A DNA stretch of 64,000 bases, taken from NCBI RefSeq assembly GCF_019038415.1, contig NZ_JAFKRG010000010.1, forward strand, positions 1-64,000, written 5' to 3'. The position numbers and the translations under genes were made by a program. Origin of the DNA: Synechococcus sp. CCY 9618 (GTDB lineage: Bacteria > Cyanobacteriota > Cyanobacteriia > PCC-6307 > Cyanobiaceae). Below, piece after piece: positions 1 through 64,000 of this stretch; within the stretch, counting starts at the first letter, position 1; each line of letters begins with the position of its first letter. The notes beneath the pieces are model-generated. The model did no database searches, was not told where the DNA came from, and worked only from the letters and a program-made list of their open reading frames with translations.

Positions 1-121
1 AGCAAGACTCCCGGCGGGAAAGCCACAAGGCTCACAGCAGAACCCACTCTGCTCTGGAGGGTCTTGGAGCGGCGGCTATTTCAGCAGCCTCCTAGGATGG
101 CGAGATTGATCAACTGGCACC

Positions 122-358
122 ATGCCCTGGTGGTTGGATCTGGTGCTGCTGGTCGTGGCCGTGCTCCTCTGGAACAAGGCCACCAACACACCCGATGACG
201 TCTGGAGCGTCTTCCAGAAGTTTCTGGCTTTCGTGGCGGTGGTGGTGGTGCTCCTGGGAGGGCGCCAGGTGCTCCTGGAGATCCTGGTGCTCTCCATCAC
301 GTTCTGGATGCCCAGTGCCGCCCGCTTCGATGAGGGTCCCGTCGACCGTCAGGGCTGA
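122..358 (+). CDS. Small two-helix membrane protein, unknown function
   Basis: A 78-residue protein that is mostly two hydrophobic stretches, roughly residues 4-18 and 31-58, separated by a short polar loop (around NKATNTPDDVW). It has no catalytic motif. The ATG at 122 begins the hydrophobic N-terminus. The gene converges on trmH (ends 386). I recognise no named family. Its composition and position suggest a small conserved cyanobacterial inner or thylakoid membrane protein; this is inference. Confidence 0.6.
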   Translation: MPWWLDLVLLVVAVLLWNKATNTPDDVWSVFQKFLAFVAVVVVLLGGRQVLLEILVLSITFWMPSAARFDEGPVDRQG

Positions 359-385
359 GCTGGAGCCCACGGCCGCTGACGCTGC

Positions 386-1075
386 TCAGTGCCGCATGCG
401 GACGCCGCGGGGCAGATCCTCGAGGATGGCCCCCTCAGGGCTGAGCTGTGGATAGGCGCGTCCTTCCCGGCGGCACCAGTCGGCTACCTCCGGGTAGGCC
501 CACTCGAACAGCTGACGGCCGTAGCGCTCGGGCGCCACTCCCTCGCCGCGGGTGGGCGCACAACCTCGCGCTTCTCTTTGCCGCAGAGCCTCGAACAGCA
601 GGGTCGCCGCGGCCACCGACACGTTCAGCGACTGCACCATCCCCTGCATCGGAATCACGATCGCCTGGTCGATCTGGGCGGCGGCTGCTTCGCTCAGCCC
701 CCATTTCTCCGCCCCCAGAACGAAGGCGGTGGGCCCGGTGAAGTCACAGCGGCGGTAGTCGATGGCCCTGGCCCCCAGGTGGGTGCCGTAGATGCGGAAG
801 CCCCCCGCCTTCAGAGCCGCGATGGCCTCGTCGGCACGGTCATGGCGCTTCAGCGGCACCCATTTCTGGCTGCCCAGGGCCGTGCTGTTGAAGGTGGGCA
901 GCCGTCCCTGAAGGCAGACGGCATGGGCCTCGAGCACGCCGACAGCGTCGCAGCTGCGCAGGATCGCCGAGAGGTTGTGGGGTTTGTCCACATGCTCCAG
1001 CAGCACGGTGAGATCACCCATGCGGCGATCCAGCACCGCCTTCAGGCGCTCGTAGCGGCGGGGGAGCAGGGGCAT
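386..1075 (-). CDS. trmH: tRNA (guanosine(18)-2'-O)-methyltransferase TrmH
   Basis: A 229-residue SpoU/TrmH-family (SPOUT) 2'-O-methyltransferase. It would use SAM to methylate the ribose of G18 in the D-loop of tRNAs. The three family motifs are visible: NLSAILRSCDAVG near residue 34, FVLGAEKWGLS near 138 and IPMQGMVQSLNVSVAAA near 160, which form the trefoil-knot SAM site. The length fits TrmH rather than the longer RlmB. It is divergent from the alkyltransferase-like gene, with 58 bp between starts. A second, different TrmH-family gene lies at 37723-38583. Confidence 0.9.
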   Translation of the reverse strand: MPLLPRRYERLKAVLDRRMGDLTVLLEHVDKPHNLSAILRSCDAVGVLEAHAVCLQGRLPTFNSTALGSQKWVPLKRHDRADEAIAALKAGGFRIYGTHLGARAIDYRRCDFTGPTAFVLGAEKWGLSEAAAAQIDQAIVIPMQGMVQSLNVSVAAATLLFEALRQREARGCAPTRGEGVAPERYGRQLFEWAYPEVADWCRREGRAYPQLSPEGAILEDLPRGVRMRH

Positions 1076-1133
1076 CGACCTCCCAAAACGCCATCATCGG
1101 TGCTCCCCTTCCTGTCCCCAGCCGTCGCCTGCC

Positions 1134-1511
1134 ATGGCCCAGGTCGCTGTCGAGACCGGCCCCCCCTTCGACCATCGGGTCTACGCGATGGTCGAGCGGA
1201 TTCCCCACGGCCAGCTGGCCACCTACGGCCAGATCGCCGAGCTGATCGGGGCCTGGGGCTGTGCGCGGCAGGTGGGCTGGGCCCTGCGGCGGCTCAGCCT
1301 GCCTTCCCAGGTCCCCTGGCACCGGGTCGTGAATGCCCAGGGGCGCATCGCCATGAGTCCTGGCCGGGAGGGCAGCGACTGGATGCAGCGGCAACTGCTG
1401 CTGGCCGAGGGGATCCCGGTGGCCGCCGATGGTCGGCTTCCCCTGGCGCGGCACCGCTGGCGGCCCCCCCTTTCGCTTGTCTCGGCCCCGCCCGACCCCA
1501 TGCAGCGCTGA
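1134..1511 (+). CDS. Alkyltransferase-like protein (ATL; MGMT-type DNA-binding domain)
   Basis: A 125-residue protein matching only the DNA-binding domain of O6-alkylguanine-DNA alkyltransferase. GQLATYGQIAELIG is the helix-turn-helix region and QVGWALRR precedes the active-site loop. Where the true enzyme has PCHRV, this protein reads PWHRVVN, so the alkyl-accepting Cys is Trp. That substitution defines ATL proteins, which bind O6-alkylguanine lesions and pass them to nucleotide excision repair without transferring the alkyl group. The gene starts 18 bp before rsmB, on the same strand, so the two are probably cotranscribed. Confidence 0.85.
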   Translation: MAQVAVETGPPFDHRVYAMVERIPHGQLATYGQIAELIGAWGCARQVGWALRRLSLPSQVPWHRVVNAQGRIAMSPGREGSDWMQRQLLLAEGIPVAADGRLPLARHRWRPPLSLVSAPPDPMQR

Positions 1512-1529
1512 GCCCTCCTGTACAAAGGG

Positions 1530-2933
1530 ATGAACGTCCAGGGGAGAGCGCCGATTCACGCGAGCGACGTCGTCCCCGGCCTGGCCCCGCGGCAGCTGGC
1601 CTGGCAGGTGCTGCAGGCGGTGGCCGCCGGTGCCTACGCGGATGCTGCCCTGGAGCGGGAGCTGGTGCGCCGGGGAGGTGGGCTGTCACCGGCCGACCGG
1701 GCCCTGGCCACCGAGATCACCTACGGGACCATCCGGCAGCGGCAGCTGCTCGACGGCTGGATCGACGAGCTGGGCAAGGTGCCGGCCCTGCGCCAGCCTC
1801 CCACCCTGCGCTGGCTGCTGCATGTGGGGCTCTACCAGCTGCTGTTCAGCCGCCGGGTGCCCCCTTCGGCGGCGGTCAGCACCACGGTGGCCCTGGCCAA
1901 GCGCGGCGGTCTGGGGCGGCTGGCGCCGATGGCCAATGGGCTGCTCCGCTCCCTGCTGCGCCGCAGGGACCGTCTCGCCGCTGCCGATCCCTGGGACGGG
2001 CTCCCCCTGCCGGCCGATCCCGCCGCCTCCCTGGCCCTGCGTCGCTCCCTGCCCCCCTGGCTGGCCACGGAGCTGCTGGGCTGGCTGCCCCCGGAGCAGG
2101 CCGAGGCTTTCGGCGTGGCCTGCAACAGCGCTCCGGCCTTCGACCTGCGCGTCAATCCGATGCGCACCACCCGGCAGGCCCTGCTCGATGCCTTCACCGC
2201 CGCCGGGGTGCCGGCCCGCCCCCTGAGCGAAGCCCCCCACGGCATCACCCTGCTGGAGCGGGTGGGGAATCCCCGCGATCTGCCGGGCTACGGGGAGGGG
2301 CTCTGGTGCGTGCAGGACCGCAGTGCCCAGTGCATCGCCCCCCTGCTCGATCCCCTGCCCGGCCAGCGGATCCTGGATGCCTGTGCCGCCCCCGGCGGCA
2401 AGAGCACCCACCTGGCGGAGCTGAGCGGCGACCGGGGGGAGGTGTGGGCGGTGGATCGCTCCTCTGCCCGGCTGCAGCGCCTCGAGCGCAACGCCGAGCG
2501 CCTCGGCCTGGGTTCGATCCGCTCCCTGGCCGCCGATGCCACCGCCCTGGGGGAGGCGAAGCCCCACTGGCGGGCGTCCTTCGATCGCATCCTGCTGGAT
2601 GCACCCTGCTCGGGGCTGGGCACCCTGGCCCGCCATCCCGATGCCCGCTGGCGGATCACCCCCGGGGCGATCGAAGGGCTGGTGCCGCTCCAGCGCCAGC
2701 TGCTGGAAGGGTTGCTGCCGCTGCTGGCCCCGGGGGGACGACTCGTCTACGCCACCTGCACGGTGCACCCGATGGAAAACGGCACCCTGATCAGCGCCCT
2801 GCTCAGGGACCATCCGGATTGGCGGCTGCTCCAGGAACGCCAGTGGTGGCCCCAGCCCGCCACGGGAGAACGGGGGGGGGGCGATGGCTTTTACGCGGCG
2901 GTGCTCGAGGGGCCCGCGGCCACCGGGCCCTGA
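1530..2933 (+). CDS. rsmB: 16S rRNA (cytosine(967)-C5)-methyltransferase RsmB
   Basis: A 467-residue Sun/RsmB protein that methylates C967 of 16S rRNA with SAM. The first ~140 residues are the NusB-like RNA-binding domain (from LAWQVLQAVAAGAYADAAL). The C-terminal half is a Rossmann methyltransferase with SAM motif DACAAPGGKSTHLAEL. The two family cysteines are present: motif IV LLDAPCSGLGTL and motif VI YATCTVHPMENG. The start chosen is the ATG at 1530. The gene converges closely on the PBP gene (end 2950). Confidence 0.93.
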   Translation: MNVQGRAPIHASDVVPGLAPRQLAWQVLQAVAAGAYADAALERELVRRGGGLSPADRALATEITYGTIRQRQLLDGWIDELGKVPALRQPPTLRWLLHVGLYQLLFSRRVPPSAAVSTTVALAKRGGLGRLAPMANGLLRSLLRRRDRLAAADPWDGLPLPADPAASLALRRSLPPWLATELLGWLPPEQAEAFGVACNSAPAFDLRVNPMRTTRQALLDAFTAAGVPARPLSEAPHGITLLERVGNPRDLPGYGEGLWCVQDRSAQCIAPLLDPLPGQRILDACAAPGGKSTHLAELSGDRGEVWAVDRSSARLQRLERNAERLGLGSIRSLAADATALGEAKPHWRASFDRILLDAPCSGLGTLARHPDARWRITPGAIEGLVPLQRQLLEGLLPLLAPGGRLVYATCTVHPMENGTLISALLRDHPDWRLLQERQWWPQPATGERGGGDGFYAAVLEGPAATGP

Positions 2934-2949
2934 GCGGTGGTTCCGGCGC

Positions 2950-5139
2950 TCAGGGGGGCGGCGGGGCTCCGATCGGGGGGGGCGGTGCCGGAGCGGCAGG
3001 AGCCGCCGGCTGGGGTGCCGGTGGTGGCACCGCCGGTTCCCGGGAGCGGGGAGCAGCCGGAGGTTCAGGCCTTGGCGTCTCGGTCGGGGCGGGCTCGGCC
3101 GGTGGCTCAGTCCTGGGCGGTTCCCTGTCGGGGGCTGAGGTGCGGCTGGGCTCCGATTCCGGCGGCGACTCCGTGGGCCTCTCCCGGGTTGCTCCCTCGT
3201 CCGGGGTGGCGTCCCGTGGCGCGTCCTTCTTCGGCGTGGGCAGGGGCTTGAAACTGCCGGTGAGCACCGGCTTGGGAGGAAACTGCTGAACCGGCAGCCC
3301 CTTGCTGATCGGTGCCATGAAGGTGCGCCAGGCGTAGGTGGCCAGCACACTGGTGGTGCCGGTTTCCCGGTTGTTGTCGTAGCCCAGCCAGACGCCCGTG
3401 GTGAGCTGGGGAATGGAGCCGATGAACCAGAGGTCCCGGCCCCCCTCGGAGGTGCCCGTCTTTCCGGCCACCGGCCGGTCGCCGAGGGCCGCTCCACCGC
3501 CGGTGCCGCCCCGCACCACCTGCTGCAGCATCCAGACCATCGCATCGGCGATGTCGCTGTTCACCGCCCGGCTGCCCCTGGGACCGTTGCTCCGTCGGGA
3601 CCACAGCACTTCTCCCTCCGGTCCGTAGATCTCTTCGAAGGGGGTGGGCTGGATGTAGACACCCCGGTTGACCAGGGCCGCATAGGCCGCCGTCATGTCG
3701 AGCACGGTCTGTTCGTTGGCTCCGATCGCCATCGACAGGTAGCGCCCCAGTTCCCTGTGGATGCCCAGGCTTTTCGCGGTGGCGATCACCGGGTCGTAGC
3801 CGATCTTCTGCAGCAGACCCACCGCCACCACGTTGAGGGAGTTCTGCAGGGCCGTGGCCAGGCTGACCTTGCCCATGTAGCGGTTGCCGAAGTTCTTGGG
3901 GCAGTACTTGCCGAAGCAGCGGGCGGAATCGACCACCGTGTCCTCGGGTTTCATGCCCTTCTGCAGGGCGGTGAGGTAGATGAAGAGCTTGAAGGTGGAG
4001 CCGGGTGACCGCAGGGCCTGGGAGGCCCGGTTGAACTGGGTCTTCTCCCAGTCCTTGCCCCCCACCATCGCCCGCACCAGGCCGGTGCCCGGCTCCATCG
4101 CCACCAGGGCCCCCTCCATGCTGCCGCTGGCATAGGTGTCGATGGTTTTCTGGGCCTGGATCTGCCAGGCCGCATTGAGGCCACTGCGGATGGTCAGTCC
4201 GCCCACCTCCAGCTGCTCCTTGGTGAGGATCTTGGGCAGCTCCTGCTCCAGCCAGCTGGTGTACCAGGGGGCCGGGTTGGCGAAATATTTGGGCTCGGCG
4301 GGCTTGAGGTCCAGGCCGCTGGCATCGGCCTGCCGGAGCTGGGCGTCGTCGATGAAGCCCGCCTCCCGCATGCGGCCCAGCACGATCGATCGCCGCCGCA
4401 GGGCCAGCTCGGGGTTCACCAGCGGTGAATAGACCGAAGGGGCCGGTGGCAGGCCGGCGATCATGGCGGCCTCCGGCAGGGTCAGCTCGTCGGGACGTTT
4501 GGAGAAGTAGATCCAGGCGGCATCGGACACCCCGTAGGCGCTGGAGCCGAGATAGACGTAGTTGAGGTACTGCTCGAGGATCTGGGCCTTGCTGAGCTGG
4601 CGCTCGATCTTCCCGGCCAGGGCCGCTTCCTTCAGCTTGCGGACGATCGTGCGGTCCTGGCTGAGGAACACGGTGCGGGCCAGCTGCTGGGTGATCGTGC
4701 TGGCACCCTCCTCCACGGCCCCCTGCTGCAGGTTGCGCAGCAGGGCCCGGCTGATGCCCAGCAGGTCGATGCCGTCGTGCTGGTAGAAGCGCCGGTCCTC
4801 CGCGGCCACGAAGGCCCGCTGGATCAGCAGCGGCATCTTGCCGGCGGGGAGCTTCTCCCGGGTGGCCGGGCCCTTCTTGAGCACCACCTTGCCGTCGCTG
4901 GAAAGGATGGTGATCGTTCCCGGCCGGTTGAAGCTGTTGATGCGGCCGGCATCGGGAAGCATCGCGTCGAGGCTGCTCACCAGGCTGGTCTGGCCCAGGG
5001 CCACCAGTCCGCCGGCGGCGGCGGCCGCCACGGCCGGGACGATCAGGCGCCAGCGCGAGCGTCGGTTCCGGCGCCTGGGCGATGGCTCACCGGGTGGATG
5101 CGGGCCGGCGGTGGCTGTGGGCTGGCCCACCCTGGTCAT
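2950..5139 (-). CDS. Class A penicillin-binding protein (PBP1A-type glycosyltransferase/transpeptidase)
   Basis: A 729-residue bifunctional peptidoglycan synthase. A basic N-terminus and one membrane anchor (residues ~28-50) precede the GT51 glycosyltransferase domain, with FVAAEDRRFYQHDGID near 110 and EGASTITQQLARTVF. The transpeptidase domain has SPGSTFKLF (catalytic Ser of SxxK near 382), SLN near 434 and KTGTS near 560. From about residue 625 the protein is a Pro/Glu/Ala-rich disordered tail (DATPDEGATRERP onward), which is unusual in length. The ATG at 5139 overlaps the chlG stop by four bases (ATGA), so the PBP gene is the downstream partner of chlG. Confidence 0.93.
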   Translation of the reverse strand: MTRVGQPTATAGPHPPGEPSPRRRNRRSRWRLIVPAVAAAAAGGLVALGQTSLVSSLDAMLPDAGRINSFNRPGTITILSSDGKVVLKKGPATREKLPAGKMPLLIQRAFVAAEDRRFYQHDGIDLLGISRALLRNLQQGAVEEGASTITQQLARTVFLSQDRTIVRKLKEAALAGKIERQLSKAQILEQYLNYVYLGSSAYGVSDAAWIYFSKRPDELTLPEAAMIAGLPPAPSVYSPLVNPELALRRRSIVLGRMREAGFIDDAQLRQADASGLDLKPAEPKYFANPAPWYTSWLEQELPKILTKEQLEVGGLTIRSGLNAAWQIQAQKTIDTYASGSMEGALVAMEPGTGLVRAMVGGKDWEKTQFNRASQALRSPGSTFKLFIYLTALQKGMKPEDTVVDSARCFGKYCPKNFGNRYMGKVSLATALQNSLNVVAVGLLQKIGYDPVIATAKSLGIHRELGRYLSMAIGANEQTVLDMTAAYAALVNRGVYIQPTPFEEIYGPEGEVLWSRRSNGPRGSRAVNSDIADAMVWMLQQVVRGGTGGGAALGDRPVAGKTGTSEGGRDLWFIGSIPQLTTGVWLGYDNNRETGTTSVLATYAWRTFMAPISKGLPVQQFPPKPVLTGSFKPLPTPKKDAPRDATPDEGATRERPTESPPESEPSRTSAPDREPPRTEPPAEPAPTETPRPEPPAAPRSREPAVPPPAPQPAAPAAPAPPPPIGAPPPP

Positions 5140-6152
5140 GGCAGCGGGGCCGACAGGGCAGCGGTCTGGATGAGGTCACTGTGGCCGATCGCCAGGGCGG
5201 TGACGAGCATGCCGAGCACCAGGAACGGCTGGGCGCTGGCCTGGTACTTGACGTCGAAGGCCACCGGATCGCGCAGCAGCCAGATGTCCTGGAAGGTGAT
5301 CTGGGGAATGATCAGCAGCACCAGCAGCACCGCGGCGAAGTGCTGACCGATGGCGATCAGCACCGCCACCATCGCCAGCTGGAACAGGTCGATCATGCCG
5401 GCGCTGATCCAGCTGGCCCGCTCGATGCCGAACACCACGGGCAGGGACTGCAGGCCCAGGGCCCGATCTCCTTCGACACTCTTGAAATCGTTGACGACGG
5501 CGATGCCAAGCCCGGCCAGGCTGTAGGCCAGGGTGAGCAGGGCCGTGGCCCAGGTGAGCTGGCCGAACAGGGCCTGGCCGGCCCACCAGGGCAGGGCGAT
5601 GTAGCTGGCCCCGAGGGCGTAGTTGCCCAGCCAGCCGTTCTGTTTCAGCTTCAGCGGCGGAGCCGAGTAGATGTAGCTGACGAAGGATCCGCCCAGGGCC
5701 AGCAGCAGCAGCACAGGGGTGGCGTGGCCCGCCCAGCGGTCCAGGCCCCAGGCCACCGCGAGTCCGGCCGCAAGCAGCACCAGGATCTGCAGACGGACCT
5801 GGGCCAGGGGGATGGCGCCGGAGGGGATCGGCCGATAGGGCTCGTTGATCGCGTCGATCTCGCGGTCGTAGTAATCGTTGATCGTCTGGGTGTACCCGGC
5901 CAGCAGGGGGCCGCTCATCAGCATGCAGGCCACCGAGGCTCCCACCTCCGGCAGGGTCCAGTGGAAATTGCCCGACGCCGCCGCCCCGCAGATCACCCCC
6001 CAGATCAGGGGGATCCAGGTGACAGGTTTCATCAGCTGCAGCCGGATCTTCCAGATGTCGGAGCTGCCGGAGGCGCCCTTCATCCCCAGCAGCTGCCTCG
6101 CGCCACCGGACACGCCCGCGGAGCCTGCGCTGGGTTCGGGGCGCTGGGTCAT
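5136..6152 (-). CDS. chlG: Chlorophyll synthase ChlG
   Basis: A 338-residue UbiA-superfamily prenyltransferase that esterifies chlorophyllide a with phytyl or geranylgeranyl diphosphate, the last step of chlorophyll a synthesis, in the thylakoid membrane. The first Asp-rich motif is [20 protein letters not shown] near residues 90-110. The second region, [17 protein letters not shown], lies near 215. About eight to nine hydrophobic helices follow a polar N-terminal stretch. It directly establishes a chlorophyll-producing phototroph. It overlaps the downstream PBP gene (ATGA at 5136-5139). Confidence 0.96.
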
Positions 6153-6164
6153 GGCGGCGCCTTC

Positions 6165-6377
6165 TCAGGCTGGGGTGATCTCATCGTCGAAGAACCAGCT
6201 GGTGGTGCCTCCGCTCAGTTCCACCACCACGCCGATGCCGGTGCCGTCGGTGAGGCGGAAATCCTTCACCGTGCCGGTGGCATCGGCCTTGAGGGCAGCC
6301 ACCAGATCGGCCGGAATGCGATCGCGAACCCGGGTGACCCGCACCTTCGATCCGATGGTGATGCCAGCCTGGGCCAT
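6165..6377 (-). CDS. petP: PetP-like cytochrome b6f subunit (DUF2862)
   Basis: A soluble ~70-residue SH3-like basic/acidic protein beginning [14 protein letters not shown] and ending in [10 protein letters not shown]. It matches the cyanobacterial DUF2862 family, in which Synechocystis Ssr2998 is PetP, a peripheral subunit of the b6f complex affecting linear electron transport. I chose the ATG at 6377 over one at 6404 because the family starts at this Met and the upstream residues (MRHFPIAPD) look untranslated. It is divergent from hisF (43 bp) and 12 bp upstream of chlG on the same strand. Confidence 0.75.
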
Positions 6378-6420
6378 GTCCGGCGCGATGGGAAAGTGGC
6401 GCAACCTTAACAGTCAACCC

Positions 6421-7212
6421 ATGGTCGCCAAACGGATCATTCCCTGCCTCGACGTGGCCGGCGGCAGGGTGGTGAAGGGCGTCAACTTCGTGGGTCTGCG
6501 GGATGCGGGCGATCCGGTGGAGCTGGCCTGTCGCTACAGCGCTTCGGGAGCCGACGAGCTGGTCTTCCTGGACATCGCCGCCAGCCACCAGGGCCGCGCC
6601 ACCCTGGTCGAGCTGGTGCGCCGCACCGCCGAGGCGGTGACGATCCCTTTCACCGTGGGTGGCGGCATCGTCAGCGTGGAGGGCATCACCGAGCTGCTGC
6701 GGGCCGGTGCCGACAAGGTGAGCCTCAATTCATCGGCGGTCCGCAGTCCCGCCCTGGTGGCGGCCGGCGCCGACCGCTTCGGCTGTCAGTGCATCGTGGT
6801 GGCCATCGACGCCCGCCGCCGCGAGCCCGGTTCCGCGGAGGGTCCGGGCTGGGATGTGTTCGTCAAGGGCGGGCGGGAGAACACCGGCCTGGATGCCGTG
6901 GCCTGGGCCCGGCGGGTGGTGGAACTCGGTGCCGGAGAGATCCTGCTGACCTCCATGGACGGTGACGGCACCCAGGCCGGCTACGACCTGGAACTCACCC
7001 GGGCGGTGGTGGAGGCCGTCGAGGTTCCGGTGATCGCCTCCGGCGGCGCCGGCAGCATCGATCACATCGCCGCCGCCCTGCAGGACGGAGGAGCGGCGGC
7101 TGCCCTGCTGGCTTCCCTGCTCCATGATGGGATTCTCACGGTGGAGGAGATCAAGGCCGGACTGCTGCGGCAGGGACTGCCTGTGCGTCCGCTGCTGGCT
7201 CCGACGGCCTGA
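6421..7212 (+). CDS. hisF: Imidazole glycerol phosphate synthase subunit HisF
   Basis: A 263-residue TIM-barrel cyclase subunit of IGP synthase. With HisH it converts PRFAR plus ammonia to IGP and AICAR in histidine synthesis. It shows [16 protein letters not shown] with catalytic Asp near residue 11, VGGGI phosphate binding, VVAIDARRR with the second catalytic Asp near 130, and ASGGAGS near 230. The frame is open far upstream, but the ATG at 6421 gives the canonical [11 protein letters not shown] start. Confidence 0.96.
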
Positions 7213-7307
7213 GGGCCGGGCGAGCGCCGGGGGCAACCCCCAACGCATTGCCCCCTTCATCCCCCGTAACATTGGGGAACAAATCTTCCGCAATTCCTGG
7301 TGCCCAG

Positions 7308-7637
7308 GTGAATGCTTTTCTGCTAGTGCCTGCACCGATGCTCACCGTGATCGCCCTGCTGGTGATGGTCCTGGTCATCGCTCTTGTGGCCTGGGCCCTG
7401 CAGCTGATGCAGGCCGCCACCGAGCGGAGGGAATTTTCGCTGATGCTGGCCGGCTGCATGGTCTGTTCCGCGGCGGTCGGTCTGGCCACGGTGATGGTGC
7501 TCACCTTCACAAGCCCCGGCCGTCTCGAAGCCCGTGGGCTTCTGCTTCCCCTTGACACAGAGGCGACGGCCGGCATCAGCCTGGATGCGATCCTGCTGCC
7601 CTGGGATGAGACCGCCGCCCTGGGAGATCTCTCCTGA
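7308..7637 (+). CDS. Two-helix membrane protein, unknown function
   Basis: About 109 residues from a GTG at 7308, giving VNAFLLVPAPMLTVI. An in-frame ATG at 7248 is possible but would add a non-hydrophobic lead. Two strong hydrophobic segments (about residues 10-32 and 46-70) flank a short charged loop, QAATERREF. The C-terminal ~40 residues are polar and acidic (EATAGISLDAILLPWDE). No family is recognised. It lies 33 bp upstream of menG and may be cotranscribed with it. Confidence 0.65.
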   Translation: MNAFLLVPAPMLTVIALLVMVLVIALVAWALQLMQAATERREFSLMLAGCMVCSAAVGLATVMVLTFTSPGRLEARGLLLPLDTEATAGISLDAILLPWDETAALGDLS

Positions 7638-7670
7638 GGTCTCACCGCCGCACGCTGGAGGTATCGCTCG

Positions 7671-8372
7671 GTGGCCACCCCCAACCCGGAGCATGTCCGC
7701 GATCTGTTCGAGTCGATCGCGCCGCACTACGACCGGCTCAATGATCTGCTGAGCCTGGGGATCCACCGCCTCTGGAAGCGTCAGGCCGTGGCCTGGATCC
7801 GTCCCCGGCCGGGCCAGCGCCTGCTCGATCTCTGTTGCGGCACCGGCGATCTGGCTCTTGTGCTAGCGTCCCGGGTCCGTCCCGGCGGACTGGTGCTGGG
7901 CCTCGATGCCGCCGAGGCCCCCCTGGCCATCGCCCGTCGCCGGGCCGCCCGGCAGGGTTGGCTGCCTCTGCAGTGGCGGCAGGGTGATGCCCTGGCCACG
8001 GGGCTGGCCGATGGCTGGGCCGATGGCGCGGTGATGGCCTACGGGCTGCGCAACCTGCCCGATCCCGCCGCCGGCCTGGCGGAACTGCGGCGGCTGCTGC
8101 GGCCCGGTGGCCGGGCGGCGGTGCTGGACTTCAACCGCCCGGAGCCCGCTTCGCTGCCGGCGGCTTTCCAGCGCTTCTATCTGCGTCGCCTGGTGGTGCC
8201 CGCCGCCGGTGCCATGGGGTTGACGGAGCAGTACGCCTACCTGGAGGGCAGCCTGGCCCGCTTCCCCACCGCCCCCGCCCAGGAAGCCCTGGCCCGTTCG
8301 GTGGGGTTCAGCCGGGCCCGCCATCGGCCCCTGGCCGGAGGGCTGATGGGGCTGCTGGAACTGGTGGCCTGA
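7671..8372 (+). CDS. menG: Demethylquinone C-methyltransferase MenG/UbiE (phylloquinone biosynthesis)
   Basis: A 233-residue class I SAM methyltransferase of the UbiE/MenG family. It reads [17 protein letters not shown] at the N-terminus, then [13 protein letters not shown] as the SAM loop, [10 protein letters not shown], and YGLRNLPD, the family-specific motif. In cyanobacteria it performs the final methylation of 2-phytyl-1,4-naphthoquinone to phylloquinone, the photosystem I A1 cofactor. It starts with GTG at 7671; a GGAG at 7657-7660 is well placed as a ribosome binding site. Confidence 0.92.
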
Positions 8373-8469
8373 CGCCCAGACCTCCTCCCGGGGGCACAAG
8401 GCTCCGGGCACCATGCCAGCATCGGTCGCACCTCCCCAGCCGTCCTGGTCGGGACTCCTGCGGCCAGCC

Positions 8470-9405
8470 ATGCTTTTCCAGGACATCATCGCCAGCCTCA
8501 ACCGGTTCTGGGCCGACCAGGGCTGCCTGATCCTGCAGCCCTACGACACCGAGAAGGGGGCCGGCACCATGAGCCCCCACACCGTGCTGCGGGCCATCGG
8601 TCCGGAGCCCTGGGCCGTGGCCTATCCCGAGCCCTGCCGGCGCCCCACCGACGGCCGCTACGGCGACAACCCCAACCGGGCCCAGCACTACTTCCAGTAC
8701 CAGGTGCTGATCAAGCCCTCCCCGGATGCCATCCAGGAGACCTATCTGGCGTCTCTGGAGGCTCTCGGTATCCGCGCCGCCGACCATGACATCCGCTTTG
8801 TGGAGGACAACTGGGAGTCCCCCACCCTGGGGGCCTGGGGCGTGGGCTGGGAGGTGTGGCTCGATGGCATGGAGGTGACCCAGTTCACCTACTTCCAGCA
8901 GTGCGGCGGCCTCGACTGCCGGCCGGTGTCGATCGAGATCACCTATGGCCTGGAGCGCCTGGCCATGTACCTCCAGGACGTGGAGAGCATCTGGGACCTG
9001 CACTGGAACGCCGAGCGCACCTACGGCGACATCTGGCTGCCCTTCGAGAAGGGGCAGTGCACGTACAACTTCGAGGCCTCCAACCCCGAGCGCCTGCAGC
9101 AGCTGTTCGCCATCCACGAGGCCGAGGCCGCCGATCTGGTGGCGGCCGGCCTGCCCGCGCCTGCCCTCGACTGCGTGCTCAAGTGCAGCCACACCTTCAA
9201 CCTGATGGAGGCCCGCGGCGTGATCTCGGTGACCGAACGCACCGCCACCATCGGCCGGATCCGCCATCTGGCCCGCCAGGTGGCCGAGGCTTGGCTGGCG
9301 GAGCGCCGTGCCCTGGGGTTCCCCCTGCTGAAGGGAGAGCCGCGCGACCGCTGGCTGGCCGCCGCAGCCTCGGAGCTGACCCAGCCGGTGGCGGTCGGGC
9401 GGTGA
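8470..9405 (+). CDS. glyQ: Glycine--tRNA ligase alpha subunit
   Basis: A 311-residue class II catalytic subunit of the alpha2-beta2 glycyl-tRNA synthetase. Conserved blocks are [35 protein letters not shown] and [14 protein letters not shown]. The frame is open from 8413, but the ATG at 8470 gives the family N-terminus [14 protein letters not shown]. glyS is not in the window. The stop overlaps the next small gene (GTGA). Confidence 0.95.
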
Positions 9406-9584
9406 AGCGCAGCCTGCTGGCGCTGGTGCTGATCGCCGGCAGCTTCCAGGCCGGCCGGCTCACCGAACGGGCCATCTGGCCCTGTCGCCTGAGGCCGATC
9501 GCTGTTCTGGTGGCCCCCCTTCTGGGGCAGGAGCTGCCCAGCCCCGAGCTCTGCGAGTTGATGCTGAAGATTCCCCGGTTCTGA
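9402..9584 (+). CDS. Small hydrophobic protein overlapping glyQ, unknown
   Basis: A 60-residue ORF whose GTG at 9402 overlaps the glyQ TGA (GTGA). It begins [18 protein letters not shown], a hydrophobic leader or anchor, followed by a polar region with two Cys (WPCRL and LCELM). No family is recognised. The translational-coupling overlap, the same arrangement used by other genes here, is the main support. Confidence 0.55.
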
Positions 9585-9591
9585 TCGGCAA

Positions 9592-9613
9592 CCCGGCGTC
9601 GACCAGCGCCGGG
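9592..9613 (+). other. Perfect 7-bp stem-loop between the small gene and comEC
   Basis: CCCGGCG at 9592-9598 pairs with CGCCGGG at 9607-9613 around an 8-nt loop, 8 bp after the small gene's stop and 13 bp before comEC. There is no following T-run, so this is not a classic intrinsic terminator. It could be an attenuating hairpin or a chance GC palindrome. Confidence 0.3.
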
Positions 9614-9625
9614 AACCCTTGGGGC

Positions 9626-11623
9626 ATGCCCCGCCTTTCGCCGTTGCCCCTGCTGCTGCTTGTGGTGCTCCTGCAGGCCCAGCTGCGGCCCCTCCAGCCC
9701 GGGGCGTCGGATCCGCTGCGGCTGTTGGCCGGGCAGGACGGTCCCCGGCCGGTGCTGCTGCAGGGGCGCCTGATGGGGGATCCGATCGCCGCGGTCTCCC
9801 CTGCCGACGCGCGGCCGGAGGGGACCGGATCCTGTCGGGTGCTGCTGCAGACCGCCGGCGGCCGCAGCGAACTCGTTCTCGACCCCTGTCTGTCCCTGCA
9901 GGAGGGCTGGCATGTGCGGGTGTCCGGCCTGTTGCGGCGCCCCCGGCCGGCTCCCCACCCCCTGCTGGCGGGGCCGGCGGAGCGGCTGGCCCGTCAGGGC
10001 AGCTGGACCCGGCTGTCGGTGCAGCGACTGGAGGTGCTGGACCGGCCGGCCACCCCCATCGCCGATCTGCGCCGCAGCATCGCTGCCCGTTTCGTGGCTG
10101 CGGCGGGCCCCGAGCGGGGCGGCCTGCTGGCGGCCCTGGTGCTGGGCAGCGCCGTGGTGCCTCTGCCGGCCGACCTGCGCGCCGACTTCCGCGCCGCGGG
10201 CCTTTCCCATGCCCTGGCGGCCTCAGGTTTCCACCTGAGCGTGCTGCTGGGGGCCGTGCTGGCCCTGGGCCGGAGCCTGGGCCGTCCCCTGCGCCTGGCC
10301 CTGGGCGGCGCTGCCATGGGCCTGTTCCTGCTGCTGGCCGGCGCCCAGCCCTCGGTGGTGCGGGCGGTGCTGATGGGGGCCATCGCCCTGCTGCTGCTGG
10401 AGACCGGCCGGCGCGGCCGCCCCCTGGGGATCCTTTCCCTCAGCCTGGCGGGCATGCTGCTGCTGCGGCCGGCCTGGCTCCATGACGTCGGCTTTCAGCT
10501 GAGCGCCGCCGCCACCGCCGGCCTGGTGCTCACGGCCCGTCCCCTGGAGCAGGCTTTGGCCCGGCGCCTGCCGGGCGGCCCCCCTGACGCCCCCGGCTGG
10601 TGGCGGGGCTGGCTGGCCCCCGCCCTGGCGGTGCCGGTGGCGGCCAGTCTCTGGACCCTGCCTCTGCAGCTGCTCCACTTCGGGGTGGTGCCCCTCTACG
10701 CCGTGCCGGCCAACCTGCTGGCGGCCCCCCTGCTCACACCCCTCACCCTGGGGGCGATGGCCCTGGCAGGGGCGGCCGTGCTCGTGCCCCCCCTGCTGGC
10801 GCCCCTGCTGGCACCCCTGGGCTGGCTGGCGGGCGGGCTGCTCGGGCTGGCCCATGCCGTCGCCGGTCTTCCCCTGGCCCAGTGGCAGAGCGGCCGTCCC
10901 CTGCCGCTTCTGGTGCTGGCTTTCGCCCTGGCCCTGCTGGGCCTGGTGCTGCCCGGGCTCGACCGGCACCTGCGGCTCTTGGCGGCAAGCCTGGCCGCCG
11001 CAGTGCTGGCGCTGCATCTGGTGCTGCTCACGGGCGACCAGCTGCTGCTGGTGCACCAGGACGGGGCCGGCGCCGCCCGCGATTTGCTGCTGGCCCGGCA
11101 CCGGGGCCGGGCGGCGCTGGTCAGCAGCCGTGCCGATGGGCTCAGCTGCCGGCAGGCCGGCCAGCTGGCCCAGGGACTGGGGGTGGAGCGCTTCGACTGG
11201 GCCCTGCTGCTGGATCCGGTGGCGGCGGCCGACCCCGACTGCTGGCGGCGCCAGGCCGGCCGGGTGGTGGCCTACGGCGCAGGGGGGGCGCCCCTGGCGG
11301 CAGGTCAGCGGCTGGAGAGCCGGGGCCTGGCCGTGGAGGCCCTGGCCATGGACAGCCATGCCCTGCGGCTGCACCTGGGCCCCTGGCGCTGGCAGCTGCT
11401 CCCGGATCGGCAGTCCCTGGTGTCCTGGCGCTCCGGCACAAGCCGCGGTGTCCGGGGCGACGAGGCGCTGTGGCTGGGATTCGTGCCCCGGGCGGCCGAG
11501 CGCCGTGCCCTGCTGGCCCATGGGCCACGGCAGGTGTGGCTCAGCGGCGCTGAGCCGGCCGGCCCGCCCCTGCCGCACGGGTGGCGGGCCAGCGGGCCGA
11601 GCGGAGCGCTGACCGCTCCGTAA
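9626..11623 (+). CDS. comEC: ComEC/Rec2-family DNA-uptake membrane channel
   Basis: A 665-residue polytopic protein of the ComEC/Rec2 family, which moves single-stranded DNA across the inner membrane in natural transformation. An N-terminal hydrophobic segment and OB-like region (residues ~1-150) precede the competence core, with ALVLGSAVVPLPADLRADFR and GLSHALAASGFHLS near residues 170-210. Further helices follow. The C-terminal ~170 residues occupy the place of the metallo-hydrolase domain, but no HxHxDH motif is visible, so that domain looks degenerate. No other com genes lie nearby. Confidence 0.88.
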   Translation: MPRLSPLPLLLLVVLLQAQLRPLQPGASDPLRLLAGQDGPRPVLLQGRLMGDPIAAVSPADARPEGTGSCRVLLQTAGGRSELVLDPCLSLQEGWHVRVSGLLRRPRPAPHPLLAGPAERLARQGSWTRLSVQRLEVLDRPATPIADLRRSIAARFVAAAGPERGGLLAALVLGSAVVPLPADLRADFRAAGLSHALAASGFHLSVLLGAVLALGRSLGRPLRLALGGAAMGLFLLLAGAQPSVVRAVLMGAIALLLLETGRRGRPLGILSLSLAGMLLLRPAWLHDVGFQLSAAATAGLVLTARPLEQALARRLPGGPPDAPGWWRGWLAPALAVPVAASLWTLPLQLLHFGVVPLYAVPANLLAAPLLTPLTLGAMALAGAAVLVPPLLAPLLAPLGWLAGGLLGLAHAVAGLPLAQWQSGRPLPLLVLAFALALLGLVLPGLDRHLRLLAASLAAAVLALHLVLLTGDQLLLVHQDGAGAARDLLLARHRGRAALVSSRADGLSCRQAGQLAQGLGVERFDWALLLDPVAAADPDCWRRQAGRVVAYGAGGAPLAAGQRLESRGLAVEALAMDSHALRLHLGPWRWQLLPDRQSLVSWRSGTSRGVRGDEALWLGFVPRAAERRALLAHGPRQVWLSGAEPAGPPLPHGWRASGPSGALTAP

Positions 11624-11647
11624 AGTGATGGGCGGCCGCAAGGCCTT

Positions 11648-11732
11648 GGAGAGGTGGCTGAGTGGTCGAAAGCGAACGACTCGAAATCGTTTGAAGGGAA
11701 ACCTTCCGTGGGTTCGAATCCCACCCTCTCCG
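11648..11732 (+). tRNA. tRNA-Ser(CGA)
   Basis: An 85-nt class II tRNA. The acceptor GGAGAGG (11648-11654) pairs with CCTCTCC (11725-11731), and G73 is the serine-type discriminator. The anticodon stem AACGA/TCGTT encloses loop CTCGAAA, giving anticodon CGA. The T-arm reads GGGTTCGAATCCC. The long variable arm typical of tRNA-Ser is present. CCA is not encoded. A short T-run follows. Confidence 0.95.
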
Positions 11733-11769
11733 TTTTCCCCTGGCTCCGGCCCTGGAGGCCGTGGCTCGA

Positions 11770-12012
11770 TCAGGAGTGGAACAGCAGCACCAGGCCGGAC
11801 TTCACCTGGTGGAACTCCCTCTCCTCCCGGCTGAGGTCCAGCCCCACCTGCAGCCCCTCCCGGAGGGCCACATCGAAGGGCGGAGGCGTGGGAGGGTTGC
11901 CGTCGCACCAGAGTGCTGCGATCCCCACAGGCGTGGCATGCCAGCGGAAGCAGGGTGTGGTGCCGATCGAGGGCTCCTGCAGGGCATCTTCGAGAAGCTC
12001 TCGGATCGCCAT
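11770..12012 (-). CDS. Hypothetical 80-aa protein
   Basis: An 80-residue acidic-to-neutral protein with MAIRELLEDALQEPSIG at its start, a central Trp/Cys/Pro region (FRWHATP, ALWCDGNPPTPPP) and a helical end (ALREGLQVGLDLSREEREF). It has no membrane segment or catalytic motif and no family is recognised. It fills the space between tRNA-Ser and a divergent glycosyltransferase. Support is the clean single ORF in an otherwise empty gap. Confidence 0.5.
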   Translation of the reverse strand: MAIRELLEDALQEPSIGTTPCFRWHATPVGIAALWCDGNPPTPPPFDVALREGLQVGLDLSREEREFHQVKSGLVLLFHS

Positions 12013-12119
12013 CGTGTCCCGGCTCTCGCCATCCCAGTCGTCGCCTTAGCTTCGACAGATAGCCCCGCCAGGGCAATCGGCTGAGAGTTTTCGTGATACA
12101 GGCGCCTACCGTGCCTGCC

Positions 12120-13313
12120 ATGACGGCCTTTCCCCGTTCGATCGCTCTGGTGCACGAGTGGTTCACGCCCCGGGCCGCGGGGGGCTCCGAGCAGGTGGTG
12201 CAGGAGCTGGACAGTCTGCTGGCCGGGCGGGGAACCACGCCGACGCTGTTCGCCCTGGTGGACGGCGAGAGCGGCCGGCCCGGCAGCTGGCTGGCGGGAC
12301 GGACGGTCCACACCAGCTTCATCCAGCGGCTGCCCTGGGGGGTGAGCCACGTGCAGCAGTACCTGCCGCTGCTGCCCCTGGCGATCGAGCAGCTGGACCT
12401 CTCCGGCCACCCCCTGGTGATCAGCAGCAGCCATCTGGTGGCCAAGGGGGTGCTGACCGGCCCCGACCAGCTGCACGTCAGCTACGTGCACACACCGGTC
12501 CGCTATGCCTGGGACCAGATGCACACCTATCTGGCCCGCTCGGGCCTGGCCCGTGGCCCCCTGGGCCCCCTGGTGCGGCTGCAGCTGCACCAGCTGCGCC
12601 AGTGGGATGTGGTGAGCAGTGCCAGGGTGGATGCGCTGGTGGCCAATTCCCGCTTCACCGCCCGCCGGATCCGGTCGTTCTGGCGCCGTCGCGCCCAGGT
12701 GCTGCATCCCCCCGTGGCGGTGGAGCGGTTCCGCTGGGACCGGCCCCGTGATGACGTCTACGTGAGTCTCTGTCGGCTGGTGCCCAACAAGCGGGTCGAT
12801 GTGGTGGTGGAGGCCTTCAACCGCACAGGTCTGCCCCTGGTGGTGCTCGGTGACGGCCCCGAGCGGCGCCGGCTGGAGGCCATGGCGGGGTCCACGATCC
12901 GCTTCCTCGGTCGCCTGCCGGACCCGGAGACGGCCGGCTGGCTGGAGCGGGCCAGGGCCTACGTGTATGCGGGGCTGGAGGATTTCGGCATCGCTCCGGT
13001 GGAGGCGATGGCCGCCGGTGCCCCGGTGATCGCCTTCGGGCGTGGCGGGATTCTCGACAGCGTCAGCTGCCTGAGCGGGGAGGAGCGGCCCCCCACCGGT
13101 CTGCTGTTCCCGGAGCAGAGCGCCGCCAGCCTGGCGGCGGCGCTGGAGCATTTCGAGGCGGGCCGGCTGTGGCGATCCCTGCCGGCGGAGGGTCAGCGCC
13201 GTCGTGCGGAGTGCTTCGCCCCCGAGGTCTTCCGGCGGCGCATGGACGGGCTGCTGGAGCGTCTCTGGGAGCAGCACCTGCGGCACCTCCGTCGACCTGT
13301 GCCTCTGGTCTGA
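12120..13313 (+). CDS. Glycosyltransferase family 4 (GT-B fold)
   Basis: About 397 residues from the ATG at 12120 (MTAFPRSIALVHEWF); an ATG at 12093 would add nine residues. The donor-binding half has the GT4 pattern: LCRLVPNKRVDVVVEAFN, LVVLGDGPERRRLEAMAG, and the EX7E-type segment EDFGIAPVEAMAAGAPVIAF. It probably transfers a sugar from a nucleotide-sugar to a lipid-linked glycan. The next gene, 65 bp downstream, is an initiating sugar-phosphate transferase, so both likely serve exopolysaccharide or LPS synthesis. Confidence 0.85.
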   Translation: MTAFPRSIALVHEWFTPRAAGGSEQVVQELDSLLAGRGTTPTLFALVDGESGRPGSWLAGRTVHTSFIQRLPWGVSHVQQYLPLLPLAIEQLDLSGHPLVISSSHLVAKGVLTGPDQLHVSYVHTPVRYAWDQMHTYLARSGLARGPLGPLVRLQLHQLRQWDVVSSARVDALVANSRFTARRIRSFWRRRAQVLHPPVAVERFRWDRPRDDVYVSLCRLVPNKRVDVVVEAFNRTGLPLVVLGDGPERRRLEAMAGSTIRFLGRLPDPETAGWLERARAYVYAGLEDFGIAPVEAMAAGAPVIAFGRGGILDSVSCLSGEERPPTGLLFPEQSAASLAAALEHFEAGRLWRSLPAEGQRRRAECFAPEVFRRRMDGLLERLWEQHLRHLRRPVPLV

Positions 13314-13378
13314 GTGGCCCCCGGGGATGGAGTTCCGGTCCAGTGGATCTTTAACTTCACCTAACACAGCAGGCCCCC

Positions 13379-14095
13379 ATGCTCTCTTCCATCGGGACCC
13401 CCTACGCCTCTTCGCAGCTTGTGACAGCTCCGGCGCAGGTGTTCACCGCTGAAGAGCTGATCGCTTTCCAGTCCAAGCGTGATCGCGTCCTCAAGCGCAG
13501 TGGCGACATCGTCTTCTCCCTCGCCGTGCTCAGCCTCGGTGCACCTGTGCTGCTTGTCCTGGCCCTGCTGGTGAAGGTCACCTCCCGGGGGCCTGTGTTC
13601 TACGTGCAGCAGAGGGTGGGACGGGATTACCGCAGCTTCGGTTGCATCAAGTTCCGCACCATGCGCCGCGATGCCGATCGAGTGCTTTCCAAACTCCTGG
13701 CCGAATCCTCCGATCTCGACGAGGAGTTCCGCAATGATTTCAAGATCAGGAACGATCCCCGCATCACCCGACTCGGCAAGTTTCTGCGGCGCTCCAGCCT
13801 CGACGAACTGCCCCAGTTCCTCAATGTGCTCCGGGGGGAAATGAGCGTGGTGGGCCCCCGCCCGATTGTGAACAAGGAACTGGAGCGCTATGGCGATCGC
13901 ATGGACGAAGTCCTGGCCGTTCGGCCAGGACTCACGGGCCTCTGGCAGGTGTCCGGCCGCAACAACCTGAGCTACCCCGAAAGAGTGCAGCTGGACGTGC
14001 GCTATGCGCGCTGCCGCAACTTCCTGATGGATCTGCGCATCATTGTGCGCACCATCAGCGTGATGCTGGATCCCCGCGACCGCGGCGCCTACTGA
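13379..14095 (+). CDS. Polyprenyl-phosphate sugar-1-phosphate transferase (WbaP/WcaJ C-terminal type)
   Basis: A 238-residue monotopic phosphoglycosyltransferase that starts glycan assembly on undecaprenyl phosphate. After one hydrophobic segment (about 41-64) come QQRVGRDYRSFGCIKFRTM, the catalytic pair region, RITRLGKFLRRSSLDELPQ, MSVVGPRP and RPGLTGLWQVSGRN, all hallmarks of the bacterial sugar transferase family. It lacks the N-terminal multi-helix domain of long WbaP forms. The preceding GT4 gene is probably its partner. Confidence 0.9.
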   Translation: MLSSIGTPYASSQLVTAPAQVFTAEELIAFQSKRDRVLKRSGDIVFSLAVLSLGAPVLLVLALLVKVTSRGPVFYVQQRVGRDYRSFGCIKFRTMRRDADRVLSKLLAESSDLDEEFRNDFKIRNDPRITRLGKFLRRSSLDELPQFLNVLRGEMSVVGPRPIVNKELERYGDRMDEVLAVRPGLTGLWQVSGRNNLSYPERVQLDVRYARCRNFLMDLRIIVRTISVMLDPRDRGAY

Positions 14096-14101
14096 AGCGG
14101 C

Positions 14102-15091
14102 TCAGCCCCAGCCCCCCGGACCGGCGAGCCACGGCAACGCCACCAGCAACCACAGCAGCTCGAGCCGATCCCCGAGGCTGAGGATGCGCTTCACCCCTTC
14201 AGGATCGGCGGGGCGGCCCCAGGCCGCCAGGATCGGTTTGCTGCGGACACCATCGGGGTAGGTGTTGGTTCCGCCGAGACGAACGCCGGCGGCATGGGCG
14301 AAGGCGGCTTCCGACACCCCGGCGTTGGGGGAAGGATCGGCGGCGCCGTCCCGCAGGGCTGCGAGCAGCAGCTGGCGGGTCTGCAGGGGGCGGCCTGCGG
14401 CCAGCGGCAGGGTCAGGGCCACCAGCCGGGCGGGCATCCAGGTGAGCAGGTCGTCGAGGCGGGCACCGGCGGTGCCCAGCCAGCGCAGCCGACCGTGGCG
14501 GTAGCCCAGCATCGAGTCGAGGGTGCTGGTCGCCTTGTAGGCCCAGGCCAGGGCCAGGGGGCCGGGCAGATGGGGATTCAGCCGGTTCAGGGCCGCCCCC
14601 GCCAGCATCCAGAACAGGGGCGCGAACAGACCGTCGACGGCGTTCTCGGCGGCGGTTTCGGCGGCGGCCCGCAGAATCTCCGCAGCGGGCAGTCCGCTCA
14701 CCTCACGGCCCACGATCCCGGCGAGGCGCGCCCTGGCCAGGACCAGGTCCGGCAGGGCCCGCAGCACGGCCCGCACCGCCCGCCCCAGGCTGCCGCCTGC
14801 CAGGGCACTGGCCAGGCCCAGCAGGAGCAAGGGTGTCCCCAGCACGGGATCCTGGCGGGCCAGGATCTCGATCCCCCAGCCCGCCAGGCCACTGCCCGCC
14901 ACCACCAGCAGGGTGAGCACCAGCCCGCCCAGGCGCAGGCGCCGGGGACGGTCGCCGGCCCAGGCCTCGGCCAGCCGATGCAGGCCTGAGATGGCCCCGC
15001 CCATCACCTGCACCGGGTGGGGGCACCAGAGCGGATCCCCCACCAGCCGATCCAGCAGGCAGGCCAGCAGCAGCAGCGCAGGAAGGCTCAC
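14102..15091 (-). CDS. cobD: Adenosylcobinamide-phosphate synthase CobD/CbiB
   Basis: A 329-residue integral membrane protein that attaches the aminopropanol arm to adenosylcobyric acid in cobalamin, or pseudocobalamin, synthesis. Family motifs are LLACLLDRLVGDP at the start, HPVQVMGG, AAETAAENAVDGLFAPLFWM, YKATSTLDSMLGYR and PSPNAGVSEAAFAHA. The frame is open upstream, but the GTG at 15091 overlaps the stop of the MFS gene (GTGA) and begins exactly at the family N-terminus. I see no cobalamin riboswitch upstream. Confidence 0.92.
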   Translation of the reverse strand: MSLPALLLLACLLDRLVGDPLWCPHPVQVMGGAISGLHRLAEAWAGDRPRRLRLGGLVLTLLVVAGSGLAGWGIEILARQDPVLGTPLLLLGLASALAGGSLGRAVRAVLRALPDLVLARARLAGIVGREVSGLPAAEILRAAAETAAENAVDGLFAPLFWMLAGAALNRLNPHLPGPLALAWAYKATSTLDSMLGYRHGRLRWLGTAGARLDDLLTWMPARLVALTLPLAAGRPLQTRQLLLAALRDGAADPSPNAGVSEAAFAHAAGVRLGGTNTYPDGVRSKPILAAWGRPADPEGVKRILSLGDRLELLWLLVALPWLAGPGGWG

Positions 15092-16152
15092 CGCCCCGGT
15101 CTGGCCAGCAGGGGCAGCAGGGCACCGGCACCCACGAAGCCCACCAGCTGGATGGGGAGGCTCGCCGCCAGTCCGATCATCTGGGCCACCAGCCCCATCC
15201 CCAGACAGCCCGCCAGGCCCCCCAGGGCCGAGGACCGCTCCAGGGTGTGCCAGTTCCGCTGCAGATCTCCGCTCGGATCGAGGTCGATGGCCAGGCGGGC
15301 GTCCGCCACGGCCGCCAGCAGCCCGAAGGGCAGGAACAGCAGCACCGCCCCCCAGCCACTGGCCCACTGGGTCGCCAGCAGCACCCCGGCCATCAGCAGA
15401 TAGGGCAACGGGGGCGGAAGCCTCAGCCGCTGGCCCCAGGCTTCGGCACCGGTGCGCCCCAGCCCGTAGGCCGTGAGCACCAGGCCGAAATCGAAGCAGT
15501 TCCCCTCCGCCTGCTGGCGCACCCAGAGCGGCAGCAGGGCGAAGAGGCCGCCGAACAGCAGGCCCTGCAGCAGACCACTGGGCACCACCGACTGCCCCCG
15601 GATCGTCCCGTCCGGGCTGCTCCCCCCGGCAGGCTGCTCGTGGGGCTGATCCCGTGCCTGCAGCGCAGCGATCACCGGAGCCAGGGGCAGCAGCAGCACC
15701 AGGGCGTTGCCGAACTGGAGCAGGGCCCTGCCGATGGGAAACAGGAGGGCTGTGAGCAGGTTGCCGAGCAGACGCCCGGCCTCGGCGCCGGCCCGCAGTT
15801 CGCCGATCGGCAGGCCCCCTGGGCCATGCAGCTGGCGCTGCAGGGGTTCCTGGGCCATCCGCAGGCCGGTGGCCAGCAGGCTGATGCCCAGCAGGGGCCC
15901 CAGAAGGGAACGGCCGGTGACGCCTGCCGCCACCAGCAGCAGCAGCCCCAGGCTGAGCAGCTGGATGGCGTAGCCCAGCCGGATCCGCTGGGGCAGGGGC
16001 AGCAGCAGGGGCAGGGTGGCCAGGGCCGGCAGGAGTCCGTTGATCAGCGGTGAGCTGGTGAGGCCACTGAGCAGCCAGGCCGTGGCGCCGATGGTGAGAC
16101 TGACCCCGGCCTGGCTGCTGCCCCAGGCGACGGACAGCAGACGGCGCTGCAT
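15088..16152 (-). CDS. Major facilitator superfamily-like membrane protein
   Basis: A 354-residue protein with about ten to twelve hydrophobic helices and a central hydrophilic loop (QARDQPHEQPAGGSSPDGT). MFS membership is inferred from helix pattern and short Arg/Gly loops such as PQRIRLGY and YGLGRTGAEA. The substrate is unknown. It sits 10 bp after ilvC and overlaps cobD by four bases, so it belongs to the ilvC-cobD transcription unit. A link to cobamide transport is only suggested by that coupling. Confidence 0.65.
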   Translation of the reverse strand: MQRRLLSVAWGSSQAGVSLTIGATAWLLSGLTSSPLINGLLPALATLPLLLPLPQRIRLGYAIQLLSLGLLLLVAAGVTGRSLLGPLLGISLLATGLRMAQEPLQRQLHGPGGLPIGELRAGAEAGRLLGNLLTALLFPIGRALLQFGNALVLLLPLAPVIAALQARDQPHEQPAGGSSPDGTIRGQSVVPSGLLQGLLFGGLFALLPLWVRQQAEGNCFDFGLVLTAYGLGRTGAEAWGQRLRLPPPLPYLLMAGVLLATQWASGWGAVLLFLPFGLLAAVADARLAIDLDPSGDLQRNWHTLERSSALGGLAGCLGMGLVAQMIGLAASLPIQLVGFVGAGALLPLLARPGR

Positions 16153-16162
16153 CGGGATGGAC

Positions 16163-17911
<1,749 letters not shown>

Positions 17912-18583
17912 TCAGCCCACGGTGGCGGCCGTCGGCAGCTCCTTGCGGCTGGTGAGGACCCGGTCGATCAGGCCGTAGGCCATGGCCTCCTCGGCGGTGA
18001 GGTAGGTCATCCGGTCGGAGTCCTTGGAGAGCTCTTCGACCGTTTTGCCGGTGTTCTCCGAGAGGATTTCCAGGAGGCTGTGCTTGTTGTGCAGCACTTC
18101 CTTCGCCCGGATCTGGATGTCGCTGGCCTGGCCGCGGGCACCGGAGCGGGGCTGGTGCAGCACGATCGAGGCGTGGGGCAGGGCGGCCCGCTGGCCCTTG
18201 GTGCCGGCCGACAGGATCATGGCGGCGGTGCCCATGGCCTGGCCGATGCAGATGGTGTGCACCGGTGGCTTCACGTAACGCAGGGTGTCGCAGATGGCGA
18301 AGGCTTCGGTCTCGAAGCCGATGGCGTCGCCGGAGTACCAGCTGGTGCCGGTGGAGTTGATGTAGAAGAAGATCGGCTTCTCCGGATTGTCGAATTCCAG
18401 ATACAGCAACTGGGCGATGATCAGCTCGGTGACATCGATGCCCATCTGCCGTTTGGCGTCGTCATCGGAGAACAGGGGCAGGCCCAGATAGACGATGCGC
18501 TCCTTGAGCAGCAGGGACGGCAGATCAGGCGGCGGCGTGCGCATCACCGCGGAATCGCCGTAGTAGGGGGCCGACACCGTCAT
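17912..18583 (-). CDS. clpR: ClpR, catalytically inactive ClpP paralogue
   Basis: About 223 residues from the ATG at 18583; a GTG at 18589 is also possible. The fold matches ClpP, but the catalytic Ser motif is [12 protein letters not shown] instead of GLAASMGAF, so the nucleophile is missing. His ([11 protein letters not shown]) and Asp ([11 protein letters not shown]) positions are retained. This is the hallmark of ClpR, the non-proteolytic subunit of the cyanobacterial ClpP3/R core. It is directly upstream of clpP3 and 31 bp downstream of the PIN/TRAM gene. Confidence 0.93.
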
Positions 18584-18614
18584 CCGCACTCACCATCAGG
18601 CATGAGGCAGGAGC

Positions 18615-19778
18615 CTAGCCGGGGCCCGGAGGCTGGTGCTCCCGCACGGCGACGGGTTTCCCGCCCTGCTTCTCCGGGGACTTGCCGTTGCCCCGCTCGC
18701 CGTGGCGGTCCTGATGGCGGTCGCAGCGGGCGAACACCATGCGGCCGGTTGGGGTCTGGAGAGCGCCGGTGACGGTCACGGGCAGCCGTTCGCCGATGCA
18801 CTGGCTGGCATCCTCCACCACCACCATGGTGCCGTCCTCCAGGTAGCCCACGCCCTGGTCGGCCTCCTTGCCTTCACGCACGATCTTGAGCTGCAGCCCG
18901 TCGCCCGGCTGAACCTCTGGCCGCAGGGCGATGACCAGTTCGCTGAGGTTCATCACCTTCAGCTCCTGCACCTGGGCGACCTGGGCGAGGTTGTAGTCGG
19001 CGGTGAGCAGGGTGCCGCCGGTGTCGGCGGTGAGCTTGAGCAGCTTGTCGTCGGCGCCGTTGCCGCTGTAGCGGGTGCTGTTCACCACCAGCCGGCGGCC
19101 GTAGGCCTCCCGCAGTTCGGTGAGCAGCTTCAGGCCCCGGCGCCCCTTGGCCCTCTTCTCACCGTTGGAGGAGTCGGCCAGGGCCTGAAGTTCATCGATC
19201 ACCGCCTGGGCCACGATCACCTGACCCTCCAGCAGGCCGGAGGCCAGCAGGCCGCGGATGCGGCCGTCGATGATCACGCTGGTGTCGAGGATCTTGGCGC
19301 TGGCCGGCTGCAGCACCCCATCGGCCACCAGCAGGGCCTCGGTGCTGGCCGGATTGAACAGACGCAGCAGGGTGCGGCCGTGCACCTCCGCCAGGTTGTA
19401 CCCCAGCACGCCGAAGAACACGTTGCTGAGCACCGCCGCCAGCGGCTTGATCAGCACCACCTCCCAGGGCAGGGGCAACAGCAGAATCGGGGCCAGCAGC
19501 AGGTTGGCCACCAGCAGGCCCAGGATCAGCCCCACCGCGCGGCTGACCAGCAGATCGGTGGGCATGCTGCGCACCTGGGCCATCAGGCGGCGACGCAGCT
19601 GCTGGAAGAAGATGCCGGCGATCAGGCCGAAGAAGGCGCCGAAGCCGCCCATCACCCAGCGAAGGCCTTCCTGGTTGGTGACCTCGATCAGCAGCTGCTC
19701 GGGCAGCAGGTCGACACCAAGCCAGCCGGTGGCGGCTCCTGAGATCAGGAACAGCAGCAAGATGAGGGTGTCCACCAT
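18615..19778 (-). CDS. PIN/TRAM-domain membrane protein (YacL-like)
   Basis: 387 residues from the ATG at 19778 (MVDTLILLLFLISG). Three to four membrane helices (residues ~1-130) precede a PIN nuclease-like domain with acidic residues in KILDTSVIIDGR, VIDELQALAD and LLTADYNL. A TRAM RNA-binding segment follows (GDGLQLKIVREGKEADQGVGYLED). The C-terminus is His/Gly/Lys-rich. This architecture is common in cyanobacteria and Firmicutes; the role is unclear, probably RNA-related. It heads the clpR-clpP3-ilvC run. Confidence 0.88.
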   Translation of the reverse strand: MVDTLILLLFLISGAATGWLGVDLLPEQLLIEVTNQEGLRWVMGGFGAFFGLIAGIFFQQLRRRLMAQVRSMPTDLLVSRAVGLILGLLVANLLLAPILLLPLPWEVVLIKPLAAVLSNVFFGVLGYNLAEVHGRTLLRLFNPASTEALLVADGVLQPASAKILDTSVIIDGRIRGLLASGLLEGQVIVAQAVIDELQALADSSNGEKRAKGRRGLKLLTELREAYGRRLVVNSTRYSGNGADDKLLKLTADTGGTLLTADYNLAQVAQVQELKVMNLSELVIALRPEVQPGDGLQLKIVREGKEADQGVGYLEDGTMVVVEDASQCIGERLPVTVTGALQTPTGRMVFARCDRHQDRHGERGNGKSPEKQGGKPVAVREHQPPGPG

Positions 19779-19870
19779 GCTTCGAAGTGCCGACGCCTTG
19801 GCGCCCTGCAGGTCCGCCAAACAGCTTGGCCGATCTTTCTCCGTTTGGCCTCCAGGGATTACCGCCCGTG

Positions 19871-21091
19871 ATGGATCCCCGATCCGCCTATGTCCACATC
19901 CCCTTCTGCCACCGCCGTTGCTTCTACTGCGATTTCCCCGTGGTGCCCCTCGGAGACCGGGCCGACGGGAGTCGGTCCGGCTCGATTGCCGCCTACCTGG
20001 AGCTGCTGCAGCGGGAGATCGCCGCATCCCCCGGCGGGCCGCCGCTGGCCACGGTCTATTTCGGCGGGGGAACCCCCTCGATGCTCACCCCAGCCCAGGT
20101 GGGGGGATTGCTGGAGGCCCTCTCGCACCGCTTCGGCCTGGCCCCGGGAGCGGAGCTGAGCCTGGAGCTGGATCCGGCCAGCTTCGATGAGGCCCGCCTG
20201 GCGGGCTACCTGGCGGCGGGCATCAACCGGGTGAGCCTGGGGGGCCAGAGCTTCGACGACCGGGTGCTGGCCGACCTGGGCCGCCGCCATCGGGCTGCTG
20301 ACCTGGGCCAGGCCGCCGGCTGGCTGCGCCGGGCCCGATGCCGGGGCGAGCTGGCCAGCTGGAGCCTGGATCTGATCCAGGGCCTGCCGGGGCAGAGCGC
20401 GGCCCACTGGGAGGGCCAGCTGGACCAGGCCATCGCCCTGGAGCCCCCGCACCTGTCGGTGTACGACCTGATCGTCGAACCCGGCACGGTCTTCGAGCGG
20501 CGTCAGGAGCGGGGCGCACTCGCGCTGCCGCCGGAGGATCTGGCCGCCGATCTGATGGAGCGGACCTGGGCGCGGCTCACGGCCGCCGGCTACGGCCACT
20601 ACGAGATCTCCAATTACGCCCTGCCCGGCCACGCGTCGCGTCACAACCGCGTCTACTGGAGCGGCGCCGGCTGGTGGGGGTTCGGCATGGGCGCCACCGG
20701 GGCCCCCCGGGGCCGGCGGCGGGCCCATCCCCGGACCCGGGCCGGCTATGCCGCAGCCCTGGCGTCACCGGCGCCGCTGTCGGCCGATGACCAGGACGGG
20801 CCGCACTCCGAGGGAATGCCCTTCGATGAGTTGCTGCTGGTGGGCCTGCGCCGGCGGGAGGGGGTGAATCTGGGGGAACTGGCCCGCCGGCAGCGTCTGG
20901 ATCCGGCCCTGGTGGAGGACCTGCGCCGGCGGCTCAGGGATCAGGAGCAACGGGGCCTGCTGTGCATCGAAGGGCCCCGCTGGCGGCTGGCGGATCCGGC
21001 CGGGCTGGCCCTCAGCAATGGGGTGCTGCGGGAGATGCTGGCCTGGTGGGAGGAGCTGCAGGAGGCGCCGCAGGGGCCCGTTGCTCCCTGA
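19871..21091 (+). CDS. hemW: HemW-like radical SAM protein
   Basis: About 406 residues. [15 protein letters not shown] carries the radical SAM CX3CX2C motif, and [10 protein letters not shown] and [19 protein letters not shown] follow. True HemN has a fourth Cys immediately after (CxC); here it is Asp-Phe, which fits HemW, a heme-binding chaperone-like homologue. Starts are ATG 19871 or GTG 19868. It is divergent from the PIN/TRAM gene, and its last 80 bp overlap the 3' end of panB. Confidence 0.88.
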
Positions 21092-21851
21092 CCCAGCGCC
21101 CCAGGGCCTCCCCGGCGATCGCCCGACCGTCCACCAGGGGCGGGCTGAAGGGCGGCTGGCGGCTGGTGAGCCCCAGCAGGTCGGCCGTCACCCGCACCTG
21201 GCCGTCGCAGCCGTCCCCGGCGCCGATGCCGATCACCGGAATCGCCAGGCGGAGGCTCAGCTCGGTGGCCAGCTCCGCCGGTATGTGCTCGAGCACCAGG
21301 GCGAAGCAGCCGGCCTCCTGCAGGGCGAGGGCCCGGCGCCGCAGCCGCTCCTGGCTGACCGGATCGCCGGCCTGACGGCGGTAGCCCAGCTGATGCACCG
21401 ACTGGGGCGTCAGCCCCAGGTGACCCATCACGGGGATGCCGCTGCGCACCATCCGATCGATCACGGCCAGGGTCTCGGGTTCGGCCCCCTCCAGCTTCAC
21501 CGCCACGGCGGGGGTTTCCTTCAGCACCCGGCCCGCCGCCGCCAGCGCCTCTTCCAGCCCGCACTGATAGGTCAGGAAGGGGAGGTCGCAGATCAGCAGA
21601 GGCGAACCGTTGGGCGCGGCTGCCGCCAGCCCCCGGCCGGCGGCGCGGCAGTGGTGCAGCATCTCCTCCAGGGTCACCGGCAGGGTGGTGGCGTGGCCGA
21701 GCACCGCCATCGCCAGGGAGTCCCCCACCAGCACCGCATCCACACCGGCGCCGGCCACCACCGCGGCGGACAGGGCGTCCCAGGCGGTAAGCACGGTGAT
21801 CGGCAGGCCCGCCTGCTTGCGCCGTGTCAGATCAGCGGGTCGCAGGGGCAC
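21012..21851 (-). CDS. panB: 3-methyl-2-oxobutanoate hydroxymethyltransferase PanB
   Basis: 279 residues from a GTG at 21851 ([12 protein letters not shown]). It converts ketoisovalerate plus methylene-THF to ketopantoate for pantothenate/CoA. It shows [20 protein letters not shown] with metal-binding Asp, [23 protein letters not shown] and [15 protein letters not shown]. An ATG at 21902 would add 17 residues but would fall inside the SRP RNA gene, so I prefer the GTG. The C-terminus is a Pro/Ala-rich tail encoded opposite the end of hemW. Confidence 0.9.
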
Positions 21852-21889
21852 GGCACAGGGTTCGCAGGGGCCATTGCTAGCATCACAGC

Positions 21890-21983
21890 GACTCGGACCC
21901 ACGCGGCTCTGACGCCCAAATCTGGTCAGGACCGGAAGGGAGCAGCCACACGGGATGCTCAGGGCAGGCGTGGACTCCGGGTC
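21890..21983 (+). ncRNA. ffs: 4.5S signal recognition particle RNA (small bacterial type)
   Basis: The signature GTCAGGACCGGAAGGGAGCA, the domain IV hairpin that binds Ffh, starts at 21925. Outer strands GACTCGGACCCACGC (21890-21904) and GCGTGGACTCCGGGTC (21968-21983) pair almost completely, giving the long hairpin and fixing the ends. A TAGCAT at 21878-21883 is a possible -10 element. It is divergent from panB and convergent with ftsZ. No Alu domain, as in the common ~95-nt form. Confidence 0.93.
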
Positions 21984-22019
21984 ACCCCATTTCCGGGCCC
22001 GCCCTTCTGAGCGGCGGCC

Positions 22020-23210
22020 TCAGTCGACCCGGTTCTGACGGTTGATCAGGAACGGCGGGATCATGGCTCCCCGCTCCTCGGCGGAGTGGGTGAGGTTGTC
22101 GGTGAACGTGGCCGTGCTGCGCTCCGGCCGGTAATGGCCGCCGCTCTCGAAGCCGGTGGCGATCACCGTCACGTGGATCTCGCCTTCGTAGGTCTCGTCC
22201 ACCACCGCGCCCACGATGATGTTGGCGTCCGGGTCGACCACGTCGTAGATGACCTCGGAGGCCGTGGTCATGTCTTCCAGGGTCATGTCCTTGCCGCCGC
22301 TGATGTTGATGACGCAGCCGTGGGCGCCATCGATGCGGGCGGATTCGAGCAGGGGGCTGCTCATGGCGGCCTGGGCCGCCTCGATGGCCCGGGAACGGCC
22401 GGAGCCCACCCCGATGCCCAGCAGGGCGGTGCCGGCGTCGGCCATGACCGAGCGGATGTCGGCGAAGTCGACATTCACCAGACCCGGCCTTGTGATGATG
22501 TCGGTGATGCCCTTGACGCCCATGCGCAGCACGTCGTCGGCGGCCCGGAAGGCCTCCTGAAGGGGAGCGCCGGCGATGGCATCCCGCAGCCGGTCGTTGG
22601 GGATGATGATCAGGGTGTCGACGTGCTCGGCCAGCCGGGCGATGCCTTCCTCCGCCTGGCGCAGTCGCTTGCGGCCCTCAAAGCCGAAGGGTTTGGTCAC
22701 GATGCCCACGGTGAGGGCGCCGCATTCCTTGGCCACCTCCGCCACGATCGGCGCCGCGCCGGTGCCCGTGCCGCCCCCCATGCCCGCGGCGATGAACACC
22801 AGATCGGCCCCTTCCAGGGACTGCTGCAGATCCGCCCTGGATTCCTCCGCGGCCTTCTGGCCGATCACCGGGTTGCCGCCGGCGCCGAGGCCGCGGGTGA
22901 GCTTCTGGCCCAGCTGGATGCGCTGGCCGGCCGCGGACTGCAGCAGGGCCTGGGCATCGGTGTTGAGCACCCGGTAGCCCACCCCTTTGAGATCGGTGGC
23001 AATCATCCGGTTCACTGCGTTGCTGCCGCCTCCCCCCACGCCGATCACTTCGATCCGTGCCGACTGGCTCGGAACGATGCCGTTGCTGCTGGGCGAGATC
23101 TGGCTCATCGCGTGGTGCTCCTGCGGGGACGAAAGATCGACGGTGGATGGGCGGTCCTGTTCGCGCGTCATCGCGGGAGGGGGTGTGTGGCCGTTGATCT
23201 GCGGCTGCAT
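22020..23210 (-). CDS. ftsZ: Cell division protein FtsZ
   Basis: A 396-residue tubulin-like GTPase that forms the division ring. It has [16 protein letters not shown], the tubulin signature [16 protein letters not shown], and [10 protein letters not shown] and [17 protein letters not shown], with the T7 loop Asp residues. An N-terminal extension of about 50 residues precedes the GTPase core; downstream Mets at 23171 and 23108 are alternative starts. The C-terminal tail is short and ends in [10 protein letters not shown]. It is the last gene of the ddl-ftsQ-ftsZ run. Confidence 0.96.
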
Positions 23211-23323
23211 TATGTCGGTGGCCAGCTCAGCCGAAGTTGCGGATAGATCACATTGGACCGAATCGCTTCAGGGCGCAACGGCCTGTGAGGAATGTCTCGT
23301 CGGTCTCCTGTGGGCGGGATTGC

Positions 23324-24196
23324 TCACTGGGCCCCCGCCGGAGGCGTGGTGGGTCCGGCCGTCGCTCCAGGGGCCGCGGCCGGGGCGACGTCCTTGCCGG
23401 TGAGACTCAGTTCGGGCTGTTCGGGATCGCTCAGATCGATCAGCTGGGGCGGGGATCCCTTGATCCGGGCCGGCAGGGTGCGGCCGAGATGGGCGGCCAC
23501 CTCCAGGCGCCGGTTCAGGCGGGCGTCGGGGGGGCCGAGGCGAACCCGACCCAGCTGGGTGGTGACCAGCCAGAGGCTGCCGTCCGGCTCGAAGCGGATC
23601 TCCCGCAGCCCCGGTCCCAGCAGCTGCCGCTGTTTCAGCACCTGGGCCAGCACGGCCCGGTGGCGGGCGTTCCAGCCCACCACGAGCAAGGAGAGGTCCC
23701 CCTTGCTGCGCACCCCCTGGTGCTGGCGGATGCTGATCCAGTTGCCCAGCCCATCGACGAACCCCACCTCCGGACCGCGATCGGTGCGACGCTCGGCCCG
23801 GGCCACCGCCTCCCGGTCCTTGAGCTCCACCCGCAGCCGCGGCGGCAACATCAGGCGGCTCACCTTCACCTGCTCCACCGGCAGGGCTCCCATCAGGTCG
23901 CTGGCCACCTGGCGGGGCTGCAGCCCCATCAGGGGCTGGGGGAAGCGCAGGCCCGCCGCGTTGATCGCCTGGTCGCGACTGACCACGGCACTGCCGAGCA
24001 CCTCCACCTGGGCTGGCTCCCGCAGGGTCCAGCCCTGGCGCAGCAGCAGGTAGCCCAGACCGGCGGAAAGGCCGCTGAAGACCAGGATGCGCCACAGCTG
24101 ACGCAGCCGCTCGCCGCGGCGCTGCCGGCGCAGTTCCTTGCGGCGCAGGACCCCTGGAGGCAGCGGCGCTCCCGGGGGCTTGGGGGCCCGCTTCAC
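23324..24196 (-). CDS. ftsQ: Cell division protein FtsQ
   Basis: A 290-residue bitopic divisome protein. A basic cytoplasmic N-terminus (LRRKELRRQRRGERLRQL) and one helix (about 34-51) lead to the POTRA segment (VEVLGSAVVSRDQAINAAG) and the FtsQ domain (LRVELKDREAVARAE, VGFVDGLGNWI). The tail is Pro/Ala-rich. It starts with GTG at 24196, overlapping the previous gene's TGA (GTGA). It sits between ddl and ftsZ, the expected dcw-cluster order. Confidence 0.88.
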   Translation of the reverse strand: MKRAPKPPGAPLPPGVLRRKELRRQRRGERLRQLWRILVFSGLSAGLGYLLLRQGWTLREPAQVEVLGSAVVSRDQAINAAGLRFPQPLMGLQPRQVASDLMGALPVEQVKVSRLMLPPRLRVELKDREAVARAERRTDRGPEVGFVDGLGNWISIRQHQGVRSKGDLSLLVVGWNARHRAVLAQVLKQRQLLGPGLREIRFEPDGSLWLVTTQLGRVRLGPPDARLNRRLEVAAHLGRTLPARIKGSPPQLIDLSDPEQPELSLTGKDVAPAAAPGATAGPTTPPAGAQ

Positions 24197-24603
24197 AGCT
24201 CGCAGCGGGAACGGGCCATGAGTTCATCCATCCAGAGACGGGCCCGGCGGGCATCTGCGAAGGGCAGGTCGTCCTGCTGACCGCAGCCCACGAGACGCAG
24301 CCGGCAGGCCCCTTCGCTCTCTTCGGTGAGGGGGGCCTCGCCGGAGCTGAGGGAGAGCAGTTCCACCATCTCCAGCCGCTTGATGGTGAAGCAGCCCTCC
24401 GGCTGGAAGCTGCCGGCGACGAAGCGGCTCCAGCTCAGTTCGCCGTCCACCAGCCGGGCGGCGCCACAGCCATCCAGCTTGGCCAGTTCCGCACCGCTGG
24501 CCCATTCACGGAACAGGTGCTGCCGGCGCCGCTCGATCCAGCCGAGGGCCGCCAGGAGCACGAAGACCGCCAGCAGGGGCAGCCAGAGCAGGCCATGGAT
24601 CAT
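24193..24603 (-). CDS. Single-pass membrane protein between ddl and ftsQ, unknown
   Basis: A 136-residue protein whose ATG at 24603 overlaps the ddl stop (ATGA) and whose TGA overlaps the ftsQ GTG (GTGA). One helix at residues 4-22 ([18 protein letters not shown]) anchors a cytoplasmic or lumenal domain with four Cys. No family is recognised. Tight coupling on both sides suggests a role with cell-wall or division functions; this is inference from position only. Confidence 0.75.
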
Positions 24604-25739
24604 GGCGCCGTTCCTTCCATTGACATCCGGGACTGCCATCCTCCCGCGCCCTGAACCAATTGATGCACCAGGTCCGGGAGTGGTAATCCACTGGCCTCCC
24701 ACAGCATGGGATACATGCTCTGGCTGGTGAAACCCGGCAGGGTGTTGATCTCGTTCAGCCAGAGGCTGTCCTCGGCGTCGTCATAGAAGAAGTCGACCCG
24801 GGCCAGTCCCCCGGCGGCCACCGCCCGGCAGGCGGCGAGGGCCATCGCCCGGGCCCGTTCGCTCACCGCGTCGCTCACCGCGGCGGGGATCACCGTCTGG
24901 CTGAGCCCTTCGCTGTATTTGGTGGTGTAGTCGTACCAGTCGGCGTCGAAGCGGATCTCACCCAGCACCGAGGCGCTCAGCCCGTCGCCGGGGCCCTCGG
25001 CCCGTTGCAGCACGGCGCACTCCAGTTCCCGTGCCTTCACCCCTCGCTCCACCACCAGGCGCCGGTCGAGATCGGCCGCCAGCGCAAGACCGGTCCGCAG
25101 GCCGGCCCGATCGGTGACCTTGCTGATGCCCACCGAGGAGCCCATGTTGGCCGGCTTGACGAAGCAGGGATAGCCGAGCTGGTGCTCGATCCTTTCCAGC
25201 AGCCCCTCCGGCCCCCCCCCGCCGTCCCCGGCCAGGTCGGCGGCCTGCACGCAGACGTAGGGCACCTGGGGCAGGCCAGCGGCGGCGAAGGCGGCTTTCA
25301 TGGCCTGCTTGTCCATGCCCAGGGCCGATCCCAGCACCCCGGAGCCCACGAAGGGCACCCCCATCAGGGTGAACAGCCCCTGGATCGTGCCGTCCTCCCC
25401 GTTGGGGCCATGCAGGACCGGAAACCACACCTCCACCTCCAGAGCTCCCTCGGGAAACCCCTGGAAGCCTCCCGACGCCGGCGAACCGGGCCGATCCTCA
25501 CTGTCGGCGGGCTGGCCCTTCTCCAGCACCGCTGCGGCCACAGCCTCGGGCCACCAGGTGCCGCGGCGGTCGATGTAGAAGCAGCTGACGCGGTAGCGCC
25601 CGCTGTTGGCGCCGCTGCGCAGCCCCCGCAGCACGGTGCGGGCGGAGAGGATCGAGACGGCGTGTTCGCCGGAGGCTCCACCGAACACCAGGCCGACGCG
25701 GGTGGGAACGGGAGCCATCGGCGCGGGAAAGAGCGCCAA
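24600..25739 (-). CDS. ddl: D-alanine--D-alanine ligase
   Basis: A 379-residue ATP-grasp enzyme that makes D-Ala-D-Ala for peptidoglycan. It shows [30 protein letters not shown], the phosphate loop [13 protein letters not shown], and ATP/Mg ligands in [15 protein letters not shown] at 25739 or 25718 could start it; the second gives [14 protein letters not shown]. Its stop is coupled to the downstream membrane gene. Confidence 0.95.
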
Positions 25740-25744
25740 AGGTA

Positions 25745-27154
25745 TCAGCGAACCTCGCCCCGGCCCAGGGGACGGCCGCTGAGGGAGAACGGACGCACCG
25801 CCTCGATCACCACGTCCACCAGATCTCCCGGCCTGTGGAGACGGCCATCGCCGGGGTCGGCGGCGAAGAAGGTGAGGCGGTTGGTGCGGGTGCGGCCCAT
25901 CAGCTGGGAGGGATCCCGGGGATTGAGCCCTTCGGCCAGCACCTGCTCCCTACGGCCCAGGTAGCGGGCGCTGCGCTGCCCCGCCACCTTCTCCACCAGG
26001 GCGTTGATCTCCCGCAGCCGCTCCACCTTCACCGCCTCCGGCAGCTGGTCGGGCCAGTCGGCGGCGGGGGTGCCGGGCCGGGGGGAGTAGGCGGCGGTGT
26101 TGACCTGGTCGAAGCCGATCGCCTCGATCAGGTCGAGGGTGCGGCGGTACTGGGTGTCGGTCTCGCCCGGGAAGGCCACGATCACATCGGCGCTGATGGC
26201 CGCATCGGGGATCCGATCCCGGATGCGGTCGATGATCCGCCGGTAGCGCTCCACCGTGTAGCCCCGGGCCATGGCCCGCAGCACCTCATCGTCGCCGCTC
26301 TGGAAGGGGATGTGGAAGTGCTCGCAGACCCTGGGCAGGTCGGCGCAGGCATCGATCAGCCGGTCGGTGAAGTAGCGGGGGTGGCTGGTGGCGAAGCGGA
26401 TCCGCTCGATCCCGCGCACGTCGTGCACGGCGTGGAGCAGGTCGGTGAGGGTGTGGGCCCGGCGGCCCTCGCTGGTGATACCGGGCAGGTCGCGGCCGTA
26501 GGCATCGATGTTCTGCCCCAGCAGGGTGATCTCCCGGAAGCCCCGGGCCGCCAGCTCCGCCATCTCGGCGCGGATGGCCTCAGGGCGGCGGGACTGCTCC
26601 CGGCCCCGCACCGCTGGCACCACGCAGTAGGTGCAGTGCTCGTTGCAGCCGTAGATCACGTTCACCCAGGCGCAGACGGCGCTGTCCCGCCGGGCCGCGG
26701 TGATGTCCTCGAGGATGTGGTGCTCCTCGGTGGCCACCACCTGCTGGCCGTTCTCCACCCGGGTGAGCAGGGCTTCGAGCCGGTTGGCGTGCTGCGGGCC
26801 CATCACCAGATCCAGTTCCGGCACCCGGCGCAGCAGCGATTCCCCCTCCTGCTGGGCAACACAGCCCGCCACCACCAGGGTGAGGGCCGGGTTGATGCGC
26901 TTGCGCCGGGCCTGGCGGCCCAGATAGCTGTAGACCTTCTGCTCGGCGTTGTCGCGGATCGTGCAGGTGTTGTAGAGCACCAGATCGGCCGTGTGCTCGT
27001 CGCTGCCCGGGCGATAGCCCATGGCCTCGAGGATCCCGGCCATGCGCTCGGAATCCGCCTTGTTCATCTGGCAGCCGAAGGTGGTGATCCAGTAGCTGCC
27101 GCGCCGTGCCGAGGGCGCCTGGTCGGCCGGGGGGCCGGAAACGGTGGCTGTCAT
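25745..27154 (-). CDS. miaB: tRNA-2-methylthio-N6-dimethylallyladenosine synthase MiaB
   Basis: A 469-residue radical SAM methylthiotransferase modifying A37 of tRNAs reading UNN codons. The N-terminal UPF0004 domain carries cysteines in [26 protein letters not shown] and [10 protein letters not shown] for the auxiliary cluster. The radical SAM motif is [12 protein letters not shown]. The C-terminal TRAM domain is around [19 protein letters not shown]. The ATG at 27154 is the plausible start. It ends 6 bp before ddl. Confidence 0.95.
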
Positions 27155-27233
27155 GGGATCCAGTTTCCGCCATCGCCCCGCCGGCGCCAATGGGACAGCT
27201 GTGGCAGCGTGAGGATCCCGGCCCTTTCCTGGC

Positions 27234-28313
27234 ATGCGCTGCCGCCTGAGCCGCTTTCCCCTCACCAAAGTCGTCCCCCTGGCGATCAGCCGGGGCACCA
27301 CCGCCGCCGTGGAGCACCTGTTGCTGGAGGTGGAGCACGGGGGCCTCACGGGCCTGGGCGAGACCGGCGGCTTCGACACCGGCCACCGGGCCTACGCCAC
27401 CGACGCGCTGGCGACCGAACTGGAGGCCCTGCTGCCCCGGCTGGAGGCCCATGATCCGGAACCGCTCCAGGCCCTCGAGCCCCTGCTGGCGGGCCTCTCG
27501 CCGCCGGCCCGCTGCGCCGTGGACCTGGCCCTGCACGACTGGTGGGGCCAGCGGCTCGGCCAGCCCCTGCGGCGGATCTGGGGGCTCGACGACGGCGCCA
27601 TCAGCGCCACCAGCGTCACCCTCGGCCTGGGCAGCGAGACGGCCGTGCTGGAGCGGCTGGACCGCTGGTGGGCCCAGCTGCCCGCCAGCCGCATCAAGCT
27701 CAAGCTGGGCAGTCCGGAGGGAGTGGACCACGACCGCTCGTTGGTGCAGGCCGTGGCCGGCGCCCTGGAGCGGCGTCGCCAGAGCCACGGCATGGCCTTT
27801 GAGCTGCAGGTGGACGCCAACGGCGGCTGGAGCCTGGAGCAGGCCCGGCCGATGCTGGGCTGGCTGGCGGAGCAGGGGGTGGTGCTGGTGGAGCAGCCCC
27901 TGGCCCCCCTGGCGGATCCGGAGGCCGACAGCGCCGCCTTCGCGGCCCTCGAGCTGGACTGTCCCATCGCCCTGGTGGCGGATGAGAGCTGCTGGAACCT
28001 GGCCGATCTGGTGCGGCTCGCCCCCTATGTCGACGGGGTGAACATCAAGCTGCTGAAGAGCGGCGGCCTGAGTGAGGCCCTGCTGATGGCCCGGGCGGCC
28101 CGGCGCCTGGGCCTGGGGGTGATGCTGGGCTGCTACTCCGACAGCGCCCTGCTCAACGGGGCCGCCGCCCAGCTGCTGCCCCTGACGCGCTGGCCCGATC
28201 TCGACAGCCACCTCAACCTGGTGGACGATCCCTTCGAGGGACTGGGCCTGGACGGGGATCGGCTGGTGCCGCCGTTGGGTGCCGGGCTGGGGGTGAGTCT
28301 TGCTCGCCGCTGA
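27234..28313 (+). CDS. Enolase-superfamily epimerase (dipeptide epimerase / DgcA-like)
   Basis: A 359-residue muconate-lactonizing-subgroup enzyme. The KxK base is Lys145-Leu-Lys147 (RIKLKLG). Metal ligands are Asp184 (LQVDANGGW), Glu210 (VLVEQPL) and Asp240 (LVADESC). The second base is Lys262 (NIKLLKSGG). A C-terminal DxD (Asp312/Asp314 in PDLDSH) resembles the alpha-amino recognition motif of L-Ala-D/L-Glu epimerases. o-Succinylbenzoate synthase (MenC) is an alternative. It overlaps the next gene, a DUF1611 protein, by 14 bp. That pairing is also seen for DgcA (N-acetyl-D-glutamate racemase) and DgcN. Confidence 0.8.
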
Positions 28314-29400
28314 TGCCCCGATCGTGCTGCTGCAGCACCGGGGCCTGGACAACCTGAGCGGCAAGACGGGCCTGGCGATGCTCCGCTACCGCCCCGGACC
28401 GATCGTGGCGGTGGTGGATCCGGTCCATGCGGGCGCCGACCTGCAGGCGGTCACCGGAATCAACCGGGCCGTTCCGGTGGTGGGGTCGCTGCCCGAGGCC
28501 CTGCCCTTCGCTCCGGCGGTGGCGGTGGTGGGCCTGGCCCCCTCGGGGGGCCGGCTGCCCGAGGACATGGCCGTGGATGTGGTCGCCGCCCTGGCGGCAG
28601 GACTCTCGCTGGCCAGCGGTCTGCACAGCCGCCTGGGGGACGATCCCGCCCTGGCCGCCCTGGTGCAGCCGGGCCGCTGGATCTGGGATCTGCGCCGGGA
28701 GCCGCCCGATCTGACCGTGGCCGCCGGGCGTGCCGCCGCGCTGCAGGGCCGCCGCCTGCTGGCGGTGGGCACCGACATGTCGGTGGGAAAGATGAGCGCC
28801 TGCCTGGAGCTGCATGCCGCGGCCCGACGCCGGGGGCTGGATGTCCGCTTCGTCGGCACCGGCCAGGCCGGCATCCTGATCAGTGGCTCCGGTGTCGCCC
28901 TTGACGCCGTGCGGGTGGACTACGCCGCCGGGGCCGTGGAGGCGGCGGTGCTGGCGGCGGCGGCCGCGGCGGGCCCCGCCACTCTGGTGCTGGTGGAAGG
29001 GCAGGGGTCCCTCTGCCACCCGGGCTCGAGCGCCACCCTGCCCCTGATCCGCGGCAGCCAGCCCACGGGTCTGCTGCTGGTGCACCGGGCCGGCCAGCGC
29101 ACGATCCAGCGGCTGGAGTCGATTCCCCTGCCGCCCCTGGATCAGCTGATCACCGCCCTTGAAGCCCTGGCGGCCCTGGCCCGGCCGGCGGAGCCGTTTC
29201 TGCCGCCCCCGCGGGTGGAGGCCATCGCCCTCAACACCGCCCACCTGGACGGGCCGGCGGCGGCGGCGGCCCTGGCGGCCACGGCGGCGGAAACGGGCCT
29301 GCCCTGCTGCGATCCGGTGCGCCAGGGCGGCGAGGGCCTGCTGGAGGCCCTCACCAGGAAGGGGGAAGGGTCGGGCCAGAAAAAAGACCCGACGCCGTAG
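28300..29400 (+). CDS. DUF1611 protein (DgcN-like, possible D-amino-acid N-acetyltransferase)
   Basis: A 366-residue protein. The N-terminal Rossmann-like part begins IVLLQHRGLDNLSGKTG. The C-terminal part has a P-loop-like motif, VGTDMSVGKMSACLEL (near residue 160), and LVEGQGSLCHPGSS. Both are typical of DUF1611. Members include DgcN, which N-acetylates D-glutamate in marine bacteria; whether this protein does so is untested. A TTG at 28300 is the first possible start after an in-frame stop at 28294 and is needed to keep the family N-terminus. Confidence 0.8.
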   Translation: MLAADAPIVLLQHRGLDNLSGKTGLAMLRYRPGPIVAVVDPVHAGADLQAVTGINRAVPVVGSLPEALPFAPAVAVVGLAPSGGRLPEDMAVDVVAALAAGLSLASGLHSRLGDDPALAALVQPGRWIWDLRREPPDLTVAAGRAAALQGRRLLAVGTDMSVGKMSACLELHAAARRRGLDVRFVGTGQAGILISGSGVALDAVRVDYAAGAVEAAVLAAAAAAGPATLVLVEGQGSLCHPGSSATLPLIRGSQPTGLLLVHRAGQRTIQRLESIPLPPLDQLITALEALAALARPAEPFLPPPRVEAIALNTAHLDGPAAAAALAATAAETGLPCCDPVRQGGEGLLEALTRKGEGSGQKKDPTP

Positions 29401-29414
29401 CGCCGGGCCTCAAG

Positions 29415-29488
29415 GGCGAGCGAGGGGACTCGAACCCCCGAATGGTGGCGCCACAAGCCACTGCCTTAACCACTTGGCGACGCCCGCC
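29415..29488 (-). tRNA. tRNA-His(GTG)
   Basis: The acceptor GCGGGCG pairs with CGCTCGC and the anticodon stem GTGGC/GCCAC encloses loop TTGTGGC, giving anticodon GTG. The discriminator is C73 (complement of 29415), and a G at the -1 position (29488) is templated, forming the G-1:C73 identity pair of histidine tRNAs. The T-arm reads GGGGGTTCGAGTCCCC. It lies antisense between the DUF1611 and DUF4359 genes. Confidence 0.95.
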
Positions 29489-29529
29489 GCGATCTTTGCC
29501 AATGTATCAAGCGAGCCTGCCGGCCCTCC

Positions 29530-29964
29530 TTGCCCCCCCCCTCCGCCACCACCCGCACCGTCTCCGGTCTGCTGGGTCTGGCCGCCGTGGCGGGCGGCCT
29601 GCTCGGTCTGGCCGTGACCAACCCCGGTCCCGCGGCCTTCGAGGAGTTCGCCGCCGAGAAACTCACCGAACTGGCCAGCGAGGAGCTCTGCCGCAGCGAT
29701 GGGCTGCCTCTGATGGCCCAACTGCTGATCCATCACTGCCCGGAGCTGGTGCGGTCCCAGCGCAAGGTGCTGGGCCGCCTTGCCCGCGAACATTCGCGCC
29801 GTTACAACTTCGGCCTGCTGAGCCTCTACCGCACCCGGCTGGGCGGTGAGCAGGTGCTGCCGACCTGGCGCATCCCCCGCTACGACGCCCTCACCCTGGC
29901 GGTGGCGGGCCACTTCCTGTTGCTCACCGCCGGAGAGAGCGAGTCCGGCAGCTCCACGCCATGA
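29530..29964 (+). CDS. DUF4359 membrane-anchored protein
   Basis: A 144-residue protein with one N-terminal helix (about 9-29, VSGLLGLAAVAGGLLGLAVT), then NPGPAAFEEFAAEKLTELA and RYNFGLLSLYRT, which match the cyanobacterial DUF4359 family. The function is unknown; the bulk is probably lumenal or periplasmic. The start is a TTG at 29530. Its stop overlaps the next gene's ATG (ATGA at 29961). Confidence 0.75.
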   Translation: MPPPSATTRTVSGLLGLAAVAGGLLGLAVTNPGPAAFEEFAAEKLTELASEELCRSDGLPLMAQLLIHHCPELVRSQRKVLGRLAREHSRRYNFGLLSLYRTRLGGEQVLPTWRIPRYDALTLAVAGHFLLLTAGESESGSSTP

Positions 29965-31277
29965 CCGGGGCATCGCCCCCGACAGGGACCCTGCCGCCGA
30001 TGCGCATTCCCAGGGCCCTGCTCGATCCCCGCTGCCGTCTGCCGGCCGCCGATGATCAGGGGCTGGTGGCGGTGCGACTGGAGCACGCCGACGGTCGGAT
30101 CCAGGCCATCCATGCCGTGGCCGCCGGCCCCGCGGAGGAGTCGCTGTCGGATCCGCATCCCCTGCCGCTGGCGCTCACCCCCCTGGTGGAGCCCCACGCC
30201 CACCTGGACAAGGCCTTCAGCGGCGAGGCCTTTCCCAACCCCGACGGGACCATGGCCGCCGCCATGGAGGCGAACCGGCGGGAGGCCGGCAGCCGCCGGG
30301 CCCAGGTGGTGCACCAGCGTGGGGAACGGGCCCTGGCGCGGGCCTGGCGCTATGGGCTCCGGGCGATCCGCAGCCACATCGACAGCCTGGGCCCCTGGGC
30401 CGCTCCCAGCTGGGAGGTGCTGGTGGAGCTCCGCCGTCAGTGGCGCGGCCGGGTCGAGCTGCAACTGGTGGCGCTGGTGCCCGTCGGCCACTGGTCCACG
30501 GCCGAAGGTGAGGCGCTGGCGGCCTGGGTGGCCTGCCGGGGCGGTCTGCTGGGAGGGGTGCTCGGCGCGCCGTTCCGGTCCACACCGGCCGACCGGAACG
30601 GCCTGCTGGCGCTGCTGCGGCTGGCGGAGCGTCACGGCTGCGGCGTGGATCTGCACGTCGACGAGAGCGTGGAGGACCACGGCCGGGGGGTGGCCCTGGT
30701 GAGCGGCCTGCTGCTGGAGCACCGCATCGCGGTGCCGCTCACCTGCAGCCACGCCAGCAGCATGGGGTTGCTGCCCGACCGACCCTGCCGCCAGCTGGCG
30801 GAGACGATGGCGGCCGCGGGGGTGGGGGTGGTGGCCCTGCCCAGCACCAATCTGTGGCTGCTCGGCAAGCGCCCCGGGCGCACCCCGTCCCTGCGGCCCC
30901 AGGCGCCGATCCGCCAGCTGCAGGAGGCCGGGGTGACCGTGGCGGTGGGGGGCGACAACGTGCAGGACCCCTGGTTCCCGGGCGGGGATTTCGACCCCAT
31001 CGCCCTGCTGCGCTTCAGCCTCGCCTCCAGCCACCTGGCGCCCTGGCGGCGGCTCGGGCTCAGTCCCTTCAGCACCGCCGCGGCCCAGCTGCTCGACCTT
31101 GACTGGGACGGGGTGCTGCGGGAGGGTGCGCCTGCTGACCTCGTGGTGCTCGGAGCGTCGTCATGGGGTGACCTGCTGGCCCGCCCCCCCCGGCGCCGGG
31201 TGCTGCGCTCCGGCCGCTGGCTTGAGCCACCCTCCTCCGAGGAGCCGTCTCCCCTGCTGGTCGCCTGCCATGGATGA
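29961..31277 (+). CDS. Cytosine deaminase-like metal-dependent amidohydrolase
   Basis: A 438-residue amidohydrolase resembling CodA-type deaminases. Metal ligands are in VEPHAHLDKAF (HxH) and IRSHIDSLG; DLHVDESVED, LTCSHASSMG and GGDNVQDPWFPGGDF match the order of cytosine/isoguanine deaminase motifs. The barrel is complete, with a C-terminal composite-domain strand (GAPADLVVLGAS). The substrate is uncertain: an N-heterocycle or cyclic amide is likely. It is coupled to DUF4359 (4-bp overlap) and to the FAD oxidase (8-bp overlap). Confidence 0.85.
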   Translation: MTGASPPTGTLPPMRIPRALLDPRCRLPAADDQGLVAVRLEHADGRIQAIHAVAAGPAEESLSDPHPLPLALTPLVEPHAHLDKAFSGEAFPNPDGTMAAAMEANRREAGSRRAQVVHQRGERALARAWRYGLRAIRSHIDSLGPWAAPSWEVLVELRRQWRGRVELQLVALVPVGHWSTAEGEALAAWVACRGGLLGGVLGAPFRSTPADRNGLLALLRLAERHGCGVDLHVDESVEDHGRGVALVSGLLLEHRIAVPLTCSHASSMGLLPDRPCRQLAETMAAAGVGVVALPSTNLWLLGKRPGRTPSLRPQAPIRQLQEAGVTVAVGGDNVQDPWFPGGDFDPIALLRFSLASSHLAPWRRLGLSPFSTAAAQLLDLDWDGVLREGAPADLVVLGASSWGDLLARPPRRRVLRSGRWLEPPSSEEPSPLLVACHG

Positions 31278-32715
31278 CATCCCCGCCAGCAGCATCCCCG
31301 CCAGCAGCATCACCCCGGCGGGCTTCTCCGACCTGGTGGATCCCAGCCGGATTCAGGCGCTGGTGGCCGAGCTGGCCGCCAGCCCGCTCGGGATCGCCCC
31401 GATCCTGTCCGCCGCCGAGCTGACCCCCCTCTCAGCCGACTCCTACGACTATTCACCTCTGCTGGTTCCTCTGCTGGAGGGCAAGCGGGCCCAGCTGGCG
31501 GTGAGGGCCGACCGTGTGGAGCAGGTTCTGGCGGTGGCCGGGGCCTGCGCCCGCCACCGGGTGCCGCTCACGGTGCGGGGCGCCGGCAGCGGCAACTATG
31601 GCCAGTGCGTTCCGCTGGCCGGTGGCCTGGTGCTCGACCTGACCGGCCTCAACCGCCTGCGGTCCGTGGACCCGGCCAGCGGCGTGGCGGAGGCGGAGCC
31701 CGGCTGCGTGCTGGCCGACCTGGATGGTCTGCTGGCACCCCACGGCCGGGCGCTGCGGCTGGCGCCGAGCACCTACCGCACCGCCACCCTGGGGGGGTTC
31801 ATCGCCGGTGGATCAGGGGGCCTCGGATCGCTGCGCTGGGGGTTCCTGCGCGATCCGGGCCACCTGCTGGGACTGGAGGTGGTGACGCTGGAGGCCGAGC
31901 CCCGGCTGCTGCGGCTCGACGCCGCCGCCAGCGCTCCCCTCAATCACGCCTACGGCACCAACGGCATCCTCACCGCCCTGCGGCTGGCCACCACCGAGAC
32001 CGTGGCCTGGCAGCAGCTGGTGGTGGGCTTCGACGGCTGGGAGGCGGCCCTGGAGGCGGCCCGGGAGCTGCCCGCCACGGCGCTGCTGCTCAACGCTCTC
32101 TGCCTGCTGGAGGCTCCGGTGGCGGTCCGCATGCCCTGGCCGTCGGGCTGCCCCGCCGCCGGCCCCGGCGAGCACCGCCTGCTGCTGCACGCCGCCCCCG
32201 ACACCATGGAGGTGCTGCCGGGGTGGCTGGCGGCCCGGGGGGGGCAGCTGCGCTGGCAGGGGCCGCCGGCGGAGGCTGGGACGCCGAAGGGGGCCCGGGG
32301 GCGAACACTTCCCCTCTGGGAACTCACCTGGAACCACACCACCCTGCACTGGCGTGCCCGGGCCCAGGACTGGACCTACCTGCAGCTGCTGCTGCCCCGG
32401 CCGGAGGCCCCCCTGCTGGAGGCGGTGCGCCGGCGCTGGGGGGCCGATGTGCTCTGGCACCTGGAGGGGGTGCGCCAGCAGGGGACCCCGCGGCTGGTGG
32501 CCCTGCCCCTGCTGCGCTGGCAGGGGCCCCAGGCCCTGGCGGACCTGATCGCCCAGTGCCAGGACCTGGGGGCGGTGCTGTTCAATCCGCACGTGGTCAC
32601 CGTCGAGGACGGCGGCCTGGGGGTGGTGGACGCCGACCAGGTGGCGGCCAAGGCGGCCTACGACCCGGCCGGACTGATGAATCCGGGCAAGCTCAGGGGC
32701 TGGCAGGGGCCTTAG
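31270..32715 (+). CDS. FAD-binding oxidoreductase (PCMH/GlcD-type)
   Basis: 481 residues from the ATG at 31270. The PCMH FAD domain is clear: LTVRGAGSGNYGQCVPLAGG, LDLTGLNRL, LAPSTYRTATLGGFIAGGSG and LRWGFLRDP, followed by a substrate domain and a terminal AYDPAGLMNPGKLRGW, the usual GlcD-family C-terminus. It probably oxidises a 2-hydroxy acid or related compound. It overlaps the amidohydrolase by 8 bp, implying a shared pathway, and converges with the pentapeptide gene (4-bp overlap). Confidence 0.85.
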   Translation: MDDIPASSIPASSITPAGFSDLVDPSRIQALVAELAASPLGIAPILSAAELTPLSADSYDYSPLLVPLLEGKRAQLAVRADRVEQVLAVAGACARHRVPLTVRGAGSGNYGQCVPLAGGLVLDLTGLNRLRSVDPASGVAEAEPGCVLADLDGLLAPHGRALRLAPSTYRTATLGGFIAGGSGGLGSLRWGFLRDPGHLLGLEVVTLEAEPRLLRLDAAASAPLNHAYGTNGILTALRLATTETVAWQQLVVGFDGWEAALEAARELPATALLLNALCLLEAPVAVRMPWPSGCPAAGPGEHRLLLHAAPDTMEVLPGWLAARGGQLRWQGPPAEAGTPKGARGRTLPLWELTWNHTTLHWRARAQDWTYLQLLLPRPEAPLLEAVRRRWGADVLWHLEGVRQQGTPRLVALPLLRWQGPQALADLIAQCQDLGAVLFNPHVVTVEDGGLGVVDADQVAAKAAYDPAGLMNPGKLRGWQGP

Positions 32716-33263
32716 CGGCAGTCGAGGCTCTGGCGGGTGTCGGCTCCGGTGACCGGGTTGGAGCCGCGGGCGTCCCGGCAGAGGATGCGCTGATCCACCC
32801 GGTCGATCAGGGCATCGGTGAAATCGGCATCGGTGACCGTGGCGCCGGTGAAATCACTGCCGGAGGCGATCGCCCTCCGCAGCACCGCACCGGTCAGGTC
32901 GACGCCGCTCATGTCCACCTTGTCCATGAGGGTGTCGCTGAGGTCGGCGCCGCTGAAGTCGGCCTCCGGGAAGGCCGCCTGGGTGAGGATCGCCCCGTGC
33001 AGGTCGGCCCCCTGGAAGTTGGCCTGGCGGCCGGTGGCGCCGGCGAAGGAGCTGCCTGCCAGCTGCTCGCCGCTGAAGTCCTTGCCGCTCTGGTTGGTGA
33101 GGGTGTAGTCCACCCGGTCCTGATCGTCGGCCCGCGCCACGGGGGGCGCCACGAGCAGCAGGGTCAGCAGCAGAGGCAGGATCGCCGCCCGGACCCATCG
33201 CCATCGGGGCCGGCGGGTCTCTGCCATGGGCCTGGGAGCTTCGGATCCGAGCACCGTCGTCAT
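32712..33263 (-). CDS. Secreted (lumenal) pentapeptide-repeat protein
   Basis: A 183-residue protein with a signal peptide: basic MAETRRPRWRWVR, a hydrophobic core and an ARADD cleavage region near residue 46. About 16-18 pentapeptide repeats of the A(D/N)LXX type follow (ANFQGADLHGAILTQ, ADFSGADLSD, VDMSGVDLTG), forming a right-handed quadrilateral beta-helix, with two Cys at the C-terminus. Cyanobacteria keep such proteins in the thylakoid lumen; the role is unknown. The ATG at 33263 overlaps the folC stop (ATGA). Confidence 0.88.
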   Translation of the reverse strand: MTTVLGSEAPRPMAETRRPRWRWVRAAILPLLLTLLLVAPPVARADDQDRVDYTLTNQSGKDFSGEQLAGSSFAGATGRQANFQGADLHGAILTQAAFPEADFSGADLSDTLMDKVDMSGVDLTGAVLRRAIASGSDFTGATVTDADFTDALIDRVDQRILCRDARGSNPVTGADTRQSLDCR

Positions 33264-34564
33264 GGGCCTTGGCTGGGGGGTACCTCTTCAGGCTGGCCCG
33301 GCGCGGCAGCTTCGTCAGCCTGCGGTCCGTCGAGCAGTGGCAGCGCTGCGCCCAGCAGGAACAGGGAGCCCGCCACCACCGGCAGGGGGCCGGGCGCCAG
33401 CAGCCCCATGAGTCCGCCGGCCAGCTCCGGGGCCGTCTGGAGCTGATCGGCCAGATCAGGACAGGCCGCAGCCAGGTCCTGCCGTGTCCAGCTGGCATGG
33501 TCCGGCACCGCCACCACCGCCGCCCGATCGCCGGGTCGCAGCAGTTGCTCCAGCATCACCGGCCCCTCCTTGTGGCGCTGGATGCCCAGCAGCCAGCGGC
33601 GCGGCAGGCCGCCGTCGAGCCGGTCCAGTTCCCTGCGCAGGGCCGCCGCCGCCGGTGGGTTGTGGGCCCCGTCCAGCAGCAGCTCCCGGCCCCGCCAGCG
33701 GCATCGCTGCAGCCGTCCCGGCCAGCGGGTCGCCGCCAGCCCGGCGCGGACCATCCCCTCGTCCAGGGGCCAGCCGGCCAGGGGGCCGTCCGGAGCCACC
33801 AGGGCCCGGGCCATCGCCACGGCCACGGCCCCGTTGTGCCGTTGCAGCTCCCCTGCCAGACCCAGCACGGGTCCGCCGTCGGTGGTGGCGGGCAGGGGAT
33901 CCAGCCAGTGCAGGCGGGCTCCCCGCCGGTGGGCCTCCTCCTCCAGCACCCGGCGGGCCTCGGGGGCCTGGGCGGCGCTGAAGGCCCGGCAGCCGGGGCC
34001 CATCACGGCGGCCTTTTCGGCGGCGATGGCCGCCAGGGTGTCGCCCAGGTGCTCGCGATGGTCGAGGCCGATAGCCCCGAAGCCCACCACGGGCCGGCGC
34101 GGATGCACCGTGGTGGCATCCAGCCTGCCCCCCAGGCCCACCTCCAGCACCGCCAGGTCCACCCCTTCGCGGGCGAAACGGTCGAAGGCCGCGGCGGTGA
34201 TCAGCTCGAAGGGGGTGAGCCGGTGGCGGCGGGCCAGAGGCTGCCAGCGGGCCAGATCGCCACGCAGGGTGGCCGGGGCGATCCAGGCGTCATCGATCTC
34301 GATCCGCTCGCACCAGCTCACCAGGTGGGGGGAGCGGTAGGTGCCGACCCGCACCCCGGCCGCCCGAAGGATGGCGTGCAGGAAGGTGCTGATCGAGCCC
34401 TTGCCGTTGGTGCCGGCCACCTGGGCCGCGGCGAAGCGCCGCTCCGGATGGCCCCCCGCGGCCAGGGCGCCGACCAGCCGGTCCAGGCCCAGGTCGATGC
34501 CGCGGCGGGCGAAGGGCTCAAGCAGGTCGCCCAGCTCGACGGGAGGTGGCAGCAGGGAGGGCAA
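33260..34564 (-). CDS. folC: Bifunctional dihydrofolate/folylpolyglutamate synthase FolC
   Basis: A 434-residue Mur-ligase-type enzyme that adds glutamate to dihydropteroate and to folates. The P-loop is VAGTNGKGSISTFL. Other family segments are YRSPHLVSWCERI, VLEVGLGGRLDATT and LLDGAHNPPAA. It is in a minus-strand run with argD upstream (16 bp) and the pentapeptide gene downstream (overlapping). Confidence 0.93.
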   Translation of the reverse strand: MPSLLPPPVELGDLLEPFARRGIDLGLDRLVGALAAGGHPERRFAAAQVAGTNGKGSISTFLHAILRAAGVRVGTYRSPHLVSWCERIEIDDAWIAPATLRGDLARWQPLARRHRLTPFELITAAAFDRFAREGVDLAVLEVGLGGRLDATTVHPRRPVVGFGAIGLDHREHLGDTLAAIAAEKAAVMGPGCRAFSAAQAPEARRVLEEEAHRRGARLHWLDPLPATTDGGPVLGLAGELQRHNGAVAVAMARALVAPDGPLAGWPLDEGMVRAGLAATRWPGRLQRCRWRGRELLLDGAHNPPAAAALRRELDRLDGGLPRRWLLGIQRHKEGPVMLEQLLRPGDRAAVVAVPDHASWTRQDLAAACPDLADQLQTAPELAGGLMGLLAPGPLPVVAGSLFLLGAALPLLDGPQADEAAAPGQPEEVPPSQGP

Positions 34565-34579
34565 GGGTGGGGCGCCGGA

Positions 34580-35758
34580 TCAGGCCAGGGTGAGCAGGGC
34601 CTTCTCCAGACGCTTCACCGCCTTGCGCAGCTGGCGCGGCTTGATCACCAGGGGGGGCACGAAGCGAACCACGCCAGGGCCGGCGGGCACCACCAGCAGC
34701 CCTTCGGCCATGGCGGCCTTGACCAGCTCCGGGGCGGTGGGCCCGCCGGGCTGGAGCACCAGGCCGCGCAGCAGCCCCCAGCCCCGTTCCCCCGCCAGCT
34801 GCTCGGGATGGCGTGCCACGAGCTCCTGGAGCAGCGTCTGCAGCAGGGCGCCGTGAGCCGCCACCTTGGCCAGCAGGCCGCGGCGTTCGATCTCCTCGAT
34901 CACCGTGAGGCCGGCCCGGCAGGCGAAGGGGTTGCCGCCGAAGGTGCTGGCGTGGTCGCCGGGACGGAAATGATCCACCGCCGCTTTCACCGCCAGGGCG
35001 CCGATGGGGATGCCGCCGCCCAGGCCCTTGGCCATGGTGAGGGCATCGGGTTCGACCCCCAGCTGCTCGTACCCCCACCAGTGGCCGCTGCGGCCGACGC
35101 CGATCTGCACCTCATCGAAGATCAGCAGGATGCGGTGGGCATCGCAGAGTTCCCGCACCCGCCGGAAGAAGGCGGGATCGCCGGGGTTGACGCCCCCTTC
35201 CCCCTGGAGCGGTTCGAGCAGCACGGCCGCCACCCGGGGACCATCGGCCTCGCAGGATTCCAGCAGGGCCTCGAAGGCCGCCGTGTCGTTGTAGGGGAAG
35301 TAGCGGAACCCCGACACCATGGGTTCGAACCCCTGGTGGTACTTGGGCTGGCCGGTGGCGGTGACCGCTGCCAGGGTGCGGCCGTGAAAGCTGGCCTCGG
35401 CGGTCAGGATCAGCGGATCGGCGATGCCGCGCACCTGGTGGCCGTGCTTGCGGGCCAGCTTGATGGCGGCCTCGTTGGCCTCGGCGCCGGAGTTGCAGAA
35501 GAAGACGCGGTCGGCGCAGCTGCGGGCGACGATCGCCGCCGCCAGCTCCTCCTGTTCCGGGATCCGGTAGAGGTTGGAGACGTGCTGGAGCTGCCCCAGC
35601 TGGTCGCAGAGCCGGCGCCGCAACACCGGGTCGCTGTGGCCCAGGGTGCAGACGGCGATGCCGGCGACCATGTCGAGATACCGCCGGCCGCCTTCGTCCC
35701 ACAGCCACACCCCCCGGCCGCGCTTCAGGGCCAGGGGAAACCGGCCGTAGGTGTCCAT
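34580..35758 (-). CDS. argD: Acetylornithine aminotransferase ArgD
   Basis: A 392-residue class III PLP aminotransferase that converts N-acetylglutamate semialdehyde to N-acetylornithine in arginine synthesis. It shows GIAVCTLGHSDP, FFCNSGAEANEAAIKLAR, LLEPLQGEGG, LLIFDEVQ and the PLP Lys in TMAKGLGGGIPIGA. The frame runs open into a tRNA gene, so the ATG at 35758 (MDTYGRFPL) is the start. It lies 11 bp after tRNA-Leu(CAA), on the same strand. Confidence 0.95.
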   Translation of the reverse strand: MDTYGRFPLALKRGRGVWLWDEGGRRYLDMVAGIAVCTLGHSDPVLRRRLCDQLGQLQHVSNLYRIPEQEELAAAIVARSCADRVFFCNSGAEANEAAIKLARKHGHQVRGIADPLILTAEASFHGRTLAAVTATGQPKYHQGFEPMVSGFRYFPYNDTAAFEALLESCEADGPRVAAVLLEPLQGEGGVNPGDPAFFRRVRELCDAHRILLIFDEVQIGVGRSGHWWGYEQLGVEPDALTMAKGLGGGIPIGALAVKAAVDHFRPGDHASTFGGNPFACRAGLTVIEEIERRGLLAKVAAHGALLQTLLQELVARHPEQLAGERGWGLLRGLVLQPGGPTAPELVKAAMAEGLLVVPAGPGVVRFVPPLVIKPRQLRKAVKRLEKALLTLA

Positions 35759-35769
35759 CACCGGGGGGA

Positions 35770-35851
35770 TGGGAGCGGTGGGACTTGAACCCACATGCCC
35801 GAAGGCGCTCGATTTTGAGTCGAGTCCGTCTACCAATTCCGGCACGCTCCC
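35770..35851 (-). tRNA. tRNA-Leu(CAA)
   Basis: A class II tRNA. The acceptor GGGAGCG (5' end at 35851) pairs with CGCTCCC, with A73 (leucine discriminator). The anticodon stem CTCGA/TCGAG holds loop CTCAAAA, anticodon CAA. The long variable arm CGCCTTCGGGCAT follows and the T-arm GGGTTCAAGTCCC is standard. It is squeezed between murA (12 bp) and argD (11 bp), all on one strand, so cotranscription and processing are likely. Confidence 0.95.
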
Positions 35852-35863
35852 GCAGGGGGAATT

Positions 35864-37165
35864 CTAGGCGGCGGCGATCCTGCGGATCGATGCGCCGGCG
35901 GCGTTGAGCTTGCCTTCCAGATCCGCATAGCCGCGATCCAGGTATTCCAGACCTCGCACGGTGGTGATGCCGTCGGCCGCCAGCCCGGCCAGCACCATCG
36001 CGGCGGAGGCCCGCAGGTCGGTGCCGTGGACGGGGGCGCCGCTCAGCCGGGCCACCCCCTCGACGCAGGCGGTGTTGCCCTGCATGCGGATCGAGGCGCC
36101 CATCCGCTGCAGCTCGGCCACGTGCTGGAGGCGGTTCTCGAAGATGTTCTCAACCACCATGCTGGTGCCTTCGGCCGTGGCCAGCAGAGCCATGAACGGG
36201 GCCTGCAGGTCGGTGGGGAAGCCGGGGAAGGGCTGGGTGCGCAGATCCACGGCGCGGATCTTGTCGGCGGTGATGTTCAGGCCGGTGCCATCGGCCCGGA
36301 TGCGGCAGCCCGCTTCCTCCAGTTTGGTGATCACCGCACCCAGATGCTCCGGAAGGGCGGGGAACACCCGCAGCCGCGAGCGGGTGATGGCTCCGGCGAG
36401 CAGAAAGGTGCCGGCTTCGATGCGGTCCGGGATGACGGCGTAGTCGGCACCGTGCAGGGTCTCCACTCCGACGATGGTGATGGTGGGGGTGCCGGCGCCG
36501 CGCACCTTGGCCCCCATGGCCAGCAGCAGCCGGGCCAGGTCGATCACCTCGGGCTCCTGGGCCGCGTTGTCGATGACCGTTTCGCCGTCGGCCAGGGCGG
36601 CCGCCATCATCAGGGTCTCGGTGGCTCCGACGCTGGGGCAGTCGAGGTGGATGTGGCCGCCGGTGAGGCGGCGCTTGCGGCCGGGCACGACGGCGGTGAC
36701 CACGCCGTGTTCGATGGTGACCTGGGCCCCGAGGGCCTTGAGGCCCTTGACGTGCTCCACCACCGGGCGGGTGCCGATCTGGCAGCCCCCGGGAAGGGGC
36801 ACCTGGGCCATGCCCATGCGGGCCAGCAGGGGGCCGATGCAGAAGAAACTGGCCCGCAGGCTGTTGACCAGCTCGTAGGGGGGGGAGGACGTGGCGATGT
36901 GATCCCCGTGCAGCACGATCGCGTCGCCCCCTCGCTGCACCCTCACCCCAAGGGCCGAGAGGATTTCGCCCATGGCGGTGATGTCGGTCAGGGGCGGCAC
37001 GTTGCTGAGTCGCAACCCGTCTTCAGTGAGCAGACAGGCGGCCATCAGCACAAGGGCCGAATTCTTGGCGCCGCTGACCCTGAGCTCCCCATCCAGACGC
37101 CGTCCACCACTGATCTCCAGCCTGCTGGCGGCGATGGCCTTGACAGGCATGGGGGATACAGTCAT
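35864..37165 (-). CDS. murA: UDP-N-acetylglucosamine 1-carboxyvinyltransferase MurA
   Basis: About 433 residues from the ATG at 37165; ATGs at 37198 and 37150 are also in frame. The enzyme adds enolpyruvate to UDP-GlcNAc, the first committed peptidoglycan step. It shows [16 protein letters not shown] and the catalytic Cys loop in [15 protein letters not shown], so it should be fosfomycin-sensitive in principle. Other segments are [11 protein letters not shown]-like ([18 protein letters not shown]) and [20 protein letters not shown] (37201-37206 on the minus strand) with a weak -10 could be its promoter. Confidence 0.95.
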
Positions 37166-37383
37166 GGACAGGAGTCCTGGTATCAATTTCTGGGGCATCT
37201 TGACAACGAATGCTGCTGTCGTCTAGGGGCCGCCGCCCAAACTGGCTTTTGGTTGTCCCCGCGTCCAATCGTTCCCGCCCCTGATCCGGGGACGGCCTTG
37301 ATCAGCGGCCCTGGCGACGGAAACGGCACCGGTGATGATTTATGCTCCCACCGACGCCACGACTCCGTGGCGGCTACTCGCCC

Positions 37384-37467
37384 GCGGATGTGGCGGAATT
37401 GGTAGACGCGCTAGTTTCAGGTACTAGTGGCAGCAATGTCGTGGGAGTTCAAGTCTCCCCATCCGCA
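37384..37467 (+). tRNA. tRNA-Leu(CAG)
   Basis: An 84-nt class II tRNA. GCGGATG (37384-37390) pairs with CATCCGC (37460-37466), with A73. The anticodon stem CTAGT/ACTAG holds TTCAGGT, anticodon CAG. The variable arm GGCAGCAATGTCGT and T-arm GGGAGTTCAAGTCTCCC are present. A TATGCT at 37341-37346 is a possible -10. It ends 10 bp before the next coding start, so the two are probably cotranscribed. Confidence 0.95.
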
Positions 37468-37477
37468 TGATTTATCC

Positions 37478-37726
37478 ATGATTGTTCTCAAGATCACCAA
37501 CGCTTCCGACGTCGTTGCCTCAAACATCGGCAAATTTCTGGAACGCCTGACACCTGACGGTTACGACCAGAACAAGGTTGAGGACATCGTCATCGATCGT
37601 CTGGCGGCGAATCTCAAGGCCGAAGGTATCCGGGGTGAGGTGGCGGCGGTCAAGGGGCTGGACCTCCAGGATGATGACCTGGTCATCCACGACCGGCTCA
37701 AAATCCGGCGCCGGAAGACCATCTGA
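37478..37726 (+). CDS. Conserved 82-aa protein downstream of tRNA-Leu, unknown
   Basis: An 82-residue soluble protein starting MIVLKITNASDVVASNIGKF and ending in a basic RLKIRRRKTI. Predicted alternating strands and helices suggest a small alpha/beta domain. I recall similar short proteins in marine Synechococcus but no assigned function. It superficially resembles PurS in size but lacks PurS sequence features. Its TGA overlaps a CTG that seems to start the TrmH-family gene. Confidence 0.75.
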   Translation: MIVLKITNASDVVASNIGKFLERLTPDGYDQNKVEDIVIDRLAANLKAEGIRGEVAAVKGLDLQDDDLVIHDRLKIRRRKTI

Positions 37727-38583
37727 CGACCGCCGGATCCGCTGCTGATCCTCGCGGCTTTCCCGAGGCCCTCGAGCCCATCCGCAGCATCCGCAACCCT
37801 CTTATCCAGGCGCTGCGGCGGCTGCATCGTTCCGCAGGCAGGATCGAGCAGGGGCTGCTGCTGCTGGAGGGTACCCACCTGCTGCAGGAAGTCCTGCGTC
37901 AGGGGCTTGTGCCGGACCTGGTGCTGGCCACTCCGTCCTGGCTCGGGACGCATGGTCTTCTGCTGGCCCGACTGCCTGCGGCAGTGCCCCTGAAAACCTG
38001 CACCGATGTGGTGCTGGACGCCGCCGCCACCACCCGCCACCCGGATGGTGTGCTGCTCACCCTGGCGACCGGCGCCCTCCCCGCCCCGGGGACCACGACT
38101 CCCGACTTTGTTCTGGCCCTCGATCGGCTCCAGGACCCTGGCAACCTCGGCACCCTGCTGCGCACGGCCCTGGCGGCGGGGGTGGAACGGGTGTGGCTGG
38201 GGGAGGGGGCCGATCCGCTCCAGCCCAAGGTGCTGCGGGCGTCCAGCGGTGCGGCCCTGGCCCTGCCGCTGGAGCGGCTGACGGCCGCAGAGCTGCGGAC
38301 ACGGCTGGCGGCGGGCCGGGCCGTTGGGCTGCAGCTGGTGGCGGCGGTGGTGCCGGAGGCGGACGGGGACGCCCTCCCCTACTGGGACCTGGACTGGCGG
38401 CGGCCCACGGCCCTGCTGCTCGGCAACGAGGGGGCCGGGCTGGATCCGGAACTCGCCCGGCTGGCCGAGCGGCGGGTGACGATCCCCCACAGCCCGGCGG
38501 TGGAGTCGCTGAACGTGGCGGCGGCGGCGGCCCTGCTGCTGCTGGAGCGCTCCCGCCAGGCCCACGGCCGACCCGGGCCCTGA
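37723..38583 (+). CDS. TrmH-family RNA 2'-O-methyltransferase, apparent CTG start
   Basis: The catalytic SPOUT domain is clear: LDRLQDPGNLGTLLRTALAA, LLLGNEGAGLDPEL and IPHSPAVESLNVAAAAALLL. A substrate-binding segment upstream (NPLIQALRRLHRSAG, LLLEGTHLLQEVL) is in the same frame, before the first GTG at 37909. That stretch has no ATG, GTG or TTG back to the in-frame stop at 37675. The only sensible start is CTG at 37723, which overlaps the previous TGA as CTGA, mirroring ATGA/GTGA couplings elsewhere. This gives 286 residues. The target RNA is unknown (tRNA or 23S rRNA). Confidence 0.8.
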   Translation: MTTAGSAADPRGFPEALEPIRSIRNPLIQALRRLHRSAGRIEQGLLLLEGTHLLQEVLRQGLVPDLVLATPSWLGTHGLLLARLPAAVPLKTCTDVVLDAAATTRHPDGVLLTLATGALPAPGTTTPDFVLALDRLQDPGNLGTLLRTALAAGVERVWLGEGADPLQPKVLRASSGAALALPLERLTAAELRTRLAAGRAVGLQLVAAVVPEADGDALPYWDLDWRRPTALLLGNEGAGLDPELARLAERRVTIPHSPAVESLNVAAAAALLLLERSRQAHGRPGP

Positions 38584-38619
38584 CAGGGGAGAATGCCCCG
38601 ATCCCTGCAGCAGTAGACG

Positions 38620-40092
38620 GTGACCGCAGCGCCCGCTTCCCCCCCCTCCGGCTTCGATTTCGACGTGATCGTGATCGGCGCCGGCTATGGCGGCTTTGAT
38701 GCGGCCAAACACGGGGCCGAGCACGGCCTGAAGGTGGCGATCGTGGAATCCCGCGACATGGGCGGTACCTGCGTCAACCGGGGCTGCGTGCCCTCCAAGG
38801 CCCTGCTGGCGGCCAGCGGCCGGGTGCGGGAACTGGCCGACGCCGAGCACCTCAAAGGCTTCGGCATCCACGCCGCGCCGGTGCGCTTCGAGCGCCAGAA
38901 GATCGCCGACCACGCCGCCCAGCTGGTGGCCACGATCCGCACCAATCTCACCAAGACCCTGGAGCGCTCCGGCGCCACGATCCTGCGGGGCAAAGGCCGG
39001 CTCGATGGGCCCCAGCGGGTGGCGGTGCGGGAGACCAGCGGGGTGGAGCGGGTCCACACCGCCCGGGAGGTGATCATCGCCACCGGCTCCGATCCCTTCG
39101 TGCCGCCCGGCATCGAGACCGATGGCCGCACGGTGTTCACCAGCGATGAGGCCATCAACCTGGAATGGCTGCCCCGCTGGATCACGATCATCGGCAGCGG
39201 CTACATCGGCCTGGAATTCGCCGACGTCTACACGGCCCTGGGCTGTGAGGTCACCATGATCGAGGCCCTGGATCGGGTAATGCCCACCTTCGATCCGGAC
39301 ATCGCCAAGATCGCCGCCCGCCATCTGATCGACGGCCGCGACATCGATGCCCGCTCCGGCGTGCTCGCCAGCCGGATCATCCCGGGTTGCCCGGTGACGA
39401 TCGAGCTGGTTGACATGGCTACCCGGGAGCCGGTGGAAACCCTCGAGGTGGATGCGGTGCTGGTGGCCACAGGCCGGGTGCCGGTGAGCAAGGAGCTGAA
39501 TCTGGCCAGCGTGGGGGTGGAGACGAACCGGGGCTTCATCCCGGTGGACGACGGCCTGCGGGTGCTGGCCAACGGCGAGCCGGTGCCTCACCTCTGGGCC
39601 GTGGGCGATGTGACCGGAAAAATGATGCTGGCCCACACCGCCGCCGCCCAGGGCACGGTGGCGATCGAGAACATCCTCGGCCACGGCCGCCGCATCGACT
39701 ACCGCTCGATTCCCGCGGCCACCTTCACCCACCCGGAGATCAGCTCGGTGGGGCTTTCGGAGGCCGATGCCAAGGAGCTGGCCGAGACGGAGGGTTTCGC
39801 CCTGGGCAGCGTACGCAGCTATTTCAAGGCCAACTCCAAGGCCCTGGCCGAACTCGAGAGCGACGGACTGCTGAAGCTGCTGTTCCGCAAGGACACCGGC
39901 GAGGTGCTGGGGGCCCACATCTACGGACTCCACGCCGCCGACCTGATCCAGGAGATCGCCAATGCGGTGGCCCGGCGCCAGGGGGTGCGGCAGCTGGCCA
40001 GCGAGGTGCACACCCACCCCACCCTCAGCGAGGTGGTGGAAGTGGCCTACAAGCAGGCCGCCGCCAGCCTGGCCGCGCCGGTGGGGGCCTGA
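38620..40092 (+). CDS. lpdA: Dihydrolipoyl dehydrogenase
   Basis: A 490-residue FAD/NAD disulfide oxidoreductase, the E3 component of pyruvate dehydrogenase and probably the glycine cleavage system. It has [17 protein letters not shown] for FAD, the redox pair in [14 protein letters not shown], the NAD motif [28 protein letters not shown], and catalytic His in [11 protein letters not shown]. The start is GTG at 38620. trpC begins one base after its stop. Confidence 0.94.
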
Positions 40093-40093
40093 G

Positions 40094-40978
40094 ATGGAGA
40101 TCCGCCGCCGGCCCCCCAACCCCTCGGTGCGGGTGGCCCACCTGGAATTCGGCACGCCCCATCCCGAGGAGAGCCCCCGCCACATCCTTGAGGAGATCGT
40201 CTGGGAGAAGGACCGGGAGGTGACCGCCGCCCGGGAGCGGGTGAGCCTGGAGGCCCTCAAGCAGCAGGTGGCCGACCTGCCCCCAACCCGGGACTTCCGG
40301 GCTGCCCTGCGGGCCAGCTGCCGCAAGCCGGCGGTGATCGCCGAGATCAAGAAGGCCAGCCCCAGCAAGGGGGTGATCCGGGAGGATTTCGAGCCGGTGG
40401 CCATCGCCCGCGGCTACGAAGGCGGCGGCGCCAGCTGCCTGTCGGTGCTCACTGACAAGCGCTTCTTCCAGGGGGGCTTTGAGGTGCTGGTGGCGGTGCG
40501 GGAGGCGGTGGAGCTGCCGCTGCTGTGCAAGGACTTCATCCTCACTCCCTACCAGCTGTTCCAGGCCCGGGCCGCCGGGGCCGACGCGGCCCTGCTGATC
40601 GCGGCGATCCTCACCGACCAGGACCTGGCCTACCTGCTCAAAGTGGCCCGGGGCCTGGGGCTGGCGGTGCTGGTGGAGGTCCACGACGCCGCCGAGATGG
40701 AGCGGGTGCTGGCCTTGGAGGGGGTGGAGCTGATCGGCATCAACAACCGCGATCTGGCCAGCTTCAGCGTGGATCTGGCCACCACCGAGCAGCTGATGGA
40801 GCGCTACGGCGAACAGGTGCGTGCCCGCGGCGCCCTGCTGGTGAGCGAATCGGGCCTGTTCAGCCGCGCCGACCTGGACCGGGCCGTGGGGGCCGGGGCC
40901 GATGCGGTGCTGGTGGGGGAGGCGCTGATGCGCCAGGACGATGTGACGGCGGCCCTGGAGGCTCTCATCGGGGGCTGA
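40094..40978 (+). CDS. trpC: Indole-3-glycerol-phosphate synthase TrpC
   Basis: A 294-residue TIM-barrel enzyme of tryptophan synthesis. It shows [18 protein letters not shown] with catalytic Lys, [42 protein letters not shown] and [14 protein letters not shown]. The ATG at 40094 follows lpdA immediately, and an N-terminal extension of ~35 residues precedes the core. The 3' end overlaps devA's 3' end by 14 bp (convergent). Confidence 0.95.
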
Positions 40979-41660
40979 GCCGGCCGTCCTCCACGGCCAC
41001 GATCCGGTCGGCCACATCGAGGATGCGGCTGTCGTGGGTCACCATCAGGATCGTGCAGCCCTGCTCCCGGGCCAGGCGCTGCATCAGGCCCACCACCTCC
41101 CGGCCGGAGTGGCTGTCGAGGGCGGCGGTGGGTTCATCGGCCAGCACCAGGGGCGGCGCGCTCACCAGGGCCCGCGCAACGGCCACCCGCTGCTTCTGAC
41201 CGCCGGAGAGCTGACCCGGGTAGGCCTGCCGGTGGGCGTCGAGTCCTACGGCGGCGAGCATGGCCCCGGCCCGCTCCGCCATGGCGTCGGCGTCCAGGCT
41301 GCCGTCCAGCTCCAGGGCCATCCGCACGTTCTCCAGGGCGGTGAGGCTGCGGTGCAGGTTGTGGGCCTGGAAGATGTAGCCGTGCCGCCGCCGAGCCAGG
41401 GTCAGCTGCTTCGGGCCGGCCCCCTTCAGCTCACGGCCGAGGATGCGGAGGCTGCCGGCCTGGGCGGAGCGCAGCCCGCCGATGAGGGTGAGCAGGGTGG
41501 TCTTGCCGGAGCCGGAGGGGCCGGTGAGCAGGACGATTTCGCCGGCGTGGATCTCCAGGTCGATGCCGTCCAGCACCCGGCGGCGCAGGGGACCGGTGCC
41601 GAAGTGGTGCTCCAGGCCAGCGATGGCCACCACCGGCTCCGCTCCAGGGTGAGGCGCCAT
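40965..41660 (-). CDS. devA: DevA-type ABC transporter ATP-binding protein
   Basis: A 231-residue ABC ATPase of the DevA/LolD/MacB class. Walker A is [19 protein letters not shown], the signature is [19 protein letters not shown], and Walker B is [13 protein letters not shown], followed by the H-loop MVTHDSR. The ATG at 41660 overlaps the devC stop by one base (TGATG). With DevB and DevC it forms a periplasm-spanning exporter; in heterocystous species DevBCA exports glycolipids. In a unicellular picocyanobacterium the substrate is unknown. Confidence 0.9.
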
Positions 41661-42853
41661 CAGAACAGTTCCGCCGGATCGGCCGCCTGCAGCCGGCGGC
41701 TGGCGATGGCGCCGGAGGCCAGACACATCAGCAGGGTGAGGCCAAACACCAGCAGGGCCCGCGGGGCGGTCATGGCGATGGGCAGGGCGGTGGCCCGGGC
41801 TGCCAGGGCATAGAGGCCCAGCTGCAGGGCGGCGCCGGGCAGGAAGCCGAGGGCCGCCAGCACCAGGGCCTGCTCCACCACCACCAGCAGCAGGTAGCGC
41901 TGGCGGAAGCCCATGGCCCGGAAGGTGGCGTACTCGCCCAGATGGGCGTTCACGTCGGTGGTCAGCACCTGGAAGACGATCACCACCCCCACCAGGAAGG
42001 CCATCGCGGTGCCGAGCCCGAAGATCACGCCGATGGGGCTGGCGGTGCGCCAGTAGCTCTCCTCGAAGCGCACGTAATCGGCCAGGGTGAGCACCCGCAC
42101 GTCCTCCGGCAGATGCCGCTGCACCGCGGCCGCCGCCCGGCGGGGGTCCACGCCGGGCTCAAGCCGCAGCAGTCCGAGGCTGAGGCTGCCCGGATCCCGG
42201 TGCGGGAACAGCCGCAGCAGGGTCTGGTCCCCCATCACCAGGGTGGCGTCGGCGCCGAAGGACGCCCCGAGGGAGAACAGGCCGGCGATGGTGAGGCTGC
42301 GGCGCTCGGCTTCGGTGCTGACGCTCTGGCCCTGCTCCAGCAGGGCGATGGTCTCGGCGTAGGGGCCGCGGGCCAGGCGATCGAAGAGCACGGTGTCAGT
42401 CAGCTTGAGCCGGTCGCGCTGGCGGTTCAGCTCCGGCAGGTTCAGAACCCGGGCGTCAGGGTCCACCCCCAGCACCTGCACGGTGGCGTTCCGGCGGGTC
42501 TGGGGGTTGCGCCAGCTGAGGTTCTGGAGGTAGAGGCCCTGCCCATCGGCCACGCCGGGCACATCCCTGGCCTGGAGCAGGCGCCGGCGCGGAAAGGTGG
42601 AGAGGCTCTGGAGGTTCTGGGCCTTCGGGCTGAGCAGCACCAGCTCGGCCACCAGGGTGCGGTTGAGCAGGGTGTTGGCGTCGTAGAGGGCGGCCTGGAA
42701 GCCCAGCTGGGTGAACATCAGCACGTTGGCGAAGGCGATGCCGGCCAGGGCCACGGCCAGGCGGCCGCGGTCGTGGCGCAGTTGCCGCCAGCCGAGGGGC
42801 AGGCGCCGGCGGCTGCGGCGGACGAGGGCCGCGATCCGGGGGGGCAGGTTCAT
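41660..42853 (-). CDS. devC: DevC-type ABC transporter permease
   Basis: A 397-residue FtsX/MacB-type permease with four helices. The first is near residues 30-52 (LAVALAGIAFANVLMFTQLG), then a large extracytoplasmic domain (~55-270), then three more helices in the last 130 residues. VLTTDVNAHLGEYATFRAMG is a DevC-family hallmark. It overlaps devB upstream by four bases (ATGA at 42850-42853) and devA downstream by one. Confidence 0.9.
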   Translation of the reverse strand: MNLPPRIAALVRRSRRRLPLGWRQLRHDRGRLAVALAGIAFANVLMFTQLGFQAALYDANTLLNRTLVAELVLLSPKAQNLQSLSTFPRRRLLQARDVPGVADGQGLYLQNLSWRNPQTRRNATVQVLGVDPDARVLNLPELNRQRDRLKLTDTVLFDRLARGPYAETIALLEQGQSVSTEAERRSLTIAGLFSLGASFGADATLVMGDQTLLRLFPHRDPGSLSLGLLRLEPGVDPRRAAAAVQRHLPEDVRVLTLADYVRFEESYWRTASPIGVIFGLGTAMAFLVGVVIVFQVLTTDVNAHLGEYATFRAMGFRQRYLLLVVVEQALVLAALGFLPGAALQLGLYALAARATALPIAMTAPRALLVFGLTLLMCLASGAIASRRLQAADPAELF

Positions 42854-43959
42854 CGCTCGATCCGGGCCGTCACCTGCAGCTGGGAGAGCGCGGCGGCCCG
42901 GCGGCTGCTGGCCGGGCTGAGCAGGGCCTGCACCTCCACCACCCGGCTGTCGTTGTTGGCGCTGGGGTCGGTGTTGATCAGGCTCTGGCGTTTCACCAGG
43001 GCCCCGATGCGGCTGATGCGGCCCTCCAGCGGCTGGGCCAGGGCCGGACTGGTGATGGTCACCGGGGCGCCGAGGCGCACCCGCCGCAGATCGCTCTGGT
43101 ACACCTCGGCCACCACCTGCATGGCCTCGGTGCGGCCCATCTGCACCAGGCCTTCGCTGCCGATGGCCTCTCCGGGCCGGGTCAGCACCGAGAGGATCCT
43201 GCCGCTGATGGGCGCCCGCACCAGGCTGTCCTCCCGCTCGGCCAGCACCCGCACCAGGGCGGCGCCGGCCTGTTCACGCTGGCGGCGGGCCGCCGCCACA
43301 TCGGGTCCGTCCGCGCCGGGCAGGCCCGGGGAGGTCTGGAAACGGCGCAGCACGGCCCTGGCTTCGGCCAGCTGGGCCTGGGCCGTTTCGCGGCTCAGGC
43401 GCCTGGCATCCCGCAGGGAGGCGGAGACGGCGCCGTTCGCGAACAGGGACTCGTGGCGGGCCTCCTCCAGGCGGGCTGTGCGGAATTCGGCCTCCAGGCG
43501 CGCCACCCGGGCCGCTTGCACCTGCTGTTCACGGCGCTGGTCGGCCACGGCCACCTCCAGACGCGCCTCGGCCAGCCGCAGCTGGGCCGTCGCCTCCCCC
43601 ACGGCAGCCTCCAGGCGCGGCTGGCTGTCAAGCACGGCGATGACGCTGCCGCTCTCGACCCGATCCCCTTCCTCCACCCGCAGCTGGCGCAGCCGGGCCG
43701 GGGCACCGCCCGGAGAGGCGGCCGGTGGTGCCACGGTGATCACTTCCCCCACCGGCTCCAGGCGGCCGAGGGCGGTGACGCTGGTGGGGGGCGACTCCGG
43801 GTTCAGGGCGGCTGAGGTCGCCGGTCGGGGCGCCGCGCCGCCCCGGTGCACGAGGACGGCCACGCCGATGCCGAGGGCAACGGTGGTGGCGGTGGCGAGC
43901 CAGGGCCGCAGCGGCCGGCGCAGGGAAAGGGGCTGGTCCATGGGAGGGGGACCGGACAA
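42850..43959 (-). CDS. devB: DevB-type HlyD family membrane fusion protein
   Basis: A 369-residue periplasmic adaptor. One N-terminal helix (about 17-34) leads to a lipoyl half-motif (VTALGRLEPVGEVITVAPP). A long Ala/Arg/Glu-rich coiled coil follows (about residues 105-210), then the second lipoyl half (LVRAPISGRILSVLTRPGEAI) and beta-barrel. It heads the devBCA operon. An ACTAA...TTAGT-like palindrome begins 9 bp upstream of its start, between it and a divergent TetR gene, so repression by that regulator is likely. Confidence 0.9.
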   Translation of the reverse strand: MSGPPPMDQPLSLRRPLRPWLATATTVALGIGVAVLVHRGGAAPRPATSAALNPESPPTSVTALGRLEPVGEVITVAPPAASPGGAPARLRQLRVEEGDRVESGSVIAVLDSQPRLEAAVGEATAQLRLAEARLEVAVADQRREQQVQAARVARLEAEFRTARLEEARHESLFANGAVSASLRDARRLSRETAQAQLAEARAVLRRFQTSPGLPGADGPDVAAARRQREQAGAALVRVLAEREDSLVRAPISGRILSVLTRPGEAIGSEGLVQMGRTEAMQVVAEVYQSDLRRVRLGAPVTITSPALAQPLEGRISRIGALVKRQSLINTDPSANNDSRVVEVQALLSPASSRRAAALSQLQVTARIER

Positions 43960-43967
43960 CGAATAAA

Positions 43968-43982
43968 ACTAAACCGTCTAGT
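43968..43982. promoter_or_regulatory. Palindromic operator candidate between devB and tetR
   Basis: ACTAAACCGTCTAGT is a 15-bp palindrome with six of seven base pairs symmetric around the central C (43975). It lies 9 bp upstream of the devB start and 48 bp before the divergent TetR-family gene. Size, symmetry and position fit a TetR-type operator that would control both directions. The surrounding sequence is locally A/T-rich, unlike its neighbours, as expected of a promoter. Confidence 0.6.
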
Positions 43983-44029
43983 CTGGTTTTTGGCAAGCCC
44001 GTTTCCCTGGCCGCCTGCCGGGCGCCACC

Positions 44030-44689
44030 ATGGATCCATTCGCTGCCTGTGCCTTGGTCCCTCCCGTCCGCCAGCTCTCGGAGGCAAAGGCGGCGGCGAT
44101 CCTGGCCGGCGCCATGCAGGAATTCCTGGCCCAGGGCTACGCCGCCACCAGCATGGACCGGGTGGCCCGTGCCGCCGGCGTCTCCAAGGCCACCGTCTAC
44201 AGCCACTACGCCGACAAGGAGTCCCTGTTCCAGGCCCTCAGCCGCCACCTGATCGAGCGCCGTTTCGCCCTGCTGTTCGGCGGCGATCAGGTGGCGGCGC
44301 TGCCCCCGGATCCCCGCCAGGCCCTGCAGGCGCTGGCCCGGCGGATGCTGGCGGTGCATGCCACCCAGCCGGAGTTCCTGGCCTTCCTGCGCCTGCTGAT
44401 CGGGGAATCGGATCGCTTTCCGGCCCTGGCGCAGGGGTTCATGACCCAGGTCCACCAGAAGAGCTTCCTGGCGGTGACCGAACTGGTGAGCGGCTGTCCA
44501 GGCCGCGCTCAGGGAGACCCCACCCTGCTGGCCATGGTCTTCCTGGGCTCCCTGATCCATGTGGTGATGGGCCAGGACATGCTCCACGGCCGGGAGGTGC
44601 TGCCGATCGACAGGGAGGCCTTCGCCGCGGGCCTGGTGGACCTGCTCTGTCCGGTTTGTCCCCAGGACGGATCTGGCCCCCCGGACTGA
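44030..44689 (+). CDS. TetR/AcrR family transcriptional regulator
   Basis: A 219-residue repressor-like protein. The N-terminal helix-turn-helix is classic: AILAGAMQEFLAQGYAATSMDRVARAAGVSKATVYSHYADKESLF (about residues 22-66). The ligand-binding C-terminal part is helical and contains RRMLAVHATQPEFLAFLRLLIGES, typical of regulators of efflux systems. It is divergent from devBCA with a palindrome between them. The likely role is to sense a compound and derepress the exporter (inference). Confidence 0.9.
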   Translation: MDPFAACALVPPVRQLSEAKAAAILAGAMQEFLAQGYAATSMDRVARAAGVSKATVYSHYADKESLFQALSRHLIERRFALLFGGDQVAALPPDPRQALQALARRMLAVHATQPEFLAFLRLLIGESDRFPALAQGFMTQVHQKSFLAVTELVSGCPGRAQGDPTLLAMVFLGSLIHVVMGQDMLHGREVLPIDREAFAAGLVDLLCPVCPQDGSGPPD

Positions 44690-45190
44690 TCGGACCGCCC
44701 ACCGCCAGCAGGGCGGGGGCTCAGGCCTTGCGGCCGGATGGGAGCGGCCTGCTTGATGTCCTGCCCGAGGCAGGAGATCCGGGTCTCTGGCGTCCATGGG
44801 ATGGGCGTGTCATCGCCCGGCGGCACACCACCGTGGTGGAGGGGTGCCGTTTCATCAGGATCGGCCCATGAGCCGAATGGCGCTCTCCTGCTGCTGTCGC
44901 ACCAAGCACTGATGAACGACTTCGACTTTCTCGCTTTTCTCCTTTCTGGCAAGGGTCTCCATGGGGAGGTTGTGGAGTGGATCCTCAGGGAAATAGGGGG
45001 CTGCTGGGTTCCGGGCGTATGAGCCGGTTTCTCCTGTTGGCCAGGCGTTCGCGGCCAGCGTTTTTCGATGGACCGGGAGAGGTGGGTTCCCGCGGAGCAA
45101 GGAAGATTGGCTCCGATCTCCGCCCCATCAACTTGATCGGTGTCACCAGCCCAGCTGAGCTCCCCTCCTGCCCCGTTGGGGAGGGGCATG
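44690..45190. other. Intergenic region without a supported gene
   Basis: About 500 bp between the TetR gene and the rpsD terminator. Short frames exist on both strands, for example 44738-45022 (+), but none has a recognisable domain, start signal or conserved-looking composition. A stretch near 44745-44870 reads as a possible protein remnant (DGRVIARRHTTVVEG) without a start. I see no RNA gene. Confidence 0.5.
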
Positions 45191-45226
45191 AAAAAGCCCC
45201 CGCCGCAGGGCGAGGGCCAGGGGGCT
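45191..45226 (-). terminator. Intrinsic terminator of rpsD
   Basis: On the minus strand AGCCCC (5' side, 45221-45226) and GGGGCT (45196-45201) form a GC stem, with an inner GC-rich arm, followed by TTTTT (45195-45191). It begins about 15 bp after the rpsD stop and is oriented to end rpsD transcription. Confidence 0.8.
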
Positions 45227-45241
45227 GAAGTCTGGGCGAGT

Positions 45242-45850
45242 TCAGACCTTGCGGCTGTAGAACTCCACCACCAGCAGTTCGTTGATTTCCAGGGCCACCC
45301 ATTCGCGCTCGATGCGGCCGCCCACCTTGGCGGTCATCTTGGCTTTGTCGAATTCGAGATGGGGCGGAATGTTGGCCAGACCGGGGAAGGCCAGGTTGGC
45401 CTCGGCGAGGGTCTTGCTGCACTTGCGCTCGCGGATGGCGACCACGTCGCCGGCCCGGCACTGGTAGCTGGGAATGTCCACCACCCGGCCGTTCACGGTC
45501 ACGTGGCCATGGTTCACCAGCTGGCGGGCGCCGGGGACGGTGGGGCCGAGGCCGAGGCGGAAGCAGATGTTGTCGAGACGGCCCTCGAGCAGCTTGAGCA
45601 GGTTGGTTCCGGTGGAACCCTCCTGGGCACGGGCTTTCTTCACGTAGCGCACCAGCTGACGTTCGGAAATGCCGTAGTTGAAACGCAGTTTCTGCTTTTC
45701 TTCGAGACGGATCGCGTATTCGGAGCGCTTGCGACGGGCTTGGCCGTGCTGACCGGGGGGATAAGACCGTTTGGCGGCCTTACGGGTGAGACCGGGAAGG
45801 TCCCCCAAGCGCCGCGTGATCCTCAGGCGAGGGCCGCGGTAGCGAGACAT
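45242..45850 (-). CDS. rpsD: 30S ribosomal protein S4
   Basis: A 202-residue primary 16S-binding protein. It starts [20 protein letters not shown], the standard cyanobacterial S4 N-terminus, and has the S4 RNA-binding domain around [20 protein letters not shown] and [13 protein letters not shown]. The ATG at 45850 is chosen; the open frame upstream is not conserved. Expressed alone, with a strong terminator downstream. It is divergent from yidD (92 bp). Confidence 0.97.
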
Positions 45851-45942
45851 AAGGGAAGGTGACGGAGGTGGATCGTGCGGCCCGGAGGCCGAACGGCGGA
45901 GCCCACGGCTGCGGCATGCTGGGTTGACCCGGATGCCCGCGC

Positions 45943-46224
45943 GTGCAGCGCCAACCACCCACCCTAGACGCCGGCGAACCTCCGGCATTCCTTGCCCGGC
46001 TGTCGGCCGCGGTGGCCGCCCTGCTGCTGGGCCTGATCGGCGCCTACCGCCGCTGGCTGTCGCCCCTGCTGGGGCCGCGCTGCCGCTTCATCCCCAGCTG
46101 CAGCGCCTACGGCCTGGAGGCGATCGGCCGCCACGGGCCCTGGAGAGGGGGCTGGCTCACCCTGAGGCGCATCGGCCGCTGCCACCCCTTCACCCCCTGC
46201 GGCTGCGACCCGGTGCCGGACTGA
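45943..46224 (+). CDS. yidD: Membrane protein insertion efficiency factor YidD
   Basis: A 93-residue protein with a hydrophobic N-terminal half ([18 protein letters not shown]) and the YidD signature [20 protein letters not shown], then GRCHPFTPC and DPVPD. It assists YidC-dependent membrane insertion. In many bacteria it sits between rnpA and yidC; here those genes are at 56-58 kb, so it is separated. It starts with GTG at 45943. Its TGA overlaps the next ATG (TGATG). Confidence 0.92.
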
Positions 46225-46505
46225 TGCCCGAACGGATCGCCGAACTGGTGCTGTTCACCCGCCAGGGCTGCTGCCTCTGCGAGGGGCTGGAGGAGAAGCT
46301 GCAGGCGCTGGATCCGCCCCAGCCCCTGCGGGTGATCGATGTGGACACTGACCCGGCCCTGCAGGCTCGCTATGGGTTCACCGTGCCGGTGCTGGCCCTG
46401 GCCGGGCCCGGCGGCGGGCGGCCGCTGCGGGAGCTGCCGCGGGTGTCCCCCCGGCTGGCGGGAGCCCAGCTGCGGGCCTGGCTGAGCAAGCAGGGCGTGG
46501 GCTGA
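46224..46505 (+). CDS. Glutaredoxin-like thioredoxin-fold protein
   Basis: A 93-residue protein with LVLFTRQGCCLCEGLEEKL, where CxxC (Cys-Leu-Cys spacing CCLC) is the redox site, then VIDVDTDPALQARYGFTVPVLAL with the cis-Pro (VPV). It matches the DUF836/glutaredoxin-2-like family. The target is unknown. Translationally coupled to yidD by a one-base overlap. Confidence 0.85.
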   Translation: MPERIAELVLFTRQGCCLCEGLEEKLQALDPPQPLRVIDVDTDPALQARYGFTVPVLALAGPGGGRPLRELPRVSPRLAGAQLRAWLSKQGVG

Positions 46506-46565
46506 GCGCCACGCTTAGAAAGGCGCCAGCTTCGTCCCGCCAGCCGGGGGGACACCCGATTCGCC

Positions 46566-48098
46566 ATGGCCCAGCTGCTCCTGCCGCTCCTGCACCAGGT
46601 GGGTCTTCCCCCTCTGGAAGACCCCGACGGTGCCCTGGCCGGCGCCGAGGTGAGTGGCGTCAGCTGTGATTCCCGCCGCGTCGGCCCCGGCAGCCTGTTC
46701 GTGGGTCTGCCCGGCACGGCGGTGGATGGGGGCAGCTTCTGGCCCCGGGCGCTGGAGGCCGGTGCCTTGGCGGCGGTGATCGGGCCGGCGGCGGCGGCCG
46801 CCTGTCCCCCGGCCCCGGGGGATCCGGTGCTGGTGGTGGAGCCGCCCCTGGCCCGCTGGGCCGGGCTGCTGGCGGCCGAATTCTGGGGTCAGCCGAGCCG
46901 GCACCTGGCCCTGATCGGCGTCACCGGCACCAACGGCAAGACCACCACCACCTACCTGATCGAGCACCTGGCGGAGGCCTGCGGCCAGCCGGCTGCCCTG
47001 TTCGGCACTCTGCAGAACCGCTGGCCCGGCCACAGCGCCACCGCCACCCACACCACCGCCTTCGCCGACCTGCTCCAGGCCGACCTGGCCCAGGCGGCGG
47101 CGGCCGGCAGCGCCATCGCGGCCATGGAGGTGAGCTCCCACGCCCTCGACCAGCAGCGGGTGGCAGGCTGCCGCTTCGCCGGGGCCGTGTTCACCAACCT
47201 CACCCAGGACCATCTCGACTACCACCCCTCGATGGAGGCCTACTTCGAGGCCAAGGCCCTGCTGTTCGCACCCGAGCTGCTGGAGGGGGGCGCGGTGGTG
47301 AACAGCGACGACCCCTGGGGCGCCCGCCTGGCCGAACGCCTGCGGCCCTCCGGAAAAGGGGGCGACGGCCCTGCCCCCTGCTGGCGCTGCTCCTTGAGCG
47401 ACCCGGCCGCCGAGCTGCGCATCAGCGATCTGGTGATGGGCGCCGACGGGGTGAGCGGCCGGCTGCACAGCCCGGTGGGAGAGGGGACCTTCCGCTCGCC
47501 GCTGGTGGGCCGCTTCAACCTGATGAACCTGCTGGAGGCGGTGGGGGCCCTGCTGCAGCAGGGTCTGCCCCTGCCGGCGCTCCTCGAGGGGCTGGCCAGC
47601 TTCCGGGGAGTGCCGGGGCGCATGGAGCGGGTGCCCGGGCCGGCGGGCCCCCCCCTGCCAGCGGTCCTGGTGGACTACGCCCACACCCCCGACGGCCTGG
47701 AAAACGCCCTGGCGGCCTGCCGGCCCTTCACCGGCGGCCGGCTGATCTGCGTGTTCGGCTGCGGCGGCGACCGGGACCGCAGCAAGCGCCCCCAGATGGC
47801 GGCCATCGCCGCCCGCCTGGCCGATGCGGTGGTGGTCACCTCCGACAACCCCCGCACCGAAGACCCCCAGCGGATCCTCAACGACGTGGTGGCCGGCATT
47901 CCCGCTGGCACCGAGCTGGTGGTGGAGGGCGACCGGGCCGCCGCAATCGCGGCGACGATCGCGGCGGCGGCGCCGGCGGATCTGGTGCTGATCGCCGGCA
48001 AGGGTCACGAGGACTACCAGATCCTCGGCACCACCAAGGTGCATTTCGATGATCGGGAGGAAGCCCAGCGGGCGCTTCAGGCGCGGGCTGCCGGTTGA
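46566..48098 (+). CDS. murE: UDP-MurNAc-tripeptide synthetase MurE
   Basis: A 510-residue Mur ligase that adds meso-diaminopimelate to UDP-MurNAc-L-Ala-D-Glu. The P-loop is [15 protein letters not shown]. The carbamoylated-Lys region is [13 protein letters not shown]. The DAP-specificity motif DNPRTEDP is intact, so this is the DAP rather than the Lys enzyme. [11 protein letters not shown] lies near the C-terminus. Confidence 0.95.
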
Positions 48099-48176
48099 AG
48101 TTTTCTCGCATGTGTTGTTGCGATCCGTCCTGAAGGGGCACGGCCGGAAATAATCGGCGTGTCGCATCTCGGTTGC

Positions 48177-48917
48177 ATGTCTTCCTCCATTCCCATGCCG
48201 AAAAAGTTCCTGGCGGAACTGATCGGCACCTTCTGGCTGGTGCTGGGCGGTTGCGGCAGCGCCGTACTGGCCGCTGTCTTTCCCTATGACAGTCCTGTTG
48301 CGAACCCCCTCGGCCTGGGTTTTCTGGGTGTCTCCCTGGCGTTCGGTCTCACCCTGCTCACGGCGGTGTATGCCATCGGCCATATCTCTGGCTGCCACAT
48401 CAACCCTGCGGTGAGTTTCGGCCTCTGGGCCGGCGGGAAATTCCCTGGCTCCGGTCTGCTTCCCTACATCGGCGCCCAGGTGCTCGGTGGTGTGATCGCC
48501 GGTGGAGTGATCCTGCTGGTGGCCAATGGCCGCCCGGGCTTTGAGCTGGCGGGCAGCAATCCCCTGGCCACCAATGGGTTCGGTGCCCACTCACCGGGGG
48601 GCTACGGCCTGCTCTCCGCCCTGGTGATTGAGGTGATCCTCACTTTCATCTTCCTGCTGGTGATTCTTGGTGCCACCCACAAGCAGGAGCTCAGTGCCGT
48701 CGCCGGCGCCCCGATCGGGCTTGCCCTTACCCTGATCCACCTGGTCAGCATTCCGGTCACCAACACCTCAGTGAATCCGGCCCGCAGCACCGGCGTGGCC
48801 CTCTGGGTGGGCGGCGATGCCATCGGCCAGTTGTGGTTGTTCTGGCTGGCGCCGATCGCCGGTGCCCTGCTGGCCGGTCTGTTCTACAAGGCGGTTTTCG
48901 CCGCCACCGAGAGCTGA
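48177..48917 (+). CDS. aqpZ: Aquaporin Z
   Basis: 246 residues from the ATG at 48177; a GTG at 48159 and an ATG at 48195 are alternatives. It has six helices and two half-helices with both NPA motifs: HINPAVSFG and [11 protein letters not shown]. The selectivity-filter region with His ([16 protein letters not shown]) and Arg after the second NPA fits a water-selective channel rather than GlpF. The 3' end overlaps the convergent aminotransferase by 34 bp. Confidence 0.95.
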
Positions 48918-50122
48918 TCCAGCAGCCGGTCCACCTCGGCGGCGGTGGTCACCAGGTGGGTGCAGGCCCGGATGCAGGCGGGCGATTCCAGGGTCCGCAG
49001 CCAGCTGCCTTGCGCCCCCAGCCGCCCCACCACCGCGGCGGGATCCAGGGGCGCGCCGCCGGGGGCGGCCATGGTGAAACTCACCAGGCCGGCGGGGGGC
49101 GGCACCTGCAGCAGGCTGCGGACCCCGGGGATCCGCTGCAGGCCGTGCCAGAGCTGGCCGCTGCGCTCCCGGATTGCCCTCAGCCGCTCCTCGGCGCTGC
49201 CCTCGGCCTCCAGCAGCTCCAGGGAGCGGGCCAGGCCGGCGAACAGGGGCGTGCAGGAGGTGGCCACCTCAAAGCGGCGGGCATCGCCGTGGTAGCCGCC
49301 GGCACCGGGCCCGTCGTGGGCGAGGCTGCGCCAGCCCACCAGGGTGGGGCTGCTGGTGGCCAGCAGCCGGCTGGAGAGGGCCACGGCCCCCAGGCCTTCA
49401 GGCCCGCAGCACCACTTGTGGCCCGTGCAGGCATAGATGTCGGCGGCGGCGGCGGCCGCGGCCACCGGCAGGCTGCCCAGGGACTGGGCCCCATCCACCA
49501 GCAGCCAGGGGTGGCCGGGATGGGCGGCCAGCTGGCCCGCCACCGCCGCGATCGGCATCAGCTGGCCGGTGTTCCAGAGCAGGTGGGAGAGCACCACCAG
49601 CCGGGTGCGGGGGGTGAGGGCCGCCTCCAGCCGCTCGCCCACCGCCTCCGCTGTGGCCTCCGCTTCACCGGTCAGGTCCGCCACCGCCAGGGAGGTGATC
49701 CGCAACTGATGGCGGTGGACCAGCTCCTCGAGGGCGGCCACCACCCCGTAGTGCTCGGCATCGCCGATCAGCAGCTCATCGCCGGCCTGCCAGGGGAGGC
49801 CCCAGAGGGGCAACACGCAGCCGGAGGTGACGTTCTCGGTGAAGGCCAGCCGCTCCGGTGCCACCCCGAACCAGTCGGCCAGCCGCTGGCGCAGGCCGGT
49901 GACGGTGCGGTTGACGTACGGCCAGACATTGTCGCTGAACGGTCCCAGCTCCTGGATGGTGGCGAACGCATCGGTGATCGCCGCCAGGGAGCTCTGCGGC
50001 AGCGGCCCCTGGCCGCCGTAGTTGAAGTAGGTCTTGTTGGCCAGGGCGGGCAGTTGATCCCGCAGGGGGACTGGCCGCTGGGGCTCTGAGCGTTGCTTAA
50101 GTCGTGGCCCAGGGTCGGTCAT
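48884..50122 (-). CDS. Class V PLP aminotransferase (cysteine desulfurase/epimerase-like)
   Basis: A 412-residue fold-type I PLP enzyme. The PLP Lys is in [27 protein letters not shown] carries the Asp that binds the pyridine N, and FTENVTSGC lies near residue 95. It resembles isopenicillin-N-epimerase-like and selenocysteine-lyase-like proteins; the substrate is not determinable. It begins [18 protein letters not shown] near residue 20, and the DNA for that segment is duplicated at 52404-52451. Confidence 0.85.
50020..50067. repeat. Direct repeat copy 1 (within aminotransferase 5' end)
   Basis: A 39-bp stretch at 50029-50067 is identical, in the same orientation, to 52413-52451. Including two mismatches the match runs from 50020. 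It encodes residues around [13 protein letters not shown] of the aminotransferase. The two copies bracket about 2.3 kb of accessory sequence. Confidence 0.9.
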
Positions 50123-50129
50123 TCAGCGT

Positions 50130-50290
50130 GTGATCTTGACGTACAGGAAGCATGCCAGCTACATCCGCAAGGGGCGGGTGGGCTACCGGATCCAGCGGGG
50201 CGTCCCTAAGCACTGGTTGACTGGCGACGTCGGAACCCCACGATCTACAGGCGGCACGAGCAGAACGTTCGTGCTCGTTGCCGGAGCGTG
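50130..50290 (+). pseudogene. Possible remnant of a tyrosine integrase N-terminus
   Basis: A 53-codon frame from GTG 50130 to TGA 50288. It reads HASYIRKGRVGYRIQRGVPKHW, in parts ASYIRKGRVGYR and IQRGVPKHW, which resembles the opening strands of the arm-binding or SAM-like N-terminus of phage-type tyrosine recombinases. Nothing matching the catalytic domain follows. It sits just inside the left direct repeat, as an integrase remnant would. The resemblance is weak and by eye. Confidence 0.3.
50256..50278. repeat. Inverted repeat with palindromic centre
   Basis: ACGAGCA (50256-50262) and TGCTCGT (50272-50278) form a 7-bp inverted pair around a centre that itself contains AACGTT. There is no T-run, so it is not an obvious terminator. 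It could be a recombinase or regulator site near the left edge of the island. Confidence 0.45.
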
Positions 50291-50863
50291 ATCAAGACTT
50301 TTCTGACACGATCCAAGGATCCACCGGATCAGGAGGCATCTGCTGTTGACCTGGTGTTGGCCTGCGCTGAGATGTTTTGGAGGATCTTCGATGGGTTCTG
50401 CATGATGATATCCGTCTGGATTTAGGGAATCAGTGGATTTTGATTCGAAGGACCCTGTGCTTTGCGTTTGTTTTCGCATTGAAGATGGAATGGCCTGTGC
50501 AGAGCCACGCGGTGGACTCTTGGGTGGTGGATTCTTGCAATCACAGAGGATGAGTCTAGGGCGAAGTCCTTGTAATCCATGGATTCTCTTCTGCCCCCCA
50601 TCGGGCGATAAATCTTGCATCAGACTGTTCGGAATCTCGGCCTCATGTGGTGGTACTCAAGTGTTTGGCTAAGGATTGAAGCCATGGGATAGGAGACAGA
50701 AAACAACCTGCGATGGTCTTCGTTGAAATTTCTGTCGCCTTGGCGGCACCTTTCCTGGTGTGTCTTTGGTCCTTTCTCTTGATCAGGTCCTGGGAAGGAA
50801 ATCCCATTCTGGTCGACGAGACTTCATGGTAGATGTACGCTTACCACAAGCCTCTTCGCTCTG
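50291..50863. other. A/T-richer accessory sequence without a supported gene
   Basis: About 570 bp with visibly lower GC than the surrounding chromosome. Short frames, for example 50433-50672 (+), are Cys/Gly-rich and show no domain or convincing start. I see no tRNA, no complete insertion sequence and no clear terminator. It probably holds decayed sequence plus the promoter of the next gene. Confidence 0.5.
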
Positions 50864-51445
50864 ATGCGACGCTTCCTTGTTGCTTGTGTTGTTTTCTTCG
50901 CCCTTTCTCCGGCTTCTGCGGCCACGTATTGCGATCCCAAGAGGGGCTGTTCACTTCCATTGCATATGTTGGGTGTCCGGGGAATGACCGTTTTTCTCGC
51001 AAGAGCACGGATCCCTGTGAAAGTTGATCGTTGTGAGCCAGGGGTTCTTGTCCAGTTCAGTCCGCGTCCAGTCTCTATTGGAAGCATGACAATCTGTACG
51101 AGTGCGTTCAAGCGGGGAGTAGCAGGGCTGAGTGAAGAGTTCCGTCATGAAATGATTCACGCCGCTCAATTCTGTAAAGCAGAGAACAATGAGACGCGTG
51201 GCTTCTTGCCGATTTCAGACGATGGGACCAGTGTGCCCAAGCAAGGTCAGCATGTTGGGACCTATCGGCATCATGTTGGAGGCCAGTACGGGCTCTTGAC
51301 TGAGCACGAAGCTCACACTTATGAAACTGCCAGCGACCGAGATGTCCTCACGATCTTTCGGAATTACTGCATTGACCGTAGAAAGACGAATACAGGCCCC
51401 TCATCGGGCCTGAGGGCTCTCCAGCTCATTGGCTGGGGTGGGTAA
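50864..51445 (+). CDS. Secreted protein with HEMIH (HExxH) motif, unknown
   Basis: A 193-residue protein with a clear signal peptide (MRRFLVACVVFFALSPASA, cleavage before ATYCD). The mature part has FRHEMIHAAQFC near residue 95, a His-Glu-x-x-His zinc-peptidase pattern. Downstream EHEAHTYET (near 150) could supply a glutamate ligand. Several Cys suggest disulfides. No named peptidase family is recognised. Base composition is lower in GC than neighbours, suggesting transfer. It is the only well-formed gene in this half of the island. Confidence 0.7.
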   Translation: MRRFLVACVVFFALSPASAATYCDPKRGCSLPLHMLGVRGMTVFLARARIPVKVDRCEPGVLVQFSPRPVSIGSMTICTSAFKRGVAGLSEEFRHEMIHAAQFCKAENNETRGFLPISDDGTSVPKQGQHVGTYRHHVGGQYGLLTEHEAHTYETASDRDVLTIFRNYCIDRRKTNTGPSSGLRALQLIGWGG

Positions 51446-52403
51446 TGACAGCTTGGATCGATAAAACTGTGTTGACCTAAGTCACGAAAGCATTTGGCTT
51501 GACCGTGATGATGTTTTTCTGCTATTCCGATGCCTACAGTTCTGAATGACCCGTAAGCCCGTGGCGGCAGCCTTGCTGAACTTCCGGAGGAGTTGGCCGC
51601 CTTGTGAGATGAGAGCAGAGCCACTTCTCTTGGCAGCCTTGATCGCTGCTTTGACCAAAGCATGGTCCTTGAGCCTTCGGTTTCCGTTGTTGCGGCTGTG
51701 TGATGGCCTTGAAGGAGGAAATAGAGGGACTGGAGTGTGAAGTGGAAGGCCTTTCTTTGTCAAACCTAGTCCCTGACTTCGTTCACGACGGACGGGTGGA
51801 AGATGGTTTGGTCTCATGGTGCCTCCCCGAGACCTGTTTGGTCTTCCTTAGGCATCCCTCCAAAGAAAGCGAATCAGGCTGCTTTCAGCTTGCTATCCTT
51901 GCTCTGGGAATCAATATATACCATGAGACTTCTGAGGTTAATCTGTTATAAGAGTGGCGAAGACGGCCAACAGAATAAAGCTGAACTTTCACGACAAGCC
52001 TGGTAAAGATGGACTTCTCCAGCACCACGCTCAAGCAAAGAAAGCAAACTCTTCCGTGAAGCGACTGATCCTGGAGTGGAGCTGCCGCCATGAATTCTTA
52101 GCTGTGGCTAAGGGCGGCGCAGAGGCCTCCTCTTGTTGGAGGTGGCGTGTGCGCATTTTGCATTGTCTCGCCTTCGGTTCCCCTGCCAGGATATTTCAGA
52201 CTCTTAACCCTTCCCTTCCCCACGTCAAAGCGCTTGCGATAGCCGATGTCTTCGAGTTTGTTCTGGTCGCTGCCTCTGTTTCCAGCGCAGGCGCACATGA
52301 GTTCATGCCTTGGGGCAGGGAGCGTGGCCAAAGGCGTGGCCCAACCCCCCTCCCAATGGCATCAGACCCACTGCAATGACCAGGCCGAGGCAAGGACTTG
52401 CCC
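51446..52403. other. Accessory sequence without a supported gene
   Basis: About 960 bp. Overlapping short frames occur on both strands (for example 51482-51817 minus, 51700-51951 plus, 52098-52331 minus), none with a recognisable domain. A TGTTATAAG at about 51943-51951 resembles an extended -10, but no gene clearly follows it. The sequence reads as decayed DNA. Confidence 0.5.
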
Positions 52404-52451
52404 AGTTGAAACAGGTCTTGTTGGCCAGGGCGGGCAGTTGATCCCGCAGGG
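52404..52451. repeat. Direct repeat copy 2 (aminotransferase 5' fragment)
   Basis: 52413-52451 is identical to 50029-50067, extending to 52404 with two mismatches. On the minus strand it still reads [16 protein letters not shown], then diverges from the aminotransferase. It could be the displaced original end of the gene, an attachment-like repeat, or a paralogue fragment. Confidence 0.9.
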
Positions 52452-52546
52452 AGTGGCGTGGCTCGACGGGCAAGGAGTTTCTCAGGCTGACAGGCAAGCC
52501 TGGCAGCGAATCACCACCTCCGAGGAACGTTCGACTCGGAGGTCGA

Positions 52547-52867
52547 TCAGTAGTGCCGATGCAGGCCAGGCCCCGGAGCGCCGAAGCCTGCGCCGGGACG
52601 GACACCGGCTCCGGAGGCAGGCCCCCCGAGACCGCCTGGATTCACGACGGGATCGGCTACCACCCCTGGGCCGGGTTCACCCACACCCGGTTCCCGGTCG
52701 AGGCCGGCCCCAGCCGCGCCGAAGCCCGCTCCCGGGGCCAGGCCTGCCCCTGAGGCAGGGCCGCCAAGACCGCCCGGATTCGGCCGTGCCCGTGCCCCAT
52801 CGGTGATGATCGGGGCGAGGGCCACAGAGCAGACCATCAGCCAGGCGACGGCAGAGACTCTGTTCAT
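52547..52867 (-). CDS. Secreted Gly/Pro/Ala-rich repeat protein, unknown
   Basis: A 106-residue protein with an apparent signal peptide (VSAVAWLMVCSVALAP, ending near DGARA). The mature region contains two copies of a ~30-residue unit beginning NPGGLGGPASGAG and continuing PGAGFGA, separated by REPGVGEPGPGVV. It has no Cys after the signal and looks intrinsically disordered. DNA of the two units is also similar (around 52560-52632 and 52690-52785), implying an internal tandem duplication. No family is recognised. Confidence 0.5.
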   Translation of the reverse strand: MNRVSAVAWLMVCSVALAPIITDGARARPNPGGLGGPASGAGLAPGAGFGAAGAGLDREPGVGEPGPGVVADPVVNPGGLGGPASGAGVRPGAGFGAPGPGLHRHY

Positions 52868-52969
52868 GGCCGGTTGCGCTCAGGGGACGACCTTCTCTAG
52901 CAACCTCTGCGCTGCACGGCCCCATTTCCGTCCCTCTCTGCAACGGGTCGTGCCATGCACTGAGCGGCG

Positions 52970-53334
52970 TCATGCCTGCGGGAGGAAGGGGCTGGCGGCT
53001 CCCAGGCTGAGTTCAGGGGGATTCCGCCACGTCCTGCAGATAGGCGGGGTCGAGGCCCCTGCGTCTGCCTCTCCTGCCGGGAAGGCGCAGGGGGGGATCT
53101 TTGTGAGCGGACCGCTGGCGAAGGCATAGGCCAGGGATGTGATCGCCAGCCGCAGGCTTTCCCTGAACAGGGGTTCTGCGTTGATGGGGGTACGGCGTTG
53201 AGGCGCTGTATCAACCGGTCCTGGGACTGCTGCACCTGCCCCAGCAGCTCCTGCGTCAGCACGGCGTTGGGCTTGGCGCGATTGGTGGGGGTCAGCTCCC
53301 GGGAGGCGGCGGGCAGCCCTGGGATGGCCTGCAC
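52970..53334 (-). pseudogene. Probable frameshifted small gene
   Basis: From the ATG at 53334 the frame reads MQAIPGLPAASRELTPTNR, then LTQELLGQVQQSQDRLIQRLNAV, a plausible helical protein. It then becomes random-looking. In the adjacent frame, starting at a five-C run (53186-53190, minus-strand C's), the sequence INAEPLFRESLRLAITSLAY continues sensibly with AFASGPLTKIPPC to 52970. One inserted or deleted C would join them. It follows the small membrane gene on the same strand. Confidence 0.4.
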
Positions 53335-53365
53335 CCGGCCTGGGGCCCGCCTCAGGCAACCAGGT

Positions 53366-53566
53366 TCAGTTGTGCGAGATCACCTGACCCACCACCACGG
53401 CGGCCACGGCCGAGAACAGGGTGATCGCGAGGGCTGTGAGAGGGCTCTGGCCCTGGGCCACGGCCAGGGTGGTGATCACGCCGGCACCAAGGCTGGCCAC
53501 CGCGAGCTGGGAAGTGAGTTCGCTGCCGGAGCGGGGGCTGGGGCTCGGAGTCACGGCGGCTTCCAT
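53366..53566 (-). CDS. Small membrane protein, unknown
   Basis: A 66-residue protein: a polar Ser/Pro N-terminus (MEAAVTPSPSPRSGSE), then two hydrophobic segments (VASLGAGVITTLAVA and LTALAITLFSAVAAVVVGQV). The start ATG at 53566 is clear. No family is recognised; small proteins of this kind are common in picocyanobacteria. The frameshifted gene follows 31 bp downstream. Confidence 0.6.
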   Translation of the reverse strand: MEAAVTPSPSPRSGSELTSQLAVASLGAGVITTLAVAQGQSPLTALAITLFSAVAAVVVGQVISHN

Positions 53567-53923
53567 CGGGGAGTTCGCATGACGCTACGGGCACAGATTC
53601 GTCCGGCACGGCATCAGCCGGGAAGCTGTTACCAGGCGTGGTTGTTCTTCATGAAGCCGTTACATCCGGATCGGTCCCTCTTGCCATGAAGTGGCTGAAT
53701 CCATTGCTCGCCTGCAGGAACGGATTCAGCCGAATCCACTTGGCCGCCAGTGCTGACGAGGCTTTCCGCTGTTGACTGACGGGGTGGCCTGTTGTTGAAG
53801 ACGTCTGCTGCAGCTTCGGGGGGGCTCTCGGTGTCAAGTCGGCGCAATCTCCAGAATTTCTGTGGATGTTCCGATCGATTCTCTTCGGATTCTTCCTTGT
53901 CTCTGGGCTGGCGGTCGGGCGGG
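53567..53923. other. Intergenic region holding a long inverted repeat
   Basis: No supported gene; the frame 53629-53847 (minus) lacks any recognisable feature. GGCTGAATCC (53693-53702) and GGATTCAGCC (53722-53731) make a perfect 10-bp stem with a 19-nt loop, and flanking AAGTGG/CCACTT add a further offset pairing. No T-run follows, so it is not a standard terminator. Confidence 0.55.
53693..53731. repeat. 10-bp perfect inverted repeat
   Basis: GGCTGAATCC pairs with GGATTCAGCC across 19 nt. It lies about 200 bp beyond the 3' end of the ycf46-like gene and at the right side of the accessory region. It may be a transcription-end structure for that operon or the end of a decayed element. Confidence 0.55.
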
Positions 53924-55414
53924 TCAGGACGGCCGCCCGGCGGCTGACGCAGGCCGGGCCCGGCCGCTGCTGGCCCAGCTGCGCAGGGCCTCCAGCTGCT
54001 CCCGGGCCGTGCGCGAGAGCGGCACCACCTGGCTGGCGGCGGCGATCAGGTCGGCTTCCCCCAGCTCGCGGCCCTCCCCGAAGGCCAGGTGCATGGCCTC
54101 GATCACCGTCTGCTCCAGTTCGGCGCCGGAGAAGTCGGCGGTGCGATCCACCAGCACCTCCAGGGGGATCGTGTGGGCCGGCCGCCGGCGCCGCAGCTGC
54201 AGATCGAGGATCGCCCGGCGTTCCTCGGCGTCGGGCAGCTCCAGCAGGAAGATCTCGTCGAAGCGGCCCTTGCGCAGCAGCTCCGCCGGCAGCCGCTCCA
54301 CCGCGTTGGCGGTGGCCACCACGAACACGGCGCTGGTCTTCTCCGCCATCCAGGTGAGCAGGCTGGCCAGCACCCGCTGGCTGGTGCCGCCGTCGCTGCG
54401 GCCGTCACCGCCGCCGAAGCCCTTGTCGATCTCATCGATCCAGAGCACGCAGGGGGCCATCGCCTCGGCCCGTTGGATCATCTCCCGGGTGCGGGCCTCA
54501 CTGGCCCCCACCAGGCCGGCGAACAGGCGGCCCACGTCGAGCCGCAGCAGGGGCATGGCCCAGCTGTGGGCGATCGCCTTGGCGGTGAGTGACTTGCCTG
54601 TGCCCTGGGGGCCGATCAGCAGCACCCCCCTGGGCAGCGGCAGGCCGTAGCGCTGGGCCTCCTCGCCGAAGGCCCGATGGCGCTGCTCCAACCAGTGCTT
54701 GAGCGCCTCCAGGCCGCCGATGTCGGCAGGGGTGGCCTCGGTGGGGCAGTACTCCAGCAGCTCGCTGCGGGCGATGGCCTGGCGCTTCTCCTCCAGCACC
54801 TCCGCCAGGTCACAGGCCCCCAGCTGGCCCCGCTGGGCCAGGGCCCGGGCCGCCAGCTGGCGTACCCGCTGCTCGCTCAGCCCGTGGCAGGCGGCGGTGA
54901 GCTGTTCCAGGACCCCCGGCTCCAGGGGCTGGCCGCTGGCTTCGGCGATGGCCCGCAGCAGCCGGCCGATCTCCCGGGCCTCGGGCAGGGGCAGTTCCAG
55001 CAGGGTGACGCTGTCCTCGAGTTCCCGCGGCAACTGCCACTCCGGCGCGCTGATCACCAGGGTGTGGGGCACCTGCCGCAGGCTGGCGGCCAGGTTGCGC
55101 AGCCGCCGGCAGATCCCCGGGTCATCGGCGTAGCGATGGAAGTCCTTGAGCAGCAGGATGGCCCCCTGCTCGGCGGGGAGCCCATTGAGCCCGTCAAGAG
55201 CCGCCATCGGTTGTCGCACGGCCTGGCCCTGCAGGCTCGCTGCTCCGGCCAGTCCGCCGATGAAGTCCCAGCGCAGCAGGGTGCGCCCGCCCAGCCGCTC
55301 GGCGGCCCGCACCAGCAGCGCCTCCACCCGCTCCTCCTCCAGGCTGCGGATCCAGATGATCGGGGTTCGGGAGCGGATCAGCAGGTCCAGCTGATCGGCA
55401 AGGTCGTGCGCCAT
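53924..55414 (-). CDS. ycf46: Ycf46-type AAA+ ATPase
   Basis: A 496-residue protein. The N-terminal ~220 residues (LIRSRTPIIWIRSLEEERVE) are the Ycf46-specific domain. The AAA module has Walker A LLIGPQGTGKSLTAKAIA, Walker B CVLWIDEIDKGFG, and the sensor/Arg-finger region VVATANAVERLPAELLRKGRFDE, in parts. Ycf46 is conserved in cyanobacteria and some algal plastids and has been linked in Synechocystis to inorganic carbon use. It is the last gene of the rpmH-yidC operon, 3 bp after DUF177. Confidence 0.9.
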   Translation of the reverse strand: MAHDLADQLDLLIRSRTPIIWIRSLEEERVEALLVRAAERLGGRTLLRWDFIGGLAGAASLQGQAVRQPMAALDGLNGLPAEQGAILLLKDFHRYADDPGICRRLRNLAASLRQVPHTLVISAPEWQLPRELEDSVTLLELPLPEAREIGRLLRAIAEASGQPLEPGVLEQLTAACHGLSEQRVRQLAARALAQRGQLGACDLAEVLEEKRQAIARSELLEYCPTEATPADIGGLEALKHWLEQRHRAFGEEAQRYGLPLPRGVLLIGPQGTGKSLTAKAIAHSWAMPLLRLDVGRLFAGLVGASEARTREMIQRAEAMAPCVLWIDEIDKGFGGGDGRSDGGTSQRVLASLLTWMAEKTSAVFVVATANAVERLPAELLRKGRFDEIFLLELPDAEERRAILDLQLRRRRPAHTIPLEVLVDRTADFSGAELEQTVIEAMHLAFGEGRELGEADLIAAASQVVPLSRTAREQLEALRSWASSGRARPASAAGRPS

Positions 55415-55417
55415 GGC

Positions 55418-55909
55418 TCAGCGCAGGGTGCGGAGGGCCGCCCAGCGGGGGTCGCCGTTCCGGTCGTCGCTCCCGTCCTGCCGGGGCAGTGGCGGGCCAG
55501 GGCAGTCGGCGCCGCAGCGGTTCACCGGGGGCAGCTGCAGGCTCAGCTGCTCATAGAGCCAGCGCTCCGGATCGAAGGAGCTGCCGGGATCGAGGCGCTC
55601 CACCGGGTCTGCGGACGCAAACACCACCTCCTCCTCCTCGGGCTCCGCGCCGCCGATTTCGATCAGCTCCCGGGCCGTGGCGGCCAGGGAGTGGTTGTAG
55701 TTCTGCAGGCAGCGGTCGCAGCAGAGGGTGAGGATTGTTTCCGCCCTGCCGTCCACCTCCAGGGCGCTGCCATGGTGCCGGGCGTGCAGCTGACCCCGAA
55801 CCGGCGTCAGGCTGGCGAGGCCGTCGATGGACTGGTCCACCTGCCACGTCCGGCCCTCCGGCTGCAGCCGCAGCTCCTGCAGGGGCAGCGGGCGCAGCCG
55901 GGAGCTCAT
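55418..55909 (-). CDS. YceD/DUF177 protein (23S rRNA accumulation)
   Basis: A 163-residue protein of the DUF177 family, needed in E. coli and plants for 23S rRNA accumulation. [14 protein letters not shown] motif with CxxC and an acidic segment ([14 protein letters not shown]) precede [15 protein letters not shown] and a second Cys pair (NRCGADCPG). The start overlaps the yidC stop by four bases (ATGA at 55906-55909). Confidence 0.85.
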
Positions 55910-57039
55910 TTCTTGGCCTTGGGTTCGAAGGGCAGGCGGCCGCCACCACTGCCGGCCGTTGCCGTCACCGTCTGCTGGGCGACCTGCTTGTCGAGGATCG
56001 CCTGCAGGTTGTCGGGCAGGGCCTCACGGGTGAGCAGGAACGTCTGGAGCCCCTGGAAGACGTTGGCCACCACCATGTAGAGCAGGACGCCGGCGGGAAG
56101 GGGGAAGAACAGGAACATCGCCGTGATCATCACCGGGGTGATCTTGTTGGCGGTGGCCTGCTGGGGATTGGGGGGCATCCCCATGCCGGAGAGGAGCTGG
56201 GAGGCGAACAGGGTGGCGCCGAAGGCCCCCACCAGGATGGCGATGTCCCAGTTCACGGCCCCATCGGTGTAGAAGCCCACCTGGCCCAGGGCCTTGATGA
56301 ACAGGAAGCCGCTGCGGGCGGCCAGGCCCGGAATCCGGGCCTCCACGGTGGCGTCGCCGGGGGCCAGGGCAGTGATGTGCCCCTGATCGTCGACCTTCAC
56401 GACGTTCTCACCCTTGGTCACCTCCCAGCTGGGGGTGAAGCTGTCGCCGTGCTCCACGTCGCTGAGCAGGGAGGCGAAGCTGGCCCCCTCCTTGGTGTGC
56501 AGCGCCACCTGGGAGCTCTCCCCGACGCCGAGCTTGGTGCCGCTCTCCAGAGAGGCAATCACCGGCACGTGGTCGGTCTCGGTGATGAAGATCGAGTGAC
56601 TGGCGCTGTTGAAGGGCTTGGTTTCCACCGCTGCGATCTCCTCGGCCGGCAGCACCTTCAGGTTGATCGGATAGGGGACATCGGCGAAGGGGGATCCGCG
56701 CAGGGTGGCGAACAGGGCGAACAGGATCGGCATCTGCACCAGCAGGGGCAGGCAGCCCGACAGGGGGCTGCCGAACTCCTTCATCAGACCGCCCAGTTCC
56801 TCCTGCTGCTTCTTGGGGTTGTTGGCGTACTTGGCCTTGATCTCCGCCTGGCGCTGCTGCATCACGGGCTGGGCGATGCGCATGCGCCGGGCGCTGCGGA
56901 TCGAGCCGGCGCTCAGCGGGAACAGGGCCAGGCGGATGACCACGGTGAGGGCCACGATCGCGAGCCCGTAGCTGGGCACCAATCCGTAGAAGAAATCGAG
57001 GATCGGGAGCAGCAGGTTGTCGGAGATGTAGCCGATCAC
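55906..57039 (-). CDS. yidC: YidC/Oxa1/Alb3 membrane protein insertase
   Basis: A 377-residue insertase. The core helices are [20 protein letters not shown] (with the hydrophilic-groove Arg), [20 protein letters not shown], and the C-terminal pair [20 protein letters not shown]. The cytoplasmic loop is [20 protein letters not shown]. Between helices 2 and 3 (about residues 125-260) is a large insertion whose end, [20 protein letters not shown], looks like a bacterial Ig-like (BIG2) domain. It starts at 57039 and is coupled to DUF177. Confidence 0.94.
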
Positions 57040-57114
57040 GGCAGGGGTGCGCTGGGGTGGGGACTCTCGGCTGCCAGTGTGCCCGACCGGGGAGACCGGA
57101 TGGGGCCGCGGTGG

Positions 57115-57579
57115 TCAGGCGCTTTCGCGGGCAGGGGGGGCGAAGCCGGCTGGCCCCGGCTCCTTGGGGCTGCGGCCGGCCCCTTTGCCGCGGCTTTCAC
57201 GACGCTCCTCGATGTAGGCCTCAAGCTCCCGGAACCGCGGCACCGCGCGCATCTCGAGCCTGGCGCCGTCGTTGAGCACCAGCACCATGTCGCCCCAGGC
57301 ACCGAAGCCCCGGGGCACGGAGCGCACTTCCCGGATCTGGCTGTAGACCACCTGGGTGCGGTCGCGGCCGAGCCAGCCGCCGCTGACGCTGATGCGGCGA
57401 CTGGTGATGCGGAAGCGCAGCCACAGGGCCCGGACAATGGCGCCCACGGCGAAGGGGATGCCGATCAGAGTGAGTCCGAAGAGCAGATTCAGGATCAGGT
57501 CGCCTCTGGCCGGACCGCCCTCGTAGAAGACCGATTCATTGATCTCGAGCTTGTTCTCCACCCTGTCCTCCGGGGTCAA
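57115..57579 (-). CDS. PH-domain membrane protein (bPH type)
   Basis: A 154-residue protein. One or two helices (LILNLLFGLTLIGIPFAVGA, about 28-50) precede a bacterial PH domain (FRITSRRISVSGGWLGRDRT, YSQIREVRSV, VLVLNDGARLEMRAVP). A basic disordered tail follows. Genes of this type lie between rnpA and yidC across cyanobacteria. Its first 44 bp overlap the end of rnpA; a GTG at 57561 would shorten but not remove the overlap. Confidence 0.85.
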   Translation of the reverse strand: MTPEDRVENKLEINESVFYEGGPARGDLILNLLFGLTLIGIPFAVGAIVRALWLRFRITSRRISVSGGWLGRDRTQVVYSQIREVRSVPRGFGAWGDMVLVLNDGARLEMRAVPRFRELEAYIEERRESRGKGAGRSPKEPGPAGFAPPARESA

Positions 57580-57952
57580 GGAGCAATCCTGCCTGGCGCA
57601 GGAGTTGGCTGCATTCTCCCAGCAGCCGTTCGTCGTCCAGCTCCAGGCAGCCGGGTTTGAGGGTGATCAGCAGCCACTGGGGGGATGGCGTCGTCGGCGG
57701 ATGACGCCGCAGGTGGTCGTGAATGAGACGGCGCAGCCGGTTGCGCCGCACGGCCAGCTTGCTGACCTTGCTGCTGATCACCACACCGCAGCGCCAGGGG
57801 CTGGCGGCGGGGGGTGTGCCAGGCGGCAGCAGGGCGGGATTGGCGGGGAGGACGCGCAACACGACGGCGGAACCCTGGTGCCGACGGCCCTCTCGGTAGA
57901 GACGATCAAACACCCGACGGCCCCGGAGACGGTGCTGCTGGGGAAGGGCCAC
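57536..57952 (-). CDS. rnpA: Ribonuclease P protein component
   Basis: A 138-residue protein subunit of RNase P, which matures tRNA 5' ends. It starts MALPQQHRLRGRRVFDRLY, has GVVISSKVSKLAVRRNRLRR, the family's RNR motif, and then IHDHLRR. It is 18 bp downstream of rpmH, the classic pairing. The C-terminal tail is encoded in the overlap with the PH-domain gene. Confidence 0.93.
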   Translation of the reverse strand: MALPQQHRLRGRRVFDRLYREGRRHQGSAVVLRVLPANPALLPPGTPPAASPWRCGVVISSKVSKLAVRRNRLRRLIHDHLRRHPPTTPSPQWLLITLKPGCLELDDERLLGECSQLLRQAGLLLDPGGQGGEQARDQ

Positions 57953-57970
57953 AGGCCTGTCCGGCCGTCG

Positions 57971-58108
57971 TCAGACCGCCAGGCGGGCGCGCCCGCGGCG
58001 GCGGCGGGTGCGGATCACGCGGCGGCCGGTGTGGGTGCGCATCCGCACGCGGAAACCGGAAACCCGCTTGCGTTTGCGGCTCGTGCCTCCCAGGGTGCGC
58101 TTCGTCAT
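57971..58108 (-). CDS. rpmH: 50S ribosomal protein L34
   Basis: A 45-residue, very basic protein: [20 protein letters not shown], then [16 protein letters not shown], ending RARLAV. This is a typical cyanobacterial L34 sequence. It heads the rpmH-rnpA-PH-yidC-DUF177-ycf46 operon. Only 28 bp separate it from the upstream DUF2808 gene on the same strand, so the promoter may lie within or before that gene. Confidence 0.97.
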
Positions 58109-58136
58109 GTTGCTGGCTGCTCAGCTGGCCACCCTA

Positions 58137-58748
58137 TCAGTTGGAGCCACTGGGATCGATCTGGATCAGCCAGCTGCCCAGGTAGCCGGAGACCGGAATG
58201 TCGCCTGGGGCCTGGGCCAGGGCGTTGAACTGATACATGCCGGCGTTGAAGGGGTTGAAGAGGTTCATGTAGACACCGATGGTGTCCTTGTCGGAGACGG
58301 GGGTCTCGGGGAAGATCTCGATGGCCTTGCCATTGTCCGACACTTCGATAGTGGCCGGAATGGTCTTCTCACAGCGGGTTTTCTTGAGCATCCCTCCTTC
58401 GCTCATCTTGCAGAGTTTGATCTGCTTGGCGTCGATCTTGGCGTCGAAGTAGCTGGGAACGCTGATGCTCAGCTTGAGAATCGCTGTCTTGCGATCCTTC
58501 GGACGCAACATCAGGTAGTACTCCGACCGCTGCATGCGTGTCGTGTCCGTCATGAAGAAGTAGAGCTTGCGATAGTCCTTGTTGTTCTCCCAGCGGAACT
58601 CCATCAACCCGGGGGTGCCCTGGGCGAGGGCCGGAGCGGCAGCGAGGGGGGAGAGGGCGGTGGCGAGGGCCAGGGCGCCGAGGACGGAGCGACCGAGGGC
58701 GGCGGTCCGGCTCCCGGGGTGGACACCCTGGTGGCGAGAGAAAGTCAT
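58137..58748 (-). CDS. DUF2808 exported protein
   Basis: A 203-residue protein with a signal peptide (SVLGALALATALSPLAAAPA, cleavage at ALAQG). The mature domain begins PGLMEFRWENNKDYRKLYFF and contains SEYYLMLRPKDRKTAILKL and a Cys pair, matching the cyanobacterial DUF2808 family. It is probably periplasmic or lumenal; function unknown. Confidence 0.88.
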   Translation of the reverse strand: MTFSRHQGVHPGSRTAALGRSVLGALALATALSPLAAAPALAQGTPGLMEFRWENNKDYRKLYFFMTDTTRMQRSEYYLMLRPKDRKTAILKLSISVPSYFDAKIDAKQIKLCKMSEGGMLKKTRCEKTIPATIEVSDNGKAIEIFPETPVSDKDTIGVYMNLFNPFNAGMYQFNALAQAPGDIPVSGYLGSWLIQIDPSGSN

Positions 58749-58802
58749 GGCGCGGCGCGTGAATAGTGAAAGTCTCAGCAGGCGGATGCGCCTGGCGTGG
58801 AT

Positions 58803-59219
58803 TCAGTGGTCGGCGGGGGAGCTGGCCTGGTGTGGCAGGTGCCGGGCAGGCAGCCGGTCGGGTCGCAACCGGGCGGCCTCCCTCAGGTAGGGATGGATCA
58901 CCTCACGGCTGGCCTCCATCCAGGCGTGGGCCAGCAGCCGGATGCAGCGCGGCAGGTCCCCGGCCACGGCCATCTGCTGGCAGTCGAGCAGGGCCACGCC
59001 ATCCCAGTCGGCCCGGCGCCGGGCGATGGCCGCCGGAAAGCAGGCGTCCAGATCGGCGGTGACCGAAAAGGTGACCGAGAGCACACGCTCTCCCGTCAGA
59101 TCGTTATGGGCCAGCAGTTCCTCAATCAGTTCCCCCACTGCGTCGGCGATCGCCGACGCAGTGTTGGCGCTGGCGGTGGTGGCTCCCCGCAGGGCCCGCA
59201 GCTCGAGAGCAGGGTTCAT
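58803..59219 (-). CDS. aroH: Monofunctional chorismate mutase (AroH class)
   Basis: A 138-residue trimeric AroH-type enzyme that converts chorismate to prephenate for Phe/Tyr. It shows LRALRGATTASANTASAI with the catalytic Arg, VLSVTFSVTADLDACFPA, VALLDCQQMAV and PRCIRLLAHAW. The C-terminus extends to HLPHQASSPADH. It is 4 bp downstream of sppA on the same strand. Confidence 0.92.
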   Translation of the reverse strand: MNPALELRALRGATTASANTASAIADAVGELIEELLAHNDLTGERVLSVTFSVTADLDACFPAAIARRRADWDGVALLDCQQMAVAGDLPRCIRLLAHAWMEASREVIHPYLREAARLRPDRLPARHLPHQASSPADH

Positions 59220-59223
59220 GGCG

Positions 59224-60036
59224 TCAGGGGCGGTGGAGCCAGAGCGGCTGGCCGCTCCAGGCCAGCTCCAGGGTCAGGGACTGGGCCACCTGACGCAGCA
59301 GGCGGGTTCCCGGCAGCAGGCCGAGCAGTTTCCTGGGCGGCTTTCCGAAGGTGAGCGGCCGGGTCTTCTCCGGATCCAGCCCCGCCAGTTCCGCCGCCAG
59401 CCGGCGGGCGCTGTCCTCGTCGCCCAGGGCATCCACCAGGCCCAGGTCGAGGGCCTGGGAGCCACTGAAGACCCGTCCGTCGGCGAAGGCCCGCACCGCC
59501 TCCTCCTCCAGACCCCGACCGCTGGCCACCGCGGCCACGAACTGGCCGTAGCTGGCATCAATCAGCTCCTGCAGCAGCTGGCGTTCCCCCTCGGAGAGGG
59601 CCCGGTCGGGGGAGAGGATGTCCTTGTACAGGCCGCTCTTGACGGTCTCGAAGCGGATGCCGATCCGCTCCAGCAGCCGCGACAGGTCGTTGCCGCGCAG
59701 GATCACCCCGATCGAGCCGGTGATGGTGCCGGGGTTGGCGACGATCTTCTCCGCCGCCACCCCCACGTACACCCCTCCGGAAGCGGAGATGTTGCCGAAG
59801 CTGGCCACCACCCGGCAGCCCTTCTGCCGCAGCCGCGTCAGCGCCGCGTGGATCTCCTGGCTGTCGCCCACGGTGCCGCCGGGACTGTCGATGCGCAGCA
59901 GCAGGGCGGGGCACTCCCGCTGGTGCACCTGTTCAATCGCCTTCAGCACCCGGGTGCGGGTGCCCCCGGCGATCGGTCCCTCGATGGCGATGCGCGCCAG
60001 AGTTCGACGGGACTTGCGGCACCAGGGCCAGGGCAT
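59224..60036 (-). CDS. sppA: Signal peptide peptidase SppA
   Basis: A 270-residue S49-family membrane-associated peptidase that degrades cleaved signal peptides. The substrate-site block LLLRIDSPGGTVGDSQEIH is present. The nucleophile Ser is in FGNISASGGVYVGVAAEKI, and the Lys base is in KSGLYKDILSP. It is the short single-domain form. No clear N-terminal membrane helix is seen, only MPWPWCRKSRRTLARIAI. It forms a pair with aroH. Confidence 0.92.
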   Translation of the reverse strand: MPWPWCRKSRRTLARIAIEGPIAGGTRTRVLKAIEQVHQRECPALLLRIDSPGGTVGDSQEIHAALTRLRQKGCRVVASFGNISASGGVYVGVAAEKIVANPGTITGSIGVILRGNDLSRLLERIGIRFETVKSGLYKDILSPDRALSEGERQLLQELIDASYGQFVAAVASGRGLEEEAVRAFADGRVFSGSQALDLGLVDALGDEDSARRLAAELAGLDPEKTRPLTFGKPPRKLLGLLPGTRLLRQVAQSLTLELAWSGQPLWLHRP

Positions 60037-60140
60037 TGTGGAGATGCGCGGTGGCTGGATCTTAAAAAGAAGGCCAGGGATGGCCCTTCCCCGGTTCCAT
60101 TTCGCCTCATTCCCACCACCGACCCCCGGCCCATCACCCC

Positions 60141-61136
60141 ATGCCCAGGACCCTGCGCTGGGTACTGATGCTCCTTCCCTTCGCCCTCTGGGGTACGGCG
60201 ATGGCGGCGATGAAGCCCCTGCTGGCGGGGGCCTCTCCGGCCATGCTGGCCAGCCTGCGGCTGCTGCCGGCCGGGGTGGTGCTGCTGCTGGCGGCCAGGC
60301 TCCTGAACCGGTCCTGGCGGGTCGACCCGCTCGACCTGCCCTGGCTGCTGCTGTTCGCCGCCGTCGACGGCAGCCTGTTCCAGGGCCTGCTGGCCAGGGG
60401 CCTGGGCGAGAGCGGCGCCGGCCTTGGTTCGGTTCTGATCGATTCCCAGCCCCTGCTGGTGGCCCTGCTGGCCCGCAGCCTCTTCGGGGAGGCGATCAAT
60501 CCGGTGGGCTGGCTGGGCCTGCTGATCGGCCTGCTGGGCATCCTCTGCCTGGGATTGCCGGGGGAGGTGCTGCGTCATTGGTGGCTGCAGGGTCCCCCGG
60601 CCCTGCAGGCGGCGGCCTGGAGCCATGGGGAGGGCTGGATGCTCGGGGCGGCGGCGGCGATGGCGGGCGGCACCGTGCTCTGCCGCTATGCCACCCGCCG
60701 CAGCGATCCGGTGGCCATCACCGGCTGGCACATGCTCCTCGGAGGCGTGCCCCTGGTGCTGGTGGCCGGCGTCGAATCCCTTCTGGGCGCTGAGACCGTG
60801 CCCTTCTGGCCCCAGTGGGACGGGATCCAGTGGGGCCTGATGGCCTATGCCGCCCTGCTGGGCAGTGCCCTGGCCTACGGCCTCTTCTTCTGGTTCGCCA
60901 GCAGCGGCGACCTCACCGGCTTCACCGCGCTCACCTTTCTCACGCCGGTGTTCGCCGTCCTCTGCGGGCTGCTTCTGCTGGACGAGCGGCTGGAGCCCCT
61001 GCAGTGGCTCGGCGCCCTGCTGGCCCTGGTCTCCGTGCTGCTGATCAACCAGCGGGCCAGGCTGTGGCACCCCGAAGCCACCGCCTGGGCGACGGGGCGG
61101 GGCGGAGGGGCTGGTGCGGGCGGCGGGGAGCGATAG
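60141..61136 (+). CDS. EamA/DMT-family transporter
   Basis: A 331-residue protein with ten predicted helices in two EamA repeats: FALWGTAMAAMKPLLAGASP at the start, and GWMLGAAAAMAGGTVLCRYA for the second. ALTFLTPVFAVLCGLLLLDE closes the second repeat, a typical DMT motif. It is probably a metabolite exporter; the substrate is unknown. Its end overlaps the next gene by 23 bp if that gene uses its GTG. Confidence 0.88.
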   Translation: MPRTLRWVLMLLPFALWGTAMAAMKPLLAGASPAMLASLRLLPAGVVLLLAARLLNRSWRVDPLDLPWLLLFAAVDGSLFQGLLARGLGESGAGLGSVLIDSQPLLVALLARSLFGEAINPVGWLGLLIGLLGILCLGLPGEVLRHWWLQGPPALQAAAWSHGEGWMLGAAAAMAGGTVLCRYATRRSDPVAITGWHMLLGGVPLVLVAGVESLLGAETVPFWPQWDGIQWGLMAYAALLGSALAYGLFFWFASSGDLTGFTALTFLTPVFAVLCGLLLLDERLEPLQWLGALLALVSVLLINQRARLWHPEATAWATGRGGGAGAGGGER

Positions 61137-63030
61137 GTTCCATCCGTCCCGCCTGCCCGGTTTGCCTGCCCTGCCCCGCCCCCAGCGCCGCCGGGTGCTG
61201 CTGATCACGCTGCTGCTGGGACTGGTCCTGTTCGCCTGGCAGCTGGGCAGCACCGGGCTGGTGGATGAGACACCGCCGCTGTTCGCGGCGTCGGCGAGGG
61301 CCATGGCCGACACGGGCGACTGGCTGATTCCCCGTGTCAACGGTCTGCCCCGTTACGACAAGCCGCCCCTGGTGTACTGGCTGATGGGGCTCGTCTACGC
61401 CCTGCCGGGCCAGGAGCAGTGGAATCCCCTCGGCACCTGGGCTGCCCGCTTCCCCTCCGCCCTGGCCGCGATCGGCGTGATGCTGGCCCTGGCCCAGACC
61501 CTGCTGCGCTGGCCCCAGCCCCTGGCCCCGTCGGGCAGACCCGAAGGGCAAGGGCAGGAGCCCGCCTCCGGTCCGCGCCCCGGGGTGACGGCCCTCACGG
61601 CCGCCCTGGCCTTCGGGCTCTCGCCGCTGATGCTGGCCTGGGGTCGCACGGCTGTGAGCGATTCCCTCTTCAGCGGCCTGGTGGCCCTCACCCTGCTGCT
61701 CTGCTGGCAGGCCTACGCCGATCCGGTGCGGCCCTGGTGGCGGCCCTGGCCCGTGCTGGGGCTGGCGGTGCTGGCCAAGGGGCCCGTGGCCGTGGTGCTG
61801 GTGGCGCTCACCCTGCTGCTCTTCGGCTGGCTGCAGGCCGATCTGGTCGGGCTCTGGCGGCGGCTGCGGCCCCTGCGGGGCCTGGTGCTCACCGCCCTGG
61901 TGGCCCTGCCCTGGTATCTCCTGGCCCTGCACAGTGAGGGCCGCCCCTTCTGGGACAGCTTCTTCGGCTACCACAACCTGCAGCGCTTCACCGAGGTGGT
62001 GAACCGCCATCTGCAGCCCTGGTGGTTCTTCCTGCCGGTGCTGCTGGTGGCCAGCCTGCCGGTGTCGCCGCTGCTGCTGGTGGGGCTGGCCCGGGCCATC
62101 GGGCCCCTGCGGCGGCGGTCCTGGTGTCCCACGGTCCCCCTGCCCCCGGCCGCCTCCCTGGGCCGCTTCGCCGCCTGCTGGCTGCTGGCGGTGCTGCTGT
62201 TCTTCACCGCCGCCGCCACCAAGCTGCCGAGCTACTGGTTGCCGGCCACCCCCGCGGCCGCCCTGCTGATCGCCCTGGCGGCCCAGGCCGGCTGGGCCGA
62301 CGCCACCGGTCGGCCCTGGGAGCGCTGGGCCTGGGGCCTGAGCCTGGCTCTGGCGGCGCTGCTGGGCGTGGCGTTCCTGCTGGCGCCCCTCTGGCTGCCC
62401 CTGATCCGGGATCCGGAGATGCCTGGCCTGGCGGAGGAGCTTCAGGCCAGTCCCCTGGTGCCGTTGGTGGCGGGCTGCTGGCTGCTGGCGGCCCTGCTGG
62501 GCTGGCTCTGGCGCCGCCATCGGTCGCCCCTGCGATTGCTGATGCTGCAGCTGCCGCTCGCGGTGTTCGTGCCCGCCGGACTGGTTCCCCTGTGGAGCGT
62601 CGGCGATCGGCTGCGGGGGGAGCCCGTGCGCCGGATGGCGGCGGCGGTGCAGCGCCAGGGCCGTCCGGGGGAGCCCGTGGCGATGGTGGGCATCCTCAAG
62701 CCATCCCTGCTCTATTACGCCAGGCGGGTGGTGATCTACCAGGGGGTGGGCGCCCTCGGGCCCGTGAACCTGGCGGACCGGTTGCGCCGCGAGCATCGGG
62801 ACGGTCAGGTGCCCAGCACTCCGGAGCAACAGCCCACCCTGCTGATGGTGATCGATCACACCACCGCCCGCGCCCCCGTCTGGCAAAACCTCGGACCCAC
62901 CGTGATCGCCAGAGCCGGGGTCTACCGGCTCTGGCGACTGGACCGACGGCGTCTGGAGGCGTCGGCAGACCGCCTGCGCCTGCAGGGCCTCTCCCCTGAC
63001 TGGGACAGGCCCCGGCCGGAGCGCTACTGA
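61114..63030 (+). CDS. GT39/ArnT-like membrane glycosyltransferase
   Basis: Up to 638 residues of a dolichyl/polyprenyl-phosphate-sugar glycosyltransferase. The first periplasmic loop has the family Asp-Glu in GLVDETPPLFAASARAMAD, followed by GLPRYDKPPLVYWLMGL. Many further helices follow (for example AVLAKGPVAVVLVALTLLL). It would transfer a sugar from a polyprenyl phosphate to a lipid or protein. Start GTG at 61114, or TTG at 61162 (LPALPRPQRRRVLL), is undecided. Confidence 0.88.
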   Translation: MRAAGSDRFHPSRLPGLPALPRPQRRRVLLITLLLGLVLFAWQLGSTGLVDETPPLFAASARAMADTGDWLIPRVNGLPRYDKPPLVYWLMGLVYALPGQEQWNPLGTWAARFPSALAAIGVMLALAQTLLRWPQPLAPSGRPEGQGQEPASGPRPGVTALTAALAFGLSPLMLAWGRTAVSDSLFSGLVALTLLLCWQAYADPVRPWWRPWPVLGLAVLAKGPVAVVLVALTLLLFGWLQADLVGLWRRLRPLRGLVLTALVALPWYLLALHSEGRPFWDSFFGYHNLQRFTEVVNRHLQPWWFFLPVLLVASLPVSPLLLVGLARAIGPLRRRSWCPTVPLPPAASLGRFAACWLLAVLLFFTAAATKLPSYWLPATPAAALLIALAAQAGWADATGRPWERWAWGLSLALAALLGVAFLLAPLWLPLIRDPEMPGLAEELQASPLVPLVAGCWLLAALLGWLWRRHRSPLRLLMLQLPLAVFVPAGLVPLWSVGDRLRGEPVRRMAAAVQRQGRPGEPVAMVGILKPSLLYYARRVVIYQGVGALGPVNLADRLRREHRDGQVPSTPEQQPTLLMVIDHTTARAPVWQNLGPTVIARAGVYRLWRLDRRRLEASADRLRLQGLSPDWDRPRPERY

Positions 63031-64000
63031 GCCGCCGGCAGATGGATGTCGAAGCGGCTGCCGACATCCATCTGGCTCTCGACGTCGATCGTGCCACCCA
63101 TGGCCTCCACCAGCAGCTTCACCACCGACAGCCCGAGGCCCGAACCGCGCTCATGCTCGACGGCGTTGCGGCCCCGGTGGAAGCGGTCGAACACCTTGGG
63201 CAGGTCCTCGGGGGCGATGCCGATGCCCTGGTCACGGACGCTGATGCAGAGCCCCCTGTCATCCCTGGCCAGGTCCAGGGTGATCGGCCGTCCCGGAGGG
63301 GAATACTTGTCGGCGTTCTCGATCAGGTTGAGCAGCACCTGCTGGAGGCGGTCGGTTTCGGCCACGGCCTTGATCGGTCCCTCCGCCGCTTCCTTGGGGA
63401 GGTTGAGCAGCAGGGGACGGGACAGCTGGCTGCGGGCCAGATCGCAGGCGGTGGTGAGCACCTCATCCACCGCCACGGGGGCCAGCACCATCTGCAGCTG
63501 GCCGGATTCGCTGCGAGAGAGGTCCAGCAGGTCGTTGAGCATGCGGGTGATCCGGTGGGTCTCGGCCTCGGTGGTGGCCAGGGCGCGCATCTGCTCCGGA
63601 TCCAGGTTCTGGCCACGTCGCTGGAGGCGACGCAGGTAGCCGCCGATGATCATCAGCGGGTTGCGCAGTTCATGGGACACCAGGCCCACGAACTGCCGCT
63701 GCTGGCACCAGGCCATGGACAGCCGGTCCAGCAGGCCGTTGTAGGCCCTGGCCAGCTCCTGGACTTCCAGCGGGGCGTGGTCGAACCTGAGGCGGCTGCT
63801 GGCCAGGCTCTCGGAGGTGACTCCGGCGGCCATGCGGTTGAGATCCCGCAGGGGCTGGATGATGCGCCGGGTCAGCAGGGAGATCGCCACCAGGGTCAGG
63901 AGCAGGCAGAGGCTCCACACCACGACCAGACCCAGCAGCATCGAGCGCAGGGTGGCGAGGTTGCCGCTGATGTCATCAGCGGCCCAGAGGGCACTGCCAT
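63024..64000 (-). CDS. Sensor histidine kinase (cut by the window end)
   Basis: The frame is still open at base 64000, so the N-terminal sensor is missing. What is seen: a helix (LLGLVVVWSLCLLLTLVAIS), a HAMP linker (RRIIQPLRDLNRMAAGVT), HisKA with phospho-His in FVGLVSHELRNPLMIIGGYL, and HATPase with the N-box LIENADKYSPPG, G1 DQGIGIAPEDLPKVFDRF and G2 GSGLGLSVVKLL. The response regulator is outside the window. The 3' end overlaps the GT39 gene by 7 bp, convergently. Confidence 0.93.
   Translation of the reverse strand, partial: GSALWAADDISGNLATLRSMLLGLVVVWSLCLLLTLVAISLLTRRIIQPLRDLNRMAAGVTSESLASSRLRFDHAPLEVQELARAYNGLLDRLSMAWCQQRQFVGLVSHELRNPLMIIGGYLRRLQRRGQNLDPEQMRALATTEAETHRITRMLNDLLDLSRSESGQLQMVLAPVAVDEVLTTACDLARSQLSRPLLLNLPKEAAEGPIKAVAETDRLQQVLLNLIENADKYSPPGRPITLDLARDDRGLCISVRDQGIGIAPEDLPKVFDRFHRGRNAVEHERGSGLGLSVVKLLVEAMGGTIDVESQMDVGSRFDIHLPAAQ

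Follow-up and report, generated by a model that had tools for sequence, protein, structure and literature searches.

The described systems closest to the locus studied here fall into two groups, one for each of its enzyme pairs. The DgcN/DgcA pathway of D-glutamate (EC 2.3.1.312 / 5.1.1.25) brings together, side by side and in the order dgcN then dgcA, the same two protein families as the first pair, i.e. a DUF1611 protein and an enolase-superfamily epimerase (EPI). The L-Ala-D/L-Glu epimerases (YcjG, YkfB) have their fold and catalytic residues in common with EPI. The second pair comprises an amidohydrolase (AMD) and a FAD oxidase (FAD). The former shares its fold, metal ligands and proton shuttles with the cytosine and 5-methylcytosine deaminases (CodA, 1K6W, 4R88), and the latter matches over almost its whole length a protein known as a structure named 'FAD/FMN-containing dehydrogenase' (PDB 6V42/6V43). 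We analysed the locus carrying both pairs in a window of 64,000 nucleotides from Synechococcus sp. CCY 9618.

Organisation of the locus

A first-pass annotation had described five genes and an antisense tRNA-His as one candidate catabolic module. All six features are present (ORFs, ARAGORN, Pfam), the Pfam domains agree with the family proposed for each of the five genes, and the overlaps of 14 bp (EPI/DUF1611), 4 bp (DUF4359/AMD) and 8 bp (AMD/FAD) are correct (Table 1). The block had also been said to be interrupted only by the tRNA gene. The tRNA does lie there, but the break is larger, owing to the convergent terminator-like hairpin of the tRNA-His unit. As this hairpin reaches into the 3' end of the DUF1611 gene, two transcription units across the block are more likely than one. 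The small DUF4359 protein has an N-terminal helix of the membrane-anchor type (residues 7-29; AlphaFold pLDDT 84), and a search of the PDB with its fold gave no confident match. It is not an evident enzyme.

Table 1. Features of the locus, in positions of the window
Feature	Position	Strand	Basis or remark
EPI, enolase-superfamily (muconate-lactonising type) racemase/epimerase, DUF1611 partner	27234..28313	+	PF13378/PF02746 (MR_MLE N + C)
DUF1611 protein (2OBN lineage), sister to DgcN	28300..29400	+	TTG start; PF17396+PF07755
Terminator-like hairpin of the tRNA-His unit, inside the DUF1611 3' end, convergent	29384..29411	-	1 found vs. 0.6 expected by chance
tRNA-His (GTG), antisense, between the two gene pairs	29414..29487	-	ARAGORN
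DUF4359 small protein	29530..29964	+	PF14271
AMD, CodA-like metal-dependent amidohydrolase	29961..31277	+	Amidohydro_3
FAD, FAD_binding_4 oxidase	31270..32715	+	ATG start; PF01565 only
argD	34580-35845	opposite to the five-gene block	

Conservation and separate inheritance of the two pairs

Gene order is strongly conserved in Cyanobium and Synechococcus. In a presence/absence survey of 120 genomes of the (picocyanobacterial) order, EPI and DUF1611 were found in exactly the same 59 genomes and were both missing from the other 61 (hypergeometric p about 1e-35, phylogeny not corrected for). AMD was present in 118 genomes and FAD in 119, including the streamlined genomes of 1.5-1.8 Mb. AMD and FAD adjoin in the genomes read, FAD being a near-constant neighbour of AMD in the family of the window, and the 4-bp overlap of DUF4359 and AMD was seen again in several relatives (e.g. 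loci L027, L029 and L034). The two pairs are inherited separately: beside an intact DUF4359/AMD/FAD set, one genome retains remnants of a lost EPI/DUF1611 pair (G004) and two others a truncated one (G029 and G058). In a further genome (G113), the two pairs are located on different contigs.

The complete order, EPI, DUF1611, antisense tRNA-His, DUF4359, AMD and FAD, was also found in a second cyanobacterial family, f10 (L009 and L010), the proteins of this family and of the window's family being only about 30-53% identical. The tRNA-His gene occupies the same place in other loci bearing EPI/DUF1611, two of family f10 among them, and is retained beside AMD in genomes that have lost this pair. 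In most other cyanobacterial families the two pairs are unlinked. We interpret their shared location as an old, vertically inherited chromosomal segment, common to family f10. A functional link would account equally well for the five-gene order and the tRNA in f10.

The idea of a single catabolic module does not hold up: the pairs are lost independently, can be separated onto different contigs, are unlinked outside the window's family and f10, and in other bacteria AMD/FAD belongs to a distinct operon of its own. In a single five-gene pathway, AMD and FAD would free or trim a compound bearing a D-amino acid, which DUF1611 and EPI would then turn into the L form. The identical order around an antisense tRNA-His in two families that are so divergent, together with the co-orientation and overlaps of the genes, is consistent with such a pathway. 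We nevertheless consider it improbable, as half of the family has independently lost EPI/DUF1611, the G113 pairs and those of most other cyanobacterial families are apart, the proteobacterial AMD/FAD operons have no annotated epimerase or DUF1611, and the non-cyanobacterial EPI/DUF1611 loci searched have neither AMD nor FAD. Our preferred reading, to which we give a probability of roughly 60%, is that the block consists of two functionally separate enzyme pairs on one old inherited segment, one for the acylation and racemisation of a D-amino acid and the other, amidohydrolase and FAD oxidase, for an N-heterocycle. For both pairs, we infer the chemistry and the substrates.

The EPI/DUF1611 pair

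The best NCBIfam model for EPI is DgcA (NF042940; 151 bits, cut-off 400) and the only one matching DUF1611 is DgcN (NF041892; 226 bits, cut-off 480). The homology with DgcA/DgcN that had been proposed is real for both partners, but membership is not supported, since both scores are well below the cut-offs, both proteins fall into separate clades and the gene order is reversed. EPI possesses the catalytic KxK, the D/E/D metal ligands, a further lysine (K), the equivalent of R24 and the C-terminal DxD. KxK, D/E/D and DxD are common to DgcA and YcjG alike and are not diagnostic. The 50s loop of EPI is unlike that of either enzyme. In the epimerase tree, EPI lies outside the clade grouping DgcA, YcjG and the dipeptide epimerases (100/99), within which DgcA and YcjG are interleaved; the MenC outgroup of this tree has a very long branch and is not reliably placed. 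EPI is not the MenC of this genome, which is encoded elsewhere (G000:C43; 119.5 bits to the MenC model, compared with 27.8 bits for EPI). DUF1611 displays both expected domains (PF17396, 85 bits; PF07755, 222 bits) and the motif GTDxxxGKx, also found in DgcN, with G157, D159, G163 and K164 invariant. Its best PDB matches are 2OBN (E 3e-102) and then 7XRJ (E 4e-43), which matches the Ruegeria DgcN. In the corresponding tree it belongs to its own clade (100/97), sister to the DgcN clade including L108 (99/90).

The same pair was also found in Planctomycetota, Bacteroidota, Verrucomicrobiota and Pseudomonadota, with the epimerase-then-DUF1611 order seen again in several phyla. A Rhodobacteraceae operon combines it with a GNAT protein, a histone-deacetylase-type deacylase and a class-III aminotransferase, a content consistent with N-acylation/deacylation chemistry. 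The Bacteroidota pairs have sugar-transport or beta-lactamase-fold genes next to them, in no pattern, and a search for a third conserved partner in other cyanobacteria revealed none that was consistent.

The pair probably N-acylates and racemises a D-amino acid, possibly D-glutamate, in dependence on acetyl-CoA. DUF1611 would take an acetyl (or other acyl) group off CoA and attach it to the amino group of the D-amino acid. The enolase-fold EPI would next pass the alpha-proton from one of its two lysines to the other, yielding the N-acyl-L-amino acid. The substrate is most likely acidic, either D-glutamate or another D-amino acid of this kind, and the reaction would be a step of D-amino-acid salvage. 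A related DUF1611 lineage is paired with a PLP racemase, an enzyme unable to use an N-acyl amino acid as substrate; N-acylation may therefore not be the general role of DUF1611. Likewise, the different 50s loop means that the substrate of EPI may not be glutamate.

A stricter version, in which the pair is a true DgcN/DgcA converting D-Glu to N-acetyl-D-Glu and then to N-acetyl-L-Glu for arginine synthesis, appears doubtful. Both partners are homologous, these two models being the best or sole NCBIfam matches, and EPI conserves the Arg to which the Glu side chain binds in dipeptide epimerases; but the sub-threshold scores, the separate supported clades, the reversed order and the 50s loop all argue against it, and elsewhere the pair is unlinked to argD. 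The link to argD suggested by the first-pass annotation is one of vicinity only: the gene runs on the opposite strand and belongs to a folC-argD-murA block kept in genomes without EPI/DUF1611. That annotation had also read the DxD as a possible sign of a muropeptide epimerase, but this motif does not decide function, since the annotated Ruegeria DgcA carries it too. A role of EPI as a dipeptide epimerase in the recycling of murein peptides, with DUF1611 as an accessory protein, is very unlikely. EPI has both DxD and KxK, its best PDB match is the Bacteroides dipeptide epimerase 3IJI, and ddl and ftsQ are close by, on the opposite strand. However, besides the DxD of DgcA, EPI co-occurs strictly with DUF1611, scores 95 bits with the YcjG model PRK15129 (cut-off 343) and, unlike ycjG, which adjoins mpaA and mppA in the comparison locus, has no adjoining murein amidase or tripeptide-binding gene. 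The ddl-miaB vicinity is also retained by genomes without the pair.

The AMD/FAD pair and comparison with known systems

AMD retains H61, H63, H214, E217, H246 and D313 of CodA, and its fold is closest to that of the 5-methylcytosine deaminase 4R88. Q156 is replaced by Pro and D314 by Asn, two cytosine-recognition residues of cytosine deaminase. Of the 17 FAD-paired members compared, none keeps F154, Q156 or D314: Pro, Ser or Arg stands in place of Q156, and invariably Asn in place of D314. As Gln156 and Asp314 are replaced, AMD is not a cytosine deaminase, an assignment also rejected on its score with PRK07583 (262 bits, cut-off 403). For FAD, the match with 6V42/6V43 (E 4e-84) is by far better than those with GlcD-type proteins (around 1e-14 to 1e-11). 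GlcD itself was rejected (80 bits vs. a cut-off of 568), since only FAD_binding_4 was found and no C-terminal FAD-oxidase domain. A literature search on PDB 6V42 and on the AMD/FAD operon found no function.

In all nine proteobacterial loci read, FAD and an amidohydrolase are accompanied by ABC importer genes, a creatininase and RidA; two other cyanobacterial families also have NMT1-type importer genes next to AMD-FAD. In proteobacteria, AMD/FAD is the core of an undescribed operon that further encodes an NMT1-type importer, a protein of the creatininase family, RidA and, in most cases, a flavin-type oxidoreductase. AMD would act hydrolytically on a small N-heterocycle other than cytosine, at an amine or amide, and FAD would oxidise the product or precursor of this reaction using its flavin. 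In Proteobacteria and the two other cyanobacterial families, the NMT1-type transporter would import the substrate. No full-length importer binding protein was found in the 120 picocyanobacterial genomes, so there the substrate probably has an internal source or enters by another route. We tentatively propose, at less than even odds, that AMD/FAD carries out an undescribed step of salvage or metabolite repair on an internally formed N-heterocycle and was retained after loss of an importer-linked catabolic version, and that EPI/DUF1611 represents another widespread system for D-amino acids, distinct from DgcA/DgcN.

AMD/FAD is a two-gene metabolic unit that nearly all relatives have kept, down to the smallest genomes (only 1.5-1.8 Mb). 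Few photosynthetic cells on Earth are as abundant as these picocyanobacteria; the AMD/FAD reaction is therefore likely used on a large scale. Among known systems, the proteobacterial AMD/FAD operons share RidA with the Rut pyrimidine-utilisation pathway and, in several cases, a RutR-like regulator and a flavin-type oxidoreductase, but they have no annotated RutA or RutB-D, and the RutR-like protein scores 146 bits against a cut-off of 368. EPI/DUF1611 resembles a known recycling route for right-handed amino acids, with the same racemase catalytic residues and DUF1611 motif as DgcN/DgcA. Its DUF1611 protein belongs to the same lineage and clade as 2OBN, which groups with Nostocaceae proteins and is known only as a structure named 'hypothetical protein'. 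The pair would thereby extend D-amino-acid salvage past DgcN/DgcA, to a multi-phylum lineage with a structure.

Gene order and conservation of the block

The five genes and the antisense tRNA-His lie exactly where the first-pass annotation had placed them (see table). Since the terminator-like hairpin of the tRNA-His unit overlaps the end of the DUF1611 gene, EPI-DUF1611 is convergent with tRNA-His, and DUF4359-AMD-FAD begins anew past both. The opposite strand carries miaB and ddl upstream of EPI; downstream of FAD it carries a gene for a pentapeptide-repeat protein as well as folC, argD and murA.

Features of the block in the window
Feature	Position	Strand
EPI, enolase-superfamily racemase	27234-28313	+
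DUF1611 protein	28300-29400	+
DUF4359	29530-29964	+
AMD, CodA-like amidohydrolase	29961-31277	+
FAD, FAD_binding_4 oxidase	31270-32715	+
tRNA-His	29414-29487	antisense to the five genes
Terminator-like hairpin of the tRNA-His unit (overlaps DUF1611 end)	29411-29384	-

The 120 picocyanobacterial genomes of the order all belong to a single family. Full-length EPI is found in 59 of them, and syntenic DUF1611 in the identical set (the co-occurrence test ignores phylogeny); AMD is present in 118, FAD in 119 and DUF4359 in 69. Two small genomes (1.6-1.8 Mb; L016, L017), read directly, present folC / FAD-AMD / tRNA-His / miaB-ddl without EPI, DUF1611 or DUF4359. Intact DUF4359/AMD/FAD genes lie beside a short EPI fragment in G004, a truncated EPI in G058, and truncated copies of both EPI and DUF1611 in G029. 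Moreover, the two pairs are on separate contigs in G113, and G086 keeps FAD with AMD absent. From these losses and remnants, EPI-DUF1611 and AMD-FAD are separately inherited units. The single five-gene catabolic module proposed initially is therefore unlikely.

The block itself is genuine and conserved. Among 145 cyanobacterial genomes from 34 families, about 100 possess FAD orthologues, and EPI and DUF1611 orthologues each occur in about 75-80, mostly side by side (orthologue counts taken from tables by the author). The two pairs are co-located only in the window's family and in family f10, where the entire gene order is repeated, antisense tRNA-His included (L009, L010); L009 has two genes inserted, one for a protein kinase and one for a small ABM-domain protein. 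The f10 proteins are no more similar to those of the window than are those of other families, which makes the common segment look like an old shared inheritance rather than a recent transfer. The antisense tRNA-His is at 9372-9445 in L009, 8202-8275 in L010, 7417-7490 in L016 and 6674-6747 in L017. Its position is constant in two families, also where neighbouring genes were lost, and it is a handy marker for the ancestral segment.

The EPI-DUF1611 pair

This pair had been read as DgcA/DgcN-type D-glutamate catabolism, in which D-Glu is converted to N-acetyl-L-Glu (EC 2.3.1.312 and 5.1.1.25; PMC11747546). The best model for EPI is DgcA, but with 151 bits vs. 400 required; DUF1611 scores 226 bits vs. 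480 required with the DgcN model. In a DUF1611 tree (79 rows), the EPI-paired proteins form their own clade, including PDB 2OBN, beside the DgcN clade, where PDB 7XRJ groups with Ruegeria DgcN. In the EPI tree (49 rows), EPI proteins are outside the supported clade of DgcA, YcjG (L-Ala-D/L-Glu epimerase) and dipeptide epimerases, inside which DgcA and YcjG are interleaved. EPI has the two-base racemisation residues (KxK, metal ligands, opposite Lys) plus DxD. As DgcA and YcjG share all of these, they do not discriminate between functions; the 50s loop of EPI differs from those of both enzymes. A D-glutamate role is possible.

Members of the Planctomycetota, Bacteroidota, Verrucomicrobiota, Armatimonadota, Myxococcota and Pseudomonadota (several of them metagenome bins) likewise carry EPI followed by DUF1611. 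In two Rhodobacteraceae operons (L091 2-5035, L095 1-5035), genes for a class-III aminotransferase, a BKACE enzyme, a GNAT acetyltransferase and a histone-deacetylase-type deacylase precede the epimerase and DUF1611, which end the operon; this context fits N-acyl amino acid chemistry. On a Pantoea plasmid (L111 1-5280), dgcN-dgcA are directly downstream of rut pyrimidine-utilisation genes.

The window's genome carries a second DUF1611 gene (G000:C9:136996-138000; L002, L003), overlapping a gene for an ornithine-racemase-like PLP protein. It belongs to a third DUF1611 lineage, whose members are followed by such a PLP protein (314-392 bits vs. a cut-off of 480) in families f1, f2, f10, f12 and f15; in f13 and f33 (L118-L121), an enolase-type racemase takes its place. 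DUF1611 is the constant partner, with a swap between two unrelated racemase folds. A PLP racemase requires a free amino group, so the order of acylation and racemisation must differ between PLP- and enolase-type partners.

The AMD-FAD pair

The near-universal AMD-FAD pair is the most interesting element of the locus. In all nine proteobacterial plasmid loci (L004-L007, L130-L134; neighbours of the last five assigned from annotation alone), the genes near FAD encode an amidohydrolase, components of an ABC importer, a creatininase-family protein and RidA, and in seven loci also a flavin-type oxidoreductase. Several such operons carry a RutR-like regulator, and a literature search gave no description of this importer/amidohydrolase/FAD/creatininase/RidA operon. 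Importer genes adjoin AMD-FAD in two cyanobacterial families (L013, L014); the importer binding protein had no full-length match in the 120 picocyanobacterial genomes. We infer that these genes serve an N-heterocycle pathway, and that what remains of it in picocyanobacteria would act on an internal metabolite.

FAD also occurs where an amidohydrolase is missing (G086) or was not found (G200, G218, G226 and G237, of family f32), and the oxidase may thus be the more central member.

AMD conserves all metal and proton-shuttle residues of E. coli CodA (cytosine deaminase); Q156 is replaced by Pro, Ser or Arg and D314 by Asn in 17/17 members compared, from cyanobacteria to rhizobia. The nearest folds to its predicted structure (pLDDT 88) are 5-methylcytosine and cytosine deaminases, then AtzC. 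FAD matches PDB 6V42 across almost its entire length, whereas GlcD-type enzymes match it in the N-terminal half only.
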